Shown in pieces: positions 1 to 64,000 of a stretch of DNA of 64,000 nt; position 1 is the first letter of the stretch, and each line of letters begins with the position of its first letter. Position numbers and translations under genes: made by a program. Source of the stretch: Aequorivita antarctica (GTDB taxonomy: Bacteria > Bacteroidota > Bacteroidia > Flavobacteriales > Flavobacteriaceae). The notes beneath the pieces are model-generated. The model was not told the DNA's origin. It ran no database searches and saw nothing but the letters and a program-made list of their open reading frames with translations. Location of the stretch: positions 1-64,000 of the forward strand of contig NZ_VORT01000001.1 of NCBI RefSeq assembly GCF_007997155.1, read 5' to 3'.

Positions 1-497
1 TTTACAATGAGGAAGGAGACTATTATCGCTGTCCGCAGGGAAAGACCATTCCTTTTACCAAGGAGTTTTTGGATAGCAGGACGCAGACTAGAAAAAAGGA
101 ATACCGAGCTCGCAAGCACGTGTGCATCGATTGCCCCATAAGGAGCAGCTGTCTGGGCAAAAGCGCACAGGAAAAGAAGTTCAGCGTTACCTATTACCGT
201 GCAGAGTATCAGCGCAACATTGCGCGGGTCAACAGCCCCCAGGGCAGGTATATGAAGGGCAAAAGGCAGAGTACGGTAGAACCGGTCTTCGGGACGCTCA
301 CCCAGTTTATGGGCCTGGGCAAGGTAAACACCCTGGGGCTGGCACAAGCCAACAAATGTATGCACCTCTCGGCAATGGCCTACAACCTCAAAAAATACCT
401 AAAGTTTATCCAAAAACGCACAAAAAGCGGGGCGGGATGCCTTGTTTTTCATTTTTTTTTCAAAACGGCGCTCTACAAAAGCATCCCCTCTTTTTAA
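1..497 (+). CDS. IS1182-type transposase, 3' end only
   Basis: The frame is open from the window edge to the stop at 495-497, so this is the C-terminal part (about 164 residues) of a longer transposase whose start lies outside. Visible hallmarks are YYRCPQGK near the edge, a cysteine cluster CIDCPIRSSC, and the block RQSTVEPVFGTLTQF, which carries the glutamate expected to complete the DDE catalytic triad. From family knowledge these suit the IS1182 type of DDE transposases that cut and paste insertion sequences. The last 20 or so residues are hydrophobic and unlike the family end. No terminal inverted repeat could be identified. The adjoining orphan-gene array fits a mobile neighbourhood. 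Confidence 0.8.
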   Translation, partial: YNEEGDYYRCPQGKTIPFTKEFLDSRTQTRKKEYRARKHVCIDCPIRSSCLGKSAQEKKFSVTYYRAEYQRNIARVNSPQGRYMKGKRQSTVEPVFGTLTQFMGLGKVNTLGLAQANKCMHLSAMAYNLKKYLKFIQKRTKSGAGCLVFHFFFKTALYKSIPSF

Positions 498-581
498 CGG
501 TTCCAAATTCTGCCCATTCCCAACGCTGAACTAAAAAACAAAATCGCTTAAAGCGGCTTATATGGGTTGGGTTTTTATAAA

Positions 582-914
582 TTATGGGGTTGTGCAACGG
601 TTACCATTGTTACCTGCTGGCTTTTTCCTTTTACGTTTATTGTTTCTTCCAATAACAATAGAAAATAGAATTCCTAAAATCCAATAGAAAAGGAATATTA
701 AATATCCGTGATCTAAAATCAAATCATTGGAATCACTCTCATTAAATATCTCAAACAGAACTCCAATATTTATTGAAAGAAATGGTATAACCACACCAAA
801 TAATAAGAAGTTTAAGAAACAGCCTTTCTTCCAATTGAATTCGTTATTCCAATACTTTATTGATAGAAAAATTACTATTGCAATAATTACGTAGTCAAAA
901 TATCCTAATATCAT
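582..914 (-). CDS. Small hypothetical membrane protein (110 aa)
   Basis: I do not recognise this protein. It has three predicted membrane segments: residues about 5-20, 33-50 and 70-88. Between the second and third lies an acidic loop (NESDSNDLILD), and the C-terminus is strongly basic (RNNKRKRKKP). The stop codon lies inside a GGTAAC...ACAACCCC stretch that resembles spacer sequence around the neighbouring orphan genes, and the ATG directly follows a second spacer. This suggests a cassette-like unit rather than a member of an operon. It is AT-rich compared with the core genes downstream. Function unknown. Confidence 0.55.
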   Translation of the reverse strand: MILGYFDYVIIAIVIFLSIKYWNNEFNWKKGCFLNFLLFGVVIPFLSINIGVLFEIFNESDSNDLILDHGYLIFLFYWILGILFSIVIGRNNKRKRKKPAGNNGNRCTTP

Positions 915-1063
915 TTTTTAGCTTGCAGGTAACGTTGTTGTGTATGGTTAGTTGCGTGGTTAAGCACCTAATTTAGCAAATAAATCACAGATAGAATATT
1001 CCGCAGGAATGTTCGTAAGTAGGCTAGACCTAGCAATTAAATATACACGTGGTTGCGCTTTCG
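915..1063 (-). repeat. Intergenic cassette-type spacer, copy 1
   Basis: Read on the minus strand, the spacer starts with AACCACGTGTATATTTAATTGC, passes through an imperfect hairpin around ATTCCTGCGGAATATTC, then GGTGCTTAACCACGCAAC and CATACACAACAACGTTACC, and ends next to the ATG of the gene finishing at 582. The spacer at 1814-1956 shares the same landmarks in the same order (AACACCGTGTA..., a TTCCTTCGGAA hairpin, CACGCAAC, GTGCTTAATTACC). The similarity is seen directly. That it is a mobile or recombination element is inference. Confidence 0.5.
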
Positions 1064-1813
1064 TTATTTTTTAATTTCATCTCTAATAAATGAAATCAGT
1101 TCATTTATTGATTGTTCTATTTGAATTAGGTTATTTTTATTAAACGATAACATTCCATATATGTCTCTTGATTCAGATGCTAGTTCAAAGTAGTGTTTTT
1201 CAAAAAGTTCTGGTGTTGTACTTTGAACAATAGATAGTTCTGGTATAAATTCCGCAACTATTCCAATTTTTTATCTCATTATAGAACCCAATTGATTATG
1301 ATATTTGTTGTCAATTTGGGAATCTAAATCTTCATAAGCTTTATATTGATAATCGTAAAGATTAATAAGTAACGACTTTATTTTATCGGATTTTATTAAA
1401 TCAAAACCATTGTTTGAGGTAAGTAAGTTATAAACTCCTGATTTTGGAATAAAACTTCGAGCAGCATAACTAAATTGCATCAAATATTTGTTAAGATTTT
1501 CTTCGGTAAGTTCTAAAAGTTCTGCGTTTTTTTTTAATGGAATAATTTTACGTAGTGCTCTCAATCCTATCATATTCCTTTCAATAGTTTTTTGAACAGT
1601 AATTGAGTCTTGCTCTAGAGATGTGAGTAAATTGAGGTAGTTTTCATTCGCTAAATTTGTGGCTTGTCTATCCTCATTCCAATTATTAATTGATAATGCT
1701 ATCAAAATTCCAATTACCACCAGTATTATTTCGCCGATTGCATAAGTCAGATATTTTCCGAACTTATTTTCAGTTAGAGTTTTTTGTCTAATTTTTCTAA
1801 AGAATTTTATCAT
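1064..1813 (-). pseudogene. DUF6090-type membrane-anchored protein, interrupted by an in-frame stop
   Basis: The N-terminal part (180 residues, 1271-1813) begins MIKFFRKIRQKTLTENKF and has one membrane segment (YAIGEIILVVIGILIALSI, about residues 25-43) followed by NNWNEDR. From memory this is the signature of the flavobacterial DUF6090 family, whose members are near 240-250 residues. A TAA at 1271-1273 ends the frame early, but the same frame continues for 68 sense codons (starting KIGIVAEFIPELSIVQ) to a second TAA at 1064-1066. That gives the usual family length. A single GAA-to-TAA change would explain it. The upstream part may still be made as a truncated protein. Function of the family is not known to me. 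Confidence 0.7.
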
Positions 1814-1956
1814 TGGTTAGCGGTTTCTGGTAATTAAGCACAGCGTTTAGGTTATGGTTTCGTTGCGTGTTTGAGTGCGAGGATTTTCCGAAGGAAAATC
1901 AGAAGCTAGCAAACAAAGCAACGACCAAACGACTTAACTAAAATAAGCAATGTTTT
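1814..1956 (-). repeat. Intergenic cassette-type spacer, copy 2
   Basis: On the minus strand it runs from the stop region of the gene at 1957 (GGTAACACCGTGTAA) through ACATTGCTTATTTTAG, a perfect hairpin GATTTTCCTTCGGAAAATC at about 1882-1900, CACGCAAC, and GTGCTTAATTACCAG to within a few bases of the ATG at 1813. It shares its layout with copy 1 at 915-1063. The stop codon of the upstream gene lies inside the element, as it does for the gene at 582-914. Confidence 0.5.
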
Positions 1957-2448
1957 TTACACGGTGTTACCCAACGTTTTTTTGTCCGCTATTTGGTCAA
2001 ATAAATTCCAATATTTTTCAAAATCCGTATTGTTGATTTCTGAAGTTTTAAAATGTTTTTTGAAATCTTTTAACATCAAGTTGTTGTCAGTCCAATATCC
2101 ATAATTATTTTTAAACGGCATTTTCAAAATCACTTGTCCATTTTTATTTAATCCGATTTCGCGTTCAGGGATTCCAGTTTCAAAATCCAATTCAATGAGC
2201 CAGTTTTCTACTAGGTCAATTTTATTTTCAAAATCAGGATTCGCTTTGGGAATTATAGAGGTCAAAATTCCGACGATTGCACTTTTAAAAGTCCGTTTAA
2301 CAATTCCGTCTGATTGAGATTCTTGTTCCGTTTTTGGGGCTTTAAATTGTATGTAAGTGGCTTTTTTCAAATGTTGGGTAACTATTATATATCCGCAATT
2401 TACCAAAAAAGTGCTTATATACAACCCAAACAGTATGGTTATGCGCAT
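1957..2448 (-). CDS. Hypothetical protein of the orphan-gene array (163 aa)
   Basis: Not recognised. The first 20 residues (MRITILFGLYISTFLVNCGY) look like an export signal or membrane anchor; a cysteine at residue 18 could be a lipoprotein site but the context is a poor lipobox. The remainder is a soluble, mixed-charge domain with two tryptophan-rich patches (VENWLIELDF and NNYGYWTDNN). The stop codon lies in the shared spacer sequence GGTAACACCGTGTAA. The N-terminal codons overlap a dyad repeat at 2407-2500, so the true start and promoter are uncertain. AT-rich like its neighbours. Confidence 0.5.
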   Translation of the reverse strand: MRITILFGLYISTFLVNCGYIIVTQHLKKATYIQFKAPKTEQESQSDGIVKRTFKSAIVGILTSIIPKANPDFENKIDLVENWLIELDFETGIPEREIGLNKNGQVILKMPFKNNYGYWTDNNLMLKDFKKHFKTSEINNTDFEKYWNLFDQIADKKTLGNTV

Positions 2449-2500
2449 GTTTAAGAGCTATTGCTTATATACAAGCATAAGGCTGTATATAAGCACTTTT
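2407..2500. repeat. Three-copy dyad repeat around the end of the orphan array
   Basis: A 20-base arm at 2407-2426 (AAAAGTGCTTATATACAACC) is the inverted complement, with one mismatch, of 2481-2500. A third copy of the core (TTGCTTATATACAA, from 2461) lies between them and forms a closer dyad with the right arm, centred near 2478. The left arm is inside the start of the gene at 1957-2448. This layout could be an operator, a recombination site or a promoter dyad; the sequence alone does not decide. Confidence 0.55.
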
Positions 2501-2670
2501 TAAAAACCAAGACCCAAAAGAGATAACAATTTATCCCGCCATATACGTCCCTCACATATAGTATATCTCGTCACTTTTTTACAATGCCAAAAAAAAACCA
2601 AAAACCTATAAGGCTTCTTAGCGATATTTATTAATTTCATCTGTATAAAATATTTGATAAATAAGAAGAT

Positions 2671-2724
2671 GGAATGCCCAGAATAATCTTTTCATTTGAT
2701 TTGAAATTCGGTGATGGGCATTTC
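2671..2724. repeat. Long-hairpin element, copy 1
   Basis: The arms GGAATGCCCA (2671-2680) and TGGGCATTTC (2715-2724) form a 10-pair stem with one G-T pair, around a 34-base AT-rich loop. The left flank is AAGAAGAT. Related elements are at 12751-12804, 18827-18882 and 51988-52042. From the left flank back to 2636 this copy also matches the sequence running into the metB start codon at 12716-12760. Confidence 0.6.
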
Positions 2725-2746
2725 ATAGGTAGCTAAGAAGATGATT

Positions 2747-3199
2747 ATGAAAACCACAAAAAGACTAGACGCCGCACTGGAAAAATTGTACACCGCTTTC
2801 CACAACAACACTCTAAATGCTGAGTGCTGTAATCATTGCGCGGTGGGAAATATTTGCAATAATACCGATAGTTGGAAGCATCTCAGCGACGAACATGGTT
2901 CGCTGCAATTGAACTATGTTGGTCTGGTTCACGAAAATTTAGGACGTAAATTTCAAGGCTATTCACCTCTGGAACTCCTAAAAATTGAAGCTGAATTTTT
3001 AAAAGGCTGTGGTTATAAACTTCCGTTGAATTACAGAAATACCAAACCAAAAGACCCGACTTCCAAAGAAACCCTCTTTAAAGGCCTTTGTGCTGCAGTT
3101 GCAATTTTGTGTTTTCTTGACGGGATAAAAAATGTAATGGATTTTTATCCGCTACTTCAAAAAGAAACCGAAATGCCTCTTTTGGAAACTGCCCAATAA
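2747..3199 (+). CDS. Conserved cysteine-motif protein of unknown function
   Basis: The ATG at 2747 (MKTTKRLD) is chosen over one two codons upstream because it gives the start I remember for flavobacterial relatives. The notable motif is ECCNHCAVGNIC, a CCxxCx5C cluster near residues 27-37 that could bind a metal or an iron-sulfur cluster. The rest is soluble, with a C-terminal segment FKGLCAAVAILCFLDGIKNVMDF. From memory, relatives are sometimes labelled as an NADH-quinone reductase subunit F, but no flavin, ferredoxin or NADH-binding motif is visible, so I do not adopt that label. It stands alone between a hairpin element and a convergent dehydrogenase gene. Confidence 0.75.
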   Translation: MKTTKRLDAALEKLYTAFHNNTLNAECCNHCAVGNICNNTDSWKHLSDEHGSLQLNYVGLVHENLGRKFQGYSPLELLKIEAEFLKGCGYKLPLNYRNTKPKDPTSKETLFKGLCAAVAILCFLDGIKNVMDFYPLLQKETEMPLLETAQ

Positions 3200-3205
3200 A
3201 AAAAA

Positions 3206-3234
3206 CTCCTTTATCGGACTTTGCCATAAAAGAG
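3206..3234. terminator. Bidirectional terminator between convergent genes
   Basis: CTCCTTTAT (3206-3214) pairs with ATAAAAGAG (3226-3234), nine pairs with one G-T. On the minus strand it is followed by eight T residues, which serves the dehydrogenase gene ending at 3269. Confidence 0.65.
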
Positions 3235-3268
3235 GTTTAATAACAATTTTTATTTTGGAAATACTAGG

Positions 3269-4552
3269 TTATTTATCATAAGAAACCCTCCAAATATGGT
3301 TTGTAGTGTCATCTGTTATTAACATGGAGCCATCTTTCAATATTACTGCACCCACGGGTCTTCCCCGTACTTCATCTTTATTACCATTAACAATAAAACC
3401 CATAAGAAAATCTTCTGGTTTACCAGCAGGTTTGCCATTTTCAAAAGGAATGAAAACCACACGGTAGCCAGACAGAATATCTCTATTCCAAGAGCCGTGC
3501 TGTACCACAAATGCTCCGTTTTTGTATTTTTCGGGGAAAGCGTCTGCGGTGTAAAAAACCAAACCAAGAGAAGCCGTATGCGAACCAAGGTCAACATCTG
3601 GCACAATGGCTTCTTTCAACCTAACATTTGGCGGTACCGGAATTCTTGGGTCGTAATGGTTACCCCAATACGAATATGGCCAACCATAATACCCGCCTTC
3701 TTTTACCGAAGTTAAATAATCAGGCACCAAATTATCACCCAAATCATCGCGTTCGTTAACTGAAGTCCAAAGTGTTTTTGTGGTTGGTTCCCAATCCATT
3801 CCAACTGGGTTTCTAAGTCCCGAAGCATACACCTGAAGGTCACTACCATCCGTATTCATTACGAGAATGTTGGCTTTCATCACTTCGTGTTCCATACCCT
3901 TTTCGCCTGCATTGTCACCACTGCCTACGGCAATGTATATTTTGGAATTATCTTCATTTGCAATCAAGTTTCGTGTCCAGTGCCTATTTACTTTTCCAGC
4001 AGGTAGGTCAGCAATCTTCTCTCCCATGGAAGTGATTTTGGTTTGTCCAGCCTTGTATGGATAGCGCATCACCGCATCGGTATTGGCAACATACAACCAA
4101 TCATCAATAACGAGCATCCCAAATGGTTGATTGAGGCCTTCTTTTTTAGTGAGTAATGTTTCGCGAACGTCGGGCTTACCATTATTATCGGTATCACGCA
4201 AAATCGTGATTACATCTGCACTGTGTTTTAAGTTGTTTGAACCCCCAGCACCAATGATAGTAGCTCCTATTTGCTTCGGAATACTGTAATTACTATTACT
4301 TTCAGCAACTAAAACGTCTCCATTTGAGGTAACATACATCCAGCGCGGGTTTTGAAAACCATCAGCATATTTAGTAACTGTAAACCCTTCCGGTGCCTTT
4401 GGAGTTTCTCCTTCTTTCCAACCAATTACGTTGGAATAATTTGAGACAGATTTTGTTTCAAAGGGATCAGGAAGCTGTTTCTCATCTTTAATTTGTGAAA
4501 AAAGTGAAATTGGAACAATAATTAAAACGAAAAGCAAGAAATGAATTTTCAT
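3269..4552 (-). CDS. Secreted PQQ-dependent sugar (sorbosone-type) dehydrogenase
   Basis: The protein has 427 residues and begins with a signal peptide (MKIHFLLFVLIIVPISLFSQ), so it acts outside the inner membrane. The rest fits the six-bladed GSDH / L-sorbosone dehydrogenase beta-propeller family: RWMYVTSNGDVLVAES near the start, NRHWTRNLI, AVGSGDNAGEKGMEHE, ASGLRNPVGMDWEP and VQHGSWNRD, and a final blade with VRGRPVGAVILKDGSM. Relatives oxidise sugars or alcohols with PQQ and pass electrons to the respiratory chain; the substrate here is not evident and PQQ synthesis genes are not in the window. Single gene, convergent with the upstream neighbour and divergent from GNAT. Confidence 0.8.
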   Translation of the reverse strand: MKIHFLLFVLIIVPISLFSQIKDEKQLPDPFETKSVSNYSNVIGWKEGETPKAPEGFTVTKYADGFQNPRWMYVTSNGDVLVAESNSNYSIPKQIGATIIGAGGSNNLKHSADVITILRDTDNNGKPDVRETLLTKKEGLNQPFGMLVIDDWLYVANTDAVMRYPYKAGQTKITSMGEKIADLPAGKVNRHWTRNLIANEDNSKIYIAVGSGDNAGEKGMEHEVMKANILVMNTDGSDLQVYASGLRNPVGMDWEPTTKTLWTSVNERDDLGDNLVPDYLTSVKEGGYYGWPYSYWGNHYDPRIPVPPNVRLKEAIVPDVDLGSHTASLGLVFYTADAFPEKYKNGAFVVQHGSWNRDILSGYRVVFIPFENGKPAGKPEDFLMGFIVNGNKDEVRGRPVGAVILKDGSMLITDDTTNHIWRVSYDK

Positions 4553-4695
4553 AATTTGTTCTTTTGGGTTGCTTAATAAATTGATTAGCTTTTTCTTATA
4601 TGAAATATATTATTTTGCTGAAGAAGTCTATCTTAAGAAACTGTTATACTTTTAAATATTGAAAAATGATGTGCTTCCAAAGCATTTCACTTTTA

Positions 4696-4703
4696 TAAAT
4701 TTG
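4696..4703 (+). promoter_or_regulatory. -7 promoter box, possible leaderless start
   Basis: TAAATTTG matches the Bacteroidota -7 consensus TAnnTTTG. Only four bases separate it from the ATG at 4708, so the mRNA may start at or next to the start codon. No clear -33 TTTG was found at the usual distance. Confidence 0.5.
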
Positions 4704-4707
4704 CACT

Positions 4708-5286
4708 ATGAAAACCGATATATTTAAAAATATTCGCCCCGCCCGTCCCGAAGATTATAAACAGGTAGCTCCATTGATAATCCAGGCAATGGAAGACTTG
4801 GCCTGTACCTTTGCCAATACTGAAGATCCACCAATGGCCATTCCACTTTTTGAGCATTTTTTTCAACAAAAAGCCAATCAATATAGCTTTGAGCATACGC
4901 TGGTTTATGAAGAAATGAGGAATGTCATGGGCTCCATTACGTTTTATGATGGCTCATTGTTATCCCAATACCGGCAACCATTTCTAGAGTATATAGCCGA
5001 AAAATACAAGGTTACAGATTTAGTAATTGAAGATGAAACCGAATCGAAGGAAGTATATATAGACACGGTAAGCGTTTCCGCCAAGCATCAAGGAAAAGGA
5101 ATTGGCAAACAATTATTGGCTGCAGCAATAAATCAAGCCAAAAAAGGCAGCCAAAAAAAGATTGGGCTTTTGGTAGATTTAAAAAACCCCAGCGCCAAAA
5201 AACTGTATTCGGCATTGGGGTTTGAAAGTGTGGGTAAAAAGCAACTTGGCAATAGTGTTTACGAACACTTGCAACTCAAGTTGTAA
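4708..5286 (+). CDS. GNAT family N-acetyltransferase
   Basis: This is a 192-residue single-domain GNAT enzyme that would transfer an acetyl group from acetyl-CoA to an amine. The acetyl-CoA-binding motif A is visible as HQGKGIGKQLLAAA (about residues 127-140), preceded by the beta strand YIDTVSVSA, and motif B is NPSAKKLYSALGFESVG. The N-terminal part (IRPARPEDYKQVAPLI) is typical of the fold, and an insertion around residues 55-110 is longer than minimal members. The acceptor cannot be predicted. Its 3' end is only 4 bases from the convergent ferritin gene. Confidence 0.85.
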   Translation: MKTDIFKNIRPARPEDYKQVAPLIIQAMEDLACTFANTEDPPMAIPLFEHFFQQKANQYSFEHTLVYEEMRNVMGSITFYDGSLLSQYRQPFLEYIAEKYKVTDLVIEDETESKEVYIDTVSVSAKHQGKGIGKQLLAAAINQAKKGSQKKIGLLVDLKNPSAKKLYSALGFESVGKKQLGNSVYEHLQLKL

Positions 5287-5290
5287 TTAT

Positions 5291-5842
5291 TTATGGATTG
5301 TCAACGCTTGCATCGCGAGCAAGATCTGCATCGTCTTCTTGGTCCCCAATTTTAGTGTCCAAATAAAGCAAGGATTCACTTGTTGCTTTATCACCTCCAG
5401 CAATTTTCAATTTGTCCAAAAGATCCATTACTAAGGTTTCTTCTTCTATTTGTTCTTTCACGAACCATTGACCAAAATTCCACGTTGCCCAATCTTTTTC
5501 TTCTTGGGAAAGGTTTACTATTCCATAAATGGCAGTAGTGTTGTCTACTTCGTGCTGAAATATTTTCTCGAAACATTCCTGAAGGTTTTTTGGATCTTTT
5601 GGCGGAGCTGATAAAGCCGAAATCTTGGATTTTCCACCGCGTTCCTGAATATACTCAATCACCTTCATCATATGGTTGCGTTCTTCGCCAGAATGTCTGA
5701 AAAGAAGATTTGCAATACCTGCATATCCCTCACTGTCCGCCCAAATGGCATAGGAAAGATAAATCTGCGCTGCGTTGGCTTCTTGTGTAACTTGTTTGTT
5801 TAAAACGTCTTCAATTTTTTTTGAAAGTCTGTTAGTGTCCAT
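5291..5842 (-). CDS. ftnA: Bacterial non-heme ferritin
   Basis: A 183-residue four-helix ferritin that oxidises Fe(II) and stores iron as a mineral in a cytosolic 24-subunit shell. Likely ferroxidase ligands are E21 (VTQEANAAQ), E54 and H57 (HSGEERNHMM), a glutamate in FQHEVDNT, and the EQIEEE run of helix D (WNFGQWFVKEQIEEE). There is no heme-ligand methionine pattern of bacterioferritin. Compared with the enterobacterial protein (about 165 residues) it has a longer acidic tail (GDQEDDADLARDASVDNP). Single gene; the promoter region contains a near-consensus TAATTTAG box on the minus strand at about 5856-5863. Confidence 0.9.
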   Translation of the reverse strand: MDTNRLSKKIEDVLNKQVTQEANAAQIYLSYAIWADSEGYAGIANLLFRHSGEERNHMMKVIEYIQERGGKSKISALSAPPKDPKNLQECFEKIFQHEVDNTTAIYGIVNLSQEEKDWATWNFGQWFVKEQIEEETLVMDLLDKLKIAGGDKATSESLLYLDTKIGDQEDDADLARDASVDNP

Positions 5843-5934
5843 AATATTGTTTTACCCCTAAATTACATATTGTTAAACACACAGCGTGTTGCCTTAACAT
5901 TACATTAGTGCAATTTTTTATGAATAGAATGATT

Positions 5935-6654
5935 TTAGGAATATAATTGGTTCAATACCACCAGTGATTTTGGTTTTTGATAGCCTTGCACATGAAAACT
6001 GTAATACCCCAAGATAAGTTCCAACAGATTATGTCGGTCTTTTTTTGAAAGCTTTATAGTGTTTAAAGTTTCCAGATTTACTCCGAAGAACTTTTTAAAA
6101 TTTTCTATCTGTGGTCCTTGCAAACAATAGTTGCTTGTGTTTATAGCTTGAAAATTGCCATCCATTATGTTGAAATATGATTCATCAATATTTGAAGCAT
6201 CTGGATAAAACCCCAAATGCATACTTAATTGCAACAAAAAGAAAATGTGAAAATTGGCTACTTCATCACTTTGGTCAAGCCACTGGAAAGATTGTTCCAA
6301 AAAAGTATAAAGTTCTTGATTGGGTTCTTCCTCGCGGATGCAGTTTTTGAGCATTTCAGACAAAAACATAACCAAGCCAGATTTTACGATATTTGTATGC
6401 AGTGTTTGATAGGGATAAAATACTTTTGCTTCCTTAATAAATTCAAGTCTGCCCTTATTTTTGTGTTCTGCAATAAGTTCCAACTGGGTGAGGGGCTGAA
6501 AATAAGATGCTTTTAGCTTGCCTTTTTTTGATTTTAGAATGTTTCGCAGCAAATAGCTTTTTATTCCCGCAACTTCGGTATAACAACTAGCAATGAGATC
6601 TGCTTCGGAATATTTTATGGCTGAAAATACAATGGCTTTGGTAGCGACAACCAT
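5935..6654 (-). CDS. recO: DNA repair and recombination mediator RecO
   Basis: RecO helps RecR load RecA on SSB-coated single strands in gap and break repair and anneals complementary strands. The 239-residue protein starts with the N-terminal OB-fold (TKAIVFSAIKYSEADLIASCYT, then KSYLLRNILKSKKGKLKASYFQPLTQLEL), which is the usual RecO pattern, followed by a helical C-terminal domain. The four-cysteine zinc module of other RecO proteins is absent, as is common in this phylum as far as I recall. Its ATG overlaps the TGA of porZ (TGATG), indicating co-transcription and translational coupling. Confidence 0.9.
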   Translation of the reverse strand: MVVATKAIVFSAIKYSEADLIASCYTEVAGIKSYLLRNILKSKKGKLKASYFQPLTQLELIAEHKNKGRLEFIKEAKVFYPYQTLHTNIVKSGLVMFLSEMLKNCIREEEPNQELYTFLEQSFQWLDQSDEVANFHIFFLLQLSMHLGFYPDASNIDESYFNIMDGNFQAINTSNYCLQGPQIENFKKFFGVNLETLNTIKLSKKDRHNLLELILGYYSFHVQGYQKPKSLVVLNQLYS

Positions 6655-8966
6655 CAGCGGATAATCATTATTTTTGAGACTTTGGTTTCCAAATTATCAT
6701 CTGTGGTAACCAATACCAAATAAACGCCTGAACGAACTTTATACTTCCCAAAAGCTGTAGTGTCCCACAGAACGCTTCCTCCTTCTGAGGTTTCTTCAAA
6801 AACAAGACTTCCGTTAATGTCGGTTATTTTTACGTTTGCCCGAGCCGTAAGGCCATCTATGGTTACGTTTCCATAAAATCCAGGTCGTACTGGGTTGGGG
6901 AATGCATGTACATTTTCCAAATTATCACTGGGTGCGGTGGCGCTTCCTTTATAAGCCACAAGACCTTGTGTGGTTGCAAAATAAACGACCCCCGTAAAAG
7001 GGTCAATCGCTATATCCTGAACGTTATTAGTGGGCAATGGCGAATTGTCTTTTGTGAAACGCAGCAAGGTTTCCTGCCCGTTCGGTGACAAATAAAACAC
7101 TCCGGAAGTAGCCGTGGCAATCCATTTGTTATTGGAACCATCCACTTTAATACTTGTTATGGATTGCTCATACAAAAGTTCTTGTGCCACACCATTTTCA
7201 AGAATAATAATTGCTTGTGATTCTGGTGCTGATCCATCCTCAAAAATGCTTCCGGGACTATAGAGTATTCTGAGTCCTTTAAGTGTGCCTATCCACAATC
7301 TGTTCTGGCTGTCAAATGCTAACGCCCTAACACTTGAGGAAGGTAAATTACCATTACCCGAACCTTCTCCTATTTTGTTAAATTTATTGACATTAGCGTT
7401 ATAGCCTATCACTCCATTTTCATATGTTCCAAAAAAAACATAGTTTTCTCGGCTCAAAGCTAGTTTGGTTAAAGCCAAATCACTTACTGGATTGAAAAAA
7501 ACTGAAACATCTGTTTTTTGAAACTGTCCGTTTGGTGTTAATTTAATAAGACCTTCGTCCAGCTTGCTCTGCACAAACCACAGATTGCCCTGATTGTCAA
7601 ATTGTGAACCATATAATCTTATCCCAGCATCAGCTGTTCCTCCGCCTGGTAATGGGAGAAAGACTCTTTCCAATGGGCTATTGGTGTCGTCGTAAAGAAC
7701 CGTAGGTACATCATCAACAATTTTAAGGAGTCCAGCTTGAAAAGAGCTCATATACACCTCATTAGGTGCTTGGGGATTAATTGTTACTTTTATTAAATCG
7801 GATGGCTTTCCTGCAACACTTGCATCCAAATCTTCGTATGAAATATTTGTCCATAAAGTATCACTCAAATGACTTACACCAAACTCTGAAAGAGGGTATG
7901 GATTAAAATCACGATCTACTTCACCAAAACTCACCCATAATTGTCCAGGTGTTGCATCGAGTGCAAATGGCTTATTTCTAATAGGTCCATTTGGTAATAC
8001 CTGTGTGGCCTGCATACTTCCAAAAGGAACAATTAATAGTCCATCTTCTGCAGTACCCAAATAGAAGTTATTTCCAAAGCCATAACCAGACTGAAGGTCT
8101 AGCTCAAAGTCTAGAACATTCGTCACTGAGGATTGCTGTACAAATCCATCAGAATAGGCGTAGATTCCTTTTTTTGTGGTAATGGTCAATAAATCAGCTG
8201 CAAGCCTGAATTTTTGCACTTCAGAACTAAAAGTTTGAACAACAGTTGTATTTCCTTGAGGCGTAAACCGCAAAATAGAATTCGATCTGTTTGAAACATA
8301 AAGCTCGTTACCCAATTTTTCCATAGCTCTGAAACCTCCGCCCATAATGGTGGTCCAGTTTTGGTAATCAATCAAATTATCATCTGCCACCATAGCTCTG
8401 CGCATACCGTTACCAGCACTGGCCGCAAAAATATAAGGTTCCTGCACGGTTGTCTGCACAATGTTTATCTGGCTTCCACCATCCCCGATGAAATAAGTAT
8501 CGCCAAACTCCAATCTCTCAAGATCATATACCGATATACCATATTCTGTGGCAATATAAATCTTACCATTGTATTCGTTGAAATTGTTGATGCGTTTTCT
8601 GTCGGGCGGAATGGTTTGCTTTTCGAAAATATCAACCACTTTCAAGATGTTTTCTTCACCGTCTTTCACAATATCTATCAGTCCGTTTTCATAGCCAATA
8701 ATCAACAATTTAAAAGCTTCACTGTAATGAATTGTAGTAATGAATTCCCCCGAGAGCCCATTAACGGTAGATAAGGTTTTAATTTTTTGCGTAGAAAGAT
8801 TATAAGTAAACACCGCATTTTCGGCACCCACAAAAATTTTGTTATCGCCCTGCGAAATGTCTTTCACAGAAACATAGGAGAAATGTCCCGTCCAACGGTC
8901 TTCGAAATTCTGGGCGATTGCCAGAAACGGAATGAGTAGAAGAAAAGCAATGATCCACCGCTTCAT
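6654..8966 (-). CDS. porZ: PorZ-like type IX secretion component (beta-propeller, sorting domain)
   Basis: 770 residues: signal peptide (MKRWIIAFLLLIPFLAIAQ), then two beta-propellers built from repeats such as IFVGAENAVFTYNLSTQKI, IYIATEYGISVYDLE and LWIGTLKGLRIL, and a C-terminal domain beginning VHAFPNPVRPGFYGNVTIDGL and ending in a type A sorting signal (GVYLVLVTTD...KIMIIR). PorZ is a surface component of the T9SS attachment complex that presents anionic LPS to the sortase. The start pattern WTGHFSYVSVKDISQG, the length and the coupling to recO match PorZ in other Bacteroidota as I remember it. A generic two-component-type propeller protein is the alternative. Confidence 0.75.
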   Translation of the reverse strand: MKRWIIAFLLLIPFLAIAQNFEDRWTGHFSYVSVKDISQGDNKIFVGAENAVFTYNLSTQKIKTLSTVNGLSGEFITTIHYSEAFKLLIIGYENGLIDIVKDGEENILKVVDIFEKQTIPPDRKRINNFNEYNGKIYIATEYGISVYDLERLEFGDTYFIGDGGSQINIVQTTVQEPYIFAASAGNGMRRAMVADDNLIDYQNWTTIMGGGFRAMEKLGNELYVSNRSNSILRFTPQGNTTVVQTFSSEVQKFRLAADLLTITTKKGIYAYSDGFVQQSSVTNVLDFELDLQSGYGFGNNFYLGTAEDGLLIVPFGSMQATQVLPNGPIRNKPFALDATPGQLWVSFGEVDRDFNPYPLSEFGVSHLSDTLWTNISYEDLDASVAGKPSDLIKVTINPQAPNEVYMSSFQAGLLKIVDDVPTVLYDDTNSPLERVFLPLPGGGTADAGIRLYGSQFDNQGNLWFVQSKLDEGLIKLTPNGQFQKTDVSVFFNPVSDLALTKLALSRENYVFFGTYENGVIGYNANVNKFNKIGEGSGNGNLPSSSVRALAFDSQNRLWIGTLKGLRILYSPGSIFEDGSAPESQAIIILENGVAQELLYEQSITSIKVDGSNNKWIATATSGVFYLSPNGQETLLRFTKDNSPLPTNNVQDIAIDPFTGVVYFATTQGLVAYKGSATAPSDNLENVHAFPNPVRPGFYGNVTIDGLTARANVKITDINGSLVFEETSEGGSVLWDTTAFGKYKVRSGVYLVLVTTDDNLETKVSKIMIIR

Positions 8967-9026
8967 ATAAAACTGGTTTTGTTTATTAACACGCTAAAAT
9001 ACTATTTATTGCTGTATATGAATGAA

Positions 9027-9076
9027 AAAGCCTTTCCATATCCTTCATAATATAAAAAGATATTCGGAAAGGCTTT
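9027..9076 (-). terminator. Terminator of gdhA
   Basis: AAAGCCTTTCC (9027-9037) and GGAAAGGCTTT (9066-9076) are perfectly complementary, with a partly paired AT-rich interior. On the minus strand the right arm ends in a TTTTT run. Confidence 0.65.
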
Positions 9077-9101
9077 AGCCTTATTTTGAATTTTGAACCG
9101 G

Positions 9102-10445
9102 TTAAACTACTCCTTGGGCAAGCATTGCATCGGCTACTTTTACAAAGCCTGCAATATTTGCTCCTTTTACGTAATCCACATAACCGTCACCGTCTTTACC
9201 GTATTGTACGCAAGCGGCGTGAATGTCGTTCATAATATTGTGAAGCTTTTCATCAACTTCTGGAGCGGTCCAGCTTAATCGCAAAGAGTTTTGAGACATT
9301 TCCAAACCTGAGGTTGCAACCCCACCTGCATTTGAAGCTTTTCCGGGGGAGAACAAAATCTTCGCTTTTTGAAATGCTTCAATAGCTTCTGGTGTGCAAG
9401 GCATATTGGCTCCTTCGCCTACGCAAGTACATCCGTTCTTTAAAAGCATATTGGCTTCTTCACCGTCCAATTCATTTTGTGTGGCACAAGGAAGTGCAAT
9501 ATCGCATTTCACTTCCCACGGACGTTTTCCTTCAACATATTTTGCGCCAGTATATTTTTTTGTGTATTCTGAAATTCGGCCGCGTCTTTCGTTTTTCAAA
9601 TCCATTACGAAAGCAAGTTTTTCTGCGTTAATACCTTCGGAATCATAAATATAACCAGCAGAATCTGAAAATGTAACTACTTTTCCACCAAACTCTATTG
9701 CTTTTTCGGCGGCATATTGTGCAACGTTTCCAGAGCCAGAAATAACTACTGTCTTTCCTTTAAAGCTTTCGCCTTTGGTTGCAAGCATGTTTTTTGCGAA
9801 GTAAACATTTCCATAGCCCGTGGCTTCAGGACGAATAAGTGAACCACCGTAAGAACGGCCTTTTCCGGTTAGTACTCCGGTAAATTCGTTACGAATACGT
9901 TTGTACTGGCCAAACATAAAGCCAATTTCGCGACCACCTACACCAATATCTCCAGCGGGAACGTCGGTATCTGGGCCAATATATCTTGATAGTTCTGTCA
10001 TAAAACTTTGACAGAAACGCATCACTTCATTATCGCTCTTTCCTTTTGGGTCAAAGTTGGAGCCACCTTTTCCACCTCCCATTGGAAGCGTAGTCAAGCT
10101 GTTTTTAAAAGTTTGTTCAAACCCTAAAAATTTAAGAATACTAAGGTTTACGGAAGGGTGAAAACGCAAGCCTCCTTTGTATGGCCCGATGGCAGAATTA
10201 AATTGAATTCTGTAACCCTTGTTTACGTGAATTTCACCTTTGTCATCCGTCCATGGAACACGAAAAAGTATGGTGCGCTCAGGCTCTACCATACGTTCCA
10301 ACAGTTTTTTGTTGGCATATTTTTCGTTTTTTTCAATAAAAGGGATTACTGTTTCGGCAACCTCGGTTACCGCCTGAAGAAATTCAGGTTCATTGGGATT
10401 GAGTTTTTCGACTTCAGAAATGAAATCCTTTATACTTTGCTTCAT
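9102..10445 (-). CDS. gdhA: NADP-type glutamate dehydrogenase
   Basis: A 447-residue hexameric-type GDH that makes glutamate from 2-oxoglutarate and ammonia. The catalytic and substrate block is complete: [21 protein letters not shown], the lysine in [17 protein letters not shown], and [17 protein letters not shown]. The nucleotide fold follows with [17 protein letters not shown], and the C-terminal block is [26 protein letters not shown] and [22 protein letters not shown]. Length and motifs match the small NADP-dependent (anabolic) class; cofactor choice is inferred from that class. Single gene with its own terminator; 230 bp separate it from the divergent gene, enough for two promoters. Confidence 0.93.
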
Positions 10446-10665
10446 CGGTTATAATTTTATTTTACTTTTAGCGAATTTCCTTATTTACTGGATGTTAGAA
10501 TGTGTTTTACTGAATACATTTCAAAAAAAAATGTTTAAAAAGCACATTAAATTAAACAATTACATAAGGAAGGCACAAATATAAGCGTTATGATAAAAAC
10601 AGTGTGCAATTTTTTACAAATAAGCTAAATAGTATTATTAAATTTCGCTGTTAAACATGTTTTTA

Positions 10666-10673
10666 TATATTTG
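10666..10673 (+). promoter_or_regulatory. -7 promoter box
   Basis: TATATTTG fits TAnnTTTG and lies 29 bases before the ATG at 10703. Confidence 0.5.
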
Positions 10674-10702
10674 TTGTGTCTCAAACTAAACCTATTTTTA
10701 TA

Positions 10703-11503
10703 ATGAATACCAGAATTTTACTATTGGTATTTTTCTTGTTGGTCTTAACAAAGCAAGAAGTTTACAGTCAGCTTGGCTTTTCTCACGAGGTGGGTTTAAT
10801 TACAGGGCCCGTAGTTTTCTATTCAGATTTTGGTCAGCGTAATAATTTTGAAACCAATGCTAAAAACACTGGTTTTGGAGTTGGTCTTATCCATTATCTC
10901 AATTTTTCGTATCGTGCAGATTGTAATTGCTACACCCGCGATAAGTATTTTAACGATCACTTTAAGATCCGTAATGAGATTGACTACCACAAAACAAATC
11001 TGGAGCATTTTGGTCGTTGGGTAGAAGCTGACCAAACTTCTTTGTTTGCAGATCAACTTCGTGCCATGAGCGGTTCTGTTACTGTTTTTGAAATTGGGTC
11101 ACAGTTGGAATATTTTCCTTTTAGCATCCGTGATTTTGCTGCGGGCGCTTATAAAATTGCACCCTTTATGAGCTTTGGGGTACATTGGGTAAGTTATAGC
11201 TCTGAGGTTACCTCTTCCTTGGGACCTTTAAACACTCCTATATCTACGCCGGATAAATACTATAATTCCTTTCAACAGGGACCTGCTTCCACTTGGGCCG
11301 TTGTAGGCAGCGTTGGTATTCGTTACAAATTAACCCCGTTGAGCGATTTGATGCTGGACAGTCGCTGGGAGCATTACTTTTCAGATTATGTGGACGGTCT
11401 TAATCCAACACTTGAAAACAACGGAACAACGCCAGTTCCCGAAAACAAAGCCAATGAGTGGATTTATTGGTTAAATATTGGGTATATTTATTATATAGAT
11501 TAA
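10703..11503 (+). CDS. Exported flavobacterial protein, THC0290_0291-type, probable outer-membrane barrel
   Basis: The ATG at 10703 is chosen because a promoter box precedes it and it gives a clean signal peptide (MNTRILLLVFFLLVLTKQEVYSQ). The 266-residue product has alternating aromatic beta-strands (FSHEVGLITGPVVFYSDFGQ, WIYWLNIGYIYYID at the very end) and a C-terminal aromatic strand typical of outer-membrane beta-barrels. From memory it resembles a conserved flavobacterial family labelled THC0290_0291, of unknown role. A CNCYTRDKYF motif near residue 75 is unusual for a barrel. Single gene ending at a strong shared terminator. Confidence 0.6.
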   Translation: MNTRILLLVFFLLVLTKQEVYSQLGFSHEVGLITGPVVFYSDFGQRNNFETNAKNTGFGVGLIHYLNFSYRADCNCYTRDKYFNDHFKIRNEIDYHKTNLEHFGRWVEADQTSLFADQLRAMSGSVTVFEIGSQLEYFPFSIRDFAAGAYKIAPFMSFGVHWVSYSSEVTSSLGPLNTPISTPDKYYNSFQQGPASTWAVVGSVGIRYKLTPLSDLMLDSRWEHYFSDYVDGLNPTLENNGTTPVPENKANEWIYWLNIGYIYYID

Positions 11504-11520
11504 AGATTTTTTAAAATATA

Positions 11521-11556
11521 AAAACGGGTCAGATTCTAAATAATCTGACCCGTTTT
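11521..11556. terminator. Strong bidirectional terminator
   Basis: A perfect 15-pair stem, AAAACGGGTCAGATT (11521-11535) with AATCTGACCCGTTTT (11542-11556), has a 6-base loop and T-rich flank. It sits between the convergent gene ends at 11503 and 11578 and serves both. Confidence 0.9.
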
Positions 11557-11577
11557 GTTTTCTATAAACTGATTGAA

Positions 11578-12720
11578 CTATCCTATCGCCTGTTTCAAAT
11601 CTGCAATTAAATCTTCTATATCTTCAATACCCACGGAAAGACGAATCAACGAATCAACAATACCTGTTTTTTCGCGTTCTTCCTTCGGAATGCTAGCGTG
11701 GGTCATACTTGCAGGATGGCCTGCAAGGCTTTCCACCCCGCCCAAGCTTTCTGCCAATGTGAAGATTTTTAAATTTTCTACTATCTTGATGGCTTCATCA
11801 TAGTTATTTCCCTTGGTTACAAATGAAATCATCCCGCCAAAATCCCTCATTTGTTCTTTTGCAATATTATGATTTGGATGGCTTTCAAAACCAGGCCAAT
11901 ATACTTTTTCAATTTTTGAATGCTTTGTCAAATATTCCGCAACGGCTTTCCCATTTTCACAATGGCGTTGCATGCGGATGTGAAGCGTCTTCAAACCTCT
12001 CAAAACAAGAAAACTATCCTGCGGTCCACAAATAGCACCACTTGCGTTTTGGATAAAATAAAGTCTTTCCGCAAGATCTTTATCTTTTACAATTAAAGCG
12101 CCCATAACCACATCACTATGCCCACCAAGGTATTTTGTGGCGCTGTGCATCACTATATCTGCACCCATTTCCAATGGTTGTTGCAAATAAGGTGTTGCAA
12201 AAGTGTTGTCAACCGCAAGTAGAACTTTGTGTTTTTTAGCAATTGAAGCCGCCTTTTTAATGTCTATGATGTTCATCATTGGGTTGGTTGGAGTTTCCAC
12301 CCAAATGAGTTTGGTTTTATCAGTTACGTAATCTTCAATTTTATCGGCATTTTCCATTCCGATGAAATGGAACTTTATACCAAAGCCTTCAAAAATCTTG
12401 GTGAACAAACGGTAGGTTCCACCATAAAGATCGTTGGTAGAAATTACCTCATCGCCAGGTTTTAAAAGCTTCATTACGGCATCAATTGCTGCAAGACCGC
12501 TTCCAAAGGCAATTCCGAATTCGCCGTTTTCAATACTGGCAAAAGCGCGCTCCAAAGCAGCACGTGTTGGATTGCCGCTACGCGAATACTGAAAACCTTT
12601 GTGACCACCTGGAGTGGTTTGCGAATAAGTTGAAGTTTGATAAATTGGTGGCATAACAGAACCATAAGCCGGATCTACATTATGCTGCCCGCCGTGTATT
12701 GTTTTGGTGTTGAATTTCAT
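11578..12720 (-). CDS. metB: Cystathionine gamma-synthase, PLP-dependent
   Basis: A 380-residue Cys/Met-metabolism PLP enzyme that joins an activated homoserine ester with cysteine to make cystathionine on the way to methionine. Motifs: Tyr/Arg phosphate-binding YSRSGNPTRAALE, the substrate block FGSGLAAIDAV, ETPTNPMMNI, DNTFATPYLQ, and the PLP lysine K196 in HSATKYLGGHSD. The C-terminal part has FVTKG...FTLAESLGGVESLAGHPASMTH. Cystathionine gamma-lyase or O-acetylhomoserine sulfhydrylase belong to the same fold and cannot be fully excluded. The ATG lies 30 bases from a long-hairpin element that overlaps its promoter box. Confidence 0.85.
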   Translation of the reverse strand: MKFNTKTIHGGQHNVDPAYGSVMPPIYQTSTYSQTTPGGHKGFQYSRSGNPTRAALERAFASIENGEFGIAFGSGLAAIDAVMKLLKPGDEVISTNDLYGGTYRLFTKIFEGFGIKFHFIGMENADKIEDYVTDKTKLIWVETPTNPMMNIIDIKKAASIAKKHKVLLAVDNTFATPYLQQPLEMGADIVMHSATKYLGGHSDVVMGALIVKDKDLAERLYFIQNASGAICGPQDSFLVLRGLKTLHIRMQRHCENGKAVAEYLTKHSKIEKVYWPGFESHPNHNIAKEQMRDFGGMISFVTKGNNYDEAIKIVENLKIFTLAESLGGVESLAGHPASMTHASIPKEEREKTGIVDSLIRLSVGIEDIEDLIADLKQAIG

Positions 12721-12750
12721 CTGTATATAATATTTGAGAAATAAGAAGAT

Positions 12751-12804
12751 GGAATACCCAAATATACATCTTCAATTAATTTATAATTCATTGATGGCCA
12801 TTCC
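12751..12804. repeat. Long-hairpin element, copy 2, at the metB promoter
   Basis: GGAATACCCA (12751-12760) and TGGCCATTCC (12795-12804) form a stem with 8 of 10 pairs around a 34-base loop. The loop sequence resembles that of copy 1 (2671-2724), with the same loop length. The flank from the metB ATG to the stem matches the flank of copy 1 for about 45 bases. Confidence 0.6.
12759..12766 (-). promoter_or_regulatory. -7 promoter box of metB
   Basis: On the minus strand TATATTTG fits TAnnTTTG. It overlaps the left arm and loop of the hairpin element, 38 bases from the metB start, so the dyad may act on DNA around the promoter rather than as an mRNA leader. Confidence 0.5.
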
Positions 12805-12899
12805 ATATAAATGAATATTAATTTAAATAACAAAAAGTAATATTAAGACTATATTTTATCATTTAATATAACTTTCACAATCGCTGATTTTAAAGTTAT

Positions 12900-12907
12900 T
12901 ACTTTTG
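12900..12907 (+). promoter_or_regulatory. -7 promoter box of the lipoprotein operon
   Basis: TACTTTTG fits TAnnTTTG and lies 56 bases upstream of the ATG at 12964. Confidence 0.5.
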
Positions 12908-12963
12908 AAATGCAAATGTAAAAGTTTCATTTGTGATAGCTAACCATCTATTCCTTTTAACGT

Positions 12964-13722
12964 ATGAATAACAAAATTGCGGTCGTAACAATAATTGCGC
13001 TTATAATCGTGAGTTGCGACCAAGAAAAAAATATTGAGTTTTCTTCGGAAAGCTTTACAGAAAAGGAGCTTTCCATTTGCACCAATAGCAAATGTCCCGA
13101 AGTTACTATCAACTATGTGGAAGTTTTTGGCGATGATGGCGTTTCTGAAAAAATAAACAAGAAGATTAAAAACTTCATCTTCAGTTCGCTTTTAATGGGT
13201 GAAGACACCATTCCAACTGCCAGAACAATACAAGAAGCAGCAACTGGTTTTATTGAAGCTTACAATGCTGATAAAACGCAATTCCCCGATATGGCTGGGG
13301 AGTATTTTGCTGAAATCTCTGTGAATGAAATTTACAGTTCAAAAGGGCATCTTTGTTTTGAAATGCGGCAATACCTTTTCACTGGTGGTGCTCACGGATA
13401 TGGCACCACTTCATTTCTAAACATTGATCCAAAAACCGGGGACGAGCTCAATTCAAATGAGCTTTTTAAAAACAACAAAGAGTTCACTGCTTTCGCGGAA
13501 AAGAAATTTCGTGCAGAACAAAAAATAGCAAAAGATCAATCAATTAATGACAATGGGTTTTGGTTTGAGAATGACGATTTCTATCTTCCCGAAAGTGTCG
13601 GTTTTACACAGGACAGTCTCATATTTGTTTACAACCAATACGATATTGCCAGCTATGCAGATGGCCCGATAGAACTAAAAATAGCTATGAAAGAAGCCAA
13701 GCCTTTCCTAAGTATTGATTAG
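12964..13722 (+). CDS. DUF3298/DUF4163-type lipoprotein
   Basis: A 252-residue lipoprotein with a lipobox ending at C18 (MNNKIAVVTIIALIIVSC). The body matches the paired DUF4163 and DUF3298 domains seen in RsiV-like proteins: an N-terminal part with SEKINKKIKNFIFSSL, then RQYLFTGGAHGYGTTSFLNI, a DELNSNELFKNN segment, and the C-terminal ESVGFTQDSLIFVYNQYDIA...DGPIEL. In RsiV this fold binds lysozyme, but no anti-sigma domain or sigma factor is present here, so the role is open. First gene of an apparent operon; 9 bases to the ArsC-like gene. Confidence 0.75.
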   Translation: MNNKIAVVTIIALIIVSCDQEKNIEFSSESFTEKELSICTNSKCPEVTINYVEVFGDDGVSEKINKKIKNFIFSSLLMGEDTIPTARTIQEAATGFIEAYNADKTQFPDMAGEYFAEISVNEIYSSKGHLCFEMRQYLFTGGAHGYGTTSFLNIDPKTGDELNSNELFKNNKEFTAFAEKKFRAEQKIAKDQSINDNGFWFENDDFYLPESVGFTQDSLIFVYNQYDIASYADGPIELKIAMKEAKPFLSID

Positions 13723-13731
13723 TTTTGGGCT

Positions 13732-14088
13732 ATGCAAAAAGTATATTATTTATCAACCTGTGATACCTGTAAACGTGTGATGGACGAAATAGAAATTCCA
13801 TCATCTTTCATAAAACAGGATCTAAAAGTACAGGGAATTACAGAAAAAGAATTGAATGAACTTTTCAACCTAACTGATAGCTTTGAAGCGCTTTTCAGCC
13901 GCAGGGCAAAGCTCTATAAAGAGCGAAGTTTAAAAGATGAAAATCTTTTGGAGGAAAATTACAAAGGACTCATTTTGGAGCACTATACTTTTTTGAAGCG
14001 TCCCGTAATTGTAAACAACGATAAAATTTTTATTGGCAGTAGCCCAAAAACGGTTGCGGAAGCAAAAAAATCCATCCATAATAATTGA
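13732..14088 (+). CDS. ArsC/Spx-family thioredoxin-fold protein
   Basis: A 118-residue ArsC/Spx-type protein. The thioredoxin-fold N-terminus carries STCDTCKRV (cysteines near residues 10 and 13), followed by the ArsC-type helix region ITEKELNELFNL and the loop DSFEALFSRRAKLYKE, and the substrate strand LKRPVIVNNDKIFIG. These proteins can be glutaredoxin-coupled arsenate reductases or redox regulators, and no ars genes are nearby, so arsenate reduction is not assured. The stop overlaps the TTG start of the next gene. Confidence 0.8.
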   Translation: MQKVYYLSTCDTCKRVMDEIEIPSSFIKQDLKVQGITEKELNELFNLTDSFEALFSRRAKLYKERSLKDENLLEENYKGLILEHYTFLKRPVIVNNDKIFIGSSPKTVAEAKKSIHNN

Positions 14089-14987
14089 CAAACCAACGCA
14101 TCTTTGCGCTTTTGGCGGCAACCACTGCCAGCACCATCTATGGTATAAACCATACGATTGCAAAAGGACTGATGCCAGATGTAATTCAGCCGTTCGGCTT
14201 TATATTATTGCGGGTTTCGGGGGCAGCAGTGATTTTTTGGATACTAAGTTTGTTCTTCCCTTCAGAAAAAATTGAGCGTCGCGATTGGTTTCGTTTTGTA
14301 ATCTGCGCGTTCTTCGGAATGGTTTTAAATATGCTTGCCTTCTTTAAGGGATTAAGCCTTTCCACACCCATCAATAGTTCCGTTATTATAACACTGTCAC
14401 CCGTTTTGTTATTGGTACTCGCCGCATTTATTTTAAGGGAACGGATAACTTGGGTGAAAAGTCTGGGTATCTTTCTAGGGCTTTGCGGAGCTTTGGTTTT
14501 AATCCTCTTTGGAATGAAAGAACAACCAAATGCCCCAAATATTCCGCTCGGAAACCTACTGTTTATAGTAAATGCAACCTCCTATTCTATCTATTTGATT
14601 TTAGTGAAACCCTTAGTGCCAAAATACAGTTCCATTACTTTAATGAAGTTTCTCTTTCTGTTTGCATTCCTAATAAATCTGCCAATCGGAATTTCAGAAT
14701 TTACTGAAGTAGCTTGGACGAGCCTTCCTTTCGAGGACCTTTGGAAACTGGCCTTTGTGGTAATCTGCACAACGGTTATGACCTATCTTCTAAATATTTA
14801 CGCGTTAAAACAACTGAGCCCTTCAACCATAGGTGCATTTATTTATTTGCAACCAGTAATTGCGGTGATTTTTGCTGTAATAGTTGGCGCAGATAGTCTC
14901 ACTTCATTAAGAATTGGCGCAGCAGCATTAATATTTTTGGGTGTTTACCTTTCCACAATAAAACGTGCCCGTAAATTTTCAGATTAA
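14085..14987 (+). CDS. EamA-family (DMT) drug/metabolite transporter
   Basis: About 300 residues with ten predicted membrane helices arranged as two EamA repeats (the first from IFALLAATTASTIYGINHTI, the second from NLLFIVNATSYSIYLILVKPL). The ends of the repeats show the usual proline/glutamate pattern (LSPVLLLVLAAFILRERITW and LQPVIAVIFAVIVGADSL). It probably exports a small metabolite; the substrate is unknown. The start is TTG at 14085, overlapping the upstream stop (TTGA); the first in-frame ATG is at 14172 and would remove the first helix. This implies translational coupling with the ArsC-like gene. Confidence 0.85.
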   Translation: MTNQRIFALLAATTASTIYGINHTIAKGLMPDVIQPFGFILLRVSGAAVIFWILSLFFPSEKIERRDWFRFVICAFFGMVLNMLAFFKGLSLSTPINSSVIITLSPVLLLVLAAFILRERITWVKSLGIFLGLCGALVLILFGMKEQPNAPNIPLGNLLFIVNATSYSIYLILVKPLVPKYSSITLMKFLFLFAFLINLPIGISEFTEVAWTSLPFEDLWKLAFVVICTTVMTYLLNIYALKQLSPSTIGAFIYLQPVIAVIFAVIVGADSLTSLRIGAAALIFLGVYLSTIKRARKFSD

Positions 14988-15463
14988 AGATCTATTGGAC
15001 GCTGACTGTATTTTCGGGTGTTTTCTTTAGTAAGAATTCTGAAATCATCCGTCTTTTCCAATGAATTGAATTTATCATAAAACTCCTTCGGAAGTTCCAC
15101 GAGCTTTCGTTCTTTTAAATCAATCCATCCGCCCATCATTTCGCAGCGGGCATAGTTTTTACCTTTCTCATCGTAGAAATTATGCAGAAATTCAAAATAT
15201 GTCCCGTCTTCAGACAATCCTTTTAATTGGAGTGAAACAGTAACCGGTTTCCCAGGAAAAAATTCACGGAAATAATACATATGCTCATAAAAAGCCACCG
15301 GCCCCAAATTGTACTCCGCTAAATGCCGTTGATCCATTCCGCTTTCCATCAAAAAACTCATACGGGTGTGACTCATGTAATCTATATACGCGCTATTGCG
15401 AAGATGCCGATTGGCATCCACATCACTCCAGCGTATTTCAAATTGTTTTGTGTACATCTTCAA
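14984..15463 (-). CDS. Acyl-CoA thioesterase, 4HBT/YbgC-like hotdog fold
   Basis: A 159-residue hotdog thioesterase that would hydrolyse an acyl-CoA. The family signature is IRWSDVDANRHLRNSAYIDYM, with the catalytic aspartate in the SDVDANRH segment, followed by LAEYNLGPVAFYEHMYYFREFFPGKPVTV. Members act on short or medium-chain or hydroxybenzoyl-CoA substrates; the substrate here is not deducible. The gene end overlaps the convergent EamA gene by 4 bases. It is divergent from the YheT-type hydrolase with 80 bp between. Confidence 0.8.
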   Translation of the reverse strand: MKMYTKQFEIRWSDVDANRHLRNSAYIDYMSHTRMSFLMESGMDQRHLAEYNLGPVAFYEHMYYFREFFPGKPVTVSLQLKGLSEDGTYFEFLHNFYDEKGKNYARCEMMGGWIDLKERKLVELPKEFYDKFNSLEKTDDFRILTKENTRKYSQRPIDL

Positions 15464-15483
15464 ATTTTTCTACAAATTTAGAG

Positions 15484-15491
15484 TACTTTTG
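15484..15491 (+). promoter_or_regulatory. -7 promoter box
   Basis: TACTTTTG fits TAnnTTTG; it lies 52 bases before the ATG of the YheT-type hydrolase gene at 15544. Confidence 0.45.
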
Positions 15492-15543
15492 TTATGCAAG
15501 CATAATAAATGTGTTTAGTTTCTGTTAAAATTTCTTTTAGAAA

Positions 15544-16500
15544 ATGCCGCTAATTAAAAGCAATTACAAACCTTTATTTCCCTTTAAAAATGGACACTTC
15601 TCAACTATTTATTCTGCGAAACTTCGCCCTTCACCCAATTTAGTCCAACAACGAGAACGCTTGCAATTGCCAGACGGCGATTTTATGGATATCGATTGGT
15701 CCTTTGCCAATAAGCCGTCGCGGAAAGTTGCAATCCTGCTCCACGGTCTCGAAGGTAACGCCCAGCGAACCTATATGAAGGGGCAAGCCAGAATTTTAAA
15801 TCAAAACGGTTGGGATGCAGCAGCCGTAAATTTTCGGGGCTGTAGCGGTGAAGATAATCTTTCCTATCAATCCTATAACGCAGGAAAAACTGACGATTTG
15901 GAAGCGATTATTAATCATATTCTTAAAAAAGACAAATACACCGAAATAACTTTAGTAGGTTTTAGTTTGGGGGGCAATTTACTTTTAAAGTATTTGGGAG
16001 AACGCGAATCTTTTCCGAAGGAAATTAAAAAAGCCGTAGCCATTTCAACCCCTTTAAGTTTAAAGGGTTCTTTGGAATCATTAAATGAGTTTTCCAATTG
16101 GGTTTATAGAAATTCCTTTTTGTTCGATCTTCGGAAAAAGTACAAAACCAAAATGAAGGATTTCCCTGAAAAAATGACGGCTTCAGATTATAAAAAAATC
16201 ACCTCCCTTTTGGAGTTCGATAATATTTATACCGCCCCAGCACACGGTTTTAAAGATGCTTTAGATTATTACGAAAAGAACAGCAGCCTACAGTTTCTTC
16301 CGAATATCCAAATTCCTGTCTTTATTTTGAATTCCGAAAACGACAGTTTCCTTTCTTCGGAATGTTATCCAACAGAATTGGTTTCAACTATGAAAAACCT
16401 CCACCTCGAAATTCCAAAATACGGCGGCCACGTGGGTTTTCATCAAACAAATAAATTGTATTACAGTGAAAAACGTGCGGTGCAATTCTTGAATGAATAA
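15544..16500 (+). CDS. YheT-family alpha/beta hydrolase
   Basis: A 318-residue hydrolase of the YheT/EMB8 group. The N-terminal extension FKNGHFSTIYSAKLR is typical of the group. The fold follows with the oxyanion loop ILLHGLEGNAQRTYMKG, NFRGCSGE, the nucleophile serine in VGFSLGGNLLLKYLG, an acid in LNSENDSFLS and the histidine in YGGHVGFHQ. So a complete Ser-Asp-His triad is present. Natural substrates are not established. Single gene with 80 bp before yicC. Confidence 0.85.
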   Translation: MPLIKSNYKPLFPFKNGHFSTIYSAKLRPSPNLVQQRERLQLPDGDFMDIDWSFANKPSRKVAILLHGLEGNAQRTYMKGQARILNQNGWDAAAVNFRGCSGEDNLSYQSYNAGKTDDLEAIINHILKKDKYTEITLVGFSLGGNLLLKYLGERESFPKEIKKAVAISTPLSLKGSLESLNEFSNWVYRNSFLFDLRKKYKTKMKDFPEKMTASDYKKITSLLEFDNIYTAPAHGFKDALDYYEKNSSLQFLPNIQIPVFILNSENDSFLSSECYPTELVSTMKNLHLEIPKYGGHVGFHQTNKLYYSEKRAVQFLNE

Positions 16501-16552
16501 TTCAGTTTAAAACCCTCACGCCTCAAACCCACAACCTACCGCCTAATTTTAT

Positions 16553-16560
16553 TACCTTTG
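16553..16560 (+). promoter_or_regulatory. -7 promoter box of yicC-gmk-nadD
   Basis: TACCTTTG matches TAnnTTTG and is 19 bases before the yicC ATG at 16580, implying a short leader. Confidence 0.5.
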
Positions 16561-16579
16561 CCTTCACAAAATTAGGAAT

Positions 16580-17437
16580 ATGATCCAATCCATGACGGGC
16601 TACGGCAAAGAAATTATTCAACTGCCATCCAAAACTATTACCATTGAAATTAAATCGCTTAACAGTAAAGGACTTGACCTCAACACACGTGTGCCTTCGG
16701 CCTATCGTGAAAAAGAGCTTGAAATCCGTGACTTGCTAGCTAAATCATTGCAGCGTGGAAAAGTAGATTTTTCACTTTACATTGAAGTTACGGGCGAAGC
16801 AGTTACAACCCAACTTAACGAAAGCGTTGTTAAACAATACATAAAACAATTGGCGAACGTTGTAAATGGTGATCCCGTGGAGCTTTTAAAAATGGCGGTA
16901 CGTATGCCCGATGCCATGAAAACAGAGCGCGAAGAAATAGATGAAAAGGAATATGAAACCATTCTAAAAGGAATTGACAGCGCATTGGAGGCCATCAACA
17001 AGTATAGAACCGACGAAGGTTTGGTATTGGAAAATGACTTTTTGGATCGCTCTAAAACCATTTCAAAATTGCTAGATGAAGTGATTGCCTTGGATCCCGA
17101 AAGGATTGACGGTGTAAAAGAAAGACTTCGCAAAGCGGTTGCTGATTTAAAGGAAAAAGTGGACGAAAACCGTTTTGAGCAGGAATTGATCTACTATCTT
17201 GAAAAATACGACATCACCGAAGAAAAAGTGCGTTTAAAAAATCACCTCGATTATTTTGAACAATCACTGAATTCGCACGATTCAAACGGAAAAAAATTAG
17301 GGTTTATCACTCAGGAAATTGGCCGTGAAATCAATACCATAGGCAGCAAGGCAAATTATGCGCCCATGCAACAAGTAGTGGTGCAAATGAAGGACGAGCT
17401 GGAAAAAATAAAGGAACAAGCACTTAACGTTCTATAG
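16580..17437 (+). CDS. yicC: YicC family endoribonuclease
   Basis: 285 residues. The N-terminal YicC domain begins MIQSMTGYGKEIIQLPSKTITIEIKSLN (the SMTG.G and E.KS.N pattern is diagnostic), with VPSAYREKELEIRDLLAKSLQRGKVDF. The C-terminal DUF1732 domain contains DENRFEQELIYYLEKYDITEEKVRLKNHL and KKLGFITQEIGREINTIGSKA. Family members are metal-dependent endoribonucleases that influence small-RNA turnover. It abuts gmk with no gap, the usual bacterial pairing. Confidence 0.9.
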   Translation: MIQSMTGYGKEIIQLPSKTITIEIKSLNSKGLDLNTRVPSAYREKELEIRDLLAKSLQRGKVDFSLYIEVTGEAVTTQLNESVVKQYIKQLANVVNGDPVELLKMAVRMPDAMKTEREEIDEKEYETILKGIDSALEAINKYRTDEGLVLENDFLDRSKTISKLLDEVIALDPERIDGVKERLRKAVADLKEKVDENRFEQELIYYLEKYDITEEKVRLKNHLDYFEQSLNSHDSNGKKLGFITQEIGREINTIGSKANYAPMQQVVVQMKDELEKIKEQALNVL

Positions 17438-18010
17438 ATGGAAGGAGGGAAATTGATAGTGTTTTCGGCACCCTCTGGCAGTGGAAAAACCACAATTGTG
17501 CAGCATTTGTTGAAACAAGAAGATCTCAACTTGGAGTTTTCAGTTTCCTGTACTTCTCGGGAACCTCGCGGTGATGAAAAACACGGAGAAAATTACTATT
17601 TCATTTCACTCAAAGAATTTAAGCAGCACATCAAAAACGATGATTTTTTGGAGTGGGAAGAAGTGTATCGCGACAATTTTTACGGCACCTTGAAAAGTGA
17701 AGTGAAGCGTATTTGGAGCCATGGCAAAAACGTAATTTTTGACATTGACGTTGTTGGCGGACTTCGCATTAAAAAGAAATACCCCGATAAAACCTTGGCT
17801 GTTTTCGTAAAACCTCCGAGCATTGACGAGCTGAAAATCAGACTCAAAAAACGCAAGACTGAAAGCGATGAACGCATCAATATGCGTATTGCAAAAGCTT
17901 CAGTGGAATTGGCTACAGCACCACAGTTTGACTATATAATCAAAAACCACGATTTGGAAACGGCTCTAAACGAAGCACACGATTTGGTGGAGGGTTTTAT
18001 AAAACAATAA
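17438..18010 (+). CDS. gmk: Guanylate kinase
   Basis: A 190-residue cytosolic kinase that phosphorylates GMP to GDP with ATP. Motifs are the P-loop SAPSGSGKTT (residues about 9-18), the GMP-binding CTSREPRGDEKHGENYYF, FLEWEEVYRDNFYGT, and the lid region LKKRKTESDERINMR. The length is normal. Its ATG starts one base after the yicC stop, and nadD follows 17 bases later, so the three genes form one transcription unit. Confidence 0.95.
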   Translation: MEGGKLIVFSAPSGSGKTTIVQHLLKQEDLNLEFSVSCTSREPRGDEKHGENYYFISLKEFKQHIKNDDFLEWEEVYRDNFYGTLKSEVKRIWSHGKNVIFDIDVVGGLRIKKKYPDKTLAVFVKPPSIDELKIRLKKRKTESDERINMRIAKASVELATAPQFDYIIKNHDLETALNEAHDLVEGFIKQ

Positions 18011-18027
18011 AAAGCAACATCTAAAAT

Positions 18028-18618
18028 TTGAAATCTTCAAAAAAAATAGGACTCTATTTCGGCACTTTCAACCCAATACACGTTGGGCATTTGATAATTG
18101 CCAACCACTTGGTGGAGTTCAGCGATTTGGATGAAGTTTGGTTTGTAGTAACTCCTCACAATCCCTTAAAAAAGAAAAAAACACTTTTGGAAGATCATCA
18201 TCGGCTTGCAATGGTTCGCATTGCTGTTGAAAATTATCCAAAATTGCAAGCAAGTAACGTGGAATTTGATCTTCCGCAGCCAAATTACACTGTGAATACT
18301 CTGGCTTATTTGGAAGAAAAATATCCCGAAAAAAACTTCTGTTTAATTATGGGCGAGGACAACTTGAAAAGTTTCCCGAAGTGGAAAAACTATGAGATTA
18401 TTTTAGAACGCTATTCAATTTATATTTATCCCAGAATTTCCGAAGGAACTTTGGAAACGCAATTCGAGAATCACAAAAAGATAAAAAAGATTGATGCCCC
18501 AATTATTGAACTTTCTTCAACATTTATCCGCAAAGGCATAAAATCTGGAAAAAACATTCGCCCTATGCTTTCGACGGAAGTTTGGAAGTATTTGGATGAG
18601 ATGAATTTCTATAAATAA
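18028..18618 (+). CDS. nadD: Nicotinate-nucleotide adenylyltransferase
   Basis: A 196-residue enzyme that adenylates nicotinate mononucleotide in NAD synthesis. The nucleotidyltransferase motif GTFNPIHVGHL (GxFxPxHxGH) is at residues about 12-22, and the ATP-binding SSTFIRKGI is near the C-terminus; WFVVTPHNPLKKKKTLLEDHHRLAMV is the NaMN-side segment. The start is TTG at 18028, since no ATG precedes the first strand. Last gene of the yicC-gmk-nadD operon. Confidence 0.92.
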   Translation: MKSSKKIGLYFGTFNPIHVGHLIIANHLVEFSDLDEVWFVVTPHNPLKKKKTLLEDHHRLAMVRIAVENYPKLQASNVEFDLPQPNYTVNTLAYLEEKYPEKNFCLIMGEDNLKSFPKWKNYEIILERYSIYIYPRISEGTLETQFENHKKIKKIDAPIIELSSTFIRKGIKSGKNIRPMLSTEVWKYLDEMNFYK

Positions 18619-18626
18619 AAAACCGC

Positions 18627-18655
18627 CCCACCAAATTAACACTTGGGGAGCGGCC
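18627..18655 (-). terminator. GC-rich hairpin oriented as a minus-strand terminator
   Basis: CCGCCCCACCAA and TTGGGGAGCGG pair with one bulge and one mismatch. The run of six A residues just before the left arm becomes a T-run only on the minus strand, so the hairpin would stop transcripts coming from the right. No annotated minus-strand gene lies there. Confidence 0.5.
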
Positions 18656-18826
18656 TCAACTAAATAACCAACCAAAATCATTGAAACTACTTTCGTATTC
18701 AAGGGTAAACCCATTTCAATAATCAAAACCCATAACGCCATAAATCAAGGAATGATTGTGCTGCCATTCTTAAGCTATTGTTAAAAGTTTCATCTGATGA
18801 CAGTAATTGTTTTTCATAGGACAGAT

Positions 18827-18882
18827 GGAACATCCGAATCTTCTTTTTCCCTTCTGATTTAAAATAGAGTAATGGATGTTTT
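18827..18882. repeat. Long-hairpin element, copy 3
   Basis: GGAACATCCG (18827-18836) pairs with TGGATGTTTT (18873-18882) over 10 positions including three G-T pairs, around a 36-base loop. The left flank ACAGAT matches the AGAT flank of the other copies. Stem bases differ from the other copies but pairing is kept. Confidence 0.55.
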
Positions 18883-18895
18883 GGCAGATATTATG

Positions 18896-18903
18896 TACTT
18901 TTG
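18896..18903 (+). promoter_or_regulatory. -7 promoter box of gpsA
   Basis: TACTTTTG fits TAnnTTTG and lies 18 bases before the gpsA ATG, directly after the hairpin element. Confidence 0.5.
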
Positions 18904-18921
18904 ATTTATTAATTCAATTAA

Positions 18922-19926
18922 ATGTCAGACAAACCAAAATTTGCAGTCTTTGGCGGGGGAAGCTGGGCCACGGCAATTGTAAAAATGCTCTGTGAAAACC
19001 TAGACGAAGTAGGTTGGTATATGCGCAGTAAGTCTTCCGTAGATTTTATAAAGAAGAACAACCACAACCCAAACTATTTAAGTTCAGTGGAGTTTAACCT
19101 GAAACAATTAAAACTCAGCACAGACATTAATGAGACAGTCTCCAATGCCGATTATCTAATCTTCGTAATTCCTTCAGCCTTCCTTAGCCAAGAACTTGAA
19201 AAACTGACGGCTTCTTTAGAAGACAAAGTAGTTTTTTCAGCCATTAAAGGCATTGTTCCCGAAACCAGTCTGATTGTTGGTGACCACTTTAATACGCATT
19301 ATAAAGTTCCGTTTAATAACATTGGTGTTATCTCTGGTCCTTGTCACGCTGAAGAAGTTGCGCTTGAAAGACTTTCCTATTTAACCATAGCAAGTGCAGA
19401 CGCAGAAAAGGCAAAATGTCTTGCATCGGTATTAAGCAGTGATTATATTAAATGCAACATCAGCGACGACGTTTTAGGTACTGAATATGCCGCCATGCTT
19501 AAAAACATTTACGCTGTTGCCGCAGGAATTGCACATGGCCTTGGCTATGGCGACAATTTCCAAAGCGTTTTGATGAGCAACGCCATCCGCGAGATGAAAA
19601 AGTATGTGAAAAAAGTTCACAAAATGAAACGTGATATTAATGACTCTGCTTATTTGGGCGATTTGTTAGTTACGGGCTATTCCTTGTTTAGCCGAAACAG
19701 AATGTTCGGAACAATGATTGGAAAAGGCTACACCGTCAAAAGCGCCCAAATGGAACTGAGCCAAATAGCCGAAGGTTATTACGCTACAAAAAGCGCTTAT
19801 AATCTCAACCAGCAAAAGGGAAAGAAAAAGGCCAAAACCCCAATAATAGATGCTGTTTACGCAATTCTTTATGAAAATAAGGATCCCAGAAAGATATTTA
19901 AAAAGCTAACGGAAAAGTTGGATTAA
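18922..19926 (+). CDS. gpsA: Glycerol-3-phosphate dehydrogenase [NAD(P)+]
   Basis: 334 residues. The enzyme reduces dihydroxyacetone phosphate to sn-glycerol 3-phosphate for phospholipid synthesis. The Rossmann motif FAVFGGGSWATAIVKML is at the N-terminus, followed by GWYMRSKS, DYLIFVIPSAFL, and the catalytic region SGPCHAEEVA, LKNIYAVAAGIAHGLGYGDNF with the conserved lysine, and YLGDLLVTGYSLFSRNRMFG. The length and motifs are normal. Monocistronic, with a promoter box in front and a strong terminator behind. Confidence 0.93.
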   Translation: MSDKPKFAVFGGGSWATAIVKMLCENLDEVGWYMRSKSSVDFIKKNNHNPNYLSSVEFNLKQLKLSTDINETVSNADYLIFVIPSAFLSQELEKLTASLEDKVVFSAIKGIVPETSLIVGDHFNTHYKVPFNNIGVISGPCHAEEVALERLSYLTIASADAEKAKCLASVLSSDYIKCNISDDVLGTEYAAMLKNIYAVAAGIAHGLGYGDNFQSVLMSNAIREMKKYVKKVHKMKRDINDSAYLGDLLVTGYSLFSRNRMFGTMIGKGYTVKSAQMELSQIAEGYYATKSAYNLNQQKGKKKAKTPIIDAVYAILYENKDPRKIFKKLTEKLD

Positions 19927-19932
19927 AAAAAA

Positions 19933-19960
19933 GCCCCGCTACTAGTAGCGGGGCTTTTTT
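19933..19960. terminator. Strong bidirectional terminator
   Basis: GCCCCGCTAC (19933-19942) pairs perfectly with GTAGCGGGGC (19945-19954), flanked by an A-run on the left and a T-run on the right. It serves gpsA and the convergent peptidase gene. Confidence 0.9.
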
Positions 19961-22122
19961 TAATTTTTAATGTCTTTATTGATTTTTTCGGGTAAGTCTT
20001 CATAACCCATATTAAAAAGGGTAAATCCAAAAATATCGGCATATTGCTCAATAGTTTTACTTACTGGCGTTCCCGCTCCGTGGCCGGCATCGGTTTCAAT
20101 TCGTATTAAAACAGGATTGTTTCCTGTTTGTTTCGATTGAAGTTCAGCAGCGAATTTAAAACTGTGCGCTGGCACCACCCTATCGTCATGGTCGCCAGTG
20201 GTAATCAATGTTGCAGGATATGCAACCCCTTCTTTTACATTGTGCAATGGCGAATATCCTTTTAAATATTCAAACATTTCTTTGTTATCTTCTGCTGTTC
20301 CGTAATCATACGCCCAACCAGCACCAGCCGTGAAAGTGTGGTAACGAAGCATATCCAAAACTCCAACTGCGGGAAGCGCTACTTTCATCAAATCGGGTCT
20401 TTGGGTCATTGTTGCTCCTACTAACAAACCTCCGTTTGAACCACCACGGATTGCAAGATAATCGCTAGAGGTGTAATTGTTTTTGATTAAATATTCAGCC
20501 GCAGCTATAAAATCATCAAACACATTTTGTTTCTTCATCTGTGTACCGCCGTTGTGCCATTTTTCACCATATTCGCCACCGCCACGTAAGTTTGGCACTG
20601 CATATATACCGCCTTGTTCCATCCATACCGCATTAGCAATACTAAAACTTGGAGTTAAGCTGATGTTGAATCCACCATAACCGTATAGTATCGTTGGATT
20701 TTTCCCATCCATTTTCAAGCCTTTTTTGTGGGTAATAATCATCGGGATTTTTGTTCCATCCTTGGAAGTATAGAAAACCTGATGGCTTTCGTAGTTTTCT
20801 GGGTTGAAATCTATTTCGGGTTTTATGTGTAATTCTGAAGCGCCACTCGCAATATCATATTTATAAATGCTTCCGGGAGTTACATAATTTGTGAAGGAAT
20901 AATACAGTTCCTTTTCTTCCTCTTTTGTTCCGAAACCACCGGCGGAACCTACCCCAGGAAGTTTAATTTCTCGAATCAATTTCCCATCATAATCATACTG
21001 CATCACTTTTGAAACCGCATCGACCATATAATTGGCAAAAATATTTCCACCACCAGTGTTGGCAGAAAGCACATTTTCAGTTTCAGGAAGAAACTCCTTC
21101 CAATTATCTGGAGTCGGATTTTCAGCATCTACAGTAACAATTTTTTTGTTCGGTGCGTTCCTATTGGTAACGATGTATAGTTTGGAACCAACATTCTCCA
21201 TAATGAAAGTATCTGAATCAGTATCGTTCAAAATGGTAACAAATTTAGAATCTGGTTTTGTAAGATCTTTTATAAAAAGTTTATTTCCCGTGGTTGAAGT
21301 ACTTGCCCTGATAATTAAATAATGGTTGTCTTCGGTTACACTTCCGTTTATGTAGCGGTGCTTTTCTTCAGGTGTTGCGCCAAAAATAACTTTATCGTCA
21401 CTTTGAGGTGTACCTAATTTATGATAATACACTTTGTGTTGATCGGTCTTTGCTGAAAGTTCACTGCCTTTTGGTTTGTCATAACTAGAATAATAGAATC
21501 CATCTTCTCCCTTCCACGAAAGCCCACTAAATTTAATGTCTTTCAAAGTATCGCCTACCAATTCCCTAGTTTCGGTTTTCATTATCAACACTTTGCGCCA
21601 GTCGCTTCCACCTTCAGAAATGCTGTATGCTAATTTGCTTCCGTCCTTGGAAAAACTAGTTTCGCCCAAAGAGATTGTTCCATCCTCCTTAAAAGTGTTA
21701 GGATCTAAAAATATTTCAGCGGTGTTTGGATCTTCTCCAGTTTTATAACGGTAGATAACATATTGATTTTGCAGCCCGTCATTTTTGTAGAAATAAGTAT
21801 AGTTCCCTTCATGAAATGGTGCGCCTACTTTTTCATAATTCCAAAGATCGGAAAGACGGTTTTTTAATTCTTCCCGGAAAGGTATTTTGTTCAAATAATC
21901 AAAAGTTACTTCGTTTTCAGCCTTTACCCACGCTGCGGTTTCCTCGCTACGGTCGTCTTCCAGCCAACGGTATGGGTCTTTTACCTCAACACCAAAGTAG
22001 GTGTCCACGGTATCTATTTTTTTTGTCTGCGGATAGGTCACGGAAATTACTTCTTTTTTAGGTTCTTCTTTGCAGCCAACAAAGGCAAGGATTAAAATTG
22101 CAGGAACGATTAAAAACTTCAT
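19960..22122 (-). CDS. Prolyl oligopeptidase family (S9) serine peptidase, lipoprotein
   Basis: 720 residues with a lipoprotein signal (ILILAFVGC, cysteine at 17), so it is anchored in the envelope. The N-terminal propeller starts with [20 protein letters not shown], a classic S9A opening. The C-terminal hydrolase has the nucleophile S562 in [11 protein letters not shown], the acid in GDHDDRVVP (about residue 646) and the histidine in DAGHGAG (H681). S9A enzymes cut after proline in peptides shorter than about 30 residues. A promoter box precedes it. Monocistronic. Confidence 0.92.
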
Positions 22123-22145
22123 AAGATTTTATTTTTTACGAAATG

Positions 22146-22153
22146 CAAATGTA
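22146..22153 (-). promoter_or_regulatory. -7 promoter box of the S9 peptidase gene
   Basis: On the minus strand TACATTTG fits TAnnTTTG, 23 bases before the ATG. Confidence 0.5.
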
Positions 22154-22191
22154 CATTTTTTAAATGTATAGAAAATAGTAGAGAAAAGAAA

Positions 22192-22214
22192 AAGGCCTCC
22201 ATTTCGGAAGCCTT
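22192..22214 (-). terminator. Terminator of the DoxX-like gene
   Basis: AAGGCCTCC (22192-22200) pairs with GGAAGCCTT (22206-22214), with one G-T pair. On the minus strand a T-run follows. Confidence 0.65.
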
Positions 22215-22237
22215 CATTTTAACAAAAACATTCAATT

Positions 22238-22618
22238 TCAGAGAAATAATGGTCTGTAAACTTTCCAATGTTTGTAGATCAATATAGCGTTTAAAGCCAA
22301 GATCACTATAGCTATAATAAGCCCTGGTGTATCCATAAACAAATGGAATAGCAAAATATTCAACGTGATAGGCGCAAGTAATAGTAAAGCAAATGGCACC
22401 CATTTGTTAAACAGCAGGAGCAATCCAATAAAGAGTTCAAAAACTCCAACAACTTTCAGAATGTATCCTGTGTTGCTGAGAGAATCAATAAAAATAGCAG
22501 CATCTCCTGTATAGATATGCGTTGGCATAAAGTTGAAGTGCATCAGTTTGCTCAGTCCAAAAAATATTAATCCCAAGCCTAATATAATTCTTAGGATTTT
22601 AGTAAAAGTTGAATTCAT
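22238..22618 (-). CDS. DoxX-like small membrane protein
   Basis: 126 residues with four predicted membrane helices: LRIILGLGLIFFGLSKLMHF, GYILKVVGVFELFIGLLLLF, VPFALLLLAPITLNILLFHL and PGLIIAIVILALNAILIY. The pattern GLIFFGLSKLMHF and the VGVFELFIGLLLL helix fit the DoxX/DoxD-like family, whose members sit in the inner membrane and have been tied to redox or stress functions without a fixed biochemical role. Monocistronic between its own terminator and that of asd. Confidence 0.7.
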   Translation of the reverse strand: MNSTFTKILRIILGLGLIFFGLSKLMHFNFMPTHIYTGDAAIFIDSLSNTGYILKVVGVFELFIGLLLLFNKWVPFALLLLAPITLNILLFHLFMDTPGLIIAIVILALNAILIYKHWKVYRPLFL

Positions 22619-22661
22619 AGGCTTTAGGTTTAAAGGTTAATCCTTAAAGATACTGAAAAAT

Positions 22662-22695
22662 AAAAAATGCACCTTTAAAAAAAGTGCATTTTTTT
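22662..22695 (-). terminator. Terminator of asd
   Basis: AAAAAATGCAC (22662-22672) pairs with GTGCATTTTTTT (22684-22695). Both flanks are homopolymeric, so it can act in either direction. Confidence 0.75.
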
Positions 22696-22736
22696 AACAA
22701 ATCTTTAAAAAGATTCCTTTATTTTATCTTAAAAAA

Positions 22737-23726
22737 CTAAACGAGATTGTTGTTCAACAAATATTCTGCTATTTGAACAGCATTGGTTGCAGCACCTTTC
22801 CGAAGGTTATCACTCACTATCCACATATTTAGGGTATTGGGTTGCGTTTCATCACGACGAATGCGCCCAACGAAAACATCGTCTTTGTCGTGTGCGTAAA
22901 TTGGCATTGGGTAAGTGTTGGTGTCTGGGTTATCCTGAACAGTGATCCCTGGAGTTTGGTGCAGAATTCTGCGGATATCTCCCAATTCAAAATCATTTTC
23001 AAACTGAACATTTACAGCCTCACTATGGCCTCCTGCGGTTGGAATACGAACGGCTGTTGCAGTAACTGAAAACGTGCGGTCACCCAATATTTTTTGTGGC
23101 TCGCGTGCCAATTTCATTTCTTCTTTGGTGTAGCCATTAGGCTCAAAAACATCGCAATGCGGTATTGCGTTTCGGTGGATTGGGTATGGGTAAGCCATTT
23201 CCCCTTTTATTCCAGCCATTTCATTCTCCATTTGCTGAACGGCTTTAACGCCAGTCCCAGAAACAGATTGGTAGGTGGAAACAACTACCCTTTTCATCTT
23301 ATATTTTTTATGAAGCGGCGCTAAAGCCATTACCAACTGTATGGTTGAACAATTTGGGTTGGCTATTATTTTATCGTCTTTGGTCAGCAAATGTGCGTTG
23401 ATTTCGGGAATGATTAGTTTTTTATCGGCTTCCATTCTCCATGCAGAAGAATTGTCGATTACAGTAGTTCCAGCCTCCACAAATTTTGGCGCCCATTCTA
23501 AGGAGATGCTTCCGCCAGCAGAAAAAATGGCGATGTTGGGTTTTGCAGCAACGGCCTCTTCTAAACCGATTACTTTATGATTTTTCCCTTTAAAAGAAAT
23601 TTCCTTCCCCACAGATTTTTCCGAAGCTACCAAAAGTAGTTCGTCAATTGGGAAATTTCGTTCGTTCAACACTTTTAACATTACTTCGCCAACCATTCCA
23701 GTGGCTCCTACCAAAGCTAATTTCAT
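22737..23726 (-). CDS. asd: Aspartate-semialdehyde dehydrogenase
   Basis: 329 residues. The enzyme makes aspartate semialdehyde from aspartyl phosphate, feeding lysine/diaminopimelate, threonine and methionine synthesis. The NADP-binding motif VGATGMVGEVML is at residues 6-17, the catalytic cysteine is C126 in IANPNCSTIQLV, and the downstream part has STYQSVSGTGVKAVQQ and the active-site histidine in AGGHSEAVNVQF. Length is typical. Preceded by a TACTTTTG promoter box and followed by its own terminator. Confidence 0.95.
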   Translation of the reverse strand: MKLALVGATGMVGEVMLKVLNERNFPIDELLLVASEKSVGKEISFKGKNHKVIGLEEAVAAKPNIAIFSAGGSISLEWAPKFVEAGTTVIDNSSAWRMEADKKLIIPEINAHLLTKDDKIIANPNCSTIQLVMALAPLHKKYKMKRVVVSTYQSVSGTGVKAVQQMENEMAGIKGEMAYPYPIHRNAIPHCDVFEPNGYTKEEMKLAREPQKILGDRTFSVTATAVRIPTAGGHSEAVNVQFENDFELGDIRRILHQTPGITVQDNPDTNTYPMPIYAHDKDDVFVGRIRRDETQPNTLNMWIVSDNLRKGAATNAVQIAEYLLNNNLV

Positions 23727-23743
23727 TTTAATTGAATTTTACG

Positions 23744-23751
23744 CAAAAGTA
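23744..23751 (-). promoter_or_regulatory. -7 promoter box of asd
   Basis: On the minus strand TACTTTTG fits TAnnTTTG, 17 bases before the ATG. Confidence 0.5.
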
Positions 23752-23792
23752 GTTTATAGCAAGTTATTTTTTCTGAATTAAAGGAAAAAAAG

Positions 23793-23823
23793 AACCCTCC
23801 AAAGCTTTAGGCGAAGAAGGGTT
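23793..23823 (-). terminator. Terminator of mscL
   Basis: AACCCTCC pairs with the GAAGGGTT region with a single mismatch. On the minus strand the hairpin is followed by seven T residues. Confidence 0.65.
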
Positions 23824-23859
23824 TAAGGTTAGAATATGTAATGCAGCGGTGGCTGAAAT

Positions 23860-24270
23860 TTATTTTTTTCTTAGTTCGTCGCGGATTTCTTTTAATAAAT
23901 CTACTTCTGATGGGCCTGGAGGTGGTGCTGGAGCTTCTACTTTTTTGGCTCTTACTTTTGCGTATGCCTTAACAATTAAAAACAATACAAAACCAACGAT
24001 TACCAAGTTTATCAAAGCATTGATCCACCTTCCGTACATAACAGCATTTTCAGGTTTGGCAACTTCACCATCTGGGCCAATTACAGCCGGATCAAGCACG
24101 TATTTAAGGTCCGCAAAATCCATTCCACCAGTAAAATGGCCAACGAGTGGCATAATCATGTCATTTGTAAATCCTGTAACAACAAGCCCCACAGCGCCTG
24201 CCAAGATTACAGCAACGGCAAGGTCTACCACGTTGCCGGTCATAATAAAATCTCTAAATTCTTTTAACAT
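23860..24270 (-). CDS. mscL: Large-conductance mechanosensitive channel MscL
   Basis: 136 residues. The pentameric inner-membrane channel opens under membrane tension to release solutes during hypo-osmotic shock. The N-terminal helix and TM1 are evident (FRDFIMTGNVVDLAVAVILAGAVGLVVTGF), then FTNDMIMPLVG, a periplasmic loop with ADLKYVLDPAVIGPDGE, TM2 (INALINLVIVGFVLFLIVKAY) and a C-terminal helix (SEVDLLKEIRDELRKK). All parts of the family are present. Monocistronic. Confidence 0.95.
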   Translation of the reverse strand: MLKEFRDFIMTGNVVDLAVAVILAGAVGLVVTGFTNDMIMPLVGHFTGGMDFADLKYVLDPAVIGPDGEVAKPENAVMYGRWINALINLVIVGFVLFLIVKAYAKVRAKKVEAPAPPPGPSEVDLLKEIRDELRKK

Positions 24271-24312
24271 GTTGATTGGTTTTAGAAGTTAATAGCTACT
24301 AAAATACTCAAA

Positions 24313-24341
24313 AGAATTCATTAATTTAAAAAATGAATTCT
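24313..24341 (-). terminator. Terminator of alr
   Basis: AGAATTCATT (24313-24322) and AATGAATTCT (24332-24341) form a perfect 10-pair stem; TTTT follows on the minus strand. Confidence 0.6.
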
Positions 24342-24345
24342 AATA

Positions 24346-25455
24346 TTATTTGCGGCAAACAATCCTTTTTACTCTTTGTGAAACTGCAGTAATTAATTCA
24401 TAAGAAATAGAATTTATTGCTGCTGATAATTCTTCAGCATTTGCGGAAGGGCCAAAAACGATGGCTTCATCACCTTCCTCGCAGTTAATATTAGTAACAT
24501 CTACCATTATCATATCCATGCAAACGTTGCCGAGAATATGGGCTTTTTTTTCGTTTATAGTTACCCAGCCCTTTCCTCTACCGTAAGAACGTGGAATTCC
24601 ATCTGCGTGACCAATGGGAAGCGTTGCGGAACGCGTTGTTTTTTCAGCAATAAAGCCTCGGTTGTAGCCTACGCTTTCACCTTTTTGTACCGTGTGAATT
24701 TGTGAAATAACTGTTTTTAAAGTCGCTACAGGCTTTAAATGCTTGTTTACTTCTTTGTCGTTTCCGAAGCCGTAAAGACCAATGCCTGTGCGTACCATGT
24801 CAAAATGTGCTTCGGGATAGTTGATAATTCCAGAAGTGTTTACGCAGTGAAGAAGTGGCTTATAACCAAGTTTCACTATAAGCTCTTCTGAAATTTTCCG
24901 AAAACCTTCAATCTGCCCTAATGTAAATTCTTTCTCATTTAAATCCTCACTCGCAGCAAGATGTGAAAATGCTGATTTCACTTTTACGCTTGTGGTTTTC
25001 GAAAGTATTTCAACAATAAAAGAAATATCACTTTCATCAAAACCCAAACGGTTTAAGCCTGTATTGAATTTTAAATGAATTGGATAATTGGTCTGTTTTT
25101 CTGCTTCCGCAAAAGCGATAAACTCTTGCAAGGTTTTCCGAGAATAAATGCTCGGCTCCAAACAGCGGTTTACTATTACCTCAAAACTAACAGGAAGCGG
25201 ATGTAGCACCAAAATTGGCGTTTCGATATTTGCAATTCTGAGCGTCTCACCCTCATTAGCGTATGCAACGGCGAAATAATTAACGCCCAAATCAACAAGT
25301 TCCTTTGCAATAACTACAGAATCGCTTCCGTAGGCAAAGGCTTTTACCACGGCAAGTACTTTGGTTTTAGGCTTTAGTTTTGAAGTAAGGTAACTGTAAT
25401 TATTGTCGAGCGCGTTAAGGTTTATCTCCAATAAAGTTTCGGTGGCTTTGGGCAT
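24346..25455 (-). CDS. alr: Alanine racemase
   Basis: 369 residues. PLP enzyme that interconverts L- and D-alanine for peptidoglycan. The PLP lysine is K38 in LAVVKAFAYGSD (most relatives have KANAYGHG, so the helix cap differs slightly). Further motifs are FNTGLNRLGF, HCVNTSGI, MVRTGIGLYG, the catalytic tyrosine in GESVGYNRGF, LPIGHADGIPRSYGRG and GNVCMDMIMVDVT. It is about 80 bp downstream of tdk on the same strand and may be co-transcribed with it. Confidence 0.94.
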   Translation of the reverse strand: MPKATETLLEINLNALDNNYSYLTSKLKPKTKVLAVVKAFAYGSDSVVIAKELVDLGVNYFAVAYANEGETLRIANIETPILVLHPLPVSFEVIVNRCLEPSIYSRKTLQEFIAFAEAEKQTNYPIHLKFNTGLNRLGFDESDISFIVEILSKTTSVKVKSAFSHLAASEDLNEKEFTLGQIEGFRKISEELIVKLGYKPLLHCVNTSGIINYPEAHFDMVRTGIGLYGFGNDKEVNKHLKPVATLKTVISQIHTVQKGESVGYNRGFIAEKTTRSATLPIGHADGIPRSYGRGKGWVTINEKKAHILGNVCMDMIMVDVTNINCEEGDEAIVFGPSANAEELSAAINSISYELITAVSQRVKRIVCRK

Positions 25456-25535
25456 TTAAACTTGAAGTTTATATTTTTTTCTATTATTGATTGCTCTGAA
25501 AAATTCACCCTTTTAGGATATGGGCTAGAGTTTTT

Positions 25536-26195
25536 CTAGGCTTGTTTTCCTGTTTTTTCAGAAGATTTGTTTTCGCGTATTTCTTCGGCTTCTTTTACCT
25601 CCAGTTTCACTACTTTATCCCGAAGTTGTGCTTTATAATAAGCGGCGCGGCTCAAAGGCTCATATTCTTCTGTTTCACCAAGTAAAACCAAGGCTTCACT
25701 TTTTGCTTTTCTATAACTATAATGGGCAAGATTTCCGGTGCGGGTACAGACGGCGTGTACTTTGGTAACATATTCCGCAGTTGCCATCAAAGCGGGCATT
25801 GGACCAAAAGGATTGCCTTTATAATCCATATCAAGTCCTGCTACTATCACCCGAACGCCACGATTGGCAAGGTCGTTGCACACTTTCACTATTTCATCAT
25901 CAAAAAACTGGGCTTCGTCTATACCAACCACATCACAGTTATCTGCCAAGATTGGAATATTTGCAGCCGCAGGAACTGGGGTGGAACGAATTTGGTTCCT
26001 ATCGTGACTTGTAACGGAATCTTCAGTGTAGCGCGTGTCTATGGAAGGTGTGAAAATTTCCACTTTTTGGCGGGCAAATTGGGCACGTTTCAACCGTCGG
26101 ATAAGCTCTTCAGTCTTTCCCGAAAACATGGAACCACAGATTACTTCAATCCAGCCAAATTGTTCTTTCTGATTTACGGTATTTTCAAGAAACAT
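25536..26195 (-). CDS. tdk: Thymidine kinase, type II
   Basis: 219 residues. Salvage enzyme making dTMP from thymidine. The P-loop is [17 protein letters not shown] (about residues 18-34), then VTSHDRNQI, the Walker B segment [15 protein letters not shown] with the catalytic glutamate region, and [19 protein letters not shown]. The usual zinc cysteines are mostly missing: the lid reads [15 protein letters not shown] and the C-terminal part [11 protein letters not shown] where many relatives have CxxC and CRxCY. From memory this loss is common in Bacteroidota. Monocistronic or joined to alr. Confidence 0.93.
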
Positions 26196-26378
26196 AGTTT
26201 AAATTTACGCGAAACAATGGCACTAATACTTTTTCCAAACGAATGTTCAACTTGAAGATTGCTTAAAATCTTTTTAAAACAATGGATTTAGACAAGAAAA
26301 CAAAAATAGTTGACGTTTACATAAAGGATGCGTAAATTTATAAAAACAAAATAGAAATTCAGTTTAATTTAAAAAGAT

Positions 26379-27170
26379 ATGAAGAAGAAACTCCGCGAGC
26401 AGGTAACAGTGCTTGCAAAGCAACTGATTGAAGAAGAAAAAACATTTAAAACCGCTTCCATAAAGGGATTGGTAGGCGAGCTCTATGAAAAGTTGGCTGT
26501 GCTTGAATATCTTGAAAATCAACTAGAGGAGCCTTCCGAAAAACCAATAGCAGCGTCTATGGACTCCAAAAGTTTCCGAGAGGAAAACTGGTTTACAGAG
26601 CCTGAACCCGTACCTCAACCCGATCACAAAGAAGATCTTATTGAGCCATTGATGGAAAAAATAAAGGACATTGTTGCGCAAATGCCAGAAGAGAGCGAGC
26701 GTATCGATGAACTATTGGATGAAATACTTCCGAAAAATCTCGAGACTAAAACTGCCGAAATACAGGAAAAATCAACGGTAAAGTATGTAAAAAATGATTT
26801 GGAGGAATTCGCCTCAAACTACCAGCAAATGCCAGAGTTTGAACGAAAAACTACAGAGCTTTTCCCAAAATCAGTTGAAGGGACCGAAGCCAGCAAAACG
26901 ATGACGGAATCGCGCGCAAAATCTTTGAACGATACCGTAAACAAAGGTTTAAACATTGGATTAAACGATCGATTGGCTTTCATAAAACACCTTTTTGAAG
27001 GGCAGACCGAAGATTTTACACGCGTGCTTTCGCAAATAAACACAATGGAAAATTATGAAGAGGCGCAAAGTTTCATCAAAGGAAAAGTAAAACCCGACTA
27101 TAACTACTGGTTAGAAAAAGAAGAATATTCAGAACGTTTTATGAACATCATTGAAAAGCGTTTTAACTAA
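26379..27170 (+). CDS. Conserved hypothetical acidic protein (263 aa)
   Basis: I do not recognise a named domain. The 263-residue protein is soluble and highly charged. The N-terminal helix region (LREQVTVLAKQLIEEEKTFK...LVGELYEKLAVLEYLENQL) is coiled-coil-like, followed by an acidic low-complexity linker (EPEPVPQPDHKEDLIEP) and a C-terminal helical domain with LNDRLAFIKHLFEGQTEDFTRVLSQINTM and WLEKEEYSERFMNIIEKRFN. It heads an operon: a DoxX-like gene follows after 12 bases, then rsmI after 3. Flavobacterial relatives probably exist, but I cannot assign a role. Confidence 0.75.
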   Translation: MKKKLREQVTVLAKQLIEEEKTFKTASIKGLVGELYEKLAVLEYLENQLEEPSEKPIAASMDSKSFREENWFTEPEPVPQPDHKEDLIEPLMEKIKDIVAQMPEESERIDELLDEILPKNLETKTAEIQEKSTVKYVKNDLEEFASNYQQMPEFERKTTELFPKSVEGTEASKTMTESRAKSLNDTVNKGLNIGLNDRLAFIKHLFEGQTEDFTRVLSQINTMENYEEAQSFIKGKVKPDYNYWLEKEEYSERFMNIIEKRFN

Positions 27171-27182
27171 ATCCCACATTTT

Positions 27183-27539
27183 ATGACAGCCCAAAAAACA
27201 ATCTACTGGATAGCCACTGGGTTGCTTAGTACCCTGTTTCTGTATTCGGCATTTATGTATTTAACAGATACGGCGGTAATTGAAGGCTATTACCAAGATT
27301 TTCAATATCCCACTTATCTAGTAATCCCAATGGCTCTCGCAAAAGTTTTGGCAATCATTTTTATCCTGTTACGAAAACCAAAATGGGTAATGGAGTGGGC
27401 ATACGCGGGTCTGTTTTTTGATATGGCGCTGGCTTCTTTTGCACATTATAGCATAAACGATCCGGCAATTACCCTGCCTTTGGTTGGAATTATTTTACTA
27501 TTGACTTCATATTTCTTCGGAAAAATCGTTCGCGCATAA
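27183..27539 (+). CDS. DoxX-like four-helix membrane protein
   Basis: 118 residues and four predicted membrane helices (IYWIATGLLSTLFLYSAFMY, YLVIPMALAKVLAIIFILL, WAYAGLFFDMALASFAHYSI and LPLVGIILLLTSYFFGKIV). The arrangement, with an extracytoplasmic loop after helix 1 (LTDTAVIEGYYQDFQYPTY) and conserved AKVLA in helix 2, fits the DoxX-like group. Substrate unknown. Middle gene of the operon ending in rsmI; only 3 bases to rsmI. Confidence 0.7.
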   Translation: MTAQKTIYWIATGLLSTLFLYSAFMYLTDTAVIEGYYQDFQYPTYLVIPMALAKVLAIIFILLRKPKWVMEWAYAGLFFDMALASFAHYSINDPAITLPLVGIILLLTSYFFGKIVRA

Positions 27540-27542
27540 ATT

Positions 27543-28214
27543 ATGGGAAAACTCTATTTGGTACCCACTCCTATTGGCAATTTAAAAGATATGACCTTTC
27601 GCGCTGTTGAAGTGTTGAAAGACGTAGATTTAATCCTCGCCGAAGACACCCGAAACAGTGGAAAACTGATGAAACATTTTGAAATTGGCACCCAAATGCA
27701 TTCCCACCACATGCACAACGAGCACAAAACGGTGGAAGGCATTGTAAAACGCATCCAAAATGGTGAAAACATTGCGTTAATAAGTGATGCCGGAACTCCA
27801 GCCATCAGCGATCCTGGATTTTTATTGACTCGCGCCTGTGTGGAAGCTGGTATTGAAGTAGATTGCTTACCTGGTGCCACAGCTTTCGTGCCAGCACTTG
27901 TAAACAGTGGATTCCCAAATGATAAATTTGTGTTTGAAGGATTTCTTCCTGTGAAAAAAGGAAGACAAACCCGCCTCGAACTTTTAGCCGAAGAGACCCG
28001 AACCGTTATTTTTTATGAATCGCCGCACAAGTTGCTTAAAACACTCGCCCAATTCGTTGAATTTTTTGGAGCAGAAAGACAAATTTCCGTTTCACGCGAA
28101 CTCACCAAACTTCACGAAGAAACCATCCGCGGCACTGCGGAAGAAGTATTGAAACATTTTGAAAACAAGCCGCCTAAGGGGGAGATTGTGGTGGTGGTTG
28201 CTGGAAAAAAATAA
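27543..28214 (+). CDS. rsmI: 16S rRNA (cytidine(1402)-2'-O)-methyltransferase
   Basis: 223 residues of the tetrapyrrole-methylase fold. RsmI methylates the ribose of C1402 in the ribosomal decoding centre using SAM. Signatures are LYLVPTPIGNLKDMTFRAVEVLKDVDLILAEDTR at the start, then ENIALISDAGTPAISDPGF, LPGATAFVPALVNSGFP, FEGFLPVKKGRQTRL and FYESPHKLLKTL, ending GEIVVVVAG. It lacks the extra C-terminal domain found in longer relatives (about 280 residues). Third gene of the operon. Confidence 0.93.
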   Translation: MGKLYLVPTPIGNLKDMTFRAVEVLKDVDLILAEDTRNSGKLMKHFEIGTQMHSHHMHNEHKTVEGIVKRIQNGENIALISDAGTPAISDPGFLLTRACVEAGIEVDCLPGATAFVPALVNSGFPNDKFVFEGFLPVKKGRQTRLELLAEETRTVIFYESPHKLLKTLAQFVEFFGAERQISVSRELTKLHEETIRGTAEEVLKHFENKPPKGEIVVVVAGKK

Positions 28215-28270
28215 AGATTTTTAAAGCGATTCAGCTATCAAAAATCTGCAATCGTTAATCTAAAATCAAA

Positions 28271-28338
28271 TATGTTTCCCTTTATTCCACCCATGCTTCC
28301 CCAGATACTGCTCACCACTTTCCGCAGCACCATCTTTT
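28271..28338 (-). pseudogene. Duplicated 3' fragment of the AhpD-like gene
   Basis: On the minus strand this encodes KDGAAESGEQYLGKHGWNKG and then KHI before a stop, nearly identical to the last residues of the neighbouring gene (EDGAMESGEQYLGKHGWNKG then KHV). The DNA is offset by about 155 bases from the intact copy. There is no start and no upstream part, so it is a leftover of a tandem duplication. Confidence 0.75.
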
Positions 28339-28355
28339 AGACAACGCAACGGAAA

Positions 28356-28399
28356 GTTTTAAAAAATCAAGAAGAAAAAAGTTCTTGATTTTTTAAAAC
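28356..28399. terminator. Perfect 18-pair AT-rich hairpin
   Basis: GTTTTAAAAAATCAAGAA (28356-28373) and its exact reverse complement (28382-28399) flank an 8-base loop. It lies between the 3' fragment and the intact AhpD-like gene. It probably terminates both rsmI and the convergent gene. Confidence 0.6.
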
Positions 28400-28420
28400 A
28401 ACCACCATACACCACGGGAA

Positions 28421-29011
28421 CTAAACATGCTTCCCCTTATTCCATCCATGCTTCCCCAGATACTGTTCGCCACTTTCCATAGCACCATCTTCAATAGAAG
28501 TTCCCATAGAATCGTTCCAACGGTTTAAATATCCAAACAACGAAATAACGCCCAGCATCTCCACGATTTCTCCTTCGTTCCAGTATTTGTAAAGATTTTG
28601 TTTTATTTCTTCATTCACCGCATTGGGCACTTGACTTGCGGCTAAAGAAAAGTCCAGAGCAGCCCGCTCAGCTTCCGAAAAAGCGGAATGGGTTCTATAT
28701 TCCCAAATATTATCGAGTTGCTCCTGCTCCGCTCCGTAACGTTCCGCAGCGCGAATGGCGTGTGCTTGGCAATAGCGACAACCCGAAGCATTACTGCTCA
28801 CCCAAGCAATCATTCTTTTTAAGGCTGACGTAACACGTCCCTCATTCGCCATTACGGCTTTGTTGAGATTGATAAACGCTTTGCTTATTGCAGGACGGTG
28901 CTGCATCGTGAGCACACTATTTGGGCAAAAGCCAAGTGTTTCATTGAAAAATTCGGCCAATTGTTTTGTTTCGGCGTCGTGGTTTGGGGAAAGTGGGGTT
29001 ACTAATGGCAT
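28421..29011 (-). CDS. AhpD-like carboxymuconolactone decarboxylase-family peroxidase-related protein
   Basis: 196 residues of the CMD/AhpD helical fold. The redox motif CRYCQAHAIRAAERYG (CxxC plus the downstream histidine) is at about residues 77-92, preceded by ALKRMIAWVSSNASG. The C-terminal half has AERAALDFSLAASQVPN and EGEIVEMLGVISLFGYLNRWNDSM, typical of the uncharacterised peroxidase-related subgroup. It likely reduces peroxides or acts as a thiol-disulfide protein. Its 3' end is flanked by a hairpin and a duplicated copy of its last 23 codons. Confidence 0.83.
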   Translation of the reverse strand: MPLVTPLSPNHDAETKQLAEFFNETLGFCPNSVLTMQHRPAISKAFINLNKAVMANEGRVTSALKRMIAWVSSNASGCRYCQAHAIRAAERYGAEQEQLDNIWEYRTHSAFSEAERAALDFSLAASQVPNAVNEEIKQNLYKYWNEGEIVEMLGVISLFGYLNRWNDSMGTSIEDGAMESGEQYLGKHGWNKGKHV

Positions 29012-29137
29012 TTAAAATGTTTTTTGAACTTCCAAAATACAAAATAGAATTTGTAATTTTACAACTCTCTCCTTTAAAATTAATAATCACAACCAATCCA
29101 TTGTTTGTAATTTTAAACTTTGGAACTTACGAAGTAT

Positions 29138-30829
29138 ATGCGCTGGACCTTAAAACCAAAACCCGATCCCGAACAAGTAAATTTGCTTTCAGAAGCTTTG
29201 AAGGTGGAGCCATTAATCGCTTCTCTTTTAGTGCAACGCGGTGTGGGAACTTTTGAGGAAGCCGAAAAGTTTTTCCGCCCCAGTCTAGAAGATCTTCACA
29301 ATCCTTTTTTAATGAAGGATATGGAAAAAGCGGTTTCCAGAATAGAAAAAGCAATCGAAAACGAAGAAAACATTTTAATCTACGGCGATTACGATGTAGA
29401 CGGAACCACAAGCGTAGCATTGCTTTCTTCTTATCTAAAAAGCTACTACCCAAACATTTCAACCTACATTCCAGACAGGTATGACGAAGGTTATGGCATT
29501 TCATATAAAGGAATTGATTTTGCCGAAGACAATGACTTTTCACTCATTATCGCTTTAGATTGCGGCATAAAAGCCATCGACAAAGTGGCCTACGCTTCTG
29601 AAAAAAACATCGATTTCATCATTTGCGATCACCATCGCCCAGGGAAGGAAATACCAAAAGCTATTGCAGTGCTCGACCCAAAACGCGAAGATTGCGAATA
29701 CCCGTATAAAGAACTTTGTGGTTGCGGTGTCGGCTTTAAATTGATTCAGGCTTTAGCCGAAAAAAGAGGCTTACAGATTGACGATTTACTTCTTTATTTA
29801 GATCTCGTAGCCACAGCAATCGCTGCCGATATTGTTCCAATGACTGGCGAAAACAGAATCCTCGCCCATTATGGCCTAAAAGTAATAAACAGCAATCCGC
29901 GAACGGGAATACAGGCAATTTTAAAGCAAGTAAAAAAAGAAACGCTCACTATTACCGATGTAGTTTTTATCATTGCCCCGCGAATCAATGCCGCTGGACG
30001 GATGAAACACGGAAACCACGCCGTTACCTTGCTCACCGAAACTGATTTTGAAAAAGCGGAAATTTATGCTGCTGAAATTGAAGTTTTCAATACAGATCGC
30101 AGAGAAGCCGACAAACAAATTACCGAAGAAGCCCTTCAACAAATTATCAAAAACAACGAGGAAGAACGAAAGACCACCGTGGTGTATCATGAAAACTGGC
30201 ATAAAGGCGTTATCGGTATCGTGGCTTCCCGCTTAACAGAAACCTATTACCGCCCAACTTTAGTGTTCACAAAAAGCGGTGAAAAGCTAGCAGCCTCCGC
30301 CCGTTCCGTAAAAGGGTTTGATGTTTACAACGCCTTGGAAAGCTGTTCGGAGCACATTGAACAATTCGGTGGACATATGTATGCCGCAGGTTTGACTTTA
30401 TTTGAAAAAGATTTCGAAAACTTTAAAAATGAATTTGAACGTGTGGTTTCAGAAACCATCGACCCAAATTTGCTTACTCCTGAAATAAAAATAGATGCCG
30501 AAATAAATCTGGAAGACATCACCCCAAAATTCTTCCGAATATTAAAACAATTTGCACCCTTCGGCCCCGGAAATATGACGCCCACGTTTATGACACAAAA
30601 CCTAAAAGACACGGGTTGGGGAAAATGTGTTGGCGAAGATAAAACACATCTGCGTGTTGTGATAAAGCAAGGAAATTCCAATCAGTTTACAGGAATTGGT
30701 TTCGGGCTGGCAGATAAAAAAGATATTGCCTGCAATGGAAAATCATTTAAAGCGGCCTATTGTATTGATGAAAACGAATGGCAAGGGAATGTAAGCTTGC
30801 AGCTTCGGCTGAAAGATATTATGGAGTAA
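29138..30829 (+). CDS. recJ: Single-stranded-DNA-specific exonuclease RecJ
   Basis: 563 residues from the ATG at 29138 (MRWTLKPKP); a TTG six codons upstream is possible but less likely. The 5'-3' exonuclease acts in recombination and mismatch repair. DHH-family motifs: ILIYGDYDVDGTTSVALL, LIIALDCGIKA, the DHH core FIICDHHRPGKEIP, then GCGVGFKLIQ, VATAIAADIVPM and PRINAAGRMKHG. The DHHA1 domain follows (HKGVIGIVASRLTE...SARSVKGFDVYNAL...GGHMYAAGLTL) and a C-terminal OB domain. The 3' end overlaps the convergent lpxH gene by 11 bases. Confidence 0.94.
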   Translation: MRWTLKPKPDPEQVNLLSEALKVEPLIASLLVQRGVGTFEEAEKFFRPSLEDLHNPFLMKDMEKAVSRIEKAIENEENILIYGDYDVDGTTSVALLSSYLKSYYPNISTYIPDRYDEGYGISYKGIDFAEDNDFSLIIALDCGIKAIDKVAYASEKNIDFIICDHHRPGKEIPKAIAVLDPKREDCEYPYKELCGCGVGFKLIQALAEKRGLQIDDLLLYLDLVATAIAADIVPMTGENRILAHYGLKVINSNPRTGIQAILKQVKKETLTITDVVFIIAPRINAAGRMKHGNHAVTLLTETDFEKAEIYAAEIEVFNTDRREADKQITEEALQQIIKNNEEERKTTVVYHENWHKGVIGIVASRLTETYYRPTLVFTKSGEKLAASARSVKGFDVYNALESCSEHIEQFGGHMYAAGLTLFEKDFENFKNEFERVVSETIDPNLLTPEIKIDAEINLEDITPKFFRILKQFAPFGPGNMTPTFMTQNLKDTGWGKCVGEDKTHLRVVIKQGNSNQFTGIGFGLADKKDIACNGKSFKAAYCIDENEWQGNVSLQLRLKDIME

Positions 30830-31577
30830 ATGTTTTCAGCTCAAACTTTTCCCCATCAAAAACACCATAGGTATAATGGTTTATCCAATCGCCCAGATTA
30901 TAGTAAGTTGAGTTCTCACCAACTTTAATCTCCATGGGCAAATGGCGATGGCCGAAAATGAAGTAATCAAAATGTTTGCCTTCCAGTTTTCGCTTGGCAT
31001 ACTGAGCAAGCCACTCCTGCTCTTCGCCCAAAAACGCTTTATCTTCGTCGCCAGAAATCAATTTGTTCTTTACGGAAAGATACTGCGCCACGCGCACACC
31101 AATATCTGGATGCAACCACCTAAAAAGCCATTTTGAAAACGGATTGGTAAACACCTTCTTCATCCGCTTGTAGCCTTTGTCGCCGGGTCCCTTTCCGTCG
31201 CCGTGACCAATAAGAAAATGTTTGTTGTTAATCACAAATTCTTTCGGGTCGTGATATACAGGGATATTCAGTTCCTTTTCAAAATAATCATGCATCCAGA
31301 GATCGTGATTTCCCACAAAAAAATGGATTTGAATACCGCTGTCACGAAGTTCCGCCAGTTTCCCCAAAACGCGTACAAAGCCTTTTGGTACGACAGTTCT
31401 ATATTCAAACCAAAAATCGAAGAGGTCGCCGAGCAGAAAAATAACCTCGGCATCGTGCTTAATGGAATCCAGCCATTTCACAAAAATCTTTTCGCGCGGT
31501 AAGCTTTCAGCCTGTGTGGGCGCGCCAAGATGATTGTCGCTGGAAAAGTATATTTTTTTGCCTTGTGGGATTTGCAT
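30819..31577 (-). CDS. lpxH: UDP-2,3-diacylglucosamine diphosphatase, LpxH-like
   Basis: 252 residues from the ATG at 31577 (MQIPQGKK); an ATG two codons upstream overlaps a promoter box and is rejected. The metallophosphoesterase removes UMP to give lipid X in lipid A synthesis. Motifs are the metal-binding IYFSSDNHLGAP, FLLGDLFDFWFE, FFVGNHDLWM, LIGHGDGKGPGD and the C-terminal FIFGHRHLPMEI. The insertion GYKRMKKVFTNPFSKWLFRWLHPD resembles the lid of LpxH homologues in Bacteroidota. It acts at the inner membrane cytoplasmic face. Confidence 0.85.
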   Translation of the reverse strand: MQIPQGKKIYFSSDNHLGAPTQAESLPREKIFVKWLDSIKHDAEVIFLLGDLFDFWFEYRTVVPKGFVRVLGKLAELRDSGIQIHFFVGNHDLWMHDYFEKELNIPVYHDPKEFVINNKHFLIGHGDGKGPGDKGYKRMKKVFTNPFSKWLFRWLHPDIGVRVAQYLSVKNKLISGDEDKAFLGEEQEWLAQYAKRKLEGKHFDYFIFGHRHLPMEIKVGENSTYYNLGDWINHYTYGVFDGEKFELKTFTP

Positions 31578-31580
31578 ATT

Positions 31581-31588
31581 CAAAGATA
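31581..31588 (-). promoter_or_regulatory. -7 promoter box of lpxH, nearly leaderless
   Basis: On the minus strand TATCTTTG fits TAnnTTTG; only 3 bases separate it from the ATG at 31577. Confidence 0.5.
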
Positions 31589-31603
31589 GGAAAGTGATTC
31601 GGT

Positions 31604-32053
31604 TTAATTATCTCCCGCAAACCATTCCGCATAACTACTATCGGTCTCCTGTAATCTTAGAGAGTGTAGCTGAATGTTTTTCGGCAAACGGCTCTTTATT
31701 TTTTCAGAAAAATCAATCACCATCATCTCGCTGGTGGGTTGGTAATCCACAAGCAACACACTGTGCCCGCGATCGCTCAGTTCTTTTGCCAACTCTACAT
31801 GCGGCGTGTTTTTATTGAACACGGTTGAATGGTCAAAAACGTCCACAATTTCTTCTTTCACTATTTTTTTTAAGTCGCTAAAATCTATAACCATTCCAAA
31901 TTTTACATTGCTGCTGTCTTCAATTGGGCTTCCTACTACGGTTACTGAAAGTTTGTAGCTGTGACCGTGCACATTTCTGCATTTGCCATCATAGCCATAA
32001 AGTGCATGGCCTGTTTCAAAAGAAAAAATCTTAGTAATCCGTATTGTTTGCAT
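31604..32053 (-). CDS. queD: 6-carboxytetrahydropterin / 6-pyruvoyltetrahydropterin synthase family
   Basis: 149 residues from the ATG at 32053 (MQTIRITKIF); the upstream ATG at 32071 abuts a promoter box and is less likely. The zinc-binding histidines are visible in SFETGHALYGYDGKCRNVHGHSY, which also holds the catalytic cysteine, and the substrate-binding region is MVIDFSDLKKIV with DHSTVFNKNT and PTSEMMVIDFSEKI, ending in LRLQETDSSYAEW. QueD makes 6-carboxytetrahydropterin for queuosine; the PTPS reaction is the alternative. Other que genes are not in the window. Confidence 0.85.
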   Translation of the reverse strand: MQTIRITKIFSFETGHALYGYDGKCRNVHGHSYKLSVTVVGSPIEDSSNVKFGMVIDFSDLKKIVKEEIVDVFDHSTVFNKNTPHVELAKELSDRGHSVLLVDYQPTSEMMVIDFSEKIKSRLPKNIQLHSLRLQETDSSYAEWFAGDN

Positions 32054-32071
32054 TGTCTGGAATTGTGCCAC

Positions 32072-32079
32072 AAAGATAG
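32072..32079 (-). promoter_or_regulatory. -7 promoter box of queD
   Basis: On the minus strand TATCTTTG fits TAnnTTTG. It is 18 bases before the ATG at 32053, which supports that start. Confidence 0.5.
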
Positions 32080-32221
32080 GGCATTTTGAAAACTAAAAGT
32101 ACATTTTATGGTCGCGGCAATATTCACCTATACAATTGCGAAGATTCTCGACAGTATTTTTGAAGATTTTTGAAGCCATTTCACCTCAATACATTTTCGT
32201 TGTAAAGAAAATAAGAAAAAG

Positions 32222-32335
32222 CTATTTTTTCTTCATTCTTTGATAGATCACAACGGCAATTACTAAAACTGATAATATTAAAAACAGGCCAGGGCCACCT
32301 AAAAATTTTAACCAATCCATGGTTTCGTGATTCAT
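32222..32335 (-). CDS. 37-residue single-pass membrane protein
   Basis: A short frame from the ATG at 32335 to the stop at 32222-32224 encodes 37 residues: a polar start (MNHETMDWLKFL), a glycine/proline turn (GGPG), one clear membrane helix (LFLILSVLVIAVVIY) and a basic end (QRMKKK), so N-out/C-in is likely. It begins 22 bases after the MATE stop on the same strand. The domain-like layout (amphipathic start, single helix, positive end) supports a real gene, but no relatives are known to me. It could be a small partner of the exporter or an independent peptide. Confidence 0.55.
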   Translation of the reverse strand: MNHETMDWLKFLGGPGLFLILSVLVIAVVIYQRMKKK

Positions 32336-32357
32336 TGTTTTTTGTTTCGTAAAAATA

Positions 32358-33692
32358 TCAATTTTCTATCAGTGGAATATATTTTCTTCGAAATTTAATC
32401 ATTAGTGCCACCGCTCGGTATGCTACCCAAACGATGAGGGCCGCCCATATTCCTATCAAGCCCCAATTCATATATTTTGAAAAATAAAGCACTGGAATAA
32501 ATCCAAATATAGTAGCGCCCAAAAGTACATTGCGCAGATAGCCCATTTCGCCTAAACCCTTAAAAATAGAATCCATCGTAAAAGCCAAAGCATTAAATGG
32601 CAAACAAATAAGTACCATAAAAAATATTCCGTAAAAGATAGAAAGTACTTTTTCATCTTTGTTGAAAAGAAGTCCTAAGGGTTCGTAAAGAAGCAGCCCT
32701 ATCAAAACGAGAACTGCGGCTACACCCAAATTATACAAATTTACTTTTTTGGTGAGTTTCCACAGCAAACCGTAATTGCGCTCACCCAAAAGTTTTCCGC
32801 TGAGAATATTTCCCGCGGCGCCATAGCCATCAATAAAGAACGCGGTAAAAATCCAGATATTGAAGGCAATGGTGTATGCAGCAATGTATTCTTTACCTAA
32901 ACCAGCGGCTTCGCGAATTGCCAATATTAATGCAGTATTCAAAGCCACAGACCTTAAAAAAAGATTAAAACTCATATTCACCAATCGCTTTATTTCGGGA
33001 TGTAACGGAAATTTCAATTTCAAGGAGATTTCTGTTTTCTTTAAAAGAAAAATCAAGGCAATCAAAGCCATTACAGCTTGCGAAATAAGACTTGCCCACG
33101 CCGCACCTTTTATTCCCAATGGAACAATATATCCTTCAATTCCGAAGACCAAAGCAAAGTCCAAGGCGATGTTCAAAATAGCACCTATTGCAGCGATAAC
33201 CATGGGCCAAAACGTATTTTGGAGCCCGCGGAACAAGCCAAAAACGGCAAAGGTGAAAAGTGTAAGCGGAAAACCCCAAACGCGAATGTTGTAATAATCT
33301 ATGCTGAAAGAAAGAACCAATCCTTCAGCATTGAGCAGTTTGAAAATTTCTTCCACAAAAAAATAGGTTGAAAACAGCACGATAATACTCAGCGCTATAT
33401 TGAAATATATGGCCTGCGCAGGAAAATTTTGCAAGTCTTTGAGTTTACCAGCACCCAAGTTCTGAGATACTATTGCAGAAATAGCGCTGCGGGTTTGTGC
33501 CAAAATCCATATTAAAGCTGAAAGAAATGACCCAACAATTCCAACGGCTGCGAGCGATTCAATACCATATTCATGTATGTTTCCAACAACTGCAGCATCG
33601 GTGGCAGACAAAATTGGCTCCGCTATTCCTGAGATTATTGCGGGAATGGCAAGTTGTTGGATTCGTTTGAAAGAAATATCGGTTTGTATCAT
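32358..33692 (-). CDS. MATE family efflux transporter
   Basis: 444 residues from the ATG at 33692 (MIQTDISFKR), which fits the promoter box just upstream better than an ATG 13 codons earlier. About twelve membrane helices. The MATE opening is ISFKRIQQLAIPAIISGIAEPILSATDAAVVGN, and QTRSAISAIVSQNLGAG is the characteristic loop; the second half repeats the pattern (FIDGYGAAGNILSGKLLGERN). It is an inner-membrane cation-driven multidrug or metabolite exporter; substrate unknown. A 37-residue membrane protein follows after 22 bases. Confidence 0.92.
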   Translation of the reverse strand: MIQTDISFKRIQQLAIPAIISGIAEPILSATDAAVVGNIHEYGIESLAAVGIVGSFLSALIWILAQTRSAISAIVSQNLGAGKLKDLQNFPAQAIYFNIALSIIVLFSTYFFVEEIFKLLNAEGLVLSFSIDYYNIRVWGFPLTLFTFAVFGLFRGLQNTFWPMVIAAIGAILNIALDFALVFGIEGYIVPLGIKGAAWASLISQAVMALIALIFLLKKTEISLKLKFPLHPEIKRLVNMSFNLFLRSVALNTALILAIREAAGLGKEYIAAYTIAFNIWIFTAFFIDGYGAAGNILSGKLLGERNYGLLWKLTKKVNLYNLGVAAVLVLIGLLLYEPLGLLFNKDEKVLSIFYGIFFMVLICLPFNALAFTMDSIFKGLGEMGYLRNVLLGATIFGFIPVLYFSKYMNWGLIGIWAALIVWVAYRAVALMIKFRRKYIPLIEN

Positions 33693-33703
33693 TTTGGAAA
33701 GAG

Positions 33704-33711
33704 CAAAACTA
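33704..33711 (-). promoter_or_regulatory. -7 promoter box of the MATE gene
   Basis: On the minus strand TAGTTTTG fits TAnnTTTG, 11 bases before the ATG at 33692. Confidence 0.5.
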
Positions 33712-33807
33712 CGGAAAATGCCGAAAGTCAAAAGGATTGGTTTGTCTCTAAATATTTAAAATCTATTTGAAATGTTAAAGAATTGTGGGTTGAATGATAT
33801 TTAAGGT

Positions 33808-33815
33808 TAATTTTG
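33808..33815 (+). promoter_or_regulatory. -7 promoter box of the USP gene
   Basis: TAATTTTG fits TAnnTTTG, 25 bases before the ATG. A TTG lies 22 bases upstream at 33783-33785, close to the usual -33 spacing. Confidence 0.55.
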
Positions 33816-33840
33816 CTTTCAATTCTAGAAACTTCAAGTT

Positions 33841-34635
33841 ATGAACAATATTTTGGTACCCGTAGGGTCTTCGAATAATTCAGTTAGCAACCTACAGTAT
33901 GCAATCGATTTGGCCAAGGAAATTAATGCCAATGTATATATGGTCTCTGTTTTTCAAGAACTTTCAAAAGTAGGCGGCCTTTCCAAATTGAATACCATTT
34001 TGAAGGAAGACACCGAAAACCGTTTGGAAGAAGTGCTTTCGCAGGTTGATAAAAAAGGCGTAAATGTAATTGCTCACACTATAAAAGGTGAGATTTTGGA
34101 TGGAATTAGTCGAATTTGTAAGCAAGTGCCAATAGATTTAATGGTATTAGCACCGCGAAGCAATTCTATAAAAGAAGAAGTATATCTTGGAAAAACCTCA
34201 GGGAAACTATTGAAGCATACTAATGTTCCAATGCTTATCGTTCCTGAAGGAGCAAAATTCCAACCGCCGAAAACTATGTTGATGGCTTTCAAAAATGGAA
34301 CTTTTCAGCACGATTATTTATTGGAAGCCGTTAAACAGTTCAAGCAAAGTTTTGGCACTGAAGTTAATGTGCTTCACGTAGAAACTCCCGAAACCACGGA
34401 AGAAATGAAAAACGTAACCGACAATTTAAAAGCCATACAAACTTCTTATACCCAAGTTGAAGCAGCTAACACATTTCAGGCTGTAATAGAATATTTCCAG
34501 CATTTTAACCCAGATATGCTTTGTGTGATTAGAAGAAAGCGCGGTTTTTTCAAAAAGCTTTGGGAAAAGAACGAAATTCTTAAAAAAGAATTTCACACAA
34601 GCAAACCACTTCTGGTTTTACCGGTACAGGAATAA
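33841..34635 (+). CDS. Universal stress protein, two-domain
   Basis: 264 residues. The first UspA domain is clear: NNILVPVGSSNNSVSNLQYAIDLAKE at the start and LVLAPRSNSIKEEVYLGKTSGKLLKHTNVPMLIVPEG near residue 140; the usual ATP-binding G-2x-G-9x-G(S/T) pattern is degenerate. The second domain starts near residue 143 (PPKTMLMAFKNGTF) and ends LLVLPVQE; it lacks the nucleotide loop and has a basic KRGFFKKLWEKNE stretch. Such proteins are induced by stress and may bind ATP or partners. Monocistronic with promoter box and terminator. Confidence 0.82.
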   Translation: MNNILVPVGSSNNSVSNLQYAIDLAKEINANVYMVSVFQELSKVGGLSKLNTILKEDTENRLEEVLSQVDKKGVNVIAHTIKGEILDGISRICKQVPIDLMVLAPRSNSIKEEVYLGKTSGKLLKHTNVPMLIVPEGAKFQPPKTMLMAFKNGTFQHDYLLEAVKQFKQSFGTEVNVLHVETPETTEEMKNVTDNLKAIQTSYTQVEAANTFQAVIEYFQHFNPDMLCVIRRKRGFFKKLWEKNEILKKEFHTSKPLLVLPVQE

Positions 34636-34638
34636 AAC

Positions 34639-34669
34639 AAAAAACCACCGTAAAAACGATGGTTTTTTT
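34639..34669. terminator. Bidirectional terminator between USP and tRNA-Ala
   Basis: AAAAAACCA with CG and CG with TGGTTTTTT form a stem interrupted by one opposed base pair mismatch, with AT-rich ends. It stops the plus-strand USP transcript and the minus-strand tRNA transcript. Confidence 0.65.
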
Positions 34670-34746
<77 letters not shown>

Positions 34747-34791
34747 TTACTGTTTAGGATGCCAAAAATAGTAAATTTTTTAATACAAGCT

Positions 34792-35631
34792 TCATTTTAA
34801 AAAATCTATTGTTTTTTCAACCATATTTTTTAACTCTTCTGGCAAACTGCTTTCAATCCAAGGATGCTTTGCACCAAAAACATGGTCCCCACCATTAATA
34901 ACTTCCAACTCACTTTGTGGATTCCAAGAATGGATTGCCATTGCCTCTTTTTCGGAAACCGTTGGATCCTCGCTTCCGTGAACAATAAGCTGCGGAATTT
35001 TTAAATTCTTAACTGCGCGCCTAATATTAAGCCGTTCTTCGTTTTCCTTAAAATCTTTATAGAACTGGAAATTGTGCGGTAGCATCTGTTTTGTCCTGCT
35101 GTTTTCAACGTGCGTTATGCCGGTTTCCTGCCATTCTTTAAATTCATCGGTGTCTTCCTGGAATCGCGCTTTAAAATCACTTACACTGGCCCAAGTAACC
35201 ACTTTATGGATTCGGTTGTCTTCTTCGGCTTTTATTAAAACAATGCCTCCGCCACGGCTGTGACCGATCAAGGAAATGGCTGAGGTTATATTTGGAAGGT
35301 TTTCGTTTCCGTTTTCAATTTCGTTTAAAACCCTGTCCAAATCATCGAGTTCTAAGCTAAAATTATTTTCGGCGAAGGCTTCCAAATCTGGGAAATCTAT
35401 GGGTTGTTCCACCGTTCCGCCGTTGTGCGAAAAATTGAATTTCACAAAACAAAAACCTTTTTTAGCAAAGGCTTCGGCCACCAAAGGCCAAGCACCCCAA
35501 TCTTTGAAACCTTTGTAGCCATGACAAAAAATTACAACTGCTTGTGGTTTTGCGATTTCGTTGTAATAAACATCGTAAAGGATTGTTTTTTTGGTTTCGG
35601 AAGTGAGTATTTTATTCTTTTTAATTATCAT
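34792..35631 (-). CDS. Alpha/beta hydrolase, dienelactone-hydrolase-like
   Basis: 279 residues. The core pattern is AVVIFCHGYKGFKDWGAW, FVKFNFSHNGGT, the nucleophile elbow LIGHSRGGGIVL with serine, the acid in VHGSEDPTVSEKEA and the histidine in INGGDHVFG. The arginine after the serine (GHSRGG) is seen in several esterase groups. Substrate unknown; a peptidase or esterase role is possible. Its ATG overlaps the stop of the AddB-like gene by one base (TAATG), so the two are translated from one mRNA. Confidence 0.82.
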   Translation of the reverse strand: MIIKKNKILTSETKKTILYDVYYNEIAKPQAVVIFCHGYKGFKDWGAWPLVAEAFAKKGFCFVKFNFSHNGGTVEQPIDFPDLEAFAENNFSLELDDLDRVLNEIENGNENLPNITSAISLIGHSRGGGIVLIKAEEDNRIHKVVTWASVSDFKARFQEDTDEFKEWQETGITHVENSRTKQMLPHNFQFYKDFKENEERLNIRRAVKNLKIPQLIVHGSEDPTVSEKEAMAIHSWNPQSELEVINGGDHVFGAKHPWIESSLPEELKNMVEKTIDFLK

Positions 35632-38360
35632 TAATCTATTACTTTTTCGGTAAATGGAATATTTGAATCACAAATTTCCAAAATTAACTTCTTCAGTTCA
35701 ACAGTAAAATTTTCCAAAGTTTCATTTGTAATCATTTGAGATTTGTTGCGGCTGCCTGATTTTTCTTTCACTCCAAATTTTAGAAATCCGCTGCCTAGGT
35801 TTTTAAAGGAAATGATTCCTGCTTCGGCATTATTTATTAAAATTTCTTTATTCATCATTAACGCATAGGTTAAAACCTGAAAGGCCTTGCTAAATTTATA
35901 ATCTTGGTTTAAGTCTTCCCAATTAACTATCTCTACGTCTCCTTGATTTACAGAACCGGTCTTGTAATCTATTATTCTAAGTTGTCCGTTATACTCATCA
36001 ACTCGATCCACTTTCCCGTGGATTTTAACGGGGAAATCAAGTTCTGGGATTAGAATTTCCAAGGTGAGATCAGTTTCAATTTGAATAATTTTTATAACAT
36101 TTCCAGCTTGAATTTCGGTTATTTCTCTGTCTAGGAAATTTGAAATGTACCGTTTTGCTACTTCAAAAACGATGAGATTTTTTCCTTTGTTGAAAGTTCC
36201 ACCCTTAAAGGTTTTCTTGAACTGAACGGTTATCTCTTCGTGAATACGACCTTTCATATCCAAAAGATTTTGAACGGTCAACACAGCGTCTTTCATAGGC
36301 TGGTAAAACGTCTCCAATGTATCGTGAACAATGGTGCCTAAAGTATTGGCAGCTACTGTTTCTTCTACTTCCTCAAATTCGTTCAATTTTAATATTTTCT
36401 GAAAATAAAAATCGATCGGATTGCGAATATAACTTGTAAGCGCCGATGGTGAAAAACCGTTTTCGGCTATCTCTCGAAGTCGTTGCATAACTGCATCGGT
36501 CTTATCTATTTGTTTTAAGGACTTTGACTTTAGTTGAACTTTCGGTGAGAGAATTCGTTTTTCAATGATATGATTTGGGTGTTTTTCTATCTCCAATTGT
36601 CTAATAAAACGACTTTTTTCACCTGTATTTATACCTTCGGAATGATTGTTATAGAGTAATGTTACATTTTTTGCGCGTTGCAATAACCTGTAAAAGTGAT
36701 AGGTGTAAATAGCATCTTTTTCAGTATAAACCGGCAGGTTGAATTGTTGTTTTAAATCGTAGGTTATAAAGGAAGCATTCGACTTCCCGGAAGGGAAAAT
36801 ACCTTCGTTAACGGAGGTGATGATTACATTTTCAAAATCCAGTACACGTGTTTCCAAAACGCCCATAAGTTGAAGTCCGTTGTATGCATCTCCTTCAAAA
36901 TCCAGCGATGTAGCTGAAGTTAATTCTGAAAAAAGCGTCTGCACACTTTTTATAGATTTAAGATGTGGATACTTCTGGTTCAAGGCATCGATTTTGTTGA
37001 AAACAGCCGTTAGTTGATGCAAAACCACACGTTCAATGGTATTGAGGGTATGCTTTGTTTGAAGCTCTTCAAGGACTTGTAAAGCTCGTTTTATAGCCGT
37101 TTGGCTATCGTCTTTCCAGTCTTCAAAAAGAAATTGTAAAATTTCATTTTCAGATATGCCTGAGAGTTCAATCAGGCCAGCTGTAGAAATATGAGTTATG
37201 TTTTCACGAGTCAAATTTTTCGCAATATCGCTTGCATTGGGCACTAAAAGAGTTCCCAAAGGATGATTCAATATTGAAAGAATCTCTTTGTAATATATGG
37301 TTTCCGCTGTTCGAAGATGAATGCCGAAAAGCAATTCAAAGAAAACAACTGCGGGAAAATTCTTTAAAGAAACTCCCATTGTAACGTTCAAATTTTTCAC
37401 GTTTTCAGGCAGTGAATAAAGCAAAGGAACCAATAGATTCTCATCGCCAAGCACTATGGCTGTTTTATTGATTTCATCATCGGAAAGACCTGAAAGCAAT
37501 TCGCCCACATATTTTGCTTGACCAATATTTTTTTGAACCTCCACAAATTGAAAATACTTTGGTTTCTCAAAATTGCTAGCGATAAATTTGGGGGTATTCG
37601 TTTTAAAATATTTCCATTCTTTTATATATTTCCTAATGAAATAAGATGCGCTGTGTTTTGTGTCTTCATAAAAGGTTTTATCTGTATCCCAGTAAATTTC
37701 AGTATTTTCTTCTTCAAGCAATTCTTGTATAATGTTTTGTTCCGCAAAATTCAACGCATTAAAACCTATAAAAATGTGTTTTTTATTTCTATTGCTATTT
37801 ATATAATGTTCAAGGTTTGAAGCCGCCTCTCGATAAACCATTCCTTGATAACCAAGATTTTCATTTAATAAAAGTGTCTGGAGGTTTTCATAAAAATCGG
37901 GTAGGCCAGCCCAAAACTGTAAATAATTGTTTATAAGCTCCGTTTTTTCTTGATCTACACCCCATCGCTCCAATGTTTTGATGCTGGATAGATAGCTGAA
38001 AAAAGGCTTCGGTTCTACTAAATAACGATCAATTTCATTGAAATCATTTAGCAATGTTATTGCCCAAGATGAATAGGTTTCGAAATCCTCTTTTTCCTCA
38101 ATTACTTTGGTGGTAAGATAAGCTTGGTAGCTTTTAAAAAGCAATTCGGTATTATCTATAATTTTTAGGTTAGATAAGTCTTCTATAAACTCCTCAATAC
38201 TGAGAATTTTAGGGGCAAAGGTAGTTTGTATTGCAGTATTTTTGAGAATGTTTTTTAAGAACCCTCCAGCTCTTTTGCTTGGGAGAATTAATGTGATATC
38301 GGAGATATCTCCATTTGTATTTTTAATAGCAGTAACAACTTCTTCAAGAAAGCTAATCAT
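35631..38360 (-). CDS. AddB-like PD-(D/E)XK nuclease of the recombination complex
   Basis: 909 residues. The C-terminal nuclease domain is seen as FPVKIHGKVDRVDEYNGQLRIIDYKTGS, with the VDR and IIDYKTG PD-(D/E)XK residues, and NEFEEVEETVAANTLGTIVHDTLE ahead of it. The N-terminal part resembles an inactivated helicase (ITLILPSKRAGGFLKNIL lacks a Walker A lysine pattern), as in AddB. A partner AddA-like helicase lies 2.8 kb upstream on the same strand, separated by ompA and kbl. I infer that the two form an AddAB-type break-resection enzyme. Confidence 0.75.
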   Translation of the reverse strand: MISFLEEVVTAIKNTNGDISDITLILPSKRAGGFLKNILKNTAIQTTFAPKILSIEEFIEDLSNLKIIDNTELLFKSYQAYLTTKVIEEKEDFETYSSWAITLLNDFNEIDRYLVEPKPFFSYLSSIKTLERWGVDQEKTELINNYLQFWAGLPDFYENLQTLLLNENLGYQGMVYREAASNLEHYINSNRNKKHIFIGFNALNFAEQNIIQELLEEENTEIYWDTDKTFYEDTKHSASYFIRKYIKEWKYFKTNTPKFIASNFEKPKYFQFVEVQKNIGQAKYVGELLSGLSDDEINKTAIVLGDENLLVPLLYSLPENVKNLNVTMGVSLKNFPAVVFFELLFGIHLRTAETIYYKEILSILNHPLGTLLVPNASDIAKNLTRENITHISTAGLIELSGISENEILQFLFEDWKDDSQTAIKRALQVLEELQTKHTLNTIERVVLHQLTAVFNKIDALNQKYPHLKSIKSVQTLFSELTSATSLDFEGDAYNGLQLMGVLETRVLDFENVIITSVNEGIFPSGKSNASFITYDLKQQFNLPVYTEKDAIYTYHFYRLLQRAKNVTLLYNNHSEGINTGEKSRFIRQLEIEKHPNHIIEKRILSPKVQLKSKSLKQIDKTDAVMQRLREIAENGFSPSALTSYIRNPIDFYFQKILKLNEFEEVEETVAANTLGTIVHDTLETFYQPMKDAVLTVQNLLDMKGRIHEEITVQFKKTFKGGTFNKGKNLIVFEVAKRYISNFLDREITEIQAGNVIKIIQIETDLTLEILIPELDFPVKIHGKVDRVDEYNGQLRIIDYKTGSVNQGDVEIVNWEDLNQDYKFSKAFQVLTYALMMNKEILINNAEAGIISFKNLGSGFLKFGVKEKSGSRNKSQMITNETLENFTVELKKLILEICDSNIPFTEKVID

Positions 38361-38374
38361 AGGTCTAAAAATAG

Positions 38375-38403
38375 AAAAAGCCCTCCAAAATGGAAGGCTT
38401 TTT
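38375..38403. terminator. Terminator of ompA
   Basis: AAAAAGCCCTCCA and TGGAAGGCTTTTT pair with one mismatch around AAA. It ends the minus-strand ompA transcript just before the AddB-like gene. Confidence 0.75.
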
Positions 38404-38435
38404 CAAAATTATTTATTATTTAATCCTATCTATTT

Positions 38436-39830
38436 CTAGTTTCTAGGAATCAAATTGATCTCTGTTCTACGGTTAGTAGTACGTCCTTCTTTAGTAGTGT
38501 TAGGAGCTATTGGCTTAGATTCACCAAAACCTCTAGCAACAAGACGGTTTGAAGGAATACCACGCTCAATTAAGTAGTTCACAACTGAAGCGGCTCTACC
38601 TTCTGATAGTTTTTGGTTATTAGCCTCACTACCTACACTGTCAGTATGTCCATCAATATGGAATCTAGAGTTAGGATATTCTTTAAGAATGTCTGTAACA
38701 TTATCCAATACTTTCAATGAAGCAGGCTTAAGAGTTGTTTTACCAGTGTCAAACAAAATTGTTTTAGCATAATCGCTCAAGGCTTTTATGATTTCTACTG
38801 ATAATTCTGGACAACCGTTGTTAGCAACAGTACCAGCAACATCTGGACACTGATCGTCTTTGTCAAGAACACCATCACCATCTCTATCTGGGTAAGGACA
38901 TCCATTATTAGCTTTTGGACCAGCTTCGTTAGGACAAGCATCATCTTTATCAGCGATACCATCACCATCTGCATCTGGACAACCATTAAGTGCAGCTAAA
39001 CCAGCAACAGTAGGACATTCATCCTGTGGATCAGGGATACCATCACCATCAGTATCAGGACAACCGTTGAATTCAGCTAAACCTGGAGTGTTTGGACAAG
39101 CGTCATTTCTATCTTCGATGCCATCACCGTCAGTATCAGGACAACCGTTAAATTCAGCTAGACCTGGAGTTTCTGGACATTCGTCATCTTTATCGTAGAT
39201 TCCATCACCGTCAGTATCTTTTCCACCAAATTGGAATACGATACCAGCAGAGTGTTGAAAATGAGTAACACCATAAGCATCCTCAAATGCATGCTTGTAA
39301 GTTGATTGAAGGTTAAGCGCTAAATATTCGTTAAACCAAAATTTAACTCCAGCAATTGCGTTTCCAGTACCAAACCCGATATCATCTATCCAAGTATAAC
39401 CACCACCAATACCAAGCGATGGATCAAACCAGTTACTGCCTAAAGCTTTTTTGAAGCTGTACTTAATTTCACCGTCAGCGCCGTAGTAGCTAAGATCGCT
39501 TACAGCAACATCTCCCATTTTATCAATACGGTTGATAGTACCTGCTGCAGTAAATACAAAACCACTTCCAATATATCTGCTAACTGCAAGTTTGGAAACT
39601 GAAGGAAGAATGTTCCAGTGGTCATTTGCATTAAAATACTCGTCAAAGATGTCTCCTCTCATACCATTCTGCTGGTATAGTAATTGACTGTCGTTAAGTC
39701 CAGCTGGATAAACGTCAACAGCGTTCATACCAACCTCAACAGCCCAAGGATTGTTTTCGTCTTGTGCGTTCGCCACCCCGATTCCCATGAATAGGATAGC
39801 AGCAACTAATAATCTGTTAAGATGTTTCAT
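38436..39830 (-). CDS. OmpA-family outer-membrane protein with thrombospondin type 3 repeats
   Basis: 464 residues: signal peptide ([22 protein letters not shown]), an N-terminal eight-strand-type barrel (to about residue 205, ending [14 protein letters not shown]), five consecutive calcium-binding TSP3 repeats of the type DTDGDGIxDxxDxCPxxPG (about 206-345), and a C-terminal OmpA peptidoglycan-binding domain ([64 protein letters not shown]). The protein links the outer membrane to the cell wall. The repeats give a tandem-repeat region in the DNA. A strong promoter and its own terminator make it a separate unit. Confidence 0.92.
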
Positions 39831-39865
39831 ATTCGATTGTTTAATTTTTAAGTGTTAATTAAGAG

Positions 39866-39896
39866 CAAAAGTAAGTTGTTAAATATTATAAACAAA
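39866..39896 (-). promoter_or_regulatory. Canonical promoter of the ompA gene
   Basis: On the minus strand TTTG (39893-39896) and TACTTTTG (39866-39873) are separated by 19 bases, the spacing of the Bacteroidota primary sigma factor consensus. The ATG lies 35 bases downstream of the -7 box. The best promoter match in the window. Confidence 0.75.
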
Positions 39897-39952
39897 AGCA
39901 AATCTAATAAAATTTTCCTAAAGTCGGTGCTGCGGATACGCAAATAAAGGAT

Positions 39953-41152
39953 TTACTTGCCAATAACCTCTAATTTTTTCCCAATCTTAATAAAGGCATT
40001 TATAGCTTTGTCCAGATGTGCTCTATTGTGCGCAGCCGAAAGCTGGACGCGAATCCTCGCCTTTCCTTTCGGTACAACCGGAAAGAAAAAACCTATTACA
40101 TATATTCCCTCTTCCAATAACATATCAGCCATTTGCTGAGAAAGCTTGGCATCATACAACATTACAGGTACAATTGCAGAATCTCCATCAATAATATCAA
40201 ATCCAGCAGTTTTCATGCCCTTTTTAAAATAAGCCGTGTTTTCTGCAAGTTTATCTCGTAACGAAGTATCTTCCGAAAGCATTTCGAACACCTTAATAGA
40301 TGCACCTACAATTGCGGGAGCCAAGGAGTTTGAAAACAAATAGGGACGAGAACGCTGGCGAAGCATTTCAATAATTTCTTTTTTACCTGTGGTATACCCG
40401 CCCATAGCTCCTCCAAGAGCTTTTCCGAGGGTCCCCGTAATAATGTCTATTCTGCCCATTACACCTTTTTCTTCCAAAGTGCCACGTCCTGTTTCTCCAA
40501 TAAATCCTGCGGCGTGACATTCGTCTATCATTACCAAGGCGTCATATTTATCTGCCAAATCGCAGATTTTATCAAGTGGAGCAACCAAACCGTCCATTGA
40601 GAACACGCCGTCGGTAACTATAATTTTAAATCTAGAACCTTTTTCATTGGCAGCAATAAGCTGTTTTTCTAAATCTTCCATATTGCTATTTTCATAGCGA
40701 TAACGTGCTGCCTTACAAAGACGTACACCGTCTATTATAGAAGCATGGTTCAGGGAATCTGAAATAATTGCATCCTCTTCGCCAAGCAAGGGTTCAAAAA
40801 CACCGCCATTTGCGTCAAAAGCTGCTGCATATAATATGGTGTCTTCAGTGCGATAAAAATCTGCAATTTTTTGCTCCAGCTTTTTATGAATATCCTGCGT
40901 ACCACAGATAAAACGAACAGACGACATTCCGAATCCGTGTGTGTCCATCGCATCTTTGGCAGCCTGGATAACTTCCTTGTTAGAAGAAAGCCCTAAATAG
41001 TTGTTGGCGCAAAAATTGATAACCTTTTCCCCAGTAGAAATAGTAATTTCAGCATCCTGAGGCGATGTAATAATCCGTTCCCTTTTGTAAAGCCCGTTAT
41101 CTTTTATCTCTTGAAGTTCGTTCTGTAAATGATCTTTTATTTTTCCGTACAT
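39953..41152 (-). CDS. kbl: Glycine C-acetyltransferase (2-amino-3-ketobutyrate CoA ligase)
   Basis: 399 residues, alpha-oxoamine synthase family. It interconverts 2-amino-3-ketobutyrate plus CoA with glycine plus acetyl-CoA in threonine breakdown. Motifs are [12 protein letters not shown], the substrate block [45 protein letters not shown] and the PLP lysine K244 in [16 protein letters not shown]. No tdh gene is in the window. The gene lies 25 bases after the AddA-like gene but has a promoter box over that gene's stop. Confidence 0.93.
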
Positions 41153-41172
41153 TTTTGCTGTTTTTAAAGTTC

Positions 41173-41180
41173 CAAAATTA
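41173..41180 (-). promoter_or_regulatory. -7 promoter box of kbl, overlapping the upstream stop codon
   Basis: On the minus strand TAATTTTG fits TAnnTTTG; it lies 20 bases before the kbl ATG and covers the end of the AddA-like gene. Confidence 0.5.
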
Positions 41181-44100
41181 AACTTTATTTATAACTATTT
41201 TATCCTCGTTGCTATATATAAGTATTTTTTTGGAGACCGTAAATCCCATTTCTCCTAGCGCATTTGCATAATCAGTCAATTGATCGCTATGCCATATCTT
41301 TGGGCTTCCCGTTTTATAATCAACAATAACCGCAATGTTTTCCACGCTCATATTTATTCTATCCGGTCGCAAAACCAAACCATCTTTTGTAATTATGCTC
41401 CGCTCGTTATAAACCTTATCGGTTCCGTCAAACAACTTTTTTAAATCAGTATGTTGAATGATTTGAGAAATTGTTTTCTGTAAACTTTCAAAATCTTCCT
41501 TTGGAATAATCGCGCGTTCTTTTAATTCCATCAAAACTCTTTCTGCATCTGCTTCCGTGTGTATTTGAGCCATAGTATCGTGAAGTAAATTTCCTGCAGA
41601 AATAGCAGCAACTGTTTCTGTTTCCAAATAAACTTCTTCCGAAGAAACTATTTTCAATCCATGCCCTTTCGGATTGCTGGAAAGATACAGTGGTTCCATT
41701 TGGGCTACAACTTCTTTTACTTTTGAAATTTTCTCCAAATCTTTTCCGAATTCATAAATCATTTGGTCGCTATTCCACATTCCCTTTTGTTTCAGAAATT
41801 CCATAAAAAGATGGTTGTAGGTTGAAGGAATTCCGTCTTTTAATTCATTGGGCATTTCCGAAAAAACAAAGAGTTTTTCAATAGCACGCGTTAAGGTAAC
41901 GTACAACAAATTAGTATTGTCCAATTCCAACTGACTTCGATGCTCGGCGTACATTTTTTCACCAATTTCACTGTAATTTGCAATCTCTGTTTTGTAATTA
42001 ATTTGTGCTTCTTTAAAATTGAAATCTTTATTTTCCAATGGATACCAGAGTTTGTCAAACTTGCCATCATACAATTGAATATCTGCAAATGGAAAAATGA
42101 CCACAGGAAATTCCAGCCCTTTGGCTTTGTGAATGGTCATTAACTGAACCGCATTTGTTCCTTCACTGGCAGGAATTGAAGCACTTTCCTTTTTGGTTTC
42201 CCAATGGTCCATAAACGAAATTTTATCGGCCTGCGGTTGTTGCTCAAATTCATAAACCAAATCCATAAAACCGAAAAGATAAGCATCTGCAAAATCAGCA
42301 ATTTTGAATTTTTCAACACAGTATTCAAAAGCTTCGTAAAGCGAAACGGAGCGCATTTCGGCAAAGGTGAAATGAACACCATATTCCTTTAAGTTCTCAG
42401 TGAATTTCACTTCAGAAATATTTAGAAATTTGGTAAAAAAAGTATGTTTTTCGTCTGAGATTTTTAGGTGGTCATGCAATAAATCCAGTAGATTTATTTT
42501 TGCTTCATCATTTTTTGGATACAAGCAAAGCTGCAACGAAGAAACCAGCATTTGCACTAAAGTCGAGGACTGTAAAAGCAAGGTTTCCGAAGAAATTACC
42601 GGCACACCCTGTTCCATCAAAAAGGATCCAAGTGCAATGCCATCTGCTTTGCGCCGCGTTAAAATACAAATATCACTTTCCAAAAAACCTTTGCTCTTTA
42701 CATTGCGGATTGTTTCGAAAACAAGGTTTGAATATGCTTCTTCCTTTTCGTCTTTATTTTGTTTCTCGATAAATTCAAACTTTACGTAACCATCTTTTTT
42801 ATCGTTGCTCTTTTGTTTGTTACCATCCTGATACAATTTTCCGTGACCCGAATCAGCAAAATAAGAAGAAACGAAAGTGAAAAACTGGTTGTTGAAATCT
42901 ACTATTTCAGAACAACTGCGGTAATTGGTGTCCAAAGGGAATACCTCCTTTTCCCGCTGAAAAGGATTTACATTTCCGTACAAATCCATAAACTGTTCGG
43001 GCAAACCGCCACGCCAACGATAGATGGATTGTTTGGCATCACCCACTAACAAAAGGCTTCCAGAGTTTGGCTCCAGTTGTTGCGACAGCGCGTTATCAAT
43101 TAGCGGAATCAAATTCTCCCATTGTAATTTTGAGGTGTCCTGAAATTCATCAATAAAAAAGTGGCGATATTTTTCGCCCAAACGTTCGTAAATGAAAGGT
43201 GCCGGTTGGTTTTTTATTTCTTTGTTTATAAGTGAATTGAATTCTGAAATGGGCAAAATGTTTTTTTCTTCCTTTATGGTTTCTATTTCTTGGTTTACCA
43301 AATTTATTACTGAAAGCGGGGTAATATTTTTCAGCAAATTTTCAAACAAAAGCATTTGGAAAACCAAATCTTTTGATTGTTGAAAGTTTACAATAAAATT
43401 AGGTGTTAATTCATCGATTATAGCTCCAATTTCTGAAGAAATTCGTCCTGGATAAAGCGGTTTGTCGCCCATGGTTTCCTGCCATTTAGCGGTAAAATTC
43501 AGATCATATCTGCCAATTGCAAGGTTTTGAAAATGCTTGGGAAAATAACTTCCGCTGAAATCGTCAAACTGCAAGCCACTTTCTTCAATAAGCTGAAGTG
43601 TTTGCGAAGCGATGGATTTTATTTCTTCCGAAAGTTTTTTCTTTTTATGAATCAGTTGCTTTTTGAATTCGAGAAAATCTTCCAGCGATTTCTGTTTCAA
43701 AACCGAAACATGGTCCGCGTCATTTTCATCGTAAAGCAATTTGGCGGCATTGGCAATGTCTCGGGAAATGTCCCAAGATTTGTCATCGTCTGTTTTTTCC
43801 AAAGCAAAATCGAGCAATACTTTGGTTATTTCTTTATTTTCCCCGGCTTTGCTCAGTAATAAATCTACAGCCTCTGCCAATAGTTCGGGAGTGTCAAGTG
43901 TAACTTCAAAATTAGTTGCCAGTTTTAAATCGCGCGCAAATGTACGGATAAGCCGATGGTTGAATCTATCTATAGTTTCCACGCTAAACGCCGCGTAATT
44001 GTGCAATAGATTTTTAAGAATTTTCTGAGAGCGGGTTTGGATTTCTTCAAGATTCATCCCATTTTCCTCAGCAATTTTAAGCATCATCGGCAATGGTTCT

Positions 44101-44336
44101 GACACACTTTTTTCATTGCTGAAATTTACCAACGTTTCCACGATGCGCTGCTTCATTTCGGCAACTGCTTTGTTGGTAAATGTAATGGCCAAAAGGTGTT
44201 TGAAATAATCGTCGCTTTTGGCAGATAAAATTTGCTTTAGGTATTCTTTTACTAGTGTAAAAGTTTTCCCGCTTCCTGCCGCGGCATCATAAATTGAAAA
44301 GGAGGATGGTTTTTCCAAGGAATTGACATTTTGCAC
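41178..44336 (-). CDS. AddA-like UvrD-family helicase/nuclease
   Basis: 1052 residues. Superfamily 1A helicase motifs occur in order: Walker [19 protein letters not shown] (about 13-30), [16 protein letters not shown], Walker [54 protein letters not shown] and [13 protein letters not shown]. The C-terminus carries [24 protein letters not shown], a PD-(D/E)XK nuclease signature, as in AddA. The inserted region around residues 330-390 (HFFIDEF-adjacent) and the length fit AddA rather than UvrD or Rep. It probably works with the AddB-like protein encoded downstream. Confidence 0.85.
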
Positions 44337-44430
44337 TAAAATAGTGTTTTTATGGCTTTACAATCAAATAAATCTATAGTAAGATAGAAATCTTATAAAA
44401 GCTATAACACTTTTAAAAACTGAGAATGTT

Positions 44431-44438
44431 TAAATTTG
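44431..44438 (+). promoter_or_regulatory. -7 promoter box of the SOD gene
   Basis: TAAATTTG fits TAnnTTTG, 39 bases before the ATG at 44478. Confidence 0.5.
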
Positions 44439-44477
44439 AGGGAATTTAGTAATAACCAGTATAAAAACGATATAATT

Positions 44478-45086
44478 ATGTCTTTCGAATTACCAAAATT
44501 ACCGTATGCTTTTGATGCATTAGAGCCAAACATCGATGCCCAAACGATGGAAATACACCACGACAAACACCACCAAGGTTATACCAACAATTTAAACGAT
44601 GCCATAAAAGGCACGGATATGGAAGGAAAAACCATTGAAAATATTTTAATTAATCTTGATATGGAAAATAAAGCCGTCCGTAACAATGGTGGTGGATTTT
44701 ACAACCACAGCCTTTTTTGGAAGGTAATGTCGCCAAACGGTGGCGGAAAACCTTCAGGTGACTTGGCCAAAGCCATTGACACTGCCTATGGAAGTTTTGA
44801 TGCTTTTAAAGAGAAATTTTCTAATGCTGCAAAAACACAATTTGGTTCTGGATGGGCTTGGCTTTGCGTTCACAAAGGTGGAAAAGTAGATGTTTGCGCT
44901 ACACCAAACCAAGACAATCCTTTGATGCCAAACGTTGGCTGCGGTGGAACTCCAATTTTAGGATTGGATGTTTGGGAGCATGCCTATTATTTAAAATATC
45001 AAAACAAGCGTCCGGACTACGTTGGTGCTTTTTGGAATATAATCAACTGGGATGAAGTCTCTGTTAACTACTCCAAGAATAAGTAG
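44478..45086 (+). CDS. sodA: Superoxide dismutase [Fe/Mn]
   Basis: 202 residues from the ATG at 44478 ([17 protein letters not shown]). Dismutates superoxide in the cytosol. Metal ligands are H27 ([12 protein letters not shown]), a histidine in [11 protein letters not shown], and the aspartate and histidine of [16 protein letters not shown]. The active-site surround GSGWAWL is present. The residue pattern ([16 protein letters not shown], and NQDNPLMPN, where glutamine sits near the metal) does not settle Fe against Mn; symbol sodB would also be acceptable. The promoter box and terminator make it monocistronic. Confidence 0.92.
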
Positions 45087-45110
45087 AGATTAATCAGACT
45101 ATTTCAATCT

Positions 45111-45148
45111 AAAATCCGCGGTCACTTTCAAGGCTGCGGATTTTTTTT
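45111..45148 (+). terminator. Terminator of the SOD gene
   Basis: AAAATCCGC (45111-45119) pairs with GCGGATTTT (45136-45144), then a T-run. Confidence 0.8.
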
Positions 45149-45170
45149 GGAAATATTTCAGAAAGAAAGG

Positions 45171-45430
45171 GCTCGTATAAGAATTGGAAAACGAAATTCT
45201 AACTCTGGTTGCTCGTCACCCCGAAGATTTACGGCATAAAAAAAGGCAAACGAGCGTCGGGAAAAAGAAGCGGCTCGCACAAAATTCGGAAAACGAAATT
45301 CAAACTCTGGTTGCTCGCCACCCCGAAGATTTACGGCATAAAAAAAGGCAAACTCACGTTTGCCTTTTTTTGCCCCAAATCTACCATGAACTTAACCTAC
45401 TTATGCTAATGGTATATCCAAATATAGGGC
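45171..45430. ncRNA. Tandem-repeat locus 1, candidate structured RNA
   Basis: Two tandem units of about 102 bases (45171-45272 and 45273-45386). Each starts with GGCTCG, then GGAAAACGAAATTC, AACTCTGGTTGCTCG, CACCCCGAAGATTTACGG and CATAAAAAAAGGCAAAC. The second unit ends in a perfect terminator hairpin GGCAAAC-tcac-GTTTGCC with A and T runs. The conserved tail GCCCCAAATCTACCAT...ATGGTA (45373-45416) forms a small dyad. The loci resemble each other more in layout than in sequence. RNA function is inference only. Confidence 0.45.
45348..45372. terminator. Bidirectional terminator hairpin of locus 1
   Basis: GGCAAAC (45348-45354) and GTTTGCC (45359-45365) pair perfectly, preceded by seven A and followed by seven T residues. 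Confidence 0.75.
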
Positions 45431-45657
45431 AATAAAACATTCAAAATTATGGTTTTAGATGAATTGCCTGTTTTTTCGTTGAAAAGCCTATTTTGTGATT
45501 TTTAAGTCAAAAATTCAACGTTTAAAATTAAATTTTAACACTATTTATAAGAAAACAAAATTGATCTTAACCATTAAAAACTAGTATTAGAAGATATAAT
45601 TTTAAAACCTACCGCAATTGCTTTATCTCAAAATAAAGATTAGATACTTCACAAAGT

Positions 45658-45920
45658 GGTTCGTAAGAAACTGAAAAGATAACTGAGACTCCAAGTGCTC
45701 GCCACCCCATATTTGGGGTATGAAAAAAAGCAGACCATAAGGTCAAAAAGAAGGGGGAAACGGCTCGCAAAAAAAATGAAAAAATTGCCGAGACTCCAAA
45801 TGCTCGCCACCCCAATATTTGGGGTATGAAAAAAGGCAGACCATAAGGTCTACCTTTTTTGCCCCAAATCTTACCATAGACCTAACCTACTTACGCCTTA
45901 TGGTAAGCTCAAATATAATT
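45658..45920. ncRNA. Tandem-repeat locus 2, candidate structured RNA
   Basis: Two tandem units of about 104 bases (45658-45761 and 45762-45870). Landmarks are GGTTCG/GGCTCG at the start, GAGACTCCAA(G/A)TGCTCGCCACCCC, an inner CCCC-(A)ATATTT-GGGG hairpin, ATGAAAAAA and GGCAGACCATAAGGTC. The second unit ends in a terminator with A and T runs, followed by GCCCCAAATCTTACCAT...ATGGTAAG. The tail is nearly the same as in locus 1 (45373-45430). Since purF ends at 46015 on the minus strand, this locus may also be part of its 3' untranslated region. Confidence 0.45.
45829..45860. terminator. Bidirectional terminator hairpin of locus 2
   Basis: GGCAGACC (45835-45842) and GGTCTACC (45847-45854) pair with one mismatch between an A-run and a T-run. 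Confidence 0.65.
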
Positions 45921-46014
45921 TAAGTTTAGGCACTAAAGCAGTGTTAATCAACAATTTCGATTAAGTGGATTGGGTTTCCGATAAACGGTAAGGGCTGTGT
46001 TAAAATTTAAAGAA

Positions 46015-47913
46015 TTAATAAGCGCGTTCTGGATTTCCTTCGTAAAAGTTGATGTAGGCTCGGTTCACGACCCTATTTCCACCTGCCGTAGGATAGTTTC
46101 CAGTGAAATACCAATCGCCAAGATTTTTGGGACACGCCTTGTGAAGATCATCAACAGATTGAAAGATAAGTTTCACTTTGGCTTCTATACCTTCACCGCT
46201 AATTATCTCCGCAATTTTATCTGAAATCTCTTCATCTGTAAAAGGTGCGTAAAGTTTTTTCACGTGATTAATTACTGAAACATCCTCCATTGCAACTTGT
46301 TCTTTGCATTTGTGGTAGATTTCTTCAACTATTGAGTAAGTTCCGCGGTCTTTATGAAGTTCCAAAGCCGCCTGAAAAGCAACTAAATGCTCAAGTCTGG
46401 CCATGTCTATTCCATAACAATCCGGGTAACGGATTTGCGGAGCAGATGAAACCACAACTATCTGTTTAGGGTGAAGTCTATCCAGCATTTTCAGAATACT
46501 TTTCTTTAATGTGGTTCCACGAACAATACTATCATCAATGATTACCAAATTGTCCTCAGGTCTTACAACACCATAAGTTACATCATAAACGTGTGCAACT
46601 AAATCATCACGGCTGCTATCATCTGTAATGAAAGTCCGAAGTTTTACATCTTTTATTGCAATCTTCTCCGTACGAATTTTATGGGCTTGTATTTGCTGAA
46701 GTCTCTCTGGAGTTAATCTTTCCTTTTCATTTAGGATTGCTTCGTTTTTCTGTTTGTTCAGTTCGTCCTGTGCAGCTTCCAACATTCCATAAAACGAAGT
46801 TTCGGCAGTATTCGGTATAAAGGAAAATACTGAGTTTTCAGTATCAAAATTTATTGCTTTCAAAATTTTCGGCATTATCAGCCTGCCAAGCATTTTACGC
46901 TCCTGATAGATTTCGGCATCACTTCCTCGTGAAAAATAGATGCGTTCAAAGGAACAGGATCTGCGTTCCAAAGGTGCAAGTATTTCGGTAAGTTTCATAC
47001 TTCCGTCTTTCTTGATAATAAGGGCGTGTCCAGGATCTAATTCTTTCACTTCCTCAAAAGGAACGTTGAAAACAGTTTGAATTGCTGGTCTTTCCGAAGC
47101 AACCACAATTACCTCATCATCTTGGTAATAATATGCCGGACGTATTCCTGCGGGATCACGAAGCACAAAAGAATCTCCGTGGCCCAAAAGACCTGCCATG
47201 GCATAGCCACCATCCCAATCAGCTGCAGATTTTCGAAGAATTTTCGCAACATTAAGGTGTTCGGCAATATAGGGCGAAGCTTCTTGCTTGTTAAACCCTT
47301 TTGCTTTTGCTTTTTTGTATAGTTTGCGAACAGCATCGTCCAAAAAGTGACCTATTTTTTCCATCACCGTAACGGTATCGGCCTTTTCTTTTGGATGCAT
47401 TCCAAGCTTTATAAGGTTGTCGAAAAGCTCGTTGGTGTTGGTCATATTAAAGTTTCCAGCAATAATCAGGTTGCGATGCATCCAATTGTTCTGACGAAGA
47501 AAAGGATGAACATTTTCAACACTATTTATTCCGAAAGTTCCATAGCGTACATGGCCGAGGAGCAATTCACCTATATATGGAATATTCTTTTTTTGAGCAG
47601 CAACATCGTCTTTGTATTCTGGATGGTTTGTGAATTCAAGATTTATGCGCTCGTTTATCTGTGCAAAAATATCTTGAATAGGCTGTGCTGCGTTGGAGCG
47701 AACACGACTAATATACCTTTCGCCTGGAGATACATCCAATTTAATACTGGCAAAGCCCGCACCGTCCTGTCCACGGTTATGTTGCTTTTCCATCATTAAA
47801 TACATTTTGTTTACTCCGTAAAAAGCGGTTCCGTATTTTTCCTTGTAATACTCCAAGGGCTTCAACAGTCTTACCAGTGCAATTCCACATTCGTGTTTTA
47901 ACGCGTCGCTCAT
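46015..47913 (-). CDS. purF: Amidophosphoribosyltransferase, long form
   Basis: 632 residues, longer than the usual 460-510. The class II glutamine amidotransferase domain starts with MSDALKHECGIALVRL; the catalytic cysteine would be C9 after removal of a short propeptide. Further motifs: MEKQHNRGQDGAGFA, LLLGHVRYGTFG, AGNFNMTNTNELF, DWDGGYAMAGLLGHGDSFVLRDPAGIRPAYYY. The phosphoribosyltransferase domain has NLVIIDDSIVRGTTLKKSIL and VVVSSAPQIRYPDCYGIDM. It makes phosphoribosylamine, the first step of purine synthesis. The extra length lies in an insertion before the PRPP loop and in the C-terminal 100 residues (DLHKACPKNLGDWYF). Confidence 0.85.
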   Translation of the reverse strand: MSDALKHECGIALVRLLKPLEYYKEKYGTAFYGVNKMYLMMEKQHNRGQDGAGFASIKLDVSPGERYISRVRSNAAQPIQDIFAQINERINLEFTNHPEYKDDVAAQKKNIPYIGELLLGHVRYGTFGINSVENVHPFLRQNNWMHRNLIIAGNFNMTNTNELFDNLIKLGMHPKEKADTVTVMEKIGHFLDDAVRKLYKKAKAKGFNKQEASPYIAEHLNVAKILRKSAADWDGGYAMAGLLGHGDSFVLRDPAGIRPAYYYQDDEVIVVASERPAIQTVFNVPFEEVKELDPGHALIIKKDGSMKLTEILAPLERRSCSFERIYFSRGSDAEIYQERKMLGRLIMPKILKAINFDTENSVFSFIPNTAETSFYGMLEAAQDELNKQKNEAILNEKERLTPERLQQIQAHKIRTEKIAIKDVKLRTFITDDSSRDDLVAHVYDVTYGVVRPEDNLVIIDDSIVRGTTLKKSILKMLDRLHPKQIVVVSSAPQIRYPDCYGIDMARLEHLVAFQAALELHKDRGTYSIVEEIYHKCKEQVAMEDVSVINHVKKLYAPFTDEEISDKIAEIISGEGIEAKVKLIFQSVDDLHKACPKNLGDWYFTGNYPTAGGNRVVNRAYINFYEGNPERAY

Positions 47914-47945
47914 ATTTTTCTGAAACTATATAAATGTACAAAAAA

Positions 47946-47965
47946 CGCCCTGAAATTTCAGGGCG
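47946..47965 (-). terminator. Terminator of the PfkB-family kinase gene
   Basis: CGCCCTGAAATTTCAGGGCG is a perfect palindrome 6 bases from the stop at 47971; on the minus strand a TTTTTT run follows. Confidence 0.85.
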
Positions 47966-47970
47966 CGTAT

Positions 47971-48894
47971 TTAGGTTAATTTGATATCAAATTGTGTCAG
48001 GCTTTTAAATTGCTGTATGCGCTGGTGCACTTCCTTATTTGTAAGGCTGAGCAATCTTTCTGGCCCAAATTTTTCTACACAGAACGAAGCAAGTGCAGAG
48101 CCGTTGATAATGGCATTCTTCATGTTTTCATAACTGTAATCACCGGTTCTTGCCAAATAGCCAGTAAATCCACCCGCAAAAGTATCGCCAGCGCCGGTTG
48201 GGTCAAAAACCTCACGCAAAGGCATAGCCGGAGCGAAAAACACATCGTCATCACTAAAAAGCAAAGCACCATGTTCTCCTTTTTTTATAACCACATATTT
48301 TGGTCCCATTTCCATAATTTTATGAGCAGCTTTTACCAATGAATATTCGCCGGAAAGTTGTCTTGCTTCTTCATCATTAATAGTAATCACATCTACCTTG
48401 GCAATAACTTGCATCAATTCATTCAAGGCGCTGTCCATCCAGAAATTCATAGTGTCAAGCACGATTAATTTTGGTGAATTCATCTGCTCGATAACGCCTA
48501 ATTGGACGAGAGGATGAAGATTTCCTAACATAACTACTTCAGCATCGCGATAATTTTCCGGAACTTTTGGATTGAAATCAGCAAGCACGTTCAAATCTGT
48601 TATCAAAGTGTCGCGCGTATTCATATCATTGTGATATTTTCCGCTCCAAAAAAAGGTTTTTCCGCTTTCAACAATTTCGAGTGCTGAAATATCCATCCCG
48701 TTTTCTTCGAGCATTTTAAGGTCTTCCTTTGGAAAATCACCACCAACTATCGAAACAATTGCGCCATCAACCTTAAACTGCGAAGCCGCCAAACCTATGT
48801 AGGTCGCAGCTCCACCAAGGATTTTATCGGTTTTACCAAAAGGGGTTTCAATGGCATCAAAGGCAACGGTGCCAACTATTACAAGTTTGCTCAT
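47971..48894 (-). CDS. PfkB-family carbohydrate or nucleoside kinase
   Basis: 307 residues, ribokinase fold. The opening IVGTVAFDAIETPFGKTDKILGGAATYIGL and the C-terminal signature REVFDPTGAGDTFAGGFTGYL (with the catalytic aspartate in GAGD) identify the PfkB family. The subgroup with EYSLVKAAHKIMEMGPKYVVIKKGEHGALLF resembles sugar or adenosine kinases. The substrate is not determined. Strong own terminator; purF starts 58 bases beyond its stop on the same strand. Confidence 0.87.
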   Translation of the reverse strand: MSKLVIVGTVAFDAIETPFGKTDKILGGAATYIGLAASQFKVDGAIVSIVGGDFPKEDLKMLEENGMDISALEIVESGKTFFWSGKYHNDMNTRDTLITDLNVLADFNPKVPENYRDAEVVMLGNLHPLVQLGVIEQMNSPKLIVLDTMNFWMDSALNELMQVIAKVDVITINDEEARQLSGEYSLVKAAHKIMEMGPKYVVIKKGEHGALLFSDDDVFFAPAMPLREVFDPTGAGDTFAGGFTGYLARTGDYSYENMKNAIINGSALASFCVEKFGPERLLSLTNKEVHQRIQQFKSLTQFDIKLT

Positions 48895-48915
48895 AAAGGG
48901 TTTTTAAAGAGGGTG

Positions 48916-48923
48916 CAAATTTA
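48916..48923 (-). promoter_or_regulatory. -7 promoter box of the PfkB-family gene
   Basis: On the minus strand TAAATTTG fits TAnnTTTG, 21 bases before the ATG. Confidence 0.5.
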
Positions 48924-49043
48924 ATGAATTATTTACAATTTCTAGCCTTTATGAATATGAACTAATAAACCCAAATTTTAAAAGTTGGGAAGGCCCAATA
49001 AATTAAAAAAATTGTAAATTCCGAAACTTTTAATTCCCTTTGA

Positions 49044-50636
49044 ATGAAAAACTTATGCTTCCCGATTATCGCCCTTTTGTTTTTTCATCTTACGTATTCG
49101 CAAGAAGGTGTTTCTTTTAAAGAGAACAAACAATTGTATGTAAGGGGAAATTCTATCCTTATTGGGAATAACATTTTGGGCGATCATCCCACGGAACCTT
49201 TGATGGATATTAGCATTCCCAACGATGTTGTGAAAATGAAATATATAGATATAGATGCAGATGAAACGACATTCAGTTCTAGTGAAGCCACAATAAAAAA
49301 TGTTCTTGGAAAACCAAAAATTGCACACGCCGCACTTTATTGGTGCGGATTATATCCTTCTGAAAAAGGAGCATTGCGGAAATCTGGCAATAAAATGATC
49401 CACGTGGGTCGCGGTGATAGAGATGGAGCGATAAATTCGATACTATTCAAAACCCCAAATGGAAGTTATGAAGCCTTAAGCGGAAAAGTAATTTTTGACA
49501 GCTACGACACTGAGGTTTTCACTACCAATTCACCCTATGTTTGCTATGCCGATGTTACAACAAAACTCCAAAGTCTTGCAATTCTTAACGGCACTTATAC
49601 CGTTGCAAACATTAAAGCTACCGAAGGTGAAATTTCAGGCGGCGGCTCTGCGGGTTGGCTTCTATATGTTGTTTATGAAGATCCTTCGGAAAGTCCGAAA
49701 TATTTCACAACCTATAATGGTCTGGTAGAAGTGAACAAAGAAGCTGTGGAGATAAACTTCAAAGGTTTTAAAAGCAAAGAAGAGGGAATCGTTACCACTA
49801 CAATTGCTCTCGGAGCTATGGAAGGCGATCGAAAAATAAAAACGGATGAGTTTTCAATATTCGATAAAAAAGCAGGGCGTTATAAACCTTTAAGCAACAA
49901 ACTAAGAGAAGAAAAGAACTTTTTCAATAGTTCAATTACTATGGGCGATGAATTCTTTACGGATCGAAATCCCAATAGTGCCAACACACTTGGTTTTGAT
50001 TTGTTGAAAATGGAAATCCCAAACCCAAACAATGATTTTTTTGATAATGCCACTACCCAAGCCAATCTTCAGTTTCAAGCAAAAGCAGACCGTTTTTATT
50101 TATTTTTTGTCGCGTTTGAAACTGAAATAAATAAAGATTTTTTAGAAGAAAAAATAAAACCGGTGGCGGATACAATTATTAGTACGACTCCAATTGTGGA
50201 AATTCAAGATTCAATTGAAGAAGAGCCGTCAAATGTAATTGTTGCAGCTAAAGAAAAGGAAACCAAACCCATTCAAAAAAACACTCCTGCTATTAAAAAA
50301 CCGAAAGAAAATGTAGTTCCCAAAAAACCTATTGTGCTTTCAGAAGAAGACAAAATAAAAAGAGAAGTTAGAGTTCAATCTATGTCGGTTCCTGGTTTGG
50401 CTTCTGGGTATTATCTTGTTACAAATGTTTTCTCTGTATCTGCAAATGCCACAAAGTGGTCACAGTTCTTAACGGAAAAAAGCTACAGCCCACAAACTTT
50501 TATCAATTCCAGAAACAACTGGAATTACGTTTATGTTGCAAATAACAATGCCTTAATGCCAGTATACGAAAAATGGAAACAGTATAAAGGCTTTGAATAT
50601 TTTAAAGAAATTTGGATTATGAAAATTAATCTTTAG
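49044..50636 (+). CDS. Exported protein with a SPOR-like C-terminus, uncharacterised
   Basis: 530 residues. A signal peptide (MKNLCFPIIALLFFHLTYSQ) precedes an N-terminal domain of about 350 residues that I do not recognise (motifs LYWCGLYPSEKGALRKSG, GGGSAGWLLYVVYEDP, GFDLLKMEIPNP). A proline/lysine/glutamate-rich linker follows (about 370-440, KEKETKPIQKNTPAIKKPKE). The last 80 residues (SGYYLVTNVFSVSANATKWSQFL...FINSRNNWNYVYVANN...YEKWKQYKGFEYFKEIWIMKI) have the length and pattern of a SPOR peptidoglycan-binding domain. It may sit at the cell wall or septum. Single gene. Confidence 0.65.
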   Translation: MKNLCFPIIALLFFHLTYSQEGVSFKENKQLYVRGNSILIGNNILGDHPTEPLMDISIPNDVVKMKYIDIDADETTFSSSEATIKNVLGKPKIAHAALYWCGLYPSEKGALRKSGNKMIHVGRGDRDGAINSILFKTPNGSYEALSGKVIFDSYDTEVFTTNSPYVCYADVTTKLQSLAILNGTYTVANIKATEGEISGGGSAGWLLYVVYEDPSESPKYFTTYNGLVEVNKEAVEINFKGFKSKEEGIVTTTIALGAMEGDRKIKTDEFSIFDKKAGRYKPLSNKLREEKNFFNSSITMGDEFFTDRNPNSANTLGFDLLKMEIPNPNNDFFDNATTQANLQFQAKADRFYLFFVAFETEINKDFLEEKIKPVADTIISTTPIVEIQDSIEEEPSNVIVAAKEKETKPIQKNTPAIKKPKENVVPKKPIVLSEEDKIKREVRVQSMSVPGLASGYYLVTNVFSVSANATKWSQFLTEKSYSPQTFINSRNNWNYVYVANNNALMPVYEKWKQYKGFEYFKEIWIMKINL

Positions 50637-50654
50637 AACTGGCAACTGATAGAA

Positions 50655-51287
50655 TTATTTCCGTCCAAAATCTGCAGGAATTTCACCCCATGCTTTGGTT
50701 TCCCACTTAACGACTTTTGTTTCGTATTTATTTATTTTTAGCCAATTCTCGGCTCGTTCAACCAATTCAAAAAGGGTTTTGTTTTTAGCAGATTGCTTTA
50801 GCTTTGTGTTGCACTTTTTCTTTTTTACCCAGCCCATCGCAATTCTAGAATCGCTGTAAAGAATACGGTCGCTGTTATTTTTTTTTAGAAATGCCAATCC
50901 GTGCACAAGCGCCAAAAACTCTCCAATATTATTTGTTCCCTGCTGAAAAGGTCCTTGATGGAAAAGTTGTTTTTGCGTTTGCGTATCCACCCCGCGGTAT
51001 TCCATTTTTCCGGGATTACCGCTGGAAGCCGCATCAACAGCAATTGAATACAGATTTGGTTCGCCAATTTTTTGAAGTTGTTCTTTTGAAAGTGTTTTTT
51101 TTACGGTTTTCCCTTTGTAATCGGCAAATTCTTTATTGTAGGCTTTTTTGGCTTCATCAAAAGTTTCGAAGCTTTTGTATTGTGCGCCTTTTACACCATC
51201 AATAGAACGTTTGCACTCCTTCCAACTGCCAAAAATTCCTGCAGGATTTCCGAGCCAAACCACATAAAATTTCTGCTTTTTAGCCAT
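50655..51287 (-). CDS. rnhA: RNase HI-type ribonuclease with viroplasmin domain
   Basis: 210 residues from the ATG at 51287 (MAKKQKFYVVW). The N-terminal 50 residues form a caulimovirus viroplasmin (RNA-DNA hybrid-binding) domain (FYVVWLGNPAGIFGSWKECKRSIDGVKGAQYKSF). The C-terminal RNase H fold has the acidic residues in YSIAVDAASSGNPG, NNIGEFLALVHGLAFL and ILYSDSRIAMGWV. It removes RNA from RNA-DNA hybrids. The ATG overlaps the purN stop by eight bases, so the two are coupled. Confidence 0.9.
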   Translation of the reverse strand: MAKKQKFYVVWLGNPAGIFGSWKECKRSIDGVKGAQYKSFETFDEAKKAYNKEFADYKGKTVKKTLSKEQLQKIGEPNLYSIAVDAASSGNPGKMEYRGVDTQTQKQLFHQGPFQQGTNNIGEFLALVHGLAFLKKNNSDRILYSDSRIAMGWVKKKKCNTKLKQSAKNKTLFELVERAENWLKINKYETKVVKWETKAWGEIPADFGRK

Positions 51288-51852
51288 CGCGGAGTACTTC
51301 TTCAATTATTTTCGGAAACCATTCGTATTCTAAAGTATGGATTTTTTCAGCGACGGTTTCAGCTGTATCAGTTTTGGAAAGCTTCACTTTTTTCTGTGAA
51401 ATAATTGCGCCTTCATCATAATTTTCATTCACATAATGAATCGTTATTCCTGTCTCAGCTTCATTATTTTTCACAACAGCTTCGTGCACAAAATTGCCAT
51501 ACATCCCTTTTCCGCCGTATTTTGGAAGCAATGCTGGATGAATGTTTATCACCTTATTTGGAAATTCTTTCAGAATAATTTCAGGGAATTTCAGTAAAAA
51601 ACCAGCCAAAACTATAAGATCAGGCTCAATTTCTTTCAAATTTTTCAAAATATCTTCTTCAGAAAACAATTCCTCTTTAGTAAAAGAAACTGAATTGACG
51701 TGAAGATTTTTGGCGCGTTCTAAAACTTTGGCATCCTTCTTGTTTGAAAGCACTAGAACGACCTCGGCAAATTGGGTTCGTTGAAAGTATTTAATAATGT
51801 TCTCGGTATTGGTACCGCTACCCGACGCAAAAATTACAATCCGCTTCTTCAT
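51280..51852 (-). CDS. purN: Phosphoribosylglycinamide formyltransferase
   Basis: 190 residues from the ATG at 51852 (MKKRIVIFASGSGTN); an ATG four codons earlier is possible. Uses 10-formyltetrahydrofolate to formylate GAR in purine synthesis. Motifs are IFASGSGTNTENIIKYF (phosphate loop), DLIVLAGFLLKFPEIILKEF, INIHPALLPKYGGKGMYGNFVHEAVV with the catalytic asparagine and histidine, and ETGITIHYVNENYDEGAIISQ with the aspartate. First gene of a pair with the RNase H gene. Confidence 0.93.
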   Translation of the reverse strand: MKKRIVIFASGSGTNTENIIKYFQRTQFAEVVLVLSNKKDAKVLERAKNLHVNSVSFTKEELFSEEDILKNLKEIEPDLIVLAGFLLKFPEIILKEFPNKVINIHPALLPKYGGKGMYGNFVHEAVVKNNEAETGITIHYVNENYDEGAIISQKKVKLSKTDTAETVAEKIHTLEYEWFPKIIEEVLRDG

Positions 51853-51987
51853 TCCTGTTTCCAAAAGTTTTTCTCGAAGTAAATATTAACAAATAAAGTA
51901 ACAAAAGTACGGCAATAGGGTTTTACTTCGCCCAAAATTGTTTAAATTGGTTTAATCTTTCTATACTATTATAAATTTTGGAAAGAT

Positions 51988-52042
51988 GGAATGCGCAAAG
52001 AAATTAAGTGTTTAAAAGAAAAATTTAAACTATGCGCATTTG
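51988..52042. repeat. Long-hairpin element, copy 4
   Basis: GGAATGCGCA (51988-51997) and TGCGCATTTG (52033-52042) form a stem with 9 of 10 positions paired, including one G-T. The 35-base loop contains its own GTTTAAA/TTTAAAC stem. The flank GAAAGAT corresponds to AAGAT in copies 1 and 2. It lies between purN and acpP. Confidence 0.55.
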
Positions 52043-52125
52043 CTATTTCAGTTCAAGTGTGAAATTTTCAAAAATTAACAAGTTCACATTTTTAACATTA
52101 AATGGTGTTTTCAATTAAAATATTT

Positions 52126-52133
52126 TATTTTTG
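52126..52133 (+). promoter_or_regulatory. -7 promoter box of acpP-fabF-rnc
   Basis: TATTTTTG fits TAnnTTTG and lies 32 bases before the acpP ATG. Confidence 0.5.
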
Positions 52134-52165
52134 CCACTTATAATTAAATTTAAAAATCAAGAATT

Positions 52166-52399
52166 ATGTCAGACATTGCATCAAGAGTAAAAGCGATTAT
52201 CGTAGACAAATTAGGTGTAGACGAAAACGAAGTTGTAAACGAAGCCAGCTTCACTAATGACTTAGGAGCGGACTCCTTGGATACGGTAGAGCTTATTATG
52301 GAGTTTGAAAAAGAATTTGATATCCAAATTCCAGACGACCAAGCTGAAAATATTGCGACAGTAGGTCAAGCAATTTCCTATATAGAAGCAGCAAAATAA
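52166..52399 (+). CDS. acpP: Acyl carrier protein
   Basis: 77 residues. The phosphopantetheine serine is S37 in [15 protein letters not shown]; the rest ([27 protein letters not shown]) is the standard ACP helix III/IV pattern, and the protein is very acidic. It carries acyl chains for fatty acid synthesis. The next gene, fabF, starts 10 bases after its stop. Highly typical member. Confidence 0.97.
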
Positions 52400-52409
52400 C
52401 AATTCTTCT

Positions 52410-53663
52410 ATGGAATTAAAGCGAGTTGTAGTTACAGGCCTTGGCGCCCTTACCCCTATTGGCAACAATATCCAAGAATATTGGGATGCACTTATTAGCG
52501 GGAAAAGTGGCTGTGCGCCAATAACTTATTTTGATACTGAAAAGTTCAAAACAAAATTCGCTTGCGAATTGAAGAATTTCAATGCAGAAGACCATTTTGA
52601 TAGGAAAGAAGCCCGAAAATTGGACCGTTTTGCCCAATATGCACTTGTATCTTCAGATGAGGCTATAATAGACGCCGGAATAAACCTTGATGAGGTTGAT
52701 AAATTCCGCGTTGGTGTAATTTGGGGAGCCGGTATAGGCGGGTTAGAAACTTTTCAAAATGAAGTAATAAACTTTGCAGAAGGGGATGGAACGCCACGTT
52801 TCAACCCCTTCTTTATTCCAAAAATGATTGCGGACATTGCGCCCGGAAACATTTCCATAAAGCACGGTTTTATGGGCCCCAACTACACAACAGTTTCGGC
52901 CTGTGCTTCCTCTGCCAATGCAATGATAGATGCATTCAATTATATCCGTTTGGGCCAGTGTGACGTTGTTGTTACAGGTGGAAGCGAGGCAGCGGTAACC
53001 ATGGCCGGTATGGGCGGTTTTAATGCCATGCACGCTTTGTCAACCCGTAACGAAAGCCCAGAAACGGCATCGCGTCCTTTTGATGCGACACGTGATGGTT
53101 TTGTATTGGGCGAAGGCGCTGGAGCGTTAATCCTTGAGGAATATGAACACGCTAAAAAACGTGGTGCAAAAATTTATGCAGAAGTTGTTGGCGGTGGTAT
53201 GAGTAGTGATGCTTACCATATGACAGCCCCACATCCAGACGGAATTGGTGTAGAACGCGTAATGCTTAATTGTTTGCAAGATGCCAATATGAGTCCTGAA
53301 GATGTGGATACTATAAACACTCACGGAACTTCAACAATGCTTGGTGATGTTGCAGAATTAAAAGCAATTGTAAAGGTTTTTGGTGAACACGCTAAAGACA
53401 TCAATATCAATTCAACAAAATCTATGACCGGACACCTTTTGGGCGCTGCCGGTGCTATTGAAGCAATTGCCTCTATCTTGGCAATGAAATACGGGATTGT
53501 TCCACCTACCATTAACCACACCACGGTTGATGAAAACATTGATCCTTCCTTAAACCTTACCTTAAACAAAGCTCAAAAACGCGACATAAAAGTAGCTATG
53601 AGCAATACTTTTGGGTTTGGCGGGCACAATGCTTGTGTTCTCTTTAAAAAACTTGATGCCTAA
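52410..53663 (+). CDS. fabF: Beta-ketoacyl-ACP synthase II
   Basis: 417 residues. Elongation condensing enzyme. The catalytic cysteine is C165 in TTVSACASSANAMIDA, and the two histidines are in INTHGTSTMLGD and KSMTGHLLGAAGAIEA. The opening RVVVTGLGALTPIGNNI and the ending MSNTFGFGGHNACVLFKK are classic. Its partner acpP lies immediately upstream and rnc starts 8 bases downstream, the same order as in many bacteria. Confidence 0.96.
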   Translation: MELKRVVVTGLGALTPIGNNIQEYWDALISGKSGCAPITYFDTEKFKTKFACELKNFNAEDHFDRKEARKLDRFAQYALVSSDEAIIDAGINLDEVDKFRVGVIWGAGIGGLETFQNEVINFAEGDGTPRFNPFFIPKMIADIAPGNISIKHGFMGPNYTTVSACASSANAMIDAFNYIRLGQCDVVVTGGSEAAVTMAGMGGFNAMHALSTRNESPETASRPFDATRDGFVLGEGAGALILEEYEHAKKRGAKIYAEVVGGGMSSDAYHMTAPHPDGIGVERVMLNCLQDANMSPEDVDTINTHGTSTMLGDVAELKAIVKVFGEHAKDININSTKSMTGHLLGAAGAIEAIASILAMKYGIVPPTINHTTVDENIDPSLNLTLNKAQKRDIKVAMSNTFGFGGHNACVLFKKLDA

Positions 53664-53671
53664 AATAATTA

Positions 53672-54415
53672 ATGGCTTCCATAAAAAACATATTTTCTTC
53701 CCGTACTGACAAGGACGGGGAATTTTTCAATTCCCTAAAAAAAATATTAGGGTTCAAGCCTAGAGACATTTCCATTTACAAAACTGCGTTTACACACCGC
53801 TCCACAAATGAGAAAAACCTTAATGGCCAACCCCAAAACTACGAAAGACTTGAGTTTTTGGGTGATGCCATGCTAGGCGCGGTAATCGCTGCACATTTGT
53901 TCAAAAAAGTGCCAAGCGGCAACGAAGGTTATTTAACCAAAATGCGGAGTAAAGTAGTGAGCCGCGAACATTTAAACGAACTGGGACGCGATTTTCAATT
54001 GGTGAAATTTTTAAAAACAACGGTCCCGACTCAGCAGTTCAGTGGAAATATTTACGGAAACGTCTTTGAAGCGCTCGTGGGTGCAATTTATTTAGACCGT
54101 GGTTTTAAATATTGTGAAAAATTCATCCAAAAAAGAGTCATAAAACCTTATGTTGACATCAAAAAACTGGAAGGAAAAGTAATCAGTTACAAAAGCCTTT
54201 TTATTGAATGGTGCCAAAAATATAAGAAGCAATTCAACTTTGAAATCTATGAAGACAATGGCAAAGATGAATTAAAACATTTTGCCGTCCGACTAAAACT
54301 TGAAGACGAAGTAATCACTAAAGCACGCGCAACTTCTAAAAAGAAAGCCGAAGAACGTGCTGCAAAGAGAGCTTTTTATAAACTTAAGATAAAGGTAGAT
54401 TCAGAAACGTCTTAA
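53672..54415 (+). CDS. rnc: Ribonuclease III
   Basis: 247 residues. Cuts double-stranded RNA in rRNA and mRNA processing. The RNase III signature NYERLEFLGDAMLGAVIAAHL is at about residues 63-83, with the second acidic cluster NVFEALVGAIYLDRG. A C-terminal dsRNA-binding domain follows (SYKSLFIEWCQKYKKQFNFEI...AVRLKLEDEVITKARATSKKKAEERAAKRAF). Third gene of the acpP-fabF-rnc operon. The start at 53672 is 8 bases after fabF. Confidence 0.95.
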   Translation: MASIKNIFSSRTDKDGEFFNSLKKILGFKPRDISIYKTAFTHRSTNEKNLNGQPQNYERLEFLGDAMLGAVIAAHLFKKVPSGNEGYLTKMRSKVVSREHLNELGRDFQLVKFLKTTVPTQQFSGNIYGNVFEALVGAIYLDRGFKYCEKFIQKRVIKPYVDIKKLEGKVISYKSLFIEWCQKYKKQFNFEIYEDNGKDELKHFAVRLKLEDEVITKARATSKKKAEERAAKRAFYKLKIKVDSETS

Positions 54416-54487
54416 ATTTCCAGATTATTTTTACATTAATTGTTCTCAACATTCCCAGCTTATTTAGTTAATACCCCCAAAGTTCCC

Positions 54488-54495
54488 TATTTTTG
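54488..54495 (+). promoter_or_regulatory. -7 promoter box before the IPExxxVDY gene
   Basis: TATTTTTG fits TAnnTTTG, 59 bases before the ATG at 54555. Confidence 0.45.
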
Positions 54496-54554
54496 TATAA
54501 AGACTTGTGGTAGCAAAACAATTGCCTCCATAGCATCTATAGTATCAAAGAAAT

Positions 54555-55040
54555 ATGGTCCATCACAAATTGGATATGGGAGAGGAATTTGAAGAGCCCT
54601 ATACGCTCATCGCTGTTCATTGTGGTGAAGAAGAGTACAAATTGGCTTATTTGATGAACCAACACCTAAATACGCGCTTCCAAAGAAGAAGAATAGACAT
54701 TGATTTTCCTTCTGAAGGAATGATGGTAACATTTCCAATCTTCGATTTTTTGGACGAATTTAATTATAGCCAATTTTATCTTGTTGCCAATAAATGTAGA
54801 ATCGTAGAGGCAAGTTTGCAAAGTTCCGGCGGCCTATTTTCAGAAATCGGTTCAGAAAAAGACCATTTTCTGCTATCAGAGTTTAAAAAAGTAGATTATT
54901 TTCTGAAAATTTATTCAGACTTTGAAAATGTTTCGCTGCAATCTTTAGTTTCACAAATAAACAATATAGAACAGATTGTTTCTGCTTATGTGGTAGAAAC
55001 AGATACTATAAAATCTAAGAACAATTTAATTTTCGATTAA
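54555..55040 (+). CDS. IPExxxVDY family protein
   Basis: 161 residues, soluble. The family-defining segment reads LSEFKKVDYFLKIYSD (about residues 117-132); the two leading residues vary from IPE to LSE. The N-terminal part (EEYKLAYLMNQHLNTRFQRRRIDIDFP) and the closing IEQIVSAYVVETD are also typical. As far as I recall, the family is limited to Bacteroidota and usually sits between rnc and pyk, as here. Function unknown. Its stop is directly followed by the pyk ATG. Confidence 0.82.
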   Translation: MVHHKLDMGEEFEEPYTLIAVHCGEEEYKLAYLMNQHLNTRFQRRRIDIDFPSEGMMVTFPIFDFLDEFNYSQFYLVANKCRIVEASLQSSGGLFSEIGSEKDHFLLSEFKKVDYFLKIYSDFENVSLQSLVSQINNIEQIVSAYVVETDTIKSKNNLIFD

Positions 55041-56471
55041 ATGTCAGATAAAAAAAGAACCAAAATAGTGGCTACCCTTGGCCCTGCAACTTCTAGCAAA
55101 GAAATCTTGAAACAGATGATTTTGGAAGGCGTGGACGTGTTTAGGGTGAATTTTTCGCATGCTGATTATGCCACGGTAAAAAAGACTATTAAAACCATCC
55201 GGAGCCTTTCCGAAGAACTTGACACGCACGTTGCCATTTTGGGCGATCTGCAAGGCCCAAAACTTCGCGTGGGGATAATGAAAGAAGAAGTTATTGTGCA
55301 ACCAGGCGATGAGCTTTCCTTTATCACCGGTGCTGAATTTGAAGGCACCAAGAAAAAGGTTTATATGAATTATTCCAATTTTCCAAAAGACGTAAACCCA
55401 GGCGAGCGTGTACTTTTGGACGATGGAAAACTAATTTTTGAAGTACTTGAAACCAACCGAAAAGATGAAGTAAAAGTAATGGTAATCCAAGGCGGTCCGT
55501 TGCGTTCCAAAAAAGGCGTAAACCTTCCAAATACTAATATTTCACTCCCGGCACTTACGCCAAAAGATAAGGCAGATGCTATTTTTGCTATTGAACAAAA
55601 AGTAGATTGGATTGCACTTTCCTTTGTTCGCCACGCCGAAGATTTAAAAGAATTACAAGCGTTGATTGAAGCGCATTCGGAATATAAAATTCCTATAATC
55701 GCTAAAATAGAAAAGCCCGAAGCTGTCGAAAACATTGACAAAATAGTAGCTTATTGCGACGGTTTGATGGTGGCACGTGGTGATTTGGGTGTGGAAGTTC
55801 CCGCAGAGCAAGTTCCGTTGATTCAAAAAGAATTGGTGCTTACTGCAAAACGTGCGCGCATTCCAGTAATCATCGCCACCCAAATGATGGAAACGATGAT
55901 AACTTCACTAACGCCAACTCGTGCCGAAGTGAACGACGTTGCAAACTCGGTAATGGACGGCGCCGATGCGGTTATGCTTTCTGGCGAGACTTCCGTTGGA
56001 AATTATCCCGTTGCTGTTATAAAAACAATGACGAAAATTCTGAAAAGCGTAGAAAATTCTGAATTGATACGTGTGCCGCAAGAACCGCCACAGATTAAAA
56101 CCAATCGTTACGTTACAAAATCAATTTGCTATCACGCGGCACATATGGCCAATGAAATTGAAGCCCAAGCTATTTGTACTTTAACAAATAGTGGCTATAC
56201 TGCTTTCCAGATTTCTGCTTGGCGACCTTCGGCTTTTATTTTAGCATTTACTAGTAACAAGCGCATTCTCGCCCGTTTAAACTTATTATGGGGCGTAAAA
56301 GCATTTTATTACGATAAATATGTAAGCACCGATGAAACCGTGGACGATGTAAACCGAATTGCTTTTGAAAAAGGCTATGTGCACAAAGGCGATTATTTAA
56401 TAAACCTTGCGGCAATGCCTATTGTGGATAAAGGAATGGTGAATACGTTGCGGGTTACGCAGGTGAAATAA
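55041..56471 (+). CDS. pyk: Pyruvate kinase
   Basis: 476 residues. Converts PEP and ADP to pyruvate and ATP. Motifs are KRTKIVATLGPATSS, VFRVNFSHADY, ILGDLQGPKLRVG, a B domain (about 75-165), the active-site IPIIAKIEKPEAVENID and GLMVARGDLGVEVPAEQVP, and VIIATQMMETMITSLTPTRAEVNDVANSVMDGADAVML with the catalytic block. The C-terminal domain may mediate allostery. It abuts the IPExxxVDY gene without a gap. Confidence 0.96.
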   Translation: MSDKKRTKIVATLGPATSSKEILKQMILEGVDVFRVNFSHADYATVKKTIKTIRSLSEELDTHVAILGDLQGPKLRVGIMKEEVIVQPGDELSFITGAEFEGTKKKVYMNYSNFPKDVNPGERVLLDDGKLIFEVLETNRKDEVKVMVIQGGPLRSKKGVNLPNTNISLPALTPKDKADAIFAIEQKVDWIALSFVRHAEDLKELQALIEAHSEYKIPIIAKIEKPEAVENIDKIVAYCDGLMVARGDLGVEVPAEQVPLIQKELVLTAKRARIPVIIATQMMETMITSLTPTRAEVNDVANSVMDGADAVMLSGETSVGNYPVAVIKTMTKILKSVENSELIRVPQEPPQIKTNRYVTKSICYHAAHMANEIEAQAICTLTNSGYTAFQISAWRPSAFILAFTSNKRILARLNLLWGVKAFYYDKYVSTDETVDDVNRIAFEKGYVHKGDYLINLAAMPIVDKGMVNTLRVTQVK

Positions 56472-56473
56472 AA

Positions 56474-57844
56474 TTATTCTTTAATAATTTTTTGGACAAA
56501 ATCTCCGTTATCAGTTACCAAATGTAAAAAATAAATGCCGCTACGAAGCGCTGAAATATCCAGTTGCTGAATATTCCCGTTTTGTTGAATAACTTTTTTA
56601 CCCAATACATCAAATATAATAGCACTTACAATATTTTCAGTTTTTGAGCCTATAAAGACCAAACCTTTTGTTGGATTTGGATAAACCTTAAAATTGTTGG
56701 TTTCATTTTCCTCAACTCCCAAAATAGTATAATTTTCATACCAAGCTATTTTATTGTCGTTCTGTGAAGAACCAATTACGTCCATATCTCCATCATTGTC
56801 TATGTCGGCAGTAATTACAGAACGGGGCGACTGGACTTCTGTAGTTATTGTCTGTTTTCCCCCGAAACTACCTAGACCGTCAACATTTTCAAACCACACC
56901 ACCTCACCTCCAAAGGTTTCTATGCTTGTGGCAAGTACATCCATGTCGCCATCATTATCAAGATCGGCTGCGTACACTGCGAATGCAGTGGGCAGAGAGC
57001 TTGTTATTATATTCTTCGCCCCAAAATTTCCTAGACCGTCAAGGTTTTCCTGCCACGCAATCTCATCGTCTCCGTTTGAAGCTGAAAAAACGTCCATATC
57101 GCCGTCGCCATCAGCATCGGCAACAAAAAGCATATTTGCATAAACCGAAAAATCGCGTATTACCCGAAGGGATCCAAAATTCCCCAAACCGTCCAAATTT
57201 TCATACCAGAATATCCTTACGGTGTTAGGGGCAATCCCATTACTCACTACATCAAGATCTCCGTCACCGTCCAGATCGGCAGCCACAACGGATCGCGAAT
57301 TTGATATATCGTTGTCTATAATTTTAGTCGCACTAAAATTTCCGTTACCATCAAGATTTTCATACCATGCCAGTCCAGAGACATCAGATGCCGAGACCAC
57401 ATCGTTATCACCGTCACCATCCATATCTACAGCAATTGCCGAAAAAGCACCCTCAGCATTACCGGCAATCTGCTTTAGTGAGCTAAAGTTTCCTAGCCCA
57501 TCTAAGTTTTCAAACCATACAACTTTATCTAAAAGGGAAGATGTTGCCAATACATCCATATCGCCGTCATTATCTAAGTCTTCCGCATAGATTGATTTAG
57601 CTTCACTGAAGAGTCCAATAAGATTCAAAGAGCTAAAAGTGCCATAGCCATCCAAGTTTCGATACCAAGCAATATTATTTTCAGATCTTGAGGCTGATAG
57701 AACATCTATTTTTCCATCGCTGTCAATATCAACTGAAAAAACAGCTACAGGAAGCTGGGGTTCTGTAGAAATAATTTTTTGAGGCCCAAATTGTGAATAT
57801 CCATTAAAATAAACAAATGATAAAAAAAATAGTAAGTATCGCAT
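56474..57844 (-). CDS. Secreted FG-GAP/VCBS-repeat protein with T9SS type A sorting domain
   Basis: 456 residues: a short signal peptide (MRYLLFFLSFVYFNGYSQF), then about seven repeats of the form DIDSDGKIDVLSA...NNIAWYRNLDG and DLDNDGDMDVLATS, which are FG-GAP-type calcium-binding propeller blades, ending about residue 370. The C-terminal 75 residues (VYPNPTKGLVFIGSKTENIVSA...SGIYFLHLVTDNGDFVQKIIKE) are a type A T9SS signal that attaches the protein to the cell surface or releases it. Adhesin or surface lectin roles are possible but unproven. It lies downstream of a metalloprotease gene on the same strand but after a terminator. Confidence 0.88.
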   Translation of the reverse strand: MRYLLFFLSFVYFNGYSQFGPQKIISTEPQLPVAVFSVDIDSDGKIDVLSASRSENNIAWYRNLDGYGTFSSLNLIGLFSEAKSIYAEDLDNDGDMDVLATSSLLDKVVWFENLDGLGNFSSLKQIAGNAEGAFSAIAVDMDGDGDNDVVSASDVSGLAWYENLDGNGNFSATKIIDNDISNSRSVVAADLDGDGDLDVVSNGIAPNTVRIFWYENLDGLGNFGSLRVIRDFSVYANMLFVADADGDGDMDVFSASNGDDEIAWQENLDGLGNFGAKNIITSSLPTAFAVYAADLDNDGDMDVLATSIETFGGEVVWFENVDGLGSFGGKQTITTEVQSPRSVITADIDNDGDMDVIGSSQNDNKIAWYENYTILGVEENETNNFKVYPNPTKGLVFIGSKTENIVSAIIFDVLGKKVIQQNGNIQQLDISALRSGIYFLHLVTDNGDFVQKIIKE

Positions 57845-57860
57845 CTTTTAATATTTAAAA

Positions 57861-57889
57861 GAATGGCTCTAATTTTCTTAGAGCCATTC
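57861..57889 (-). terminator. Terminator of the metalloprotease gene
   Basis: GAATGGCTCT (57861-57870) pairs perfectly with AGAGCCATTC (57880-57889); on the minus strand TTTT follows. Confidence 0.75.
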
Positions 57890-57902
57890 AAAAAAGTAAA
57901 GT

Positions 57903-59330
57903 TTAATTTTCCTTAAAAATAATATCTTGGTCTGTAGCTCCATCAAGATATGTTTTTTCTATTTTATAAAGCCCCGGATTTAATTCATCAATTAGCGTAG
58001 GGTTGTTTATTCCCAATGAATCCTTTGGAGTTACAGTAACATTTCCATTTAAAACGCCATCATTAAACTTCGTAACGCTTCCCCACCCCGGTTTATGATT
58101 ATAATTGTCATAACATCTACGGGTTAATTGTCCATTGGCAATACAGGGCGAGATAAGATCAATAAATATGGCAGTGTGGTTGGGATGGGTAATTATACTA
58201 AAATCTGTTTCATATTTACTAATAGTTAAAACTGCATTGTTGTTATAATAAAAAGAGGTGTTGTTATAATCTGAAGGCAGTGGGCAATCGCAACTGCATT
58301 CAAAAAATTTATAATCGAACCCCGGCTGGAACAAAGGCTTAAAATTAACTGGATTGCCTTGCGTACTGCTGTAAAAATATTCACCGGCATACGGTTCATA
58401 AAGTGAGGATACATCTGTTAGGACAGCATTGAAATGGCCTTGATCTATGGTATTTCGCATCCGTATTCCTTGGCCCATCGTTAGGTATTTTTCTATACAA
58501 CCCAAACCATTGTCACTGCTTTTCATTGTATTTATAATATCTTCAGGAAATATATCATATGGAGTATTCATTTCAAAACAATTATCGGTTTCTTGCCCCA
58601 CATATTCACAATTAGTATTAGTATTATTAGCGTCGAAACCTCTATGAGCATTAGTGTCAACAACTCTATCACCCGCGGTGATTGCATTAAAACATATATC
58701 ACCCGAATCTCTGGTAGTGTGTTCGGAAGTAGAATTGGTATGTATAAGGCCTAGGTTATGGCCGATTTCGTGTGGTAACAAGTGTGTTAACAAACCAGCA
58801 GAACCAACCCCACAATTGGTTGAAATGATTGCATCGGCAATGCCTCCGCCAAAGGATGACCATCCATAAGCATAGACATTCAATGCGTTTTCATCATTGT
58901 AGCCGTTATCAATGGCCCAATCAACCATGTCGAAATACTGGGATATGGTTTCTAGTACATAATACCCAGTCGGATCACCTTCTACTACAGGACTATCAAA
59001 TTCTTCAAATCCACGGTATTTAAAATAAATTCCGAACTGGTTATATAGAATATTCAAATTGGCTATTCCCTGCAAAACATCATTGGCTCTATTAAGAAAA
59101 TCATTGACACCGTTAGGGTAATTAACACCCCAAAATCTTACGTTAAAAACTATAAGTTCACAATTATCAAATTCCGCAGGGTTTGTAGAATAACTGTACA
59201 CACCATCAGAATCGGGCTGTGTGGGCTCAGGAGTTCCGCATCCATCATTGTTTTGTTGCGCACTCATAAAAAATACATTTAGCATAAATGTACAAAAAAG
59301 TAATCTTAAAAATAGTTTGGTTGGTTTCAT
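57903..59330 (-). CDS. Secreted zinc metalloprotease of the M43-like group
   Basis: 475 residues: signal peptide (LFLRLLFCTFMLNVFFMSAQ), then a domain with the zinc site HEIGHNLGLIH at residues 187-197 (HExxHxxGxxH), typical of metzincin proteases including the pappalysin-type M43 group. The C-terminal half is cysteine-rich (FFECSCDCPLPSDYNN) and shows no T9SS sorting domain; the protein ends TYLDGATDQDIIFKEN. Export without a C-terminal signal suggests either periplasmic location or another route. Substrate unknown. The neighbouring FG-GAP protein carries a T9SS signal. Confidence 0.8.
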   Translation of the reverse strand: MKPTKLFLRLLFCTFMLNVFFMSAQQNNDGCGTPEPTQPDSDGVYSYSTNPAEFDNCELIVFNVRFWGVNYPNGVNDFLNRANDVLQGIANLNILYNQFGIYFKYRGFEEFDSPVVEGDPTGYYVLETISQYFDMVDWAIDNGYNDENALNVYAYGWSSFGGGIADAIISTNCGVGSAGLLTHLLPHEIGHNLGLIHTNSTSEHTTRDSGDICFNAITAGDRVVDTNAHRGFDANNTNTNCEYVGQETDNCFEMNTPYDIFPEDIINTMKSSDNGLGCIEKYLTMGQGIRMRNTIDQGHFNAVLTDVSSLYEPYAGEYFYSSTQGNPVNFKPLFQPGFDYKFFECSCDCPLPSDYNNTSFYYNNNAVLTISKYETDFSIITHPNHTAIFIDLISPCIANGQLTRRCYDNYNHKPGWGSVTKFNDGVLNGNVTVTPKDSLGINNPTLIDELNPGLYKIEKTYLDGATDQDIIFKEN

Positions 59331-59461
59331 AAAAACAGTATTTAGTTAAACAATAATTTAATTAGCTAAATAACTGGGGAGAAAACCAAATATAGAATAA
59401 AAAAATTTATGTAGTACTATAAGGTTACCATAATTAATAAATATTCAAAGAATTTGCTTAC

Positions 59462-59710
59462 ATGCCATTTGTAAGTGAAGAACAAATTTTAAAACTTAAA
59501 GCGAACCTCCCGGATCGCTTGGGTTTGGCTATAAAAATGGCAAGAAAAAGAAAGAATCTCTCCCAAACAGAACTGGCAGAACTCACTTTAAAAGACAGGC
59601 AATATATCTATAAAATCGAAAAAGGTAAGGTTACACCCAATATTGTTACCATAGGCGTAATAGCAAAAGCATTGGATATTTCTATTTCAAAATTATTGGA
59701 AGATTTGTAA
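59462..59710 (+). CDS. XRE-type helix-turn-helix regulator (82 aa)
   Basis: 82 residues, a minimal XRE/Cro-CI domain: LAIKMARKRKNLSQTELAELT at about 21-41, then DRQYIYKIEKGKVTPNIVTIGVIAKALDISISKLLEDL with the recognition helix around RQYIYKIEKGK. No other domain is attached. It likely binds an operator locally or elsewhere; no toxin partner is adjacent and the next gene is on the other strand. ATG at 59462. Confidence 0.85.
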   Translation: MPFVSEEQILKLKANLPDRLGLAIKMARKRKNLSQTELAELTLKDRQYIYKIEKGKVTPNIVTIGVIAKALDISISKLLEDL

Positions 59711-59722
59711 AACATTTGAACT

Positions 59723-60484
59723 TTAATCCGAAACTTCAACCTTTTCAAGTTTCATCCCGCCAGTTTCTTTTGAGATAGTAACCGTGTACCCAAAACCTGT
59801 CGTTTTGTAGTTATAAACTATTTTCTGAAGTTCGTTGTCGTTTCTCGAAATCTGCAGTTCGCTGATAAAATCAGTTTTCTTTTTCTCTCCATTTTGTTGC
59901 GTTTCATTATTCGAGCCTTTCGGGTTTGGAAAAGCAAACGCCTTTGGAATTGCAAAAAGTTGCTGAGCCGAAAAAAACGCTTCGTGCCACTTATCGGTAG
60001 GTAAAATAAGTGTTTCGGCTTTGGTAGGTTTGCTTGCCGTGCCGCCCGTAGCTTCGGAATAATTCACTTTTGGAAAATCTTTCTTTAGTTCTTCAGAATA
60101 ATTTTTTGCGGAAGCATCTTCTCCAGGAGGGGAAAATTTCGACAGAAAACCATTAAAAGCAAATCCTTTTTTGTTGTTGTATTCTACCTCATCCATCGCA
60201 CCATTTATTCCGCCAACATTCATTGTTGTCTTTCCTTCAGCATTCACAATTTTTACTTTCGTGCCCAAAGGCATCACGGCAACCTTTGCACTTTGAAGAT
60301 TTGGAAATTCCCGCAATGTCAAACCACTTACTGCGGCAACATACATTGCGTCAGGAATAGTTTCAGCGGGAATAGAATCTGTAACAGCGGTTTGGGTTTC
60401 TTCGCTAGTTTTGGCGTCGTTTTTACAGGAAAAAAGGAAAGTGAAACCTGCAAGCGCAAGGAAGGAAAAAGCTACGGTCTTCAT
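59723..60484 (-). CDS. Lipoprotein with a bacterial SH3-like domain
   Basis: 253 residues from the ATG at 60484 (MKTVAFSFLALAGFTFLFSC, lipobox at C20); an ATG 15 codons earlier would spoil the signal. Residues about 45-110 look like an SH3b domain (YVAAVSGLTLREFPNLQSAKVAVMPLGTKVKIVN...MDEVEYNNKKGFAFNGFLSKF). The remainder (KAETLILPTDKWHEAFFSAQQLF...LQISRNDNELQKIVYNYKTTG) is not recognised. It is anchored in the envelope, perhaps binding cell wall. Single gene. Confidence 0.72.
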   Translation of the reverse strand: MKTVAFSFLALAGFTFLFSCKNDAKTSEETQTAVTDSIPAETIPDAMYVAAVSGLTLREFPNLQSAKVAVMPLGTKVKIVNAEGKTTMNVGGINGAMDEVEYNNKKGFAFNGFLSKFSPPGEDASAKNYSEELKKDFPKVNYSEATGGTASKPTKAETLILPTDKWHEAFFSAQQLFAIPKAFAFPNPKGSNNETQQNGEKKKTDFISELQISRNDNELQKIVYNYKTTGFGYTVTISKETGGMKLEKVEVSD

Positions 60485-60550
60485 AGTTTGGAGTTTTAAA
60501 TTAGTTAAAGATAAGTAGCTTTCAATCATATTTAAAATTTTTACCGTTTT

Positions 60551-60589
60551 CCTCCCCTTTTTTGGGGGAGGTGCCGAAGGCGGAGGGGG
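60551..60589. repeat. GC-rich intergenic hairpin between lipoprotein and dinB
   Basis: CCTCCCC (60551-60557) pairs with GGGGAGG (60565-60571) around a T-rich loop, followed by TGCCGAAGGCGGAGGGGG. The composition is far above the AT-rich surroundings. Similar CCTCCC-type intergenic repeats occur in many Bacteroidota, as I recall; it might terminate dinB, but there is no T-run on that strand. Confidence 0.5.
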
Positions 60590-60591
60590 CT

Positions 60592-61695
60592 TTAAAATTC
60601 AAGTTTTAGTTGTACGTCAATTGACTCCTTCGGAACCTCCTTTTTCTTTGGGGTTTCGTTGTTTAGGTGTGAAATTGAAATGCCCAACAACCGTACCGAT
60701 TCCTTCATTTTTTCCTGAAATAACAATTCTTTAACCACTTCTAAAATTAATTCTTTGGAAGCGATAAAAAGTGGCAGTGTTTTGCTGCGGGTTTGCAATG
60801 TGAAATCGCGGTATTTAATTTTCAAGGTTACTGTCTTTCCGGCAAGTTTGCTGCGTTTCAATCTATTCTCTACTTCGGAAGCGATTTCTTCGAGTCGTTC
60901 CATCATAAAAATTTCAGAGGAAATATTTTCTGAAAACGTATGTTCCGCCGCTAATGATTTCTGCGTTCGTGAAGGTTTCACTTTACTGTTGTGAATGCCG
61001 CGAACAACGTTGTAATAGAAACTACCACTCTTTCCAAAGTTCTCTTCTAAAAATTCAAGCGATTTTCCCTTTAAATCCTTTCCAGTGAAAATACCGATGC
61101 GGTACATTTTCTCTTTGGTTACCTTTCCAACTCCATAAAATTTCTTTACATCTAACGTCTCCAAAAACGGAATTACTTCCTCGGGACCAATTGTTTTTTG
61201 TCCGTTGGGTTTGTTGATGTCGCTGGCAATTTTTGCTACAAATTTGTTTACAGAAATTCCTGCAGAAGCATTCAGTCCTGTTTTTTCTTTAATTTTTTTC
61301 CGAATTTCAGTTGCAATCATTGTAGCACTCGGATTACCTTTTTTGTTTTCAGTAACGTCCAGATAAGCTTCGTCCAGCGAAAGTGGTTCTACCAAATCGG
61401 TATATTCCAAAAATATCTTTCGGATCTGTTTTGAAACTTCTTTGTAACGGTCAAAATTCGTTCTCACAAAAATAAGTTCAGGGCAAAGTTTACGAGCCAT
61501 TGCACCGCTCATTGCACTACGAACACCAAACTTTCGCGCTTCATAACTTGCAGCACTTACCACGCCACGGGCTGAACTTCCTCCTACGGCAACAGCTTTT
61601 CCACGCAATTCGGGATTATCCAACTGCTCAACGGACGCATAAAAAGCGTCCATATCTACATGAATTATTTTACGAAGAGGCATTTCGTCTTGCAT
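60592..61695 (-). CDS. dinB: DNA polymerase IV
   Basis: 367 residues from the ATG at 61695, or 363 from the next ATG at 61683 (MPLRKIIHVDMDAF), which is the usual start. Y-family translesion polymerase. Palm motifs: HVDMDAFYASVEQ with the catalytic aspartates and PLSLDEAYLDVTENKKG. The fingers/thumb region includes GISVNKFVAKIASDINKP and GVGKVTKEKMYRIGI (HhH), and the C-terminal little-finger domain has KPSRTQKSLAAEHTF. A promoter box lies 4 bases before the first ATG. Single gene. Confidence 0.93.
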   Translation of the reverse strand: MQDEMPLRKIIHVDMDAFYASVEQLDNPELRGKAVAVGGSSARGVVSAASYEARKFGVRSAMSGAMARKLCPELIFVRTNFDRYKEVSKQIRKIFLEYTDLVEPLSLDEAYLDVTENKKGNPSATMIATEIRKKIKEKTGLNASAGISVNKFVAKIASDINKPNGQKTIGPEEVIPFLETLDVKKFYGVGKVTKEKMYRIGIFTGKDLKGKSLEFLEENFGKSGSFYYNVVRGIHNSKVKPSRTQKSLAAEHTFSENISSEIFMMERLEEIASEVENRLKRSKLAGKTVTLKIKYRDFTLQTRSKTLPLFIASKELILEVVKELLFQEKMKESVRLLGISISHLNNETPKKKEVPKESIDVQLKLEF

Positions 61696-61699
61696 CCTA

Positions 61700-61707
61700 C
61701 AAATTTA
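61700..61707 (-). promoter_or_regulatory. -7 promoter box of dinB, possibly leaderless
   Basis: On the minus strand TAAATTTG fits TAnnTTTG and ends 4 bases before the ATG at 61695; initiation would be at or near that codon. Confidence 0.5.
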
Positions 61708-61764
61708 ATATCTTTAACGTCTGGTTTATGTGTAGTCGAAATCTAATTTCAACCAAATAAAATA

Positions 61765-62430
61765 ATGAAAAAAACCGCAATCATTTTAGGCGCAACGGGA
61801 TTAACGGGCGGTATTTTGTTAGAAAAGCTTTTAAAAGATCCCTCTTTTGAAAAAATAAAACTTTTTTCGCGAAGTTCCGCAGAAAATAATTCGTCAAAAG
61901 TTGAAGAACATTTAATAAACATGTTTCAATTGGAAGACCATTCCGAAGCATTTAAAGCCGATGTGATTTTCTGCTGCATTGGTACCACAAAAGCCAACAC
62001 TCCCGATAAGGAAACATATAAAAAGATTGATAACGGAATTCCCGTCACAGCTGCAAAACTTGCAAAACAAAACGGGATTAAAACGTTTATTGTAATCTCC
62101 GCAATGGGTGCAGATGCAGATAGCAGCATTTTTTATAACAAAACCAAAGGCGAAATGCAACGCGATGTGTTGCAACAAAATATTGAAAATACATATGTTT
62201 TACAGCCTTCGTTGATAGTTGGCGATAGAAATGAAAACCGTTTTGGCGAAAAAGTAGCAACAGTTTTTATGAAAACCTTTGGGTTTTTAATTCCGAAGAA
62301 ATACAAAATGATTAAAGCTGAAACGATTGCAGAAGCAATGTTAGTTTTGGCAAAAGAAGGGTTTTCAAAGCAACAAATCACTTCCGACGAAATTAAAAAA
62401 ATAGCCCAAAATGCAGGAAATAGAACGTAA
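61765..62430 (+). CDS. NAD(P)-binding Rossmann protein (atypical SDR, HTATIP2-like)
   Basis: 221 residues. The extended-SDR nucleotide motif is ILGATGLTGGILLEKLL (residues about 7-23). The pattern VIFCCIGTTKANTPDK, FIVISAMGADADSS and YNKTKGEMQRDVLQQN resembles the NAD(P)H-binding HTATIP2 or YwnB group; the catalytic tyrosine/lysine is represented by YNKTKGE. Substrate unknown. First of three overlapping genes; its 3' end overlaps the CYTH gene by 20 bases. Confidence 0.78.
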   Translation: MKKTAIILGATGLTGGILLEKLLKDPSFEKIKLFSRSSAENNSSKVEEHLINMFQLEDHSEAFKADVIFCCIGTTKANTPDKETYKKIDNGIPVTAAKLAKQNGIKTFIVISAMGADADSSIFYNKTKGEMQRDVLQQNIENTYVLQPSLIVGDRNENRFGEKVATVFMKTFGFLIPKKYKMIKAETIAEAMLVLAKEGFSKQQITSDEIKKIAQNAGNRT

Positions 62431-62890
62431 ATTTTTAGTCACTTCCGAAGCTTTTAAAAATGAAGCCCACAAACGAACCCGAATTGTGCAAGGTTTTTTG
62501 AACACAAATCCTGAGCGGACGGTGCGAGTTCGGATTCAAGGAAATGATGGCTTTATTACGATCAAAGGAAAATCAAACAAATCAGGTCTTTCCCGTTTTG
62601 AATGGGAAAAACAAATCTCACTAGCAGAAGCAGAAGAATTGCTTCACCTTTGCGAACCAGGCCTTATTGAAAAAACACGTTATGAAATTTCAAGTGATAG
62701 CCACACTTTTGAAGTGGATGATTTTATAGGCGAAAACGAAGGTTTAATAGTTGCTGAAATTGAACTCAGTTCCGAGACCGAACCTTTTTCAAAACCCGAA
62801 TGGTTAGGAAAAGAAGTTACGGGTGATGTGAAATATTATAATTCAAATTTGAGTAAAAATCCTTTTAAAAGCTGGACAAATGAAAGCTAA
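62411..62890 (+). CDS. CYTH-domain protein
   Basis: 159 residues. The N-terminal ExExK motif is QEIERKFLV, the defining mark of CYTH (CyaB/thiamine triphosphatase) enzymes that act on triphosphates with metal ions. Other family strands are RTVRVRIQGNDGFITIKGKS, LIEKTRYEI and EVDDFIGENEGLIVAEIEL, with acidic residues lining the tunnel. Likely activity: inorganic triphosphatase or ThTPase; adenylate cyclase is possible. Overlaps the gene before by 20 bases and the next by 11, so translation is coupled. Confidence 0.87.
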   Translation: MQEIERKFLVTSEAFKNEAHKRTRIVQGFLNTNPERTVRVRIQGNDGFITIKGKSNKSGLSRFEWEKQISLAEAEELLHLCEPGLIEKTRYEISSDSHTFEVDDFIGENEGLIVAEIELSSETEPFSKPEWLGKEVTGDVKYYNSNLSKNPFKSWTNES

Positions 62891-63374
62891 ACTACTTGTT
62901 GCAATTTCAGGAATTATACTTTTGGGGTGTGAAACCAAAGTTGAAAAAGAATACATCACCGAGCCTTGCCCTGAAGAAATAAAAATTCCAATGGCACAGT
63001 TAAAAGAAGACCTGACCAAAAAAGGGTTTCAAACCTTTGACTACATTGATGACAAATCGGGTGACACTATTTTGATGCAACAATATTTCATTGCTTTTTT
63101 AAAAAGCGGACCAACCCGTTCCCAAACTAAAGAAGAAGCGGACAGTCTTCAAAAGTTGCATTTAGCGCATTTGGGCAGAATGTATGAAGAGGGATTTGCA
63201 GATATTTCAGGACCGTTTGGCGATGATGGCGATATTCGAGGCATTACTATTTACAACGTGCCCACACAAAAAATGGCGGACAGCCTGGCCAACATGGATC
63301 CGATGGTAAAATCTGGAAGATTGGTAATTGAAATCCATCCCTGGTGGGCAGCAAAAGGTTTTTCGTTACGCTAA
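62880..63374 (+). CDS. Small YciI-like lipoprotein
   Basis: 164 residues with a lipobox (ISGIILLGC, C17). The C-terminal part (FIAFLKSGPTRSQTKEEADSLQKLHLAHLGRMYEEG...GDIRGITIYNVPTQKMADSLANMDPMVKSGRLVIEIHPWWAAKG) has the YciI-like ferredoxin-fold pattern, including HLAHLGRMYEEG and the DPMVKSG segment. YciI proteins are small enzymes of uncertain function; a lipoprotein form suggests an envelope role. Last gene of the overlapping triplet; its end overlaps the convergent cutC gene by 9 bases. Confidence 0.72.
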   Translation: MKAKLLVAISGIILLGCETKVEKEYITEPCPEEIKIPMAQLKEDLTKKGFQTFDYIDDKSGDTILMQQYFIAFLKSGPTRSQTKEEADSLQKLHLAHLGRMYEEGFADISGPFGDDGDIRGITIYNVPTQKMADSLANMDPMVKSGRLVIEIHPWWAAKGFSLR

Positions 63375-64000
63375 CAGTGTTATAATGTTTTGAATCGTTT
63401 CTTTATCAGAAGTAGCAATAATTCCTTCTTCAAAAAAAGCATCACTGTGCATAGTAACTTTTGGTTTTTGAGCTAATAGTTGTTTTTTGGCTGTTGCCGA
63501 AAGATGAATACTATTAAATCCAGCTTCTTTAAATTTCAAAGCATTTTCTACATTAATTCCGCCGCCGGGCATAATTTCTATTTTGCCTTTTGAATGATTT
63601 TGGAGCTCTTTCAAAAGTGAAATTCCTTCAATTGCCGTGGGTTTTTGGCCCGAAGAGAGTAATCTGTTTACTTTTAAATCGATTAACTTTTGAAGTTCAT
63701 CGATTGGATTTTCAACCCAATCAAAAGCACGGTGAAAGGTGAATTCCATTCCTTCGGATGCATCAATTAATTGCTTTGTTTTCATTGAATCAATTTTGTT
63801 TTCCGAAGTTAAAAATCCACTTACAATTCCTGCACAACCTAATTTTTTGCAGAATGTAATATCTCGCAACATTACGTCAAATTCTTCTTCGGAATAGGTG
63901 AAATTTCCACTTCGCGGACGAATTAAAACGTGTATAGGAATATTAAATTCCGAAACAACTTTTTCAATTAACCCTTGACTTGGTGTAAGTCCTCCAACAG
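63366..64000 (-). CDS. cutC: CutC copper homeostasis protein, start outside window
   Basis: The frame is open to the window edge; the part seen is about 210 residues. Motifs of the CutC TIM barrel read from the edge: GGLTPSQGLIEKVV, IHVLIRPRSGNFTYSEEEF, MLRDITFCKKLGCAGIVSGFLT, FTFHRAFDWVENP, LLSSGQKPTAIEG and IEIMPGGGINVENA, FNSIHLSATAKK. CutC has been associated with copper tolerance, though its role is debated. N-terminal residues lie beyond 64000. Confidence 0.9.
   Translation of the reverse strand, partial: VGGLTPSQGLIEKVVSEFNIPIHVLIRPRSGNFTYSEEEFDVMLRDITFCKKLGCAGIVSGFLTSENKIDSMKTKQLIDASEGMEFTFHRAFDWVENPIDELQKLIDLKVNRLLSSGQKPTAIEGISLLKELQNHSKGKIEIMPGGGINVENALKFKEAGFNSIHLSATAKKQLLAQKPKVTMHSDAFFEEGIIATSDKETIQNIITLLA

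Follow-up and report, generated by a model that had tools for sequence, protein, structure and literature searches.

A predicted multi-copy small RNA between SOD and purF in Flavobacteriaceae, with adjoining hairpin arrays around Aequorivita and Ulvibacter

Repeat layout, predicted small RNA genes and their spread

What is encoded by the two tandem-repeat loci that lie between the genes of a superoxide dismutase (SOD) and a purF-like amidophosphoribosyltransferase in Aequorivita antarctica? The window is the whole stretch of 64,000 nucleotides of contig NZ_VORT01000001.1 that was analysed, and all coordinates refer to it. A sequence-only reading of the window had described two repeat units with a common box at each locus, followed by a terminator and an almost identical tail, and all of these are present (Table 1). 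The locus 2 units contain CCCC-ATATTT-GGGG and the locus 1 units CCCCGAAGATTTACGG, as that reading had it. The B-type box TGCTCGTCACCCC is exact at 45312, 45696 and 45801 and has one mismatch at 45210. Missing from the earlier description was the second box of each unit, the A box, which resembles GGCTCGCA and is found at 45170, 45272, 45658 (degenerate) and 45762. The repeat layout is not due to chance, because the region is matched at E<=1e-39 in 22 of 28 Aequorivita genomes, our own included; two further genomes match only at E about 0.007 and four have no match.

Table 1. Features of the region between SOD and purF, in window coordinates.
Feature	Position	Strand	Remarks
Fe/Mn superoxide dismutase (SOD) gene	44478..45086	+	PF02777, PF00081; conserved left neighbour
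Array 1, two units beyond sRNA 1 terminator	45160..45339	-	Anti-linker, B box, variable arm, A box
Locus 1 repeat units	45162-45251 / 45264-45353		90 nt, 90% identical, spacing 102
Terminator palindrome, locus 1	45340..45371	both	With A-tract and T-tract; 14/14 paired; compensatory changes
sRNA gene 1 (predicted)	45340..45414	-	75 nt; hairpin UACCAU..AUGGUA, linker GAUUUGGGGC, terminator; fold z -4.68
Tails of both loci	45358-45406 / 45848-45896		76% identical ungapped over 49 nt, spacing 490
Promoter box TATATTTG, sRNA 1	45419..45426	-	-12 to -5 from a start at the first hairpin base, 45414
Region upstream of sRNA 1	45427..45545	-	CAACGAAAA and TCTAAAA, motifs preceding many family copies
Array 2, two units beyond sRNA 2 terminator	45650..45828	-	First A box (45658) degenerate
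Locus 2 repeat units	45665-45730 / 45770-45835		66 nt, 76% identical, spacing 105
Terminator palindrome, locus 2	45829..45860		Palindrome in sequence; compensatory changes
sRNA gene 2 (predicted)	45829..45905	-	77 nt; paralogue of gene 1; fold z -4.74 for 45833-45905
Promoter box TATATTTG, sRNA 2	45910..45917	-	-12 to -5 rule; start at 45905
Region upstream of sRNA 2, to purF stop	45918..46014	-	Conserved in genus
purF-like amidophosphoribosyltransferase gene	46015..47913	-	TIGR01134; conserved right neighbour

The purF-like protein is a divergent form, scoring 124.7 bits with TIGR01134 against a cut-off of 350 bits. A protein-coding reading of the repeats was rejected, the 83-aa plus-strand frame at 45184-45435 having no Pfam match. 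Rejected as well was an insertion element, which would have counted against the sequence-only proposal, or a phage. There is no sign of such an element: the own genome has this one locus and no dispersed copies, and a phage and plasmid search with the window's region gave no match. The 10-letter core of the box has five exact sites in the own genome, three of them in this region.

We consider it probable, from sequence comparison, that the two loci are independently transcribed, paralogous minus-strand sRNA genes together with a hairpin array, and that the sRNAs probably act by base pairing. The tail of each locus is predicted to be a separate minus-strand sRNA gene that shares the terminator. 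Each gene would start from a sigma-A-type promoter, encode a 5' hairpin whose 20-nt loop is conserved and then a single-stranded linker that is invariant, and end in an intrinsic terminator. The paired structured small RNAs proposed earlier are thus retained as two paired sRNAs, but the predicted RNA is the tail of about 75 nt on the minus strand with its terminator and not the two-unit stretch of about 200 nt.

Both predicted sRNAs fold better than all of 200 shuffles. In an alignment of 41 of the 44 genus tails (G003b and both G014 tails were left out), conservation begins at TATATTTG, spans TACCAT..ATGGTA and the linker, and fades just past the minus-strand T-run. Six of the 24 predicted pairs are changed on both sides with pairing kept, all of them within the terminator; the 5' stem is invariant in the genus tails and therefore carries no covariation support.

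A covariance model of the sRNA finds 330 of 397 sampled family genomes at E<=0.001, about 20 of them weak as counted by eye, and 207 of 237 genera. When the model was run on a sample of the class (n=295), 25 genomes were found at E<=1e-4. Six of them, the own genome and five further members of its family, have their best places at 62-111 bits and are the only ones above 40 bits, while 19 genomes of other families reach 32-38 bits despite passing E<=1e-4, and these matches outside the family are taken as background. Other matches in the own genome, at about 30 bits or less, were treated in the same way. An exact 24-mer of the sRNA core occurs in at least 118 stretches of named genomes and has no match among viral contigs.

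Among the 80 of these stretches that were listed, SOD and purF are both found in 55, one of them in 22, often because the stretch is cut, and neither in three (L094, L103 and L151). The number of tandem copies per locus ranges from one to six among the matches listed. Among these same matches, Aquimarina has one copy in each of four stretches, Winogradskyella two copies in three of four (the fourth is cut), Maribacter four or five copies in seven of eight (the eighth is cut) and Zobellia six and five copies in two, the third stretch being cut. Both genes would accordingly be classed as members of one family-wide, SOD-purF-linked, multi-copy and syntenic sRNA, which is apparently undescribed. 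Gene structure, conservation and synteny are established by these comparisons; we infer transcription.

To our knowledge, characterised regulatory RNAs of Flavobacteriaceae are few. The window has nothing at the gathering threshold in Rfam 15 except a tRNA elsewhere, and 15 further loci (110204 bases) have no match at threshold. A syntenic sRNA in about four fifths of the sampled genomes that is absent from Rfam 15 gives the field a defined target. In the literature searched, neither these arrays nor an sRNA located between SOD and purF is described; the sRNA itself may be among the 85 new RNAs listed for Flavobacterium psychrophilum in PMC9723704.

Hairpin arrays beyond the terminators

In the Aequorivita/Ulvibacter group, an array of hairpin units usually follows each gene, on the gene's own strand. 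Recurrence of the layout elsewhere had been raised by the sequence-only reading, and it is found outside this locus. Immediately beyond the terminator, 59 of the 83 sRNA copies in the array group have a B box with at least 9 of 11 letters, compared with none of the 177 copies outside the group. Units for this count were taken from the window, from 23 stretches of Aequorivita and from 22 further loci (L057, L058, L257 and L258 are in neither set). On a tree of 104 rows, the array label on 27 rows needs six changes, compared with a mean of 24 for shuffled labels. The array labels were set by hand, and loci with fewer than 200 filled columns as well as L051, L055, L073 and L075 were left out of the tree. 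L057 (G384) was first labelled as having no array although it has a single unit whose A box is less exact; counted as a carrier, it brings the tree to seven changes for 28 of the 104 rows.

Almost every array carrier is placed near Aequorivita and Ulvibacter, where some losses are seen; L251 falls outside, in a part of the tree left unresolved. Arrays are absent from most named loci among the matches listed. Of the 397 family genomes, 77 contain an exact B box, but stray matches are common: among 30 loci from the exact B-box search, the box is accompanied by an A box and the sRNA core in eight and by neither in 22. Longer array periods of about 147-236 nt were seen in L052, L053, L163 and L065, which suggests that larger multi-part units were duplicated there. 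In G269 (L077) a 181-codon open frame separates SOD from the first unit, so that gene insertion seems to be tolerated in this gap.

On the minus strand the boxes read GUGGCGAGC and GCGAGCCGUU, and GUGGC-GA-GC pairs with GC-GA-GCCGU around a tandem G.A. The tandem G.A in GGCGAGCC is well known as a stable RNA motif. A search of the literature for the GGCGAGCC motif by name gave no paper with that word. Over 70 unit types, none of which departs from the two boxes by more than four mismatches, the boxes pair canonically in 432 of 490 cells on the minus strand. Read on the plus strand, the units lose the wobble pairs and reach 317 cells, and this reading was rejected. Shuffles average 420.4 (sd 2.6) on the minus and 305.6 on the plus strand, and none of 2000 reaches either observed value; these shuffles ignore relatedness, and the consensus-based unit search inflates the paired share. 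The fifth stem pair is C-G in 53 unit types, U-A in 7, U-G in 4, C.A in 4 and another in 2. We regard this covariation as support for box pairing rather than proof of it, with the better fit on the minus strand.

For the folds, the pairing and the anti-linker sites, units were drawn from the window, from 25 stretches of Aequorivita and from 19 further loci. On the minus strand, the predicted fold has four or more box pairs for 72 of 85 units and fewer for the other 13; on the plus strand, 61 of 85 have four or more. The stretch between the boxes is 8-37 nt long and free in sequence, and it is itself a hairpin in some species. Taken as a class, these variable arms do not fold better than shuffles (mean z of -0.35 for the minus strand and of -0.33 for the plus strand), although by eye some are clear hairpins. 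A piece of the locus 2 unit truncated ahead of its A box likewise has no folding advantage over shuffles (z -0.21).

The units also carry a complement of the sRNA linker. CCAAAU sites lie just after the terminator and in interior units, with 42 of 61 last units and 39 of 64 interior units having one, compared with 0 and 2 in reversed controls. In the predicted fold of the locus 1 read-through RNA (z -6.55), the linker is locked against this anti-linker. Read-through past the terminator would, in the mechanism we propose, give an RNA with several box-paired hairpins and several anti-linker copies, which could hold the sRNA linker in cis or in trans. We infer a role of the array, as well as the type of target discussed below, and offer its purpose as a hypothesis: the array may be a self-made sponge, formed by read-through of the sRNA's own terminator, in which the number of units sets how strongly the sRNA is buffered. 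As an explanation of the arrays this is tentative and rather unlikely. If it were true, strains would tune regulation by gaining and losing units, and regulator and titrator would share one transcription unit with the dose encoded by a tandem repeat. Whatever their purpose, the arrays are an unusual structured RNA repeat of variable copy number that adjoins a regulatory RNA. Related strains, whose loci have from none to about five units, offer a natural series for the role of the repeat.

That variation in Aequorivita also bears on a second explanation, together with several further observations. G007 has identical tandem units, the close relatives G001 and G026 have their units in opposite order, and the contigs of G003, G019, G023 and G025 end inside arrays. 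Judged from sequence, the units are dispensable, because four genomes of the genus (G002, G006, G014 and G020) keep both tails and have no recognisable boxes. All of this, and the restriction of the arrays largely to one group of the tree, would fit an array that is a by-product, in which hairpin DNA beside the terminator palindrome changes its length by replication slippage and has no function in the cell; the boxes would be kept since only hairpin-forming units multiply. A by-product is possible, if on balance unlikely, for it has to account for boxes and a tandem G.A that are conserved between genera with the remainder of the unit free to vary, for U.G wobble pairs, which suit RNA better than DNA, and for GATTTGG, which is retained in the interior units of L252 and L061 although these are without an A-tract.

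Repeated binding sites in one RNA that titrate a partner are known from sRNA sponges and from CsrB-type decoys; the repeats described here differ in that they would sit behind the sRNA's own terminator. By analogy with CsrB, the array RNA could be a multivalent decoy whose tandem G.A hairpins titrate an RNA-binding protein instead of the sRNA. The same internal loop unit after unit, with a variable arm, would suit such a decoy, which we nevertheless regard as improbable.

Predicted promoters, upstream motifs and other possible origins

The sigma-A box TAnnTTTG sits at -12 to -5 according to the accessible text of PMC9723704. Applied to the promoter boxes of Table 1, this rule places the predicted starts exactly on the first hairpin base, at 45414 and at 45905. 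An exact TANNTTTG lies 3-5 nt ahead of the hairpin in 149 of 256 distinct copies and is missing at that place in the other 107; 18 copies have one anywhere from -130 to -30. The linker directly follows the hairpin in 223 of the 256 copies, and 33 are without the exact linker there. A changed linker (GATTTGGGACG) was seen in the copy farthest from purF in the tandem clusters L092, L097 and L148.

Two motifs recur farther upstream. TC[TC]AAAA is found at -75 to -35 in 111 of 256 copies and in 9 of a control stretch, and A[AT]CGA in 106 of 256 copies and in 14 of a reversed control. The two, at 45453-45487 in the window, are spaced roughly two helical turns apart and look like a direct-repeat activator site. 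The activator would perhaps be of the LytTR kind.

An origin of the sRNAs as processed 3' UTR pieces of the purF mRNA, without a promoter of their own, follows the earlier suggestion that the region is the 3' end of that mRNA. What holds of this suggestion is the position: purF is on the same strand, with the sRNAs downstream of it, in all 68 listed named stretches in which purF was found. Each of the two sRNAs in the window has its own promoter box, however, and the constant position of the box ahead of many tandem copies, the terminators after them and the conserved upstream motifs all speak for separate genes, so that we consider processing from purF quite improbable. A CRISPR-like or guide-RNA array, with the variable arms as acquired spacers, would match the constant boxes around variable stretches of 8-37 nt and a conserved 'leader' side, but is disfavoured and barely credible given that the window's region lacks phage and plasmid matches, that the arms of related species look alignable by eye (e.g. 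G018 and G021) and that some are short self-hairpins.

Comparison with known systems and candidate targets

The sRNA would act by base pairing of its loop, its linker or both with the starts of mRNAs. OmrA/OmrB- and Qrr-type sibling sRNAs are, like the two predicted sRNAs here, paralogues that probably have common targets. We know of no hairpin array downstream of these sRNAs, which are both named in the accessible part of PMC11697453. The same source, as far as its text is accessible, describes FopS as a repressor of SusC-type transporters that pairs near the start codon and has a single-stranded 5' stretch (PMC11697453).

FopS/GibS (RF04319) of Bacteroides is, like the sRNA described here, a multi-copy set of paralogues of about 65-75 nt in Bacteroidota with a terminator at the end, and an alignment of the two has UUCAUGGU..AGAUUU in common. 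The FopS model scores the sRNA at 25.7-26.2 bits, below its gathering threshold of 56 bits, and over 60 family genomes no place passes the threshold, the best ones (31.3 bits) not being these sRNAs. Membership of FopS was rejected on this score and because the sRNA has a predicted 5' hairpin, with tandem copies at one locus, instead of the single-stranded 5' seed given for FopS in the accessible text. Binding by the RRM protein RbpB is a further trait of FopS. The likeness to FopS is at best functional. Rfp18 of Flavobacterium psychrophilum is also a conserved sRNA of the same family of bacteria and pairs through a third stem-loop, as described in the accessible portion of PMC9723704; compared by description, this third stem-loop sets it apart from the sRNA here, which has two hairpins.

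The loop of the sRNA is complementary to AACUUAA and then ACUUAUG, in that order. Long complementarity to the loop in the own genome was rejected, as sites are fewer than in the reversed control: near-complements show no excess, with 9 against 55, and shorter ones number 47 against 111. SusC-type genes of Zobellia barbeyronii and Maribacter spongiicola were compared with other open frames, the set comprising 30 genes with loci among 106 matches in these two genomes and the start being the most upstream in-frame ATG. In the 45 nt before the start, AACTTAA is found in 11 of 30 SusC-type genes and in 7 of 86 other frames, which are not confirmed as genes, and ACTTATG lies at the start in 4 of 30 and 0 of 86. 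The mean energy between loop and SusC leader is below that of 297 of 300 shuffled loops, whereas in the control frames 100 of 300 shuffled loops reach an energy as low (Mann-Whitney p 0.023); the shuffled loops keep single letters only.

The mRNA starts of SusC-type transporters may on this basis be named as the best candidate target, weakly so. Words that do not match the loop are just as enriched in the SusC leaders (AACTCAA in 11 of 30 against 0 of 86, AACTAAC in 7 of 30 against 0 of 86), so the likeness of these leaders has another cause. Flavobacteriaceae include major degraders of algal polysaccharide, and the sRNA is possibly tied to glycan transporters. The SusC leaders of Zobellia and Maribacter (L273-L302) are G-poor and share AACTTAA, AACTCAA and AACTAAC before the start, words that are possibly a translation signal of their own.
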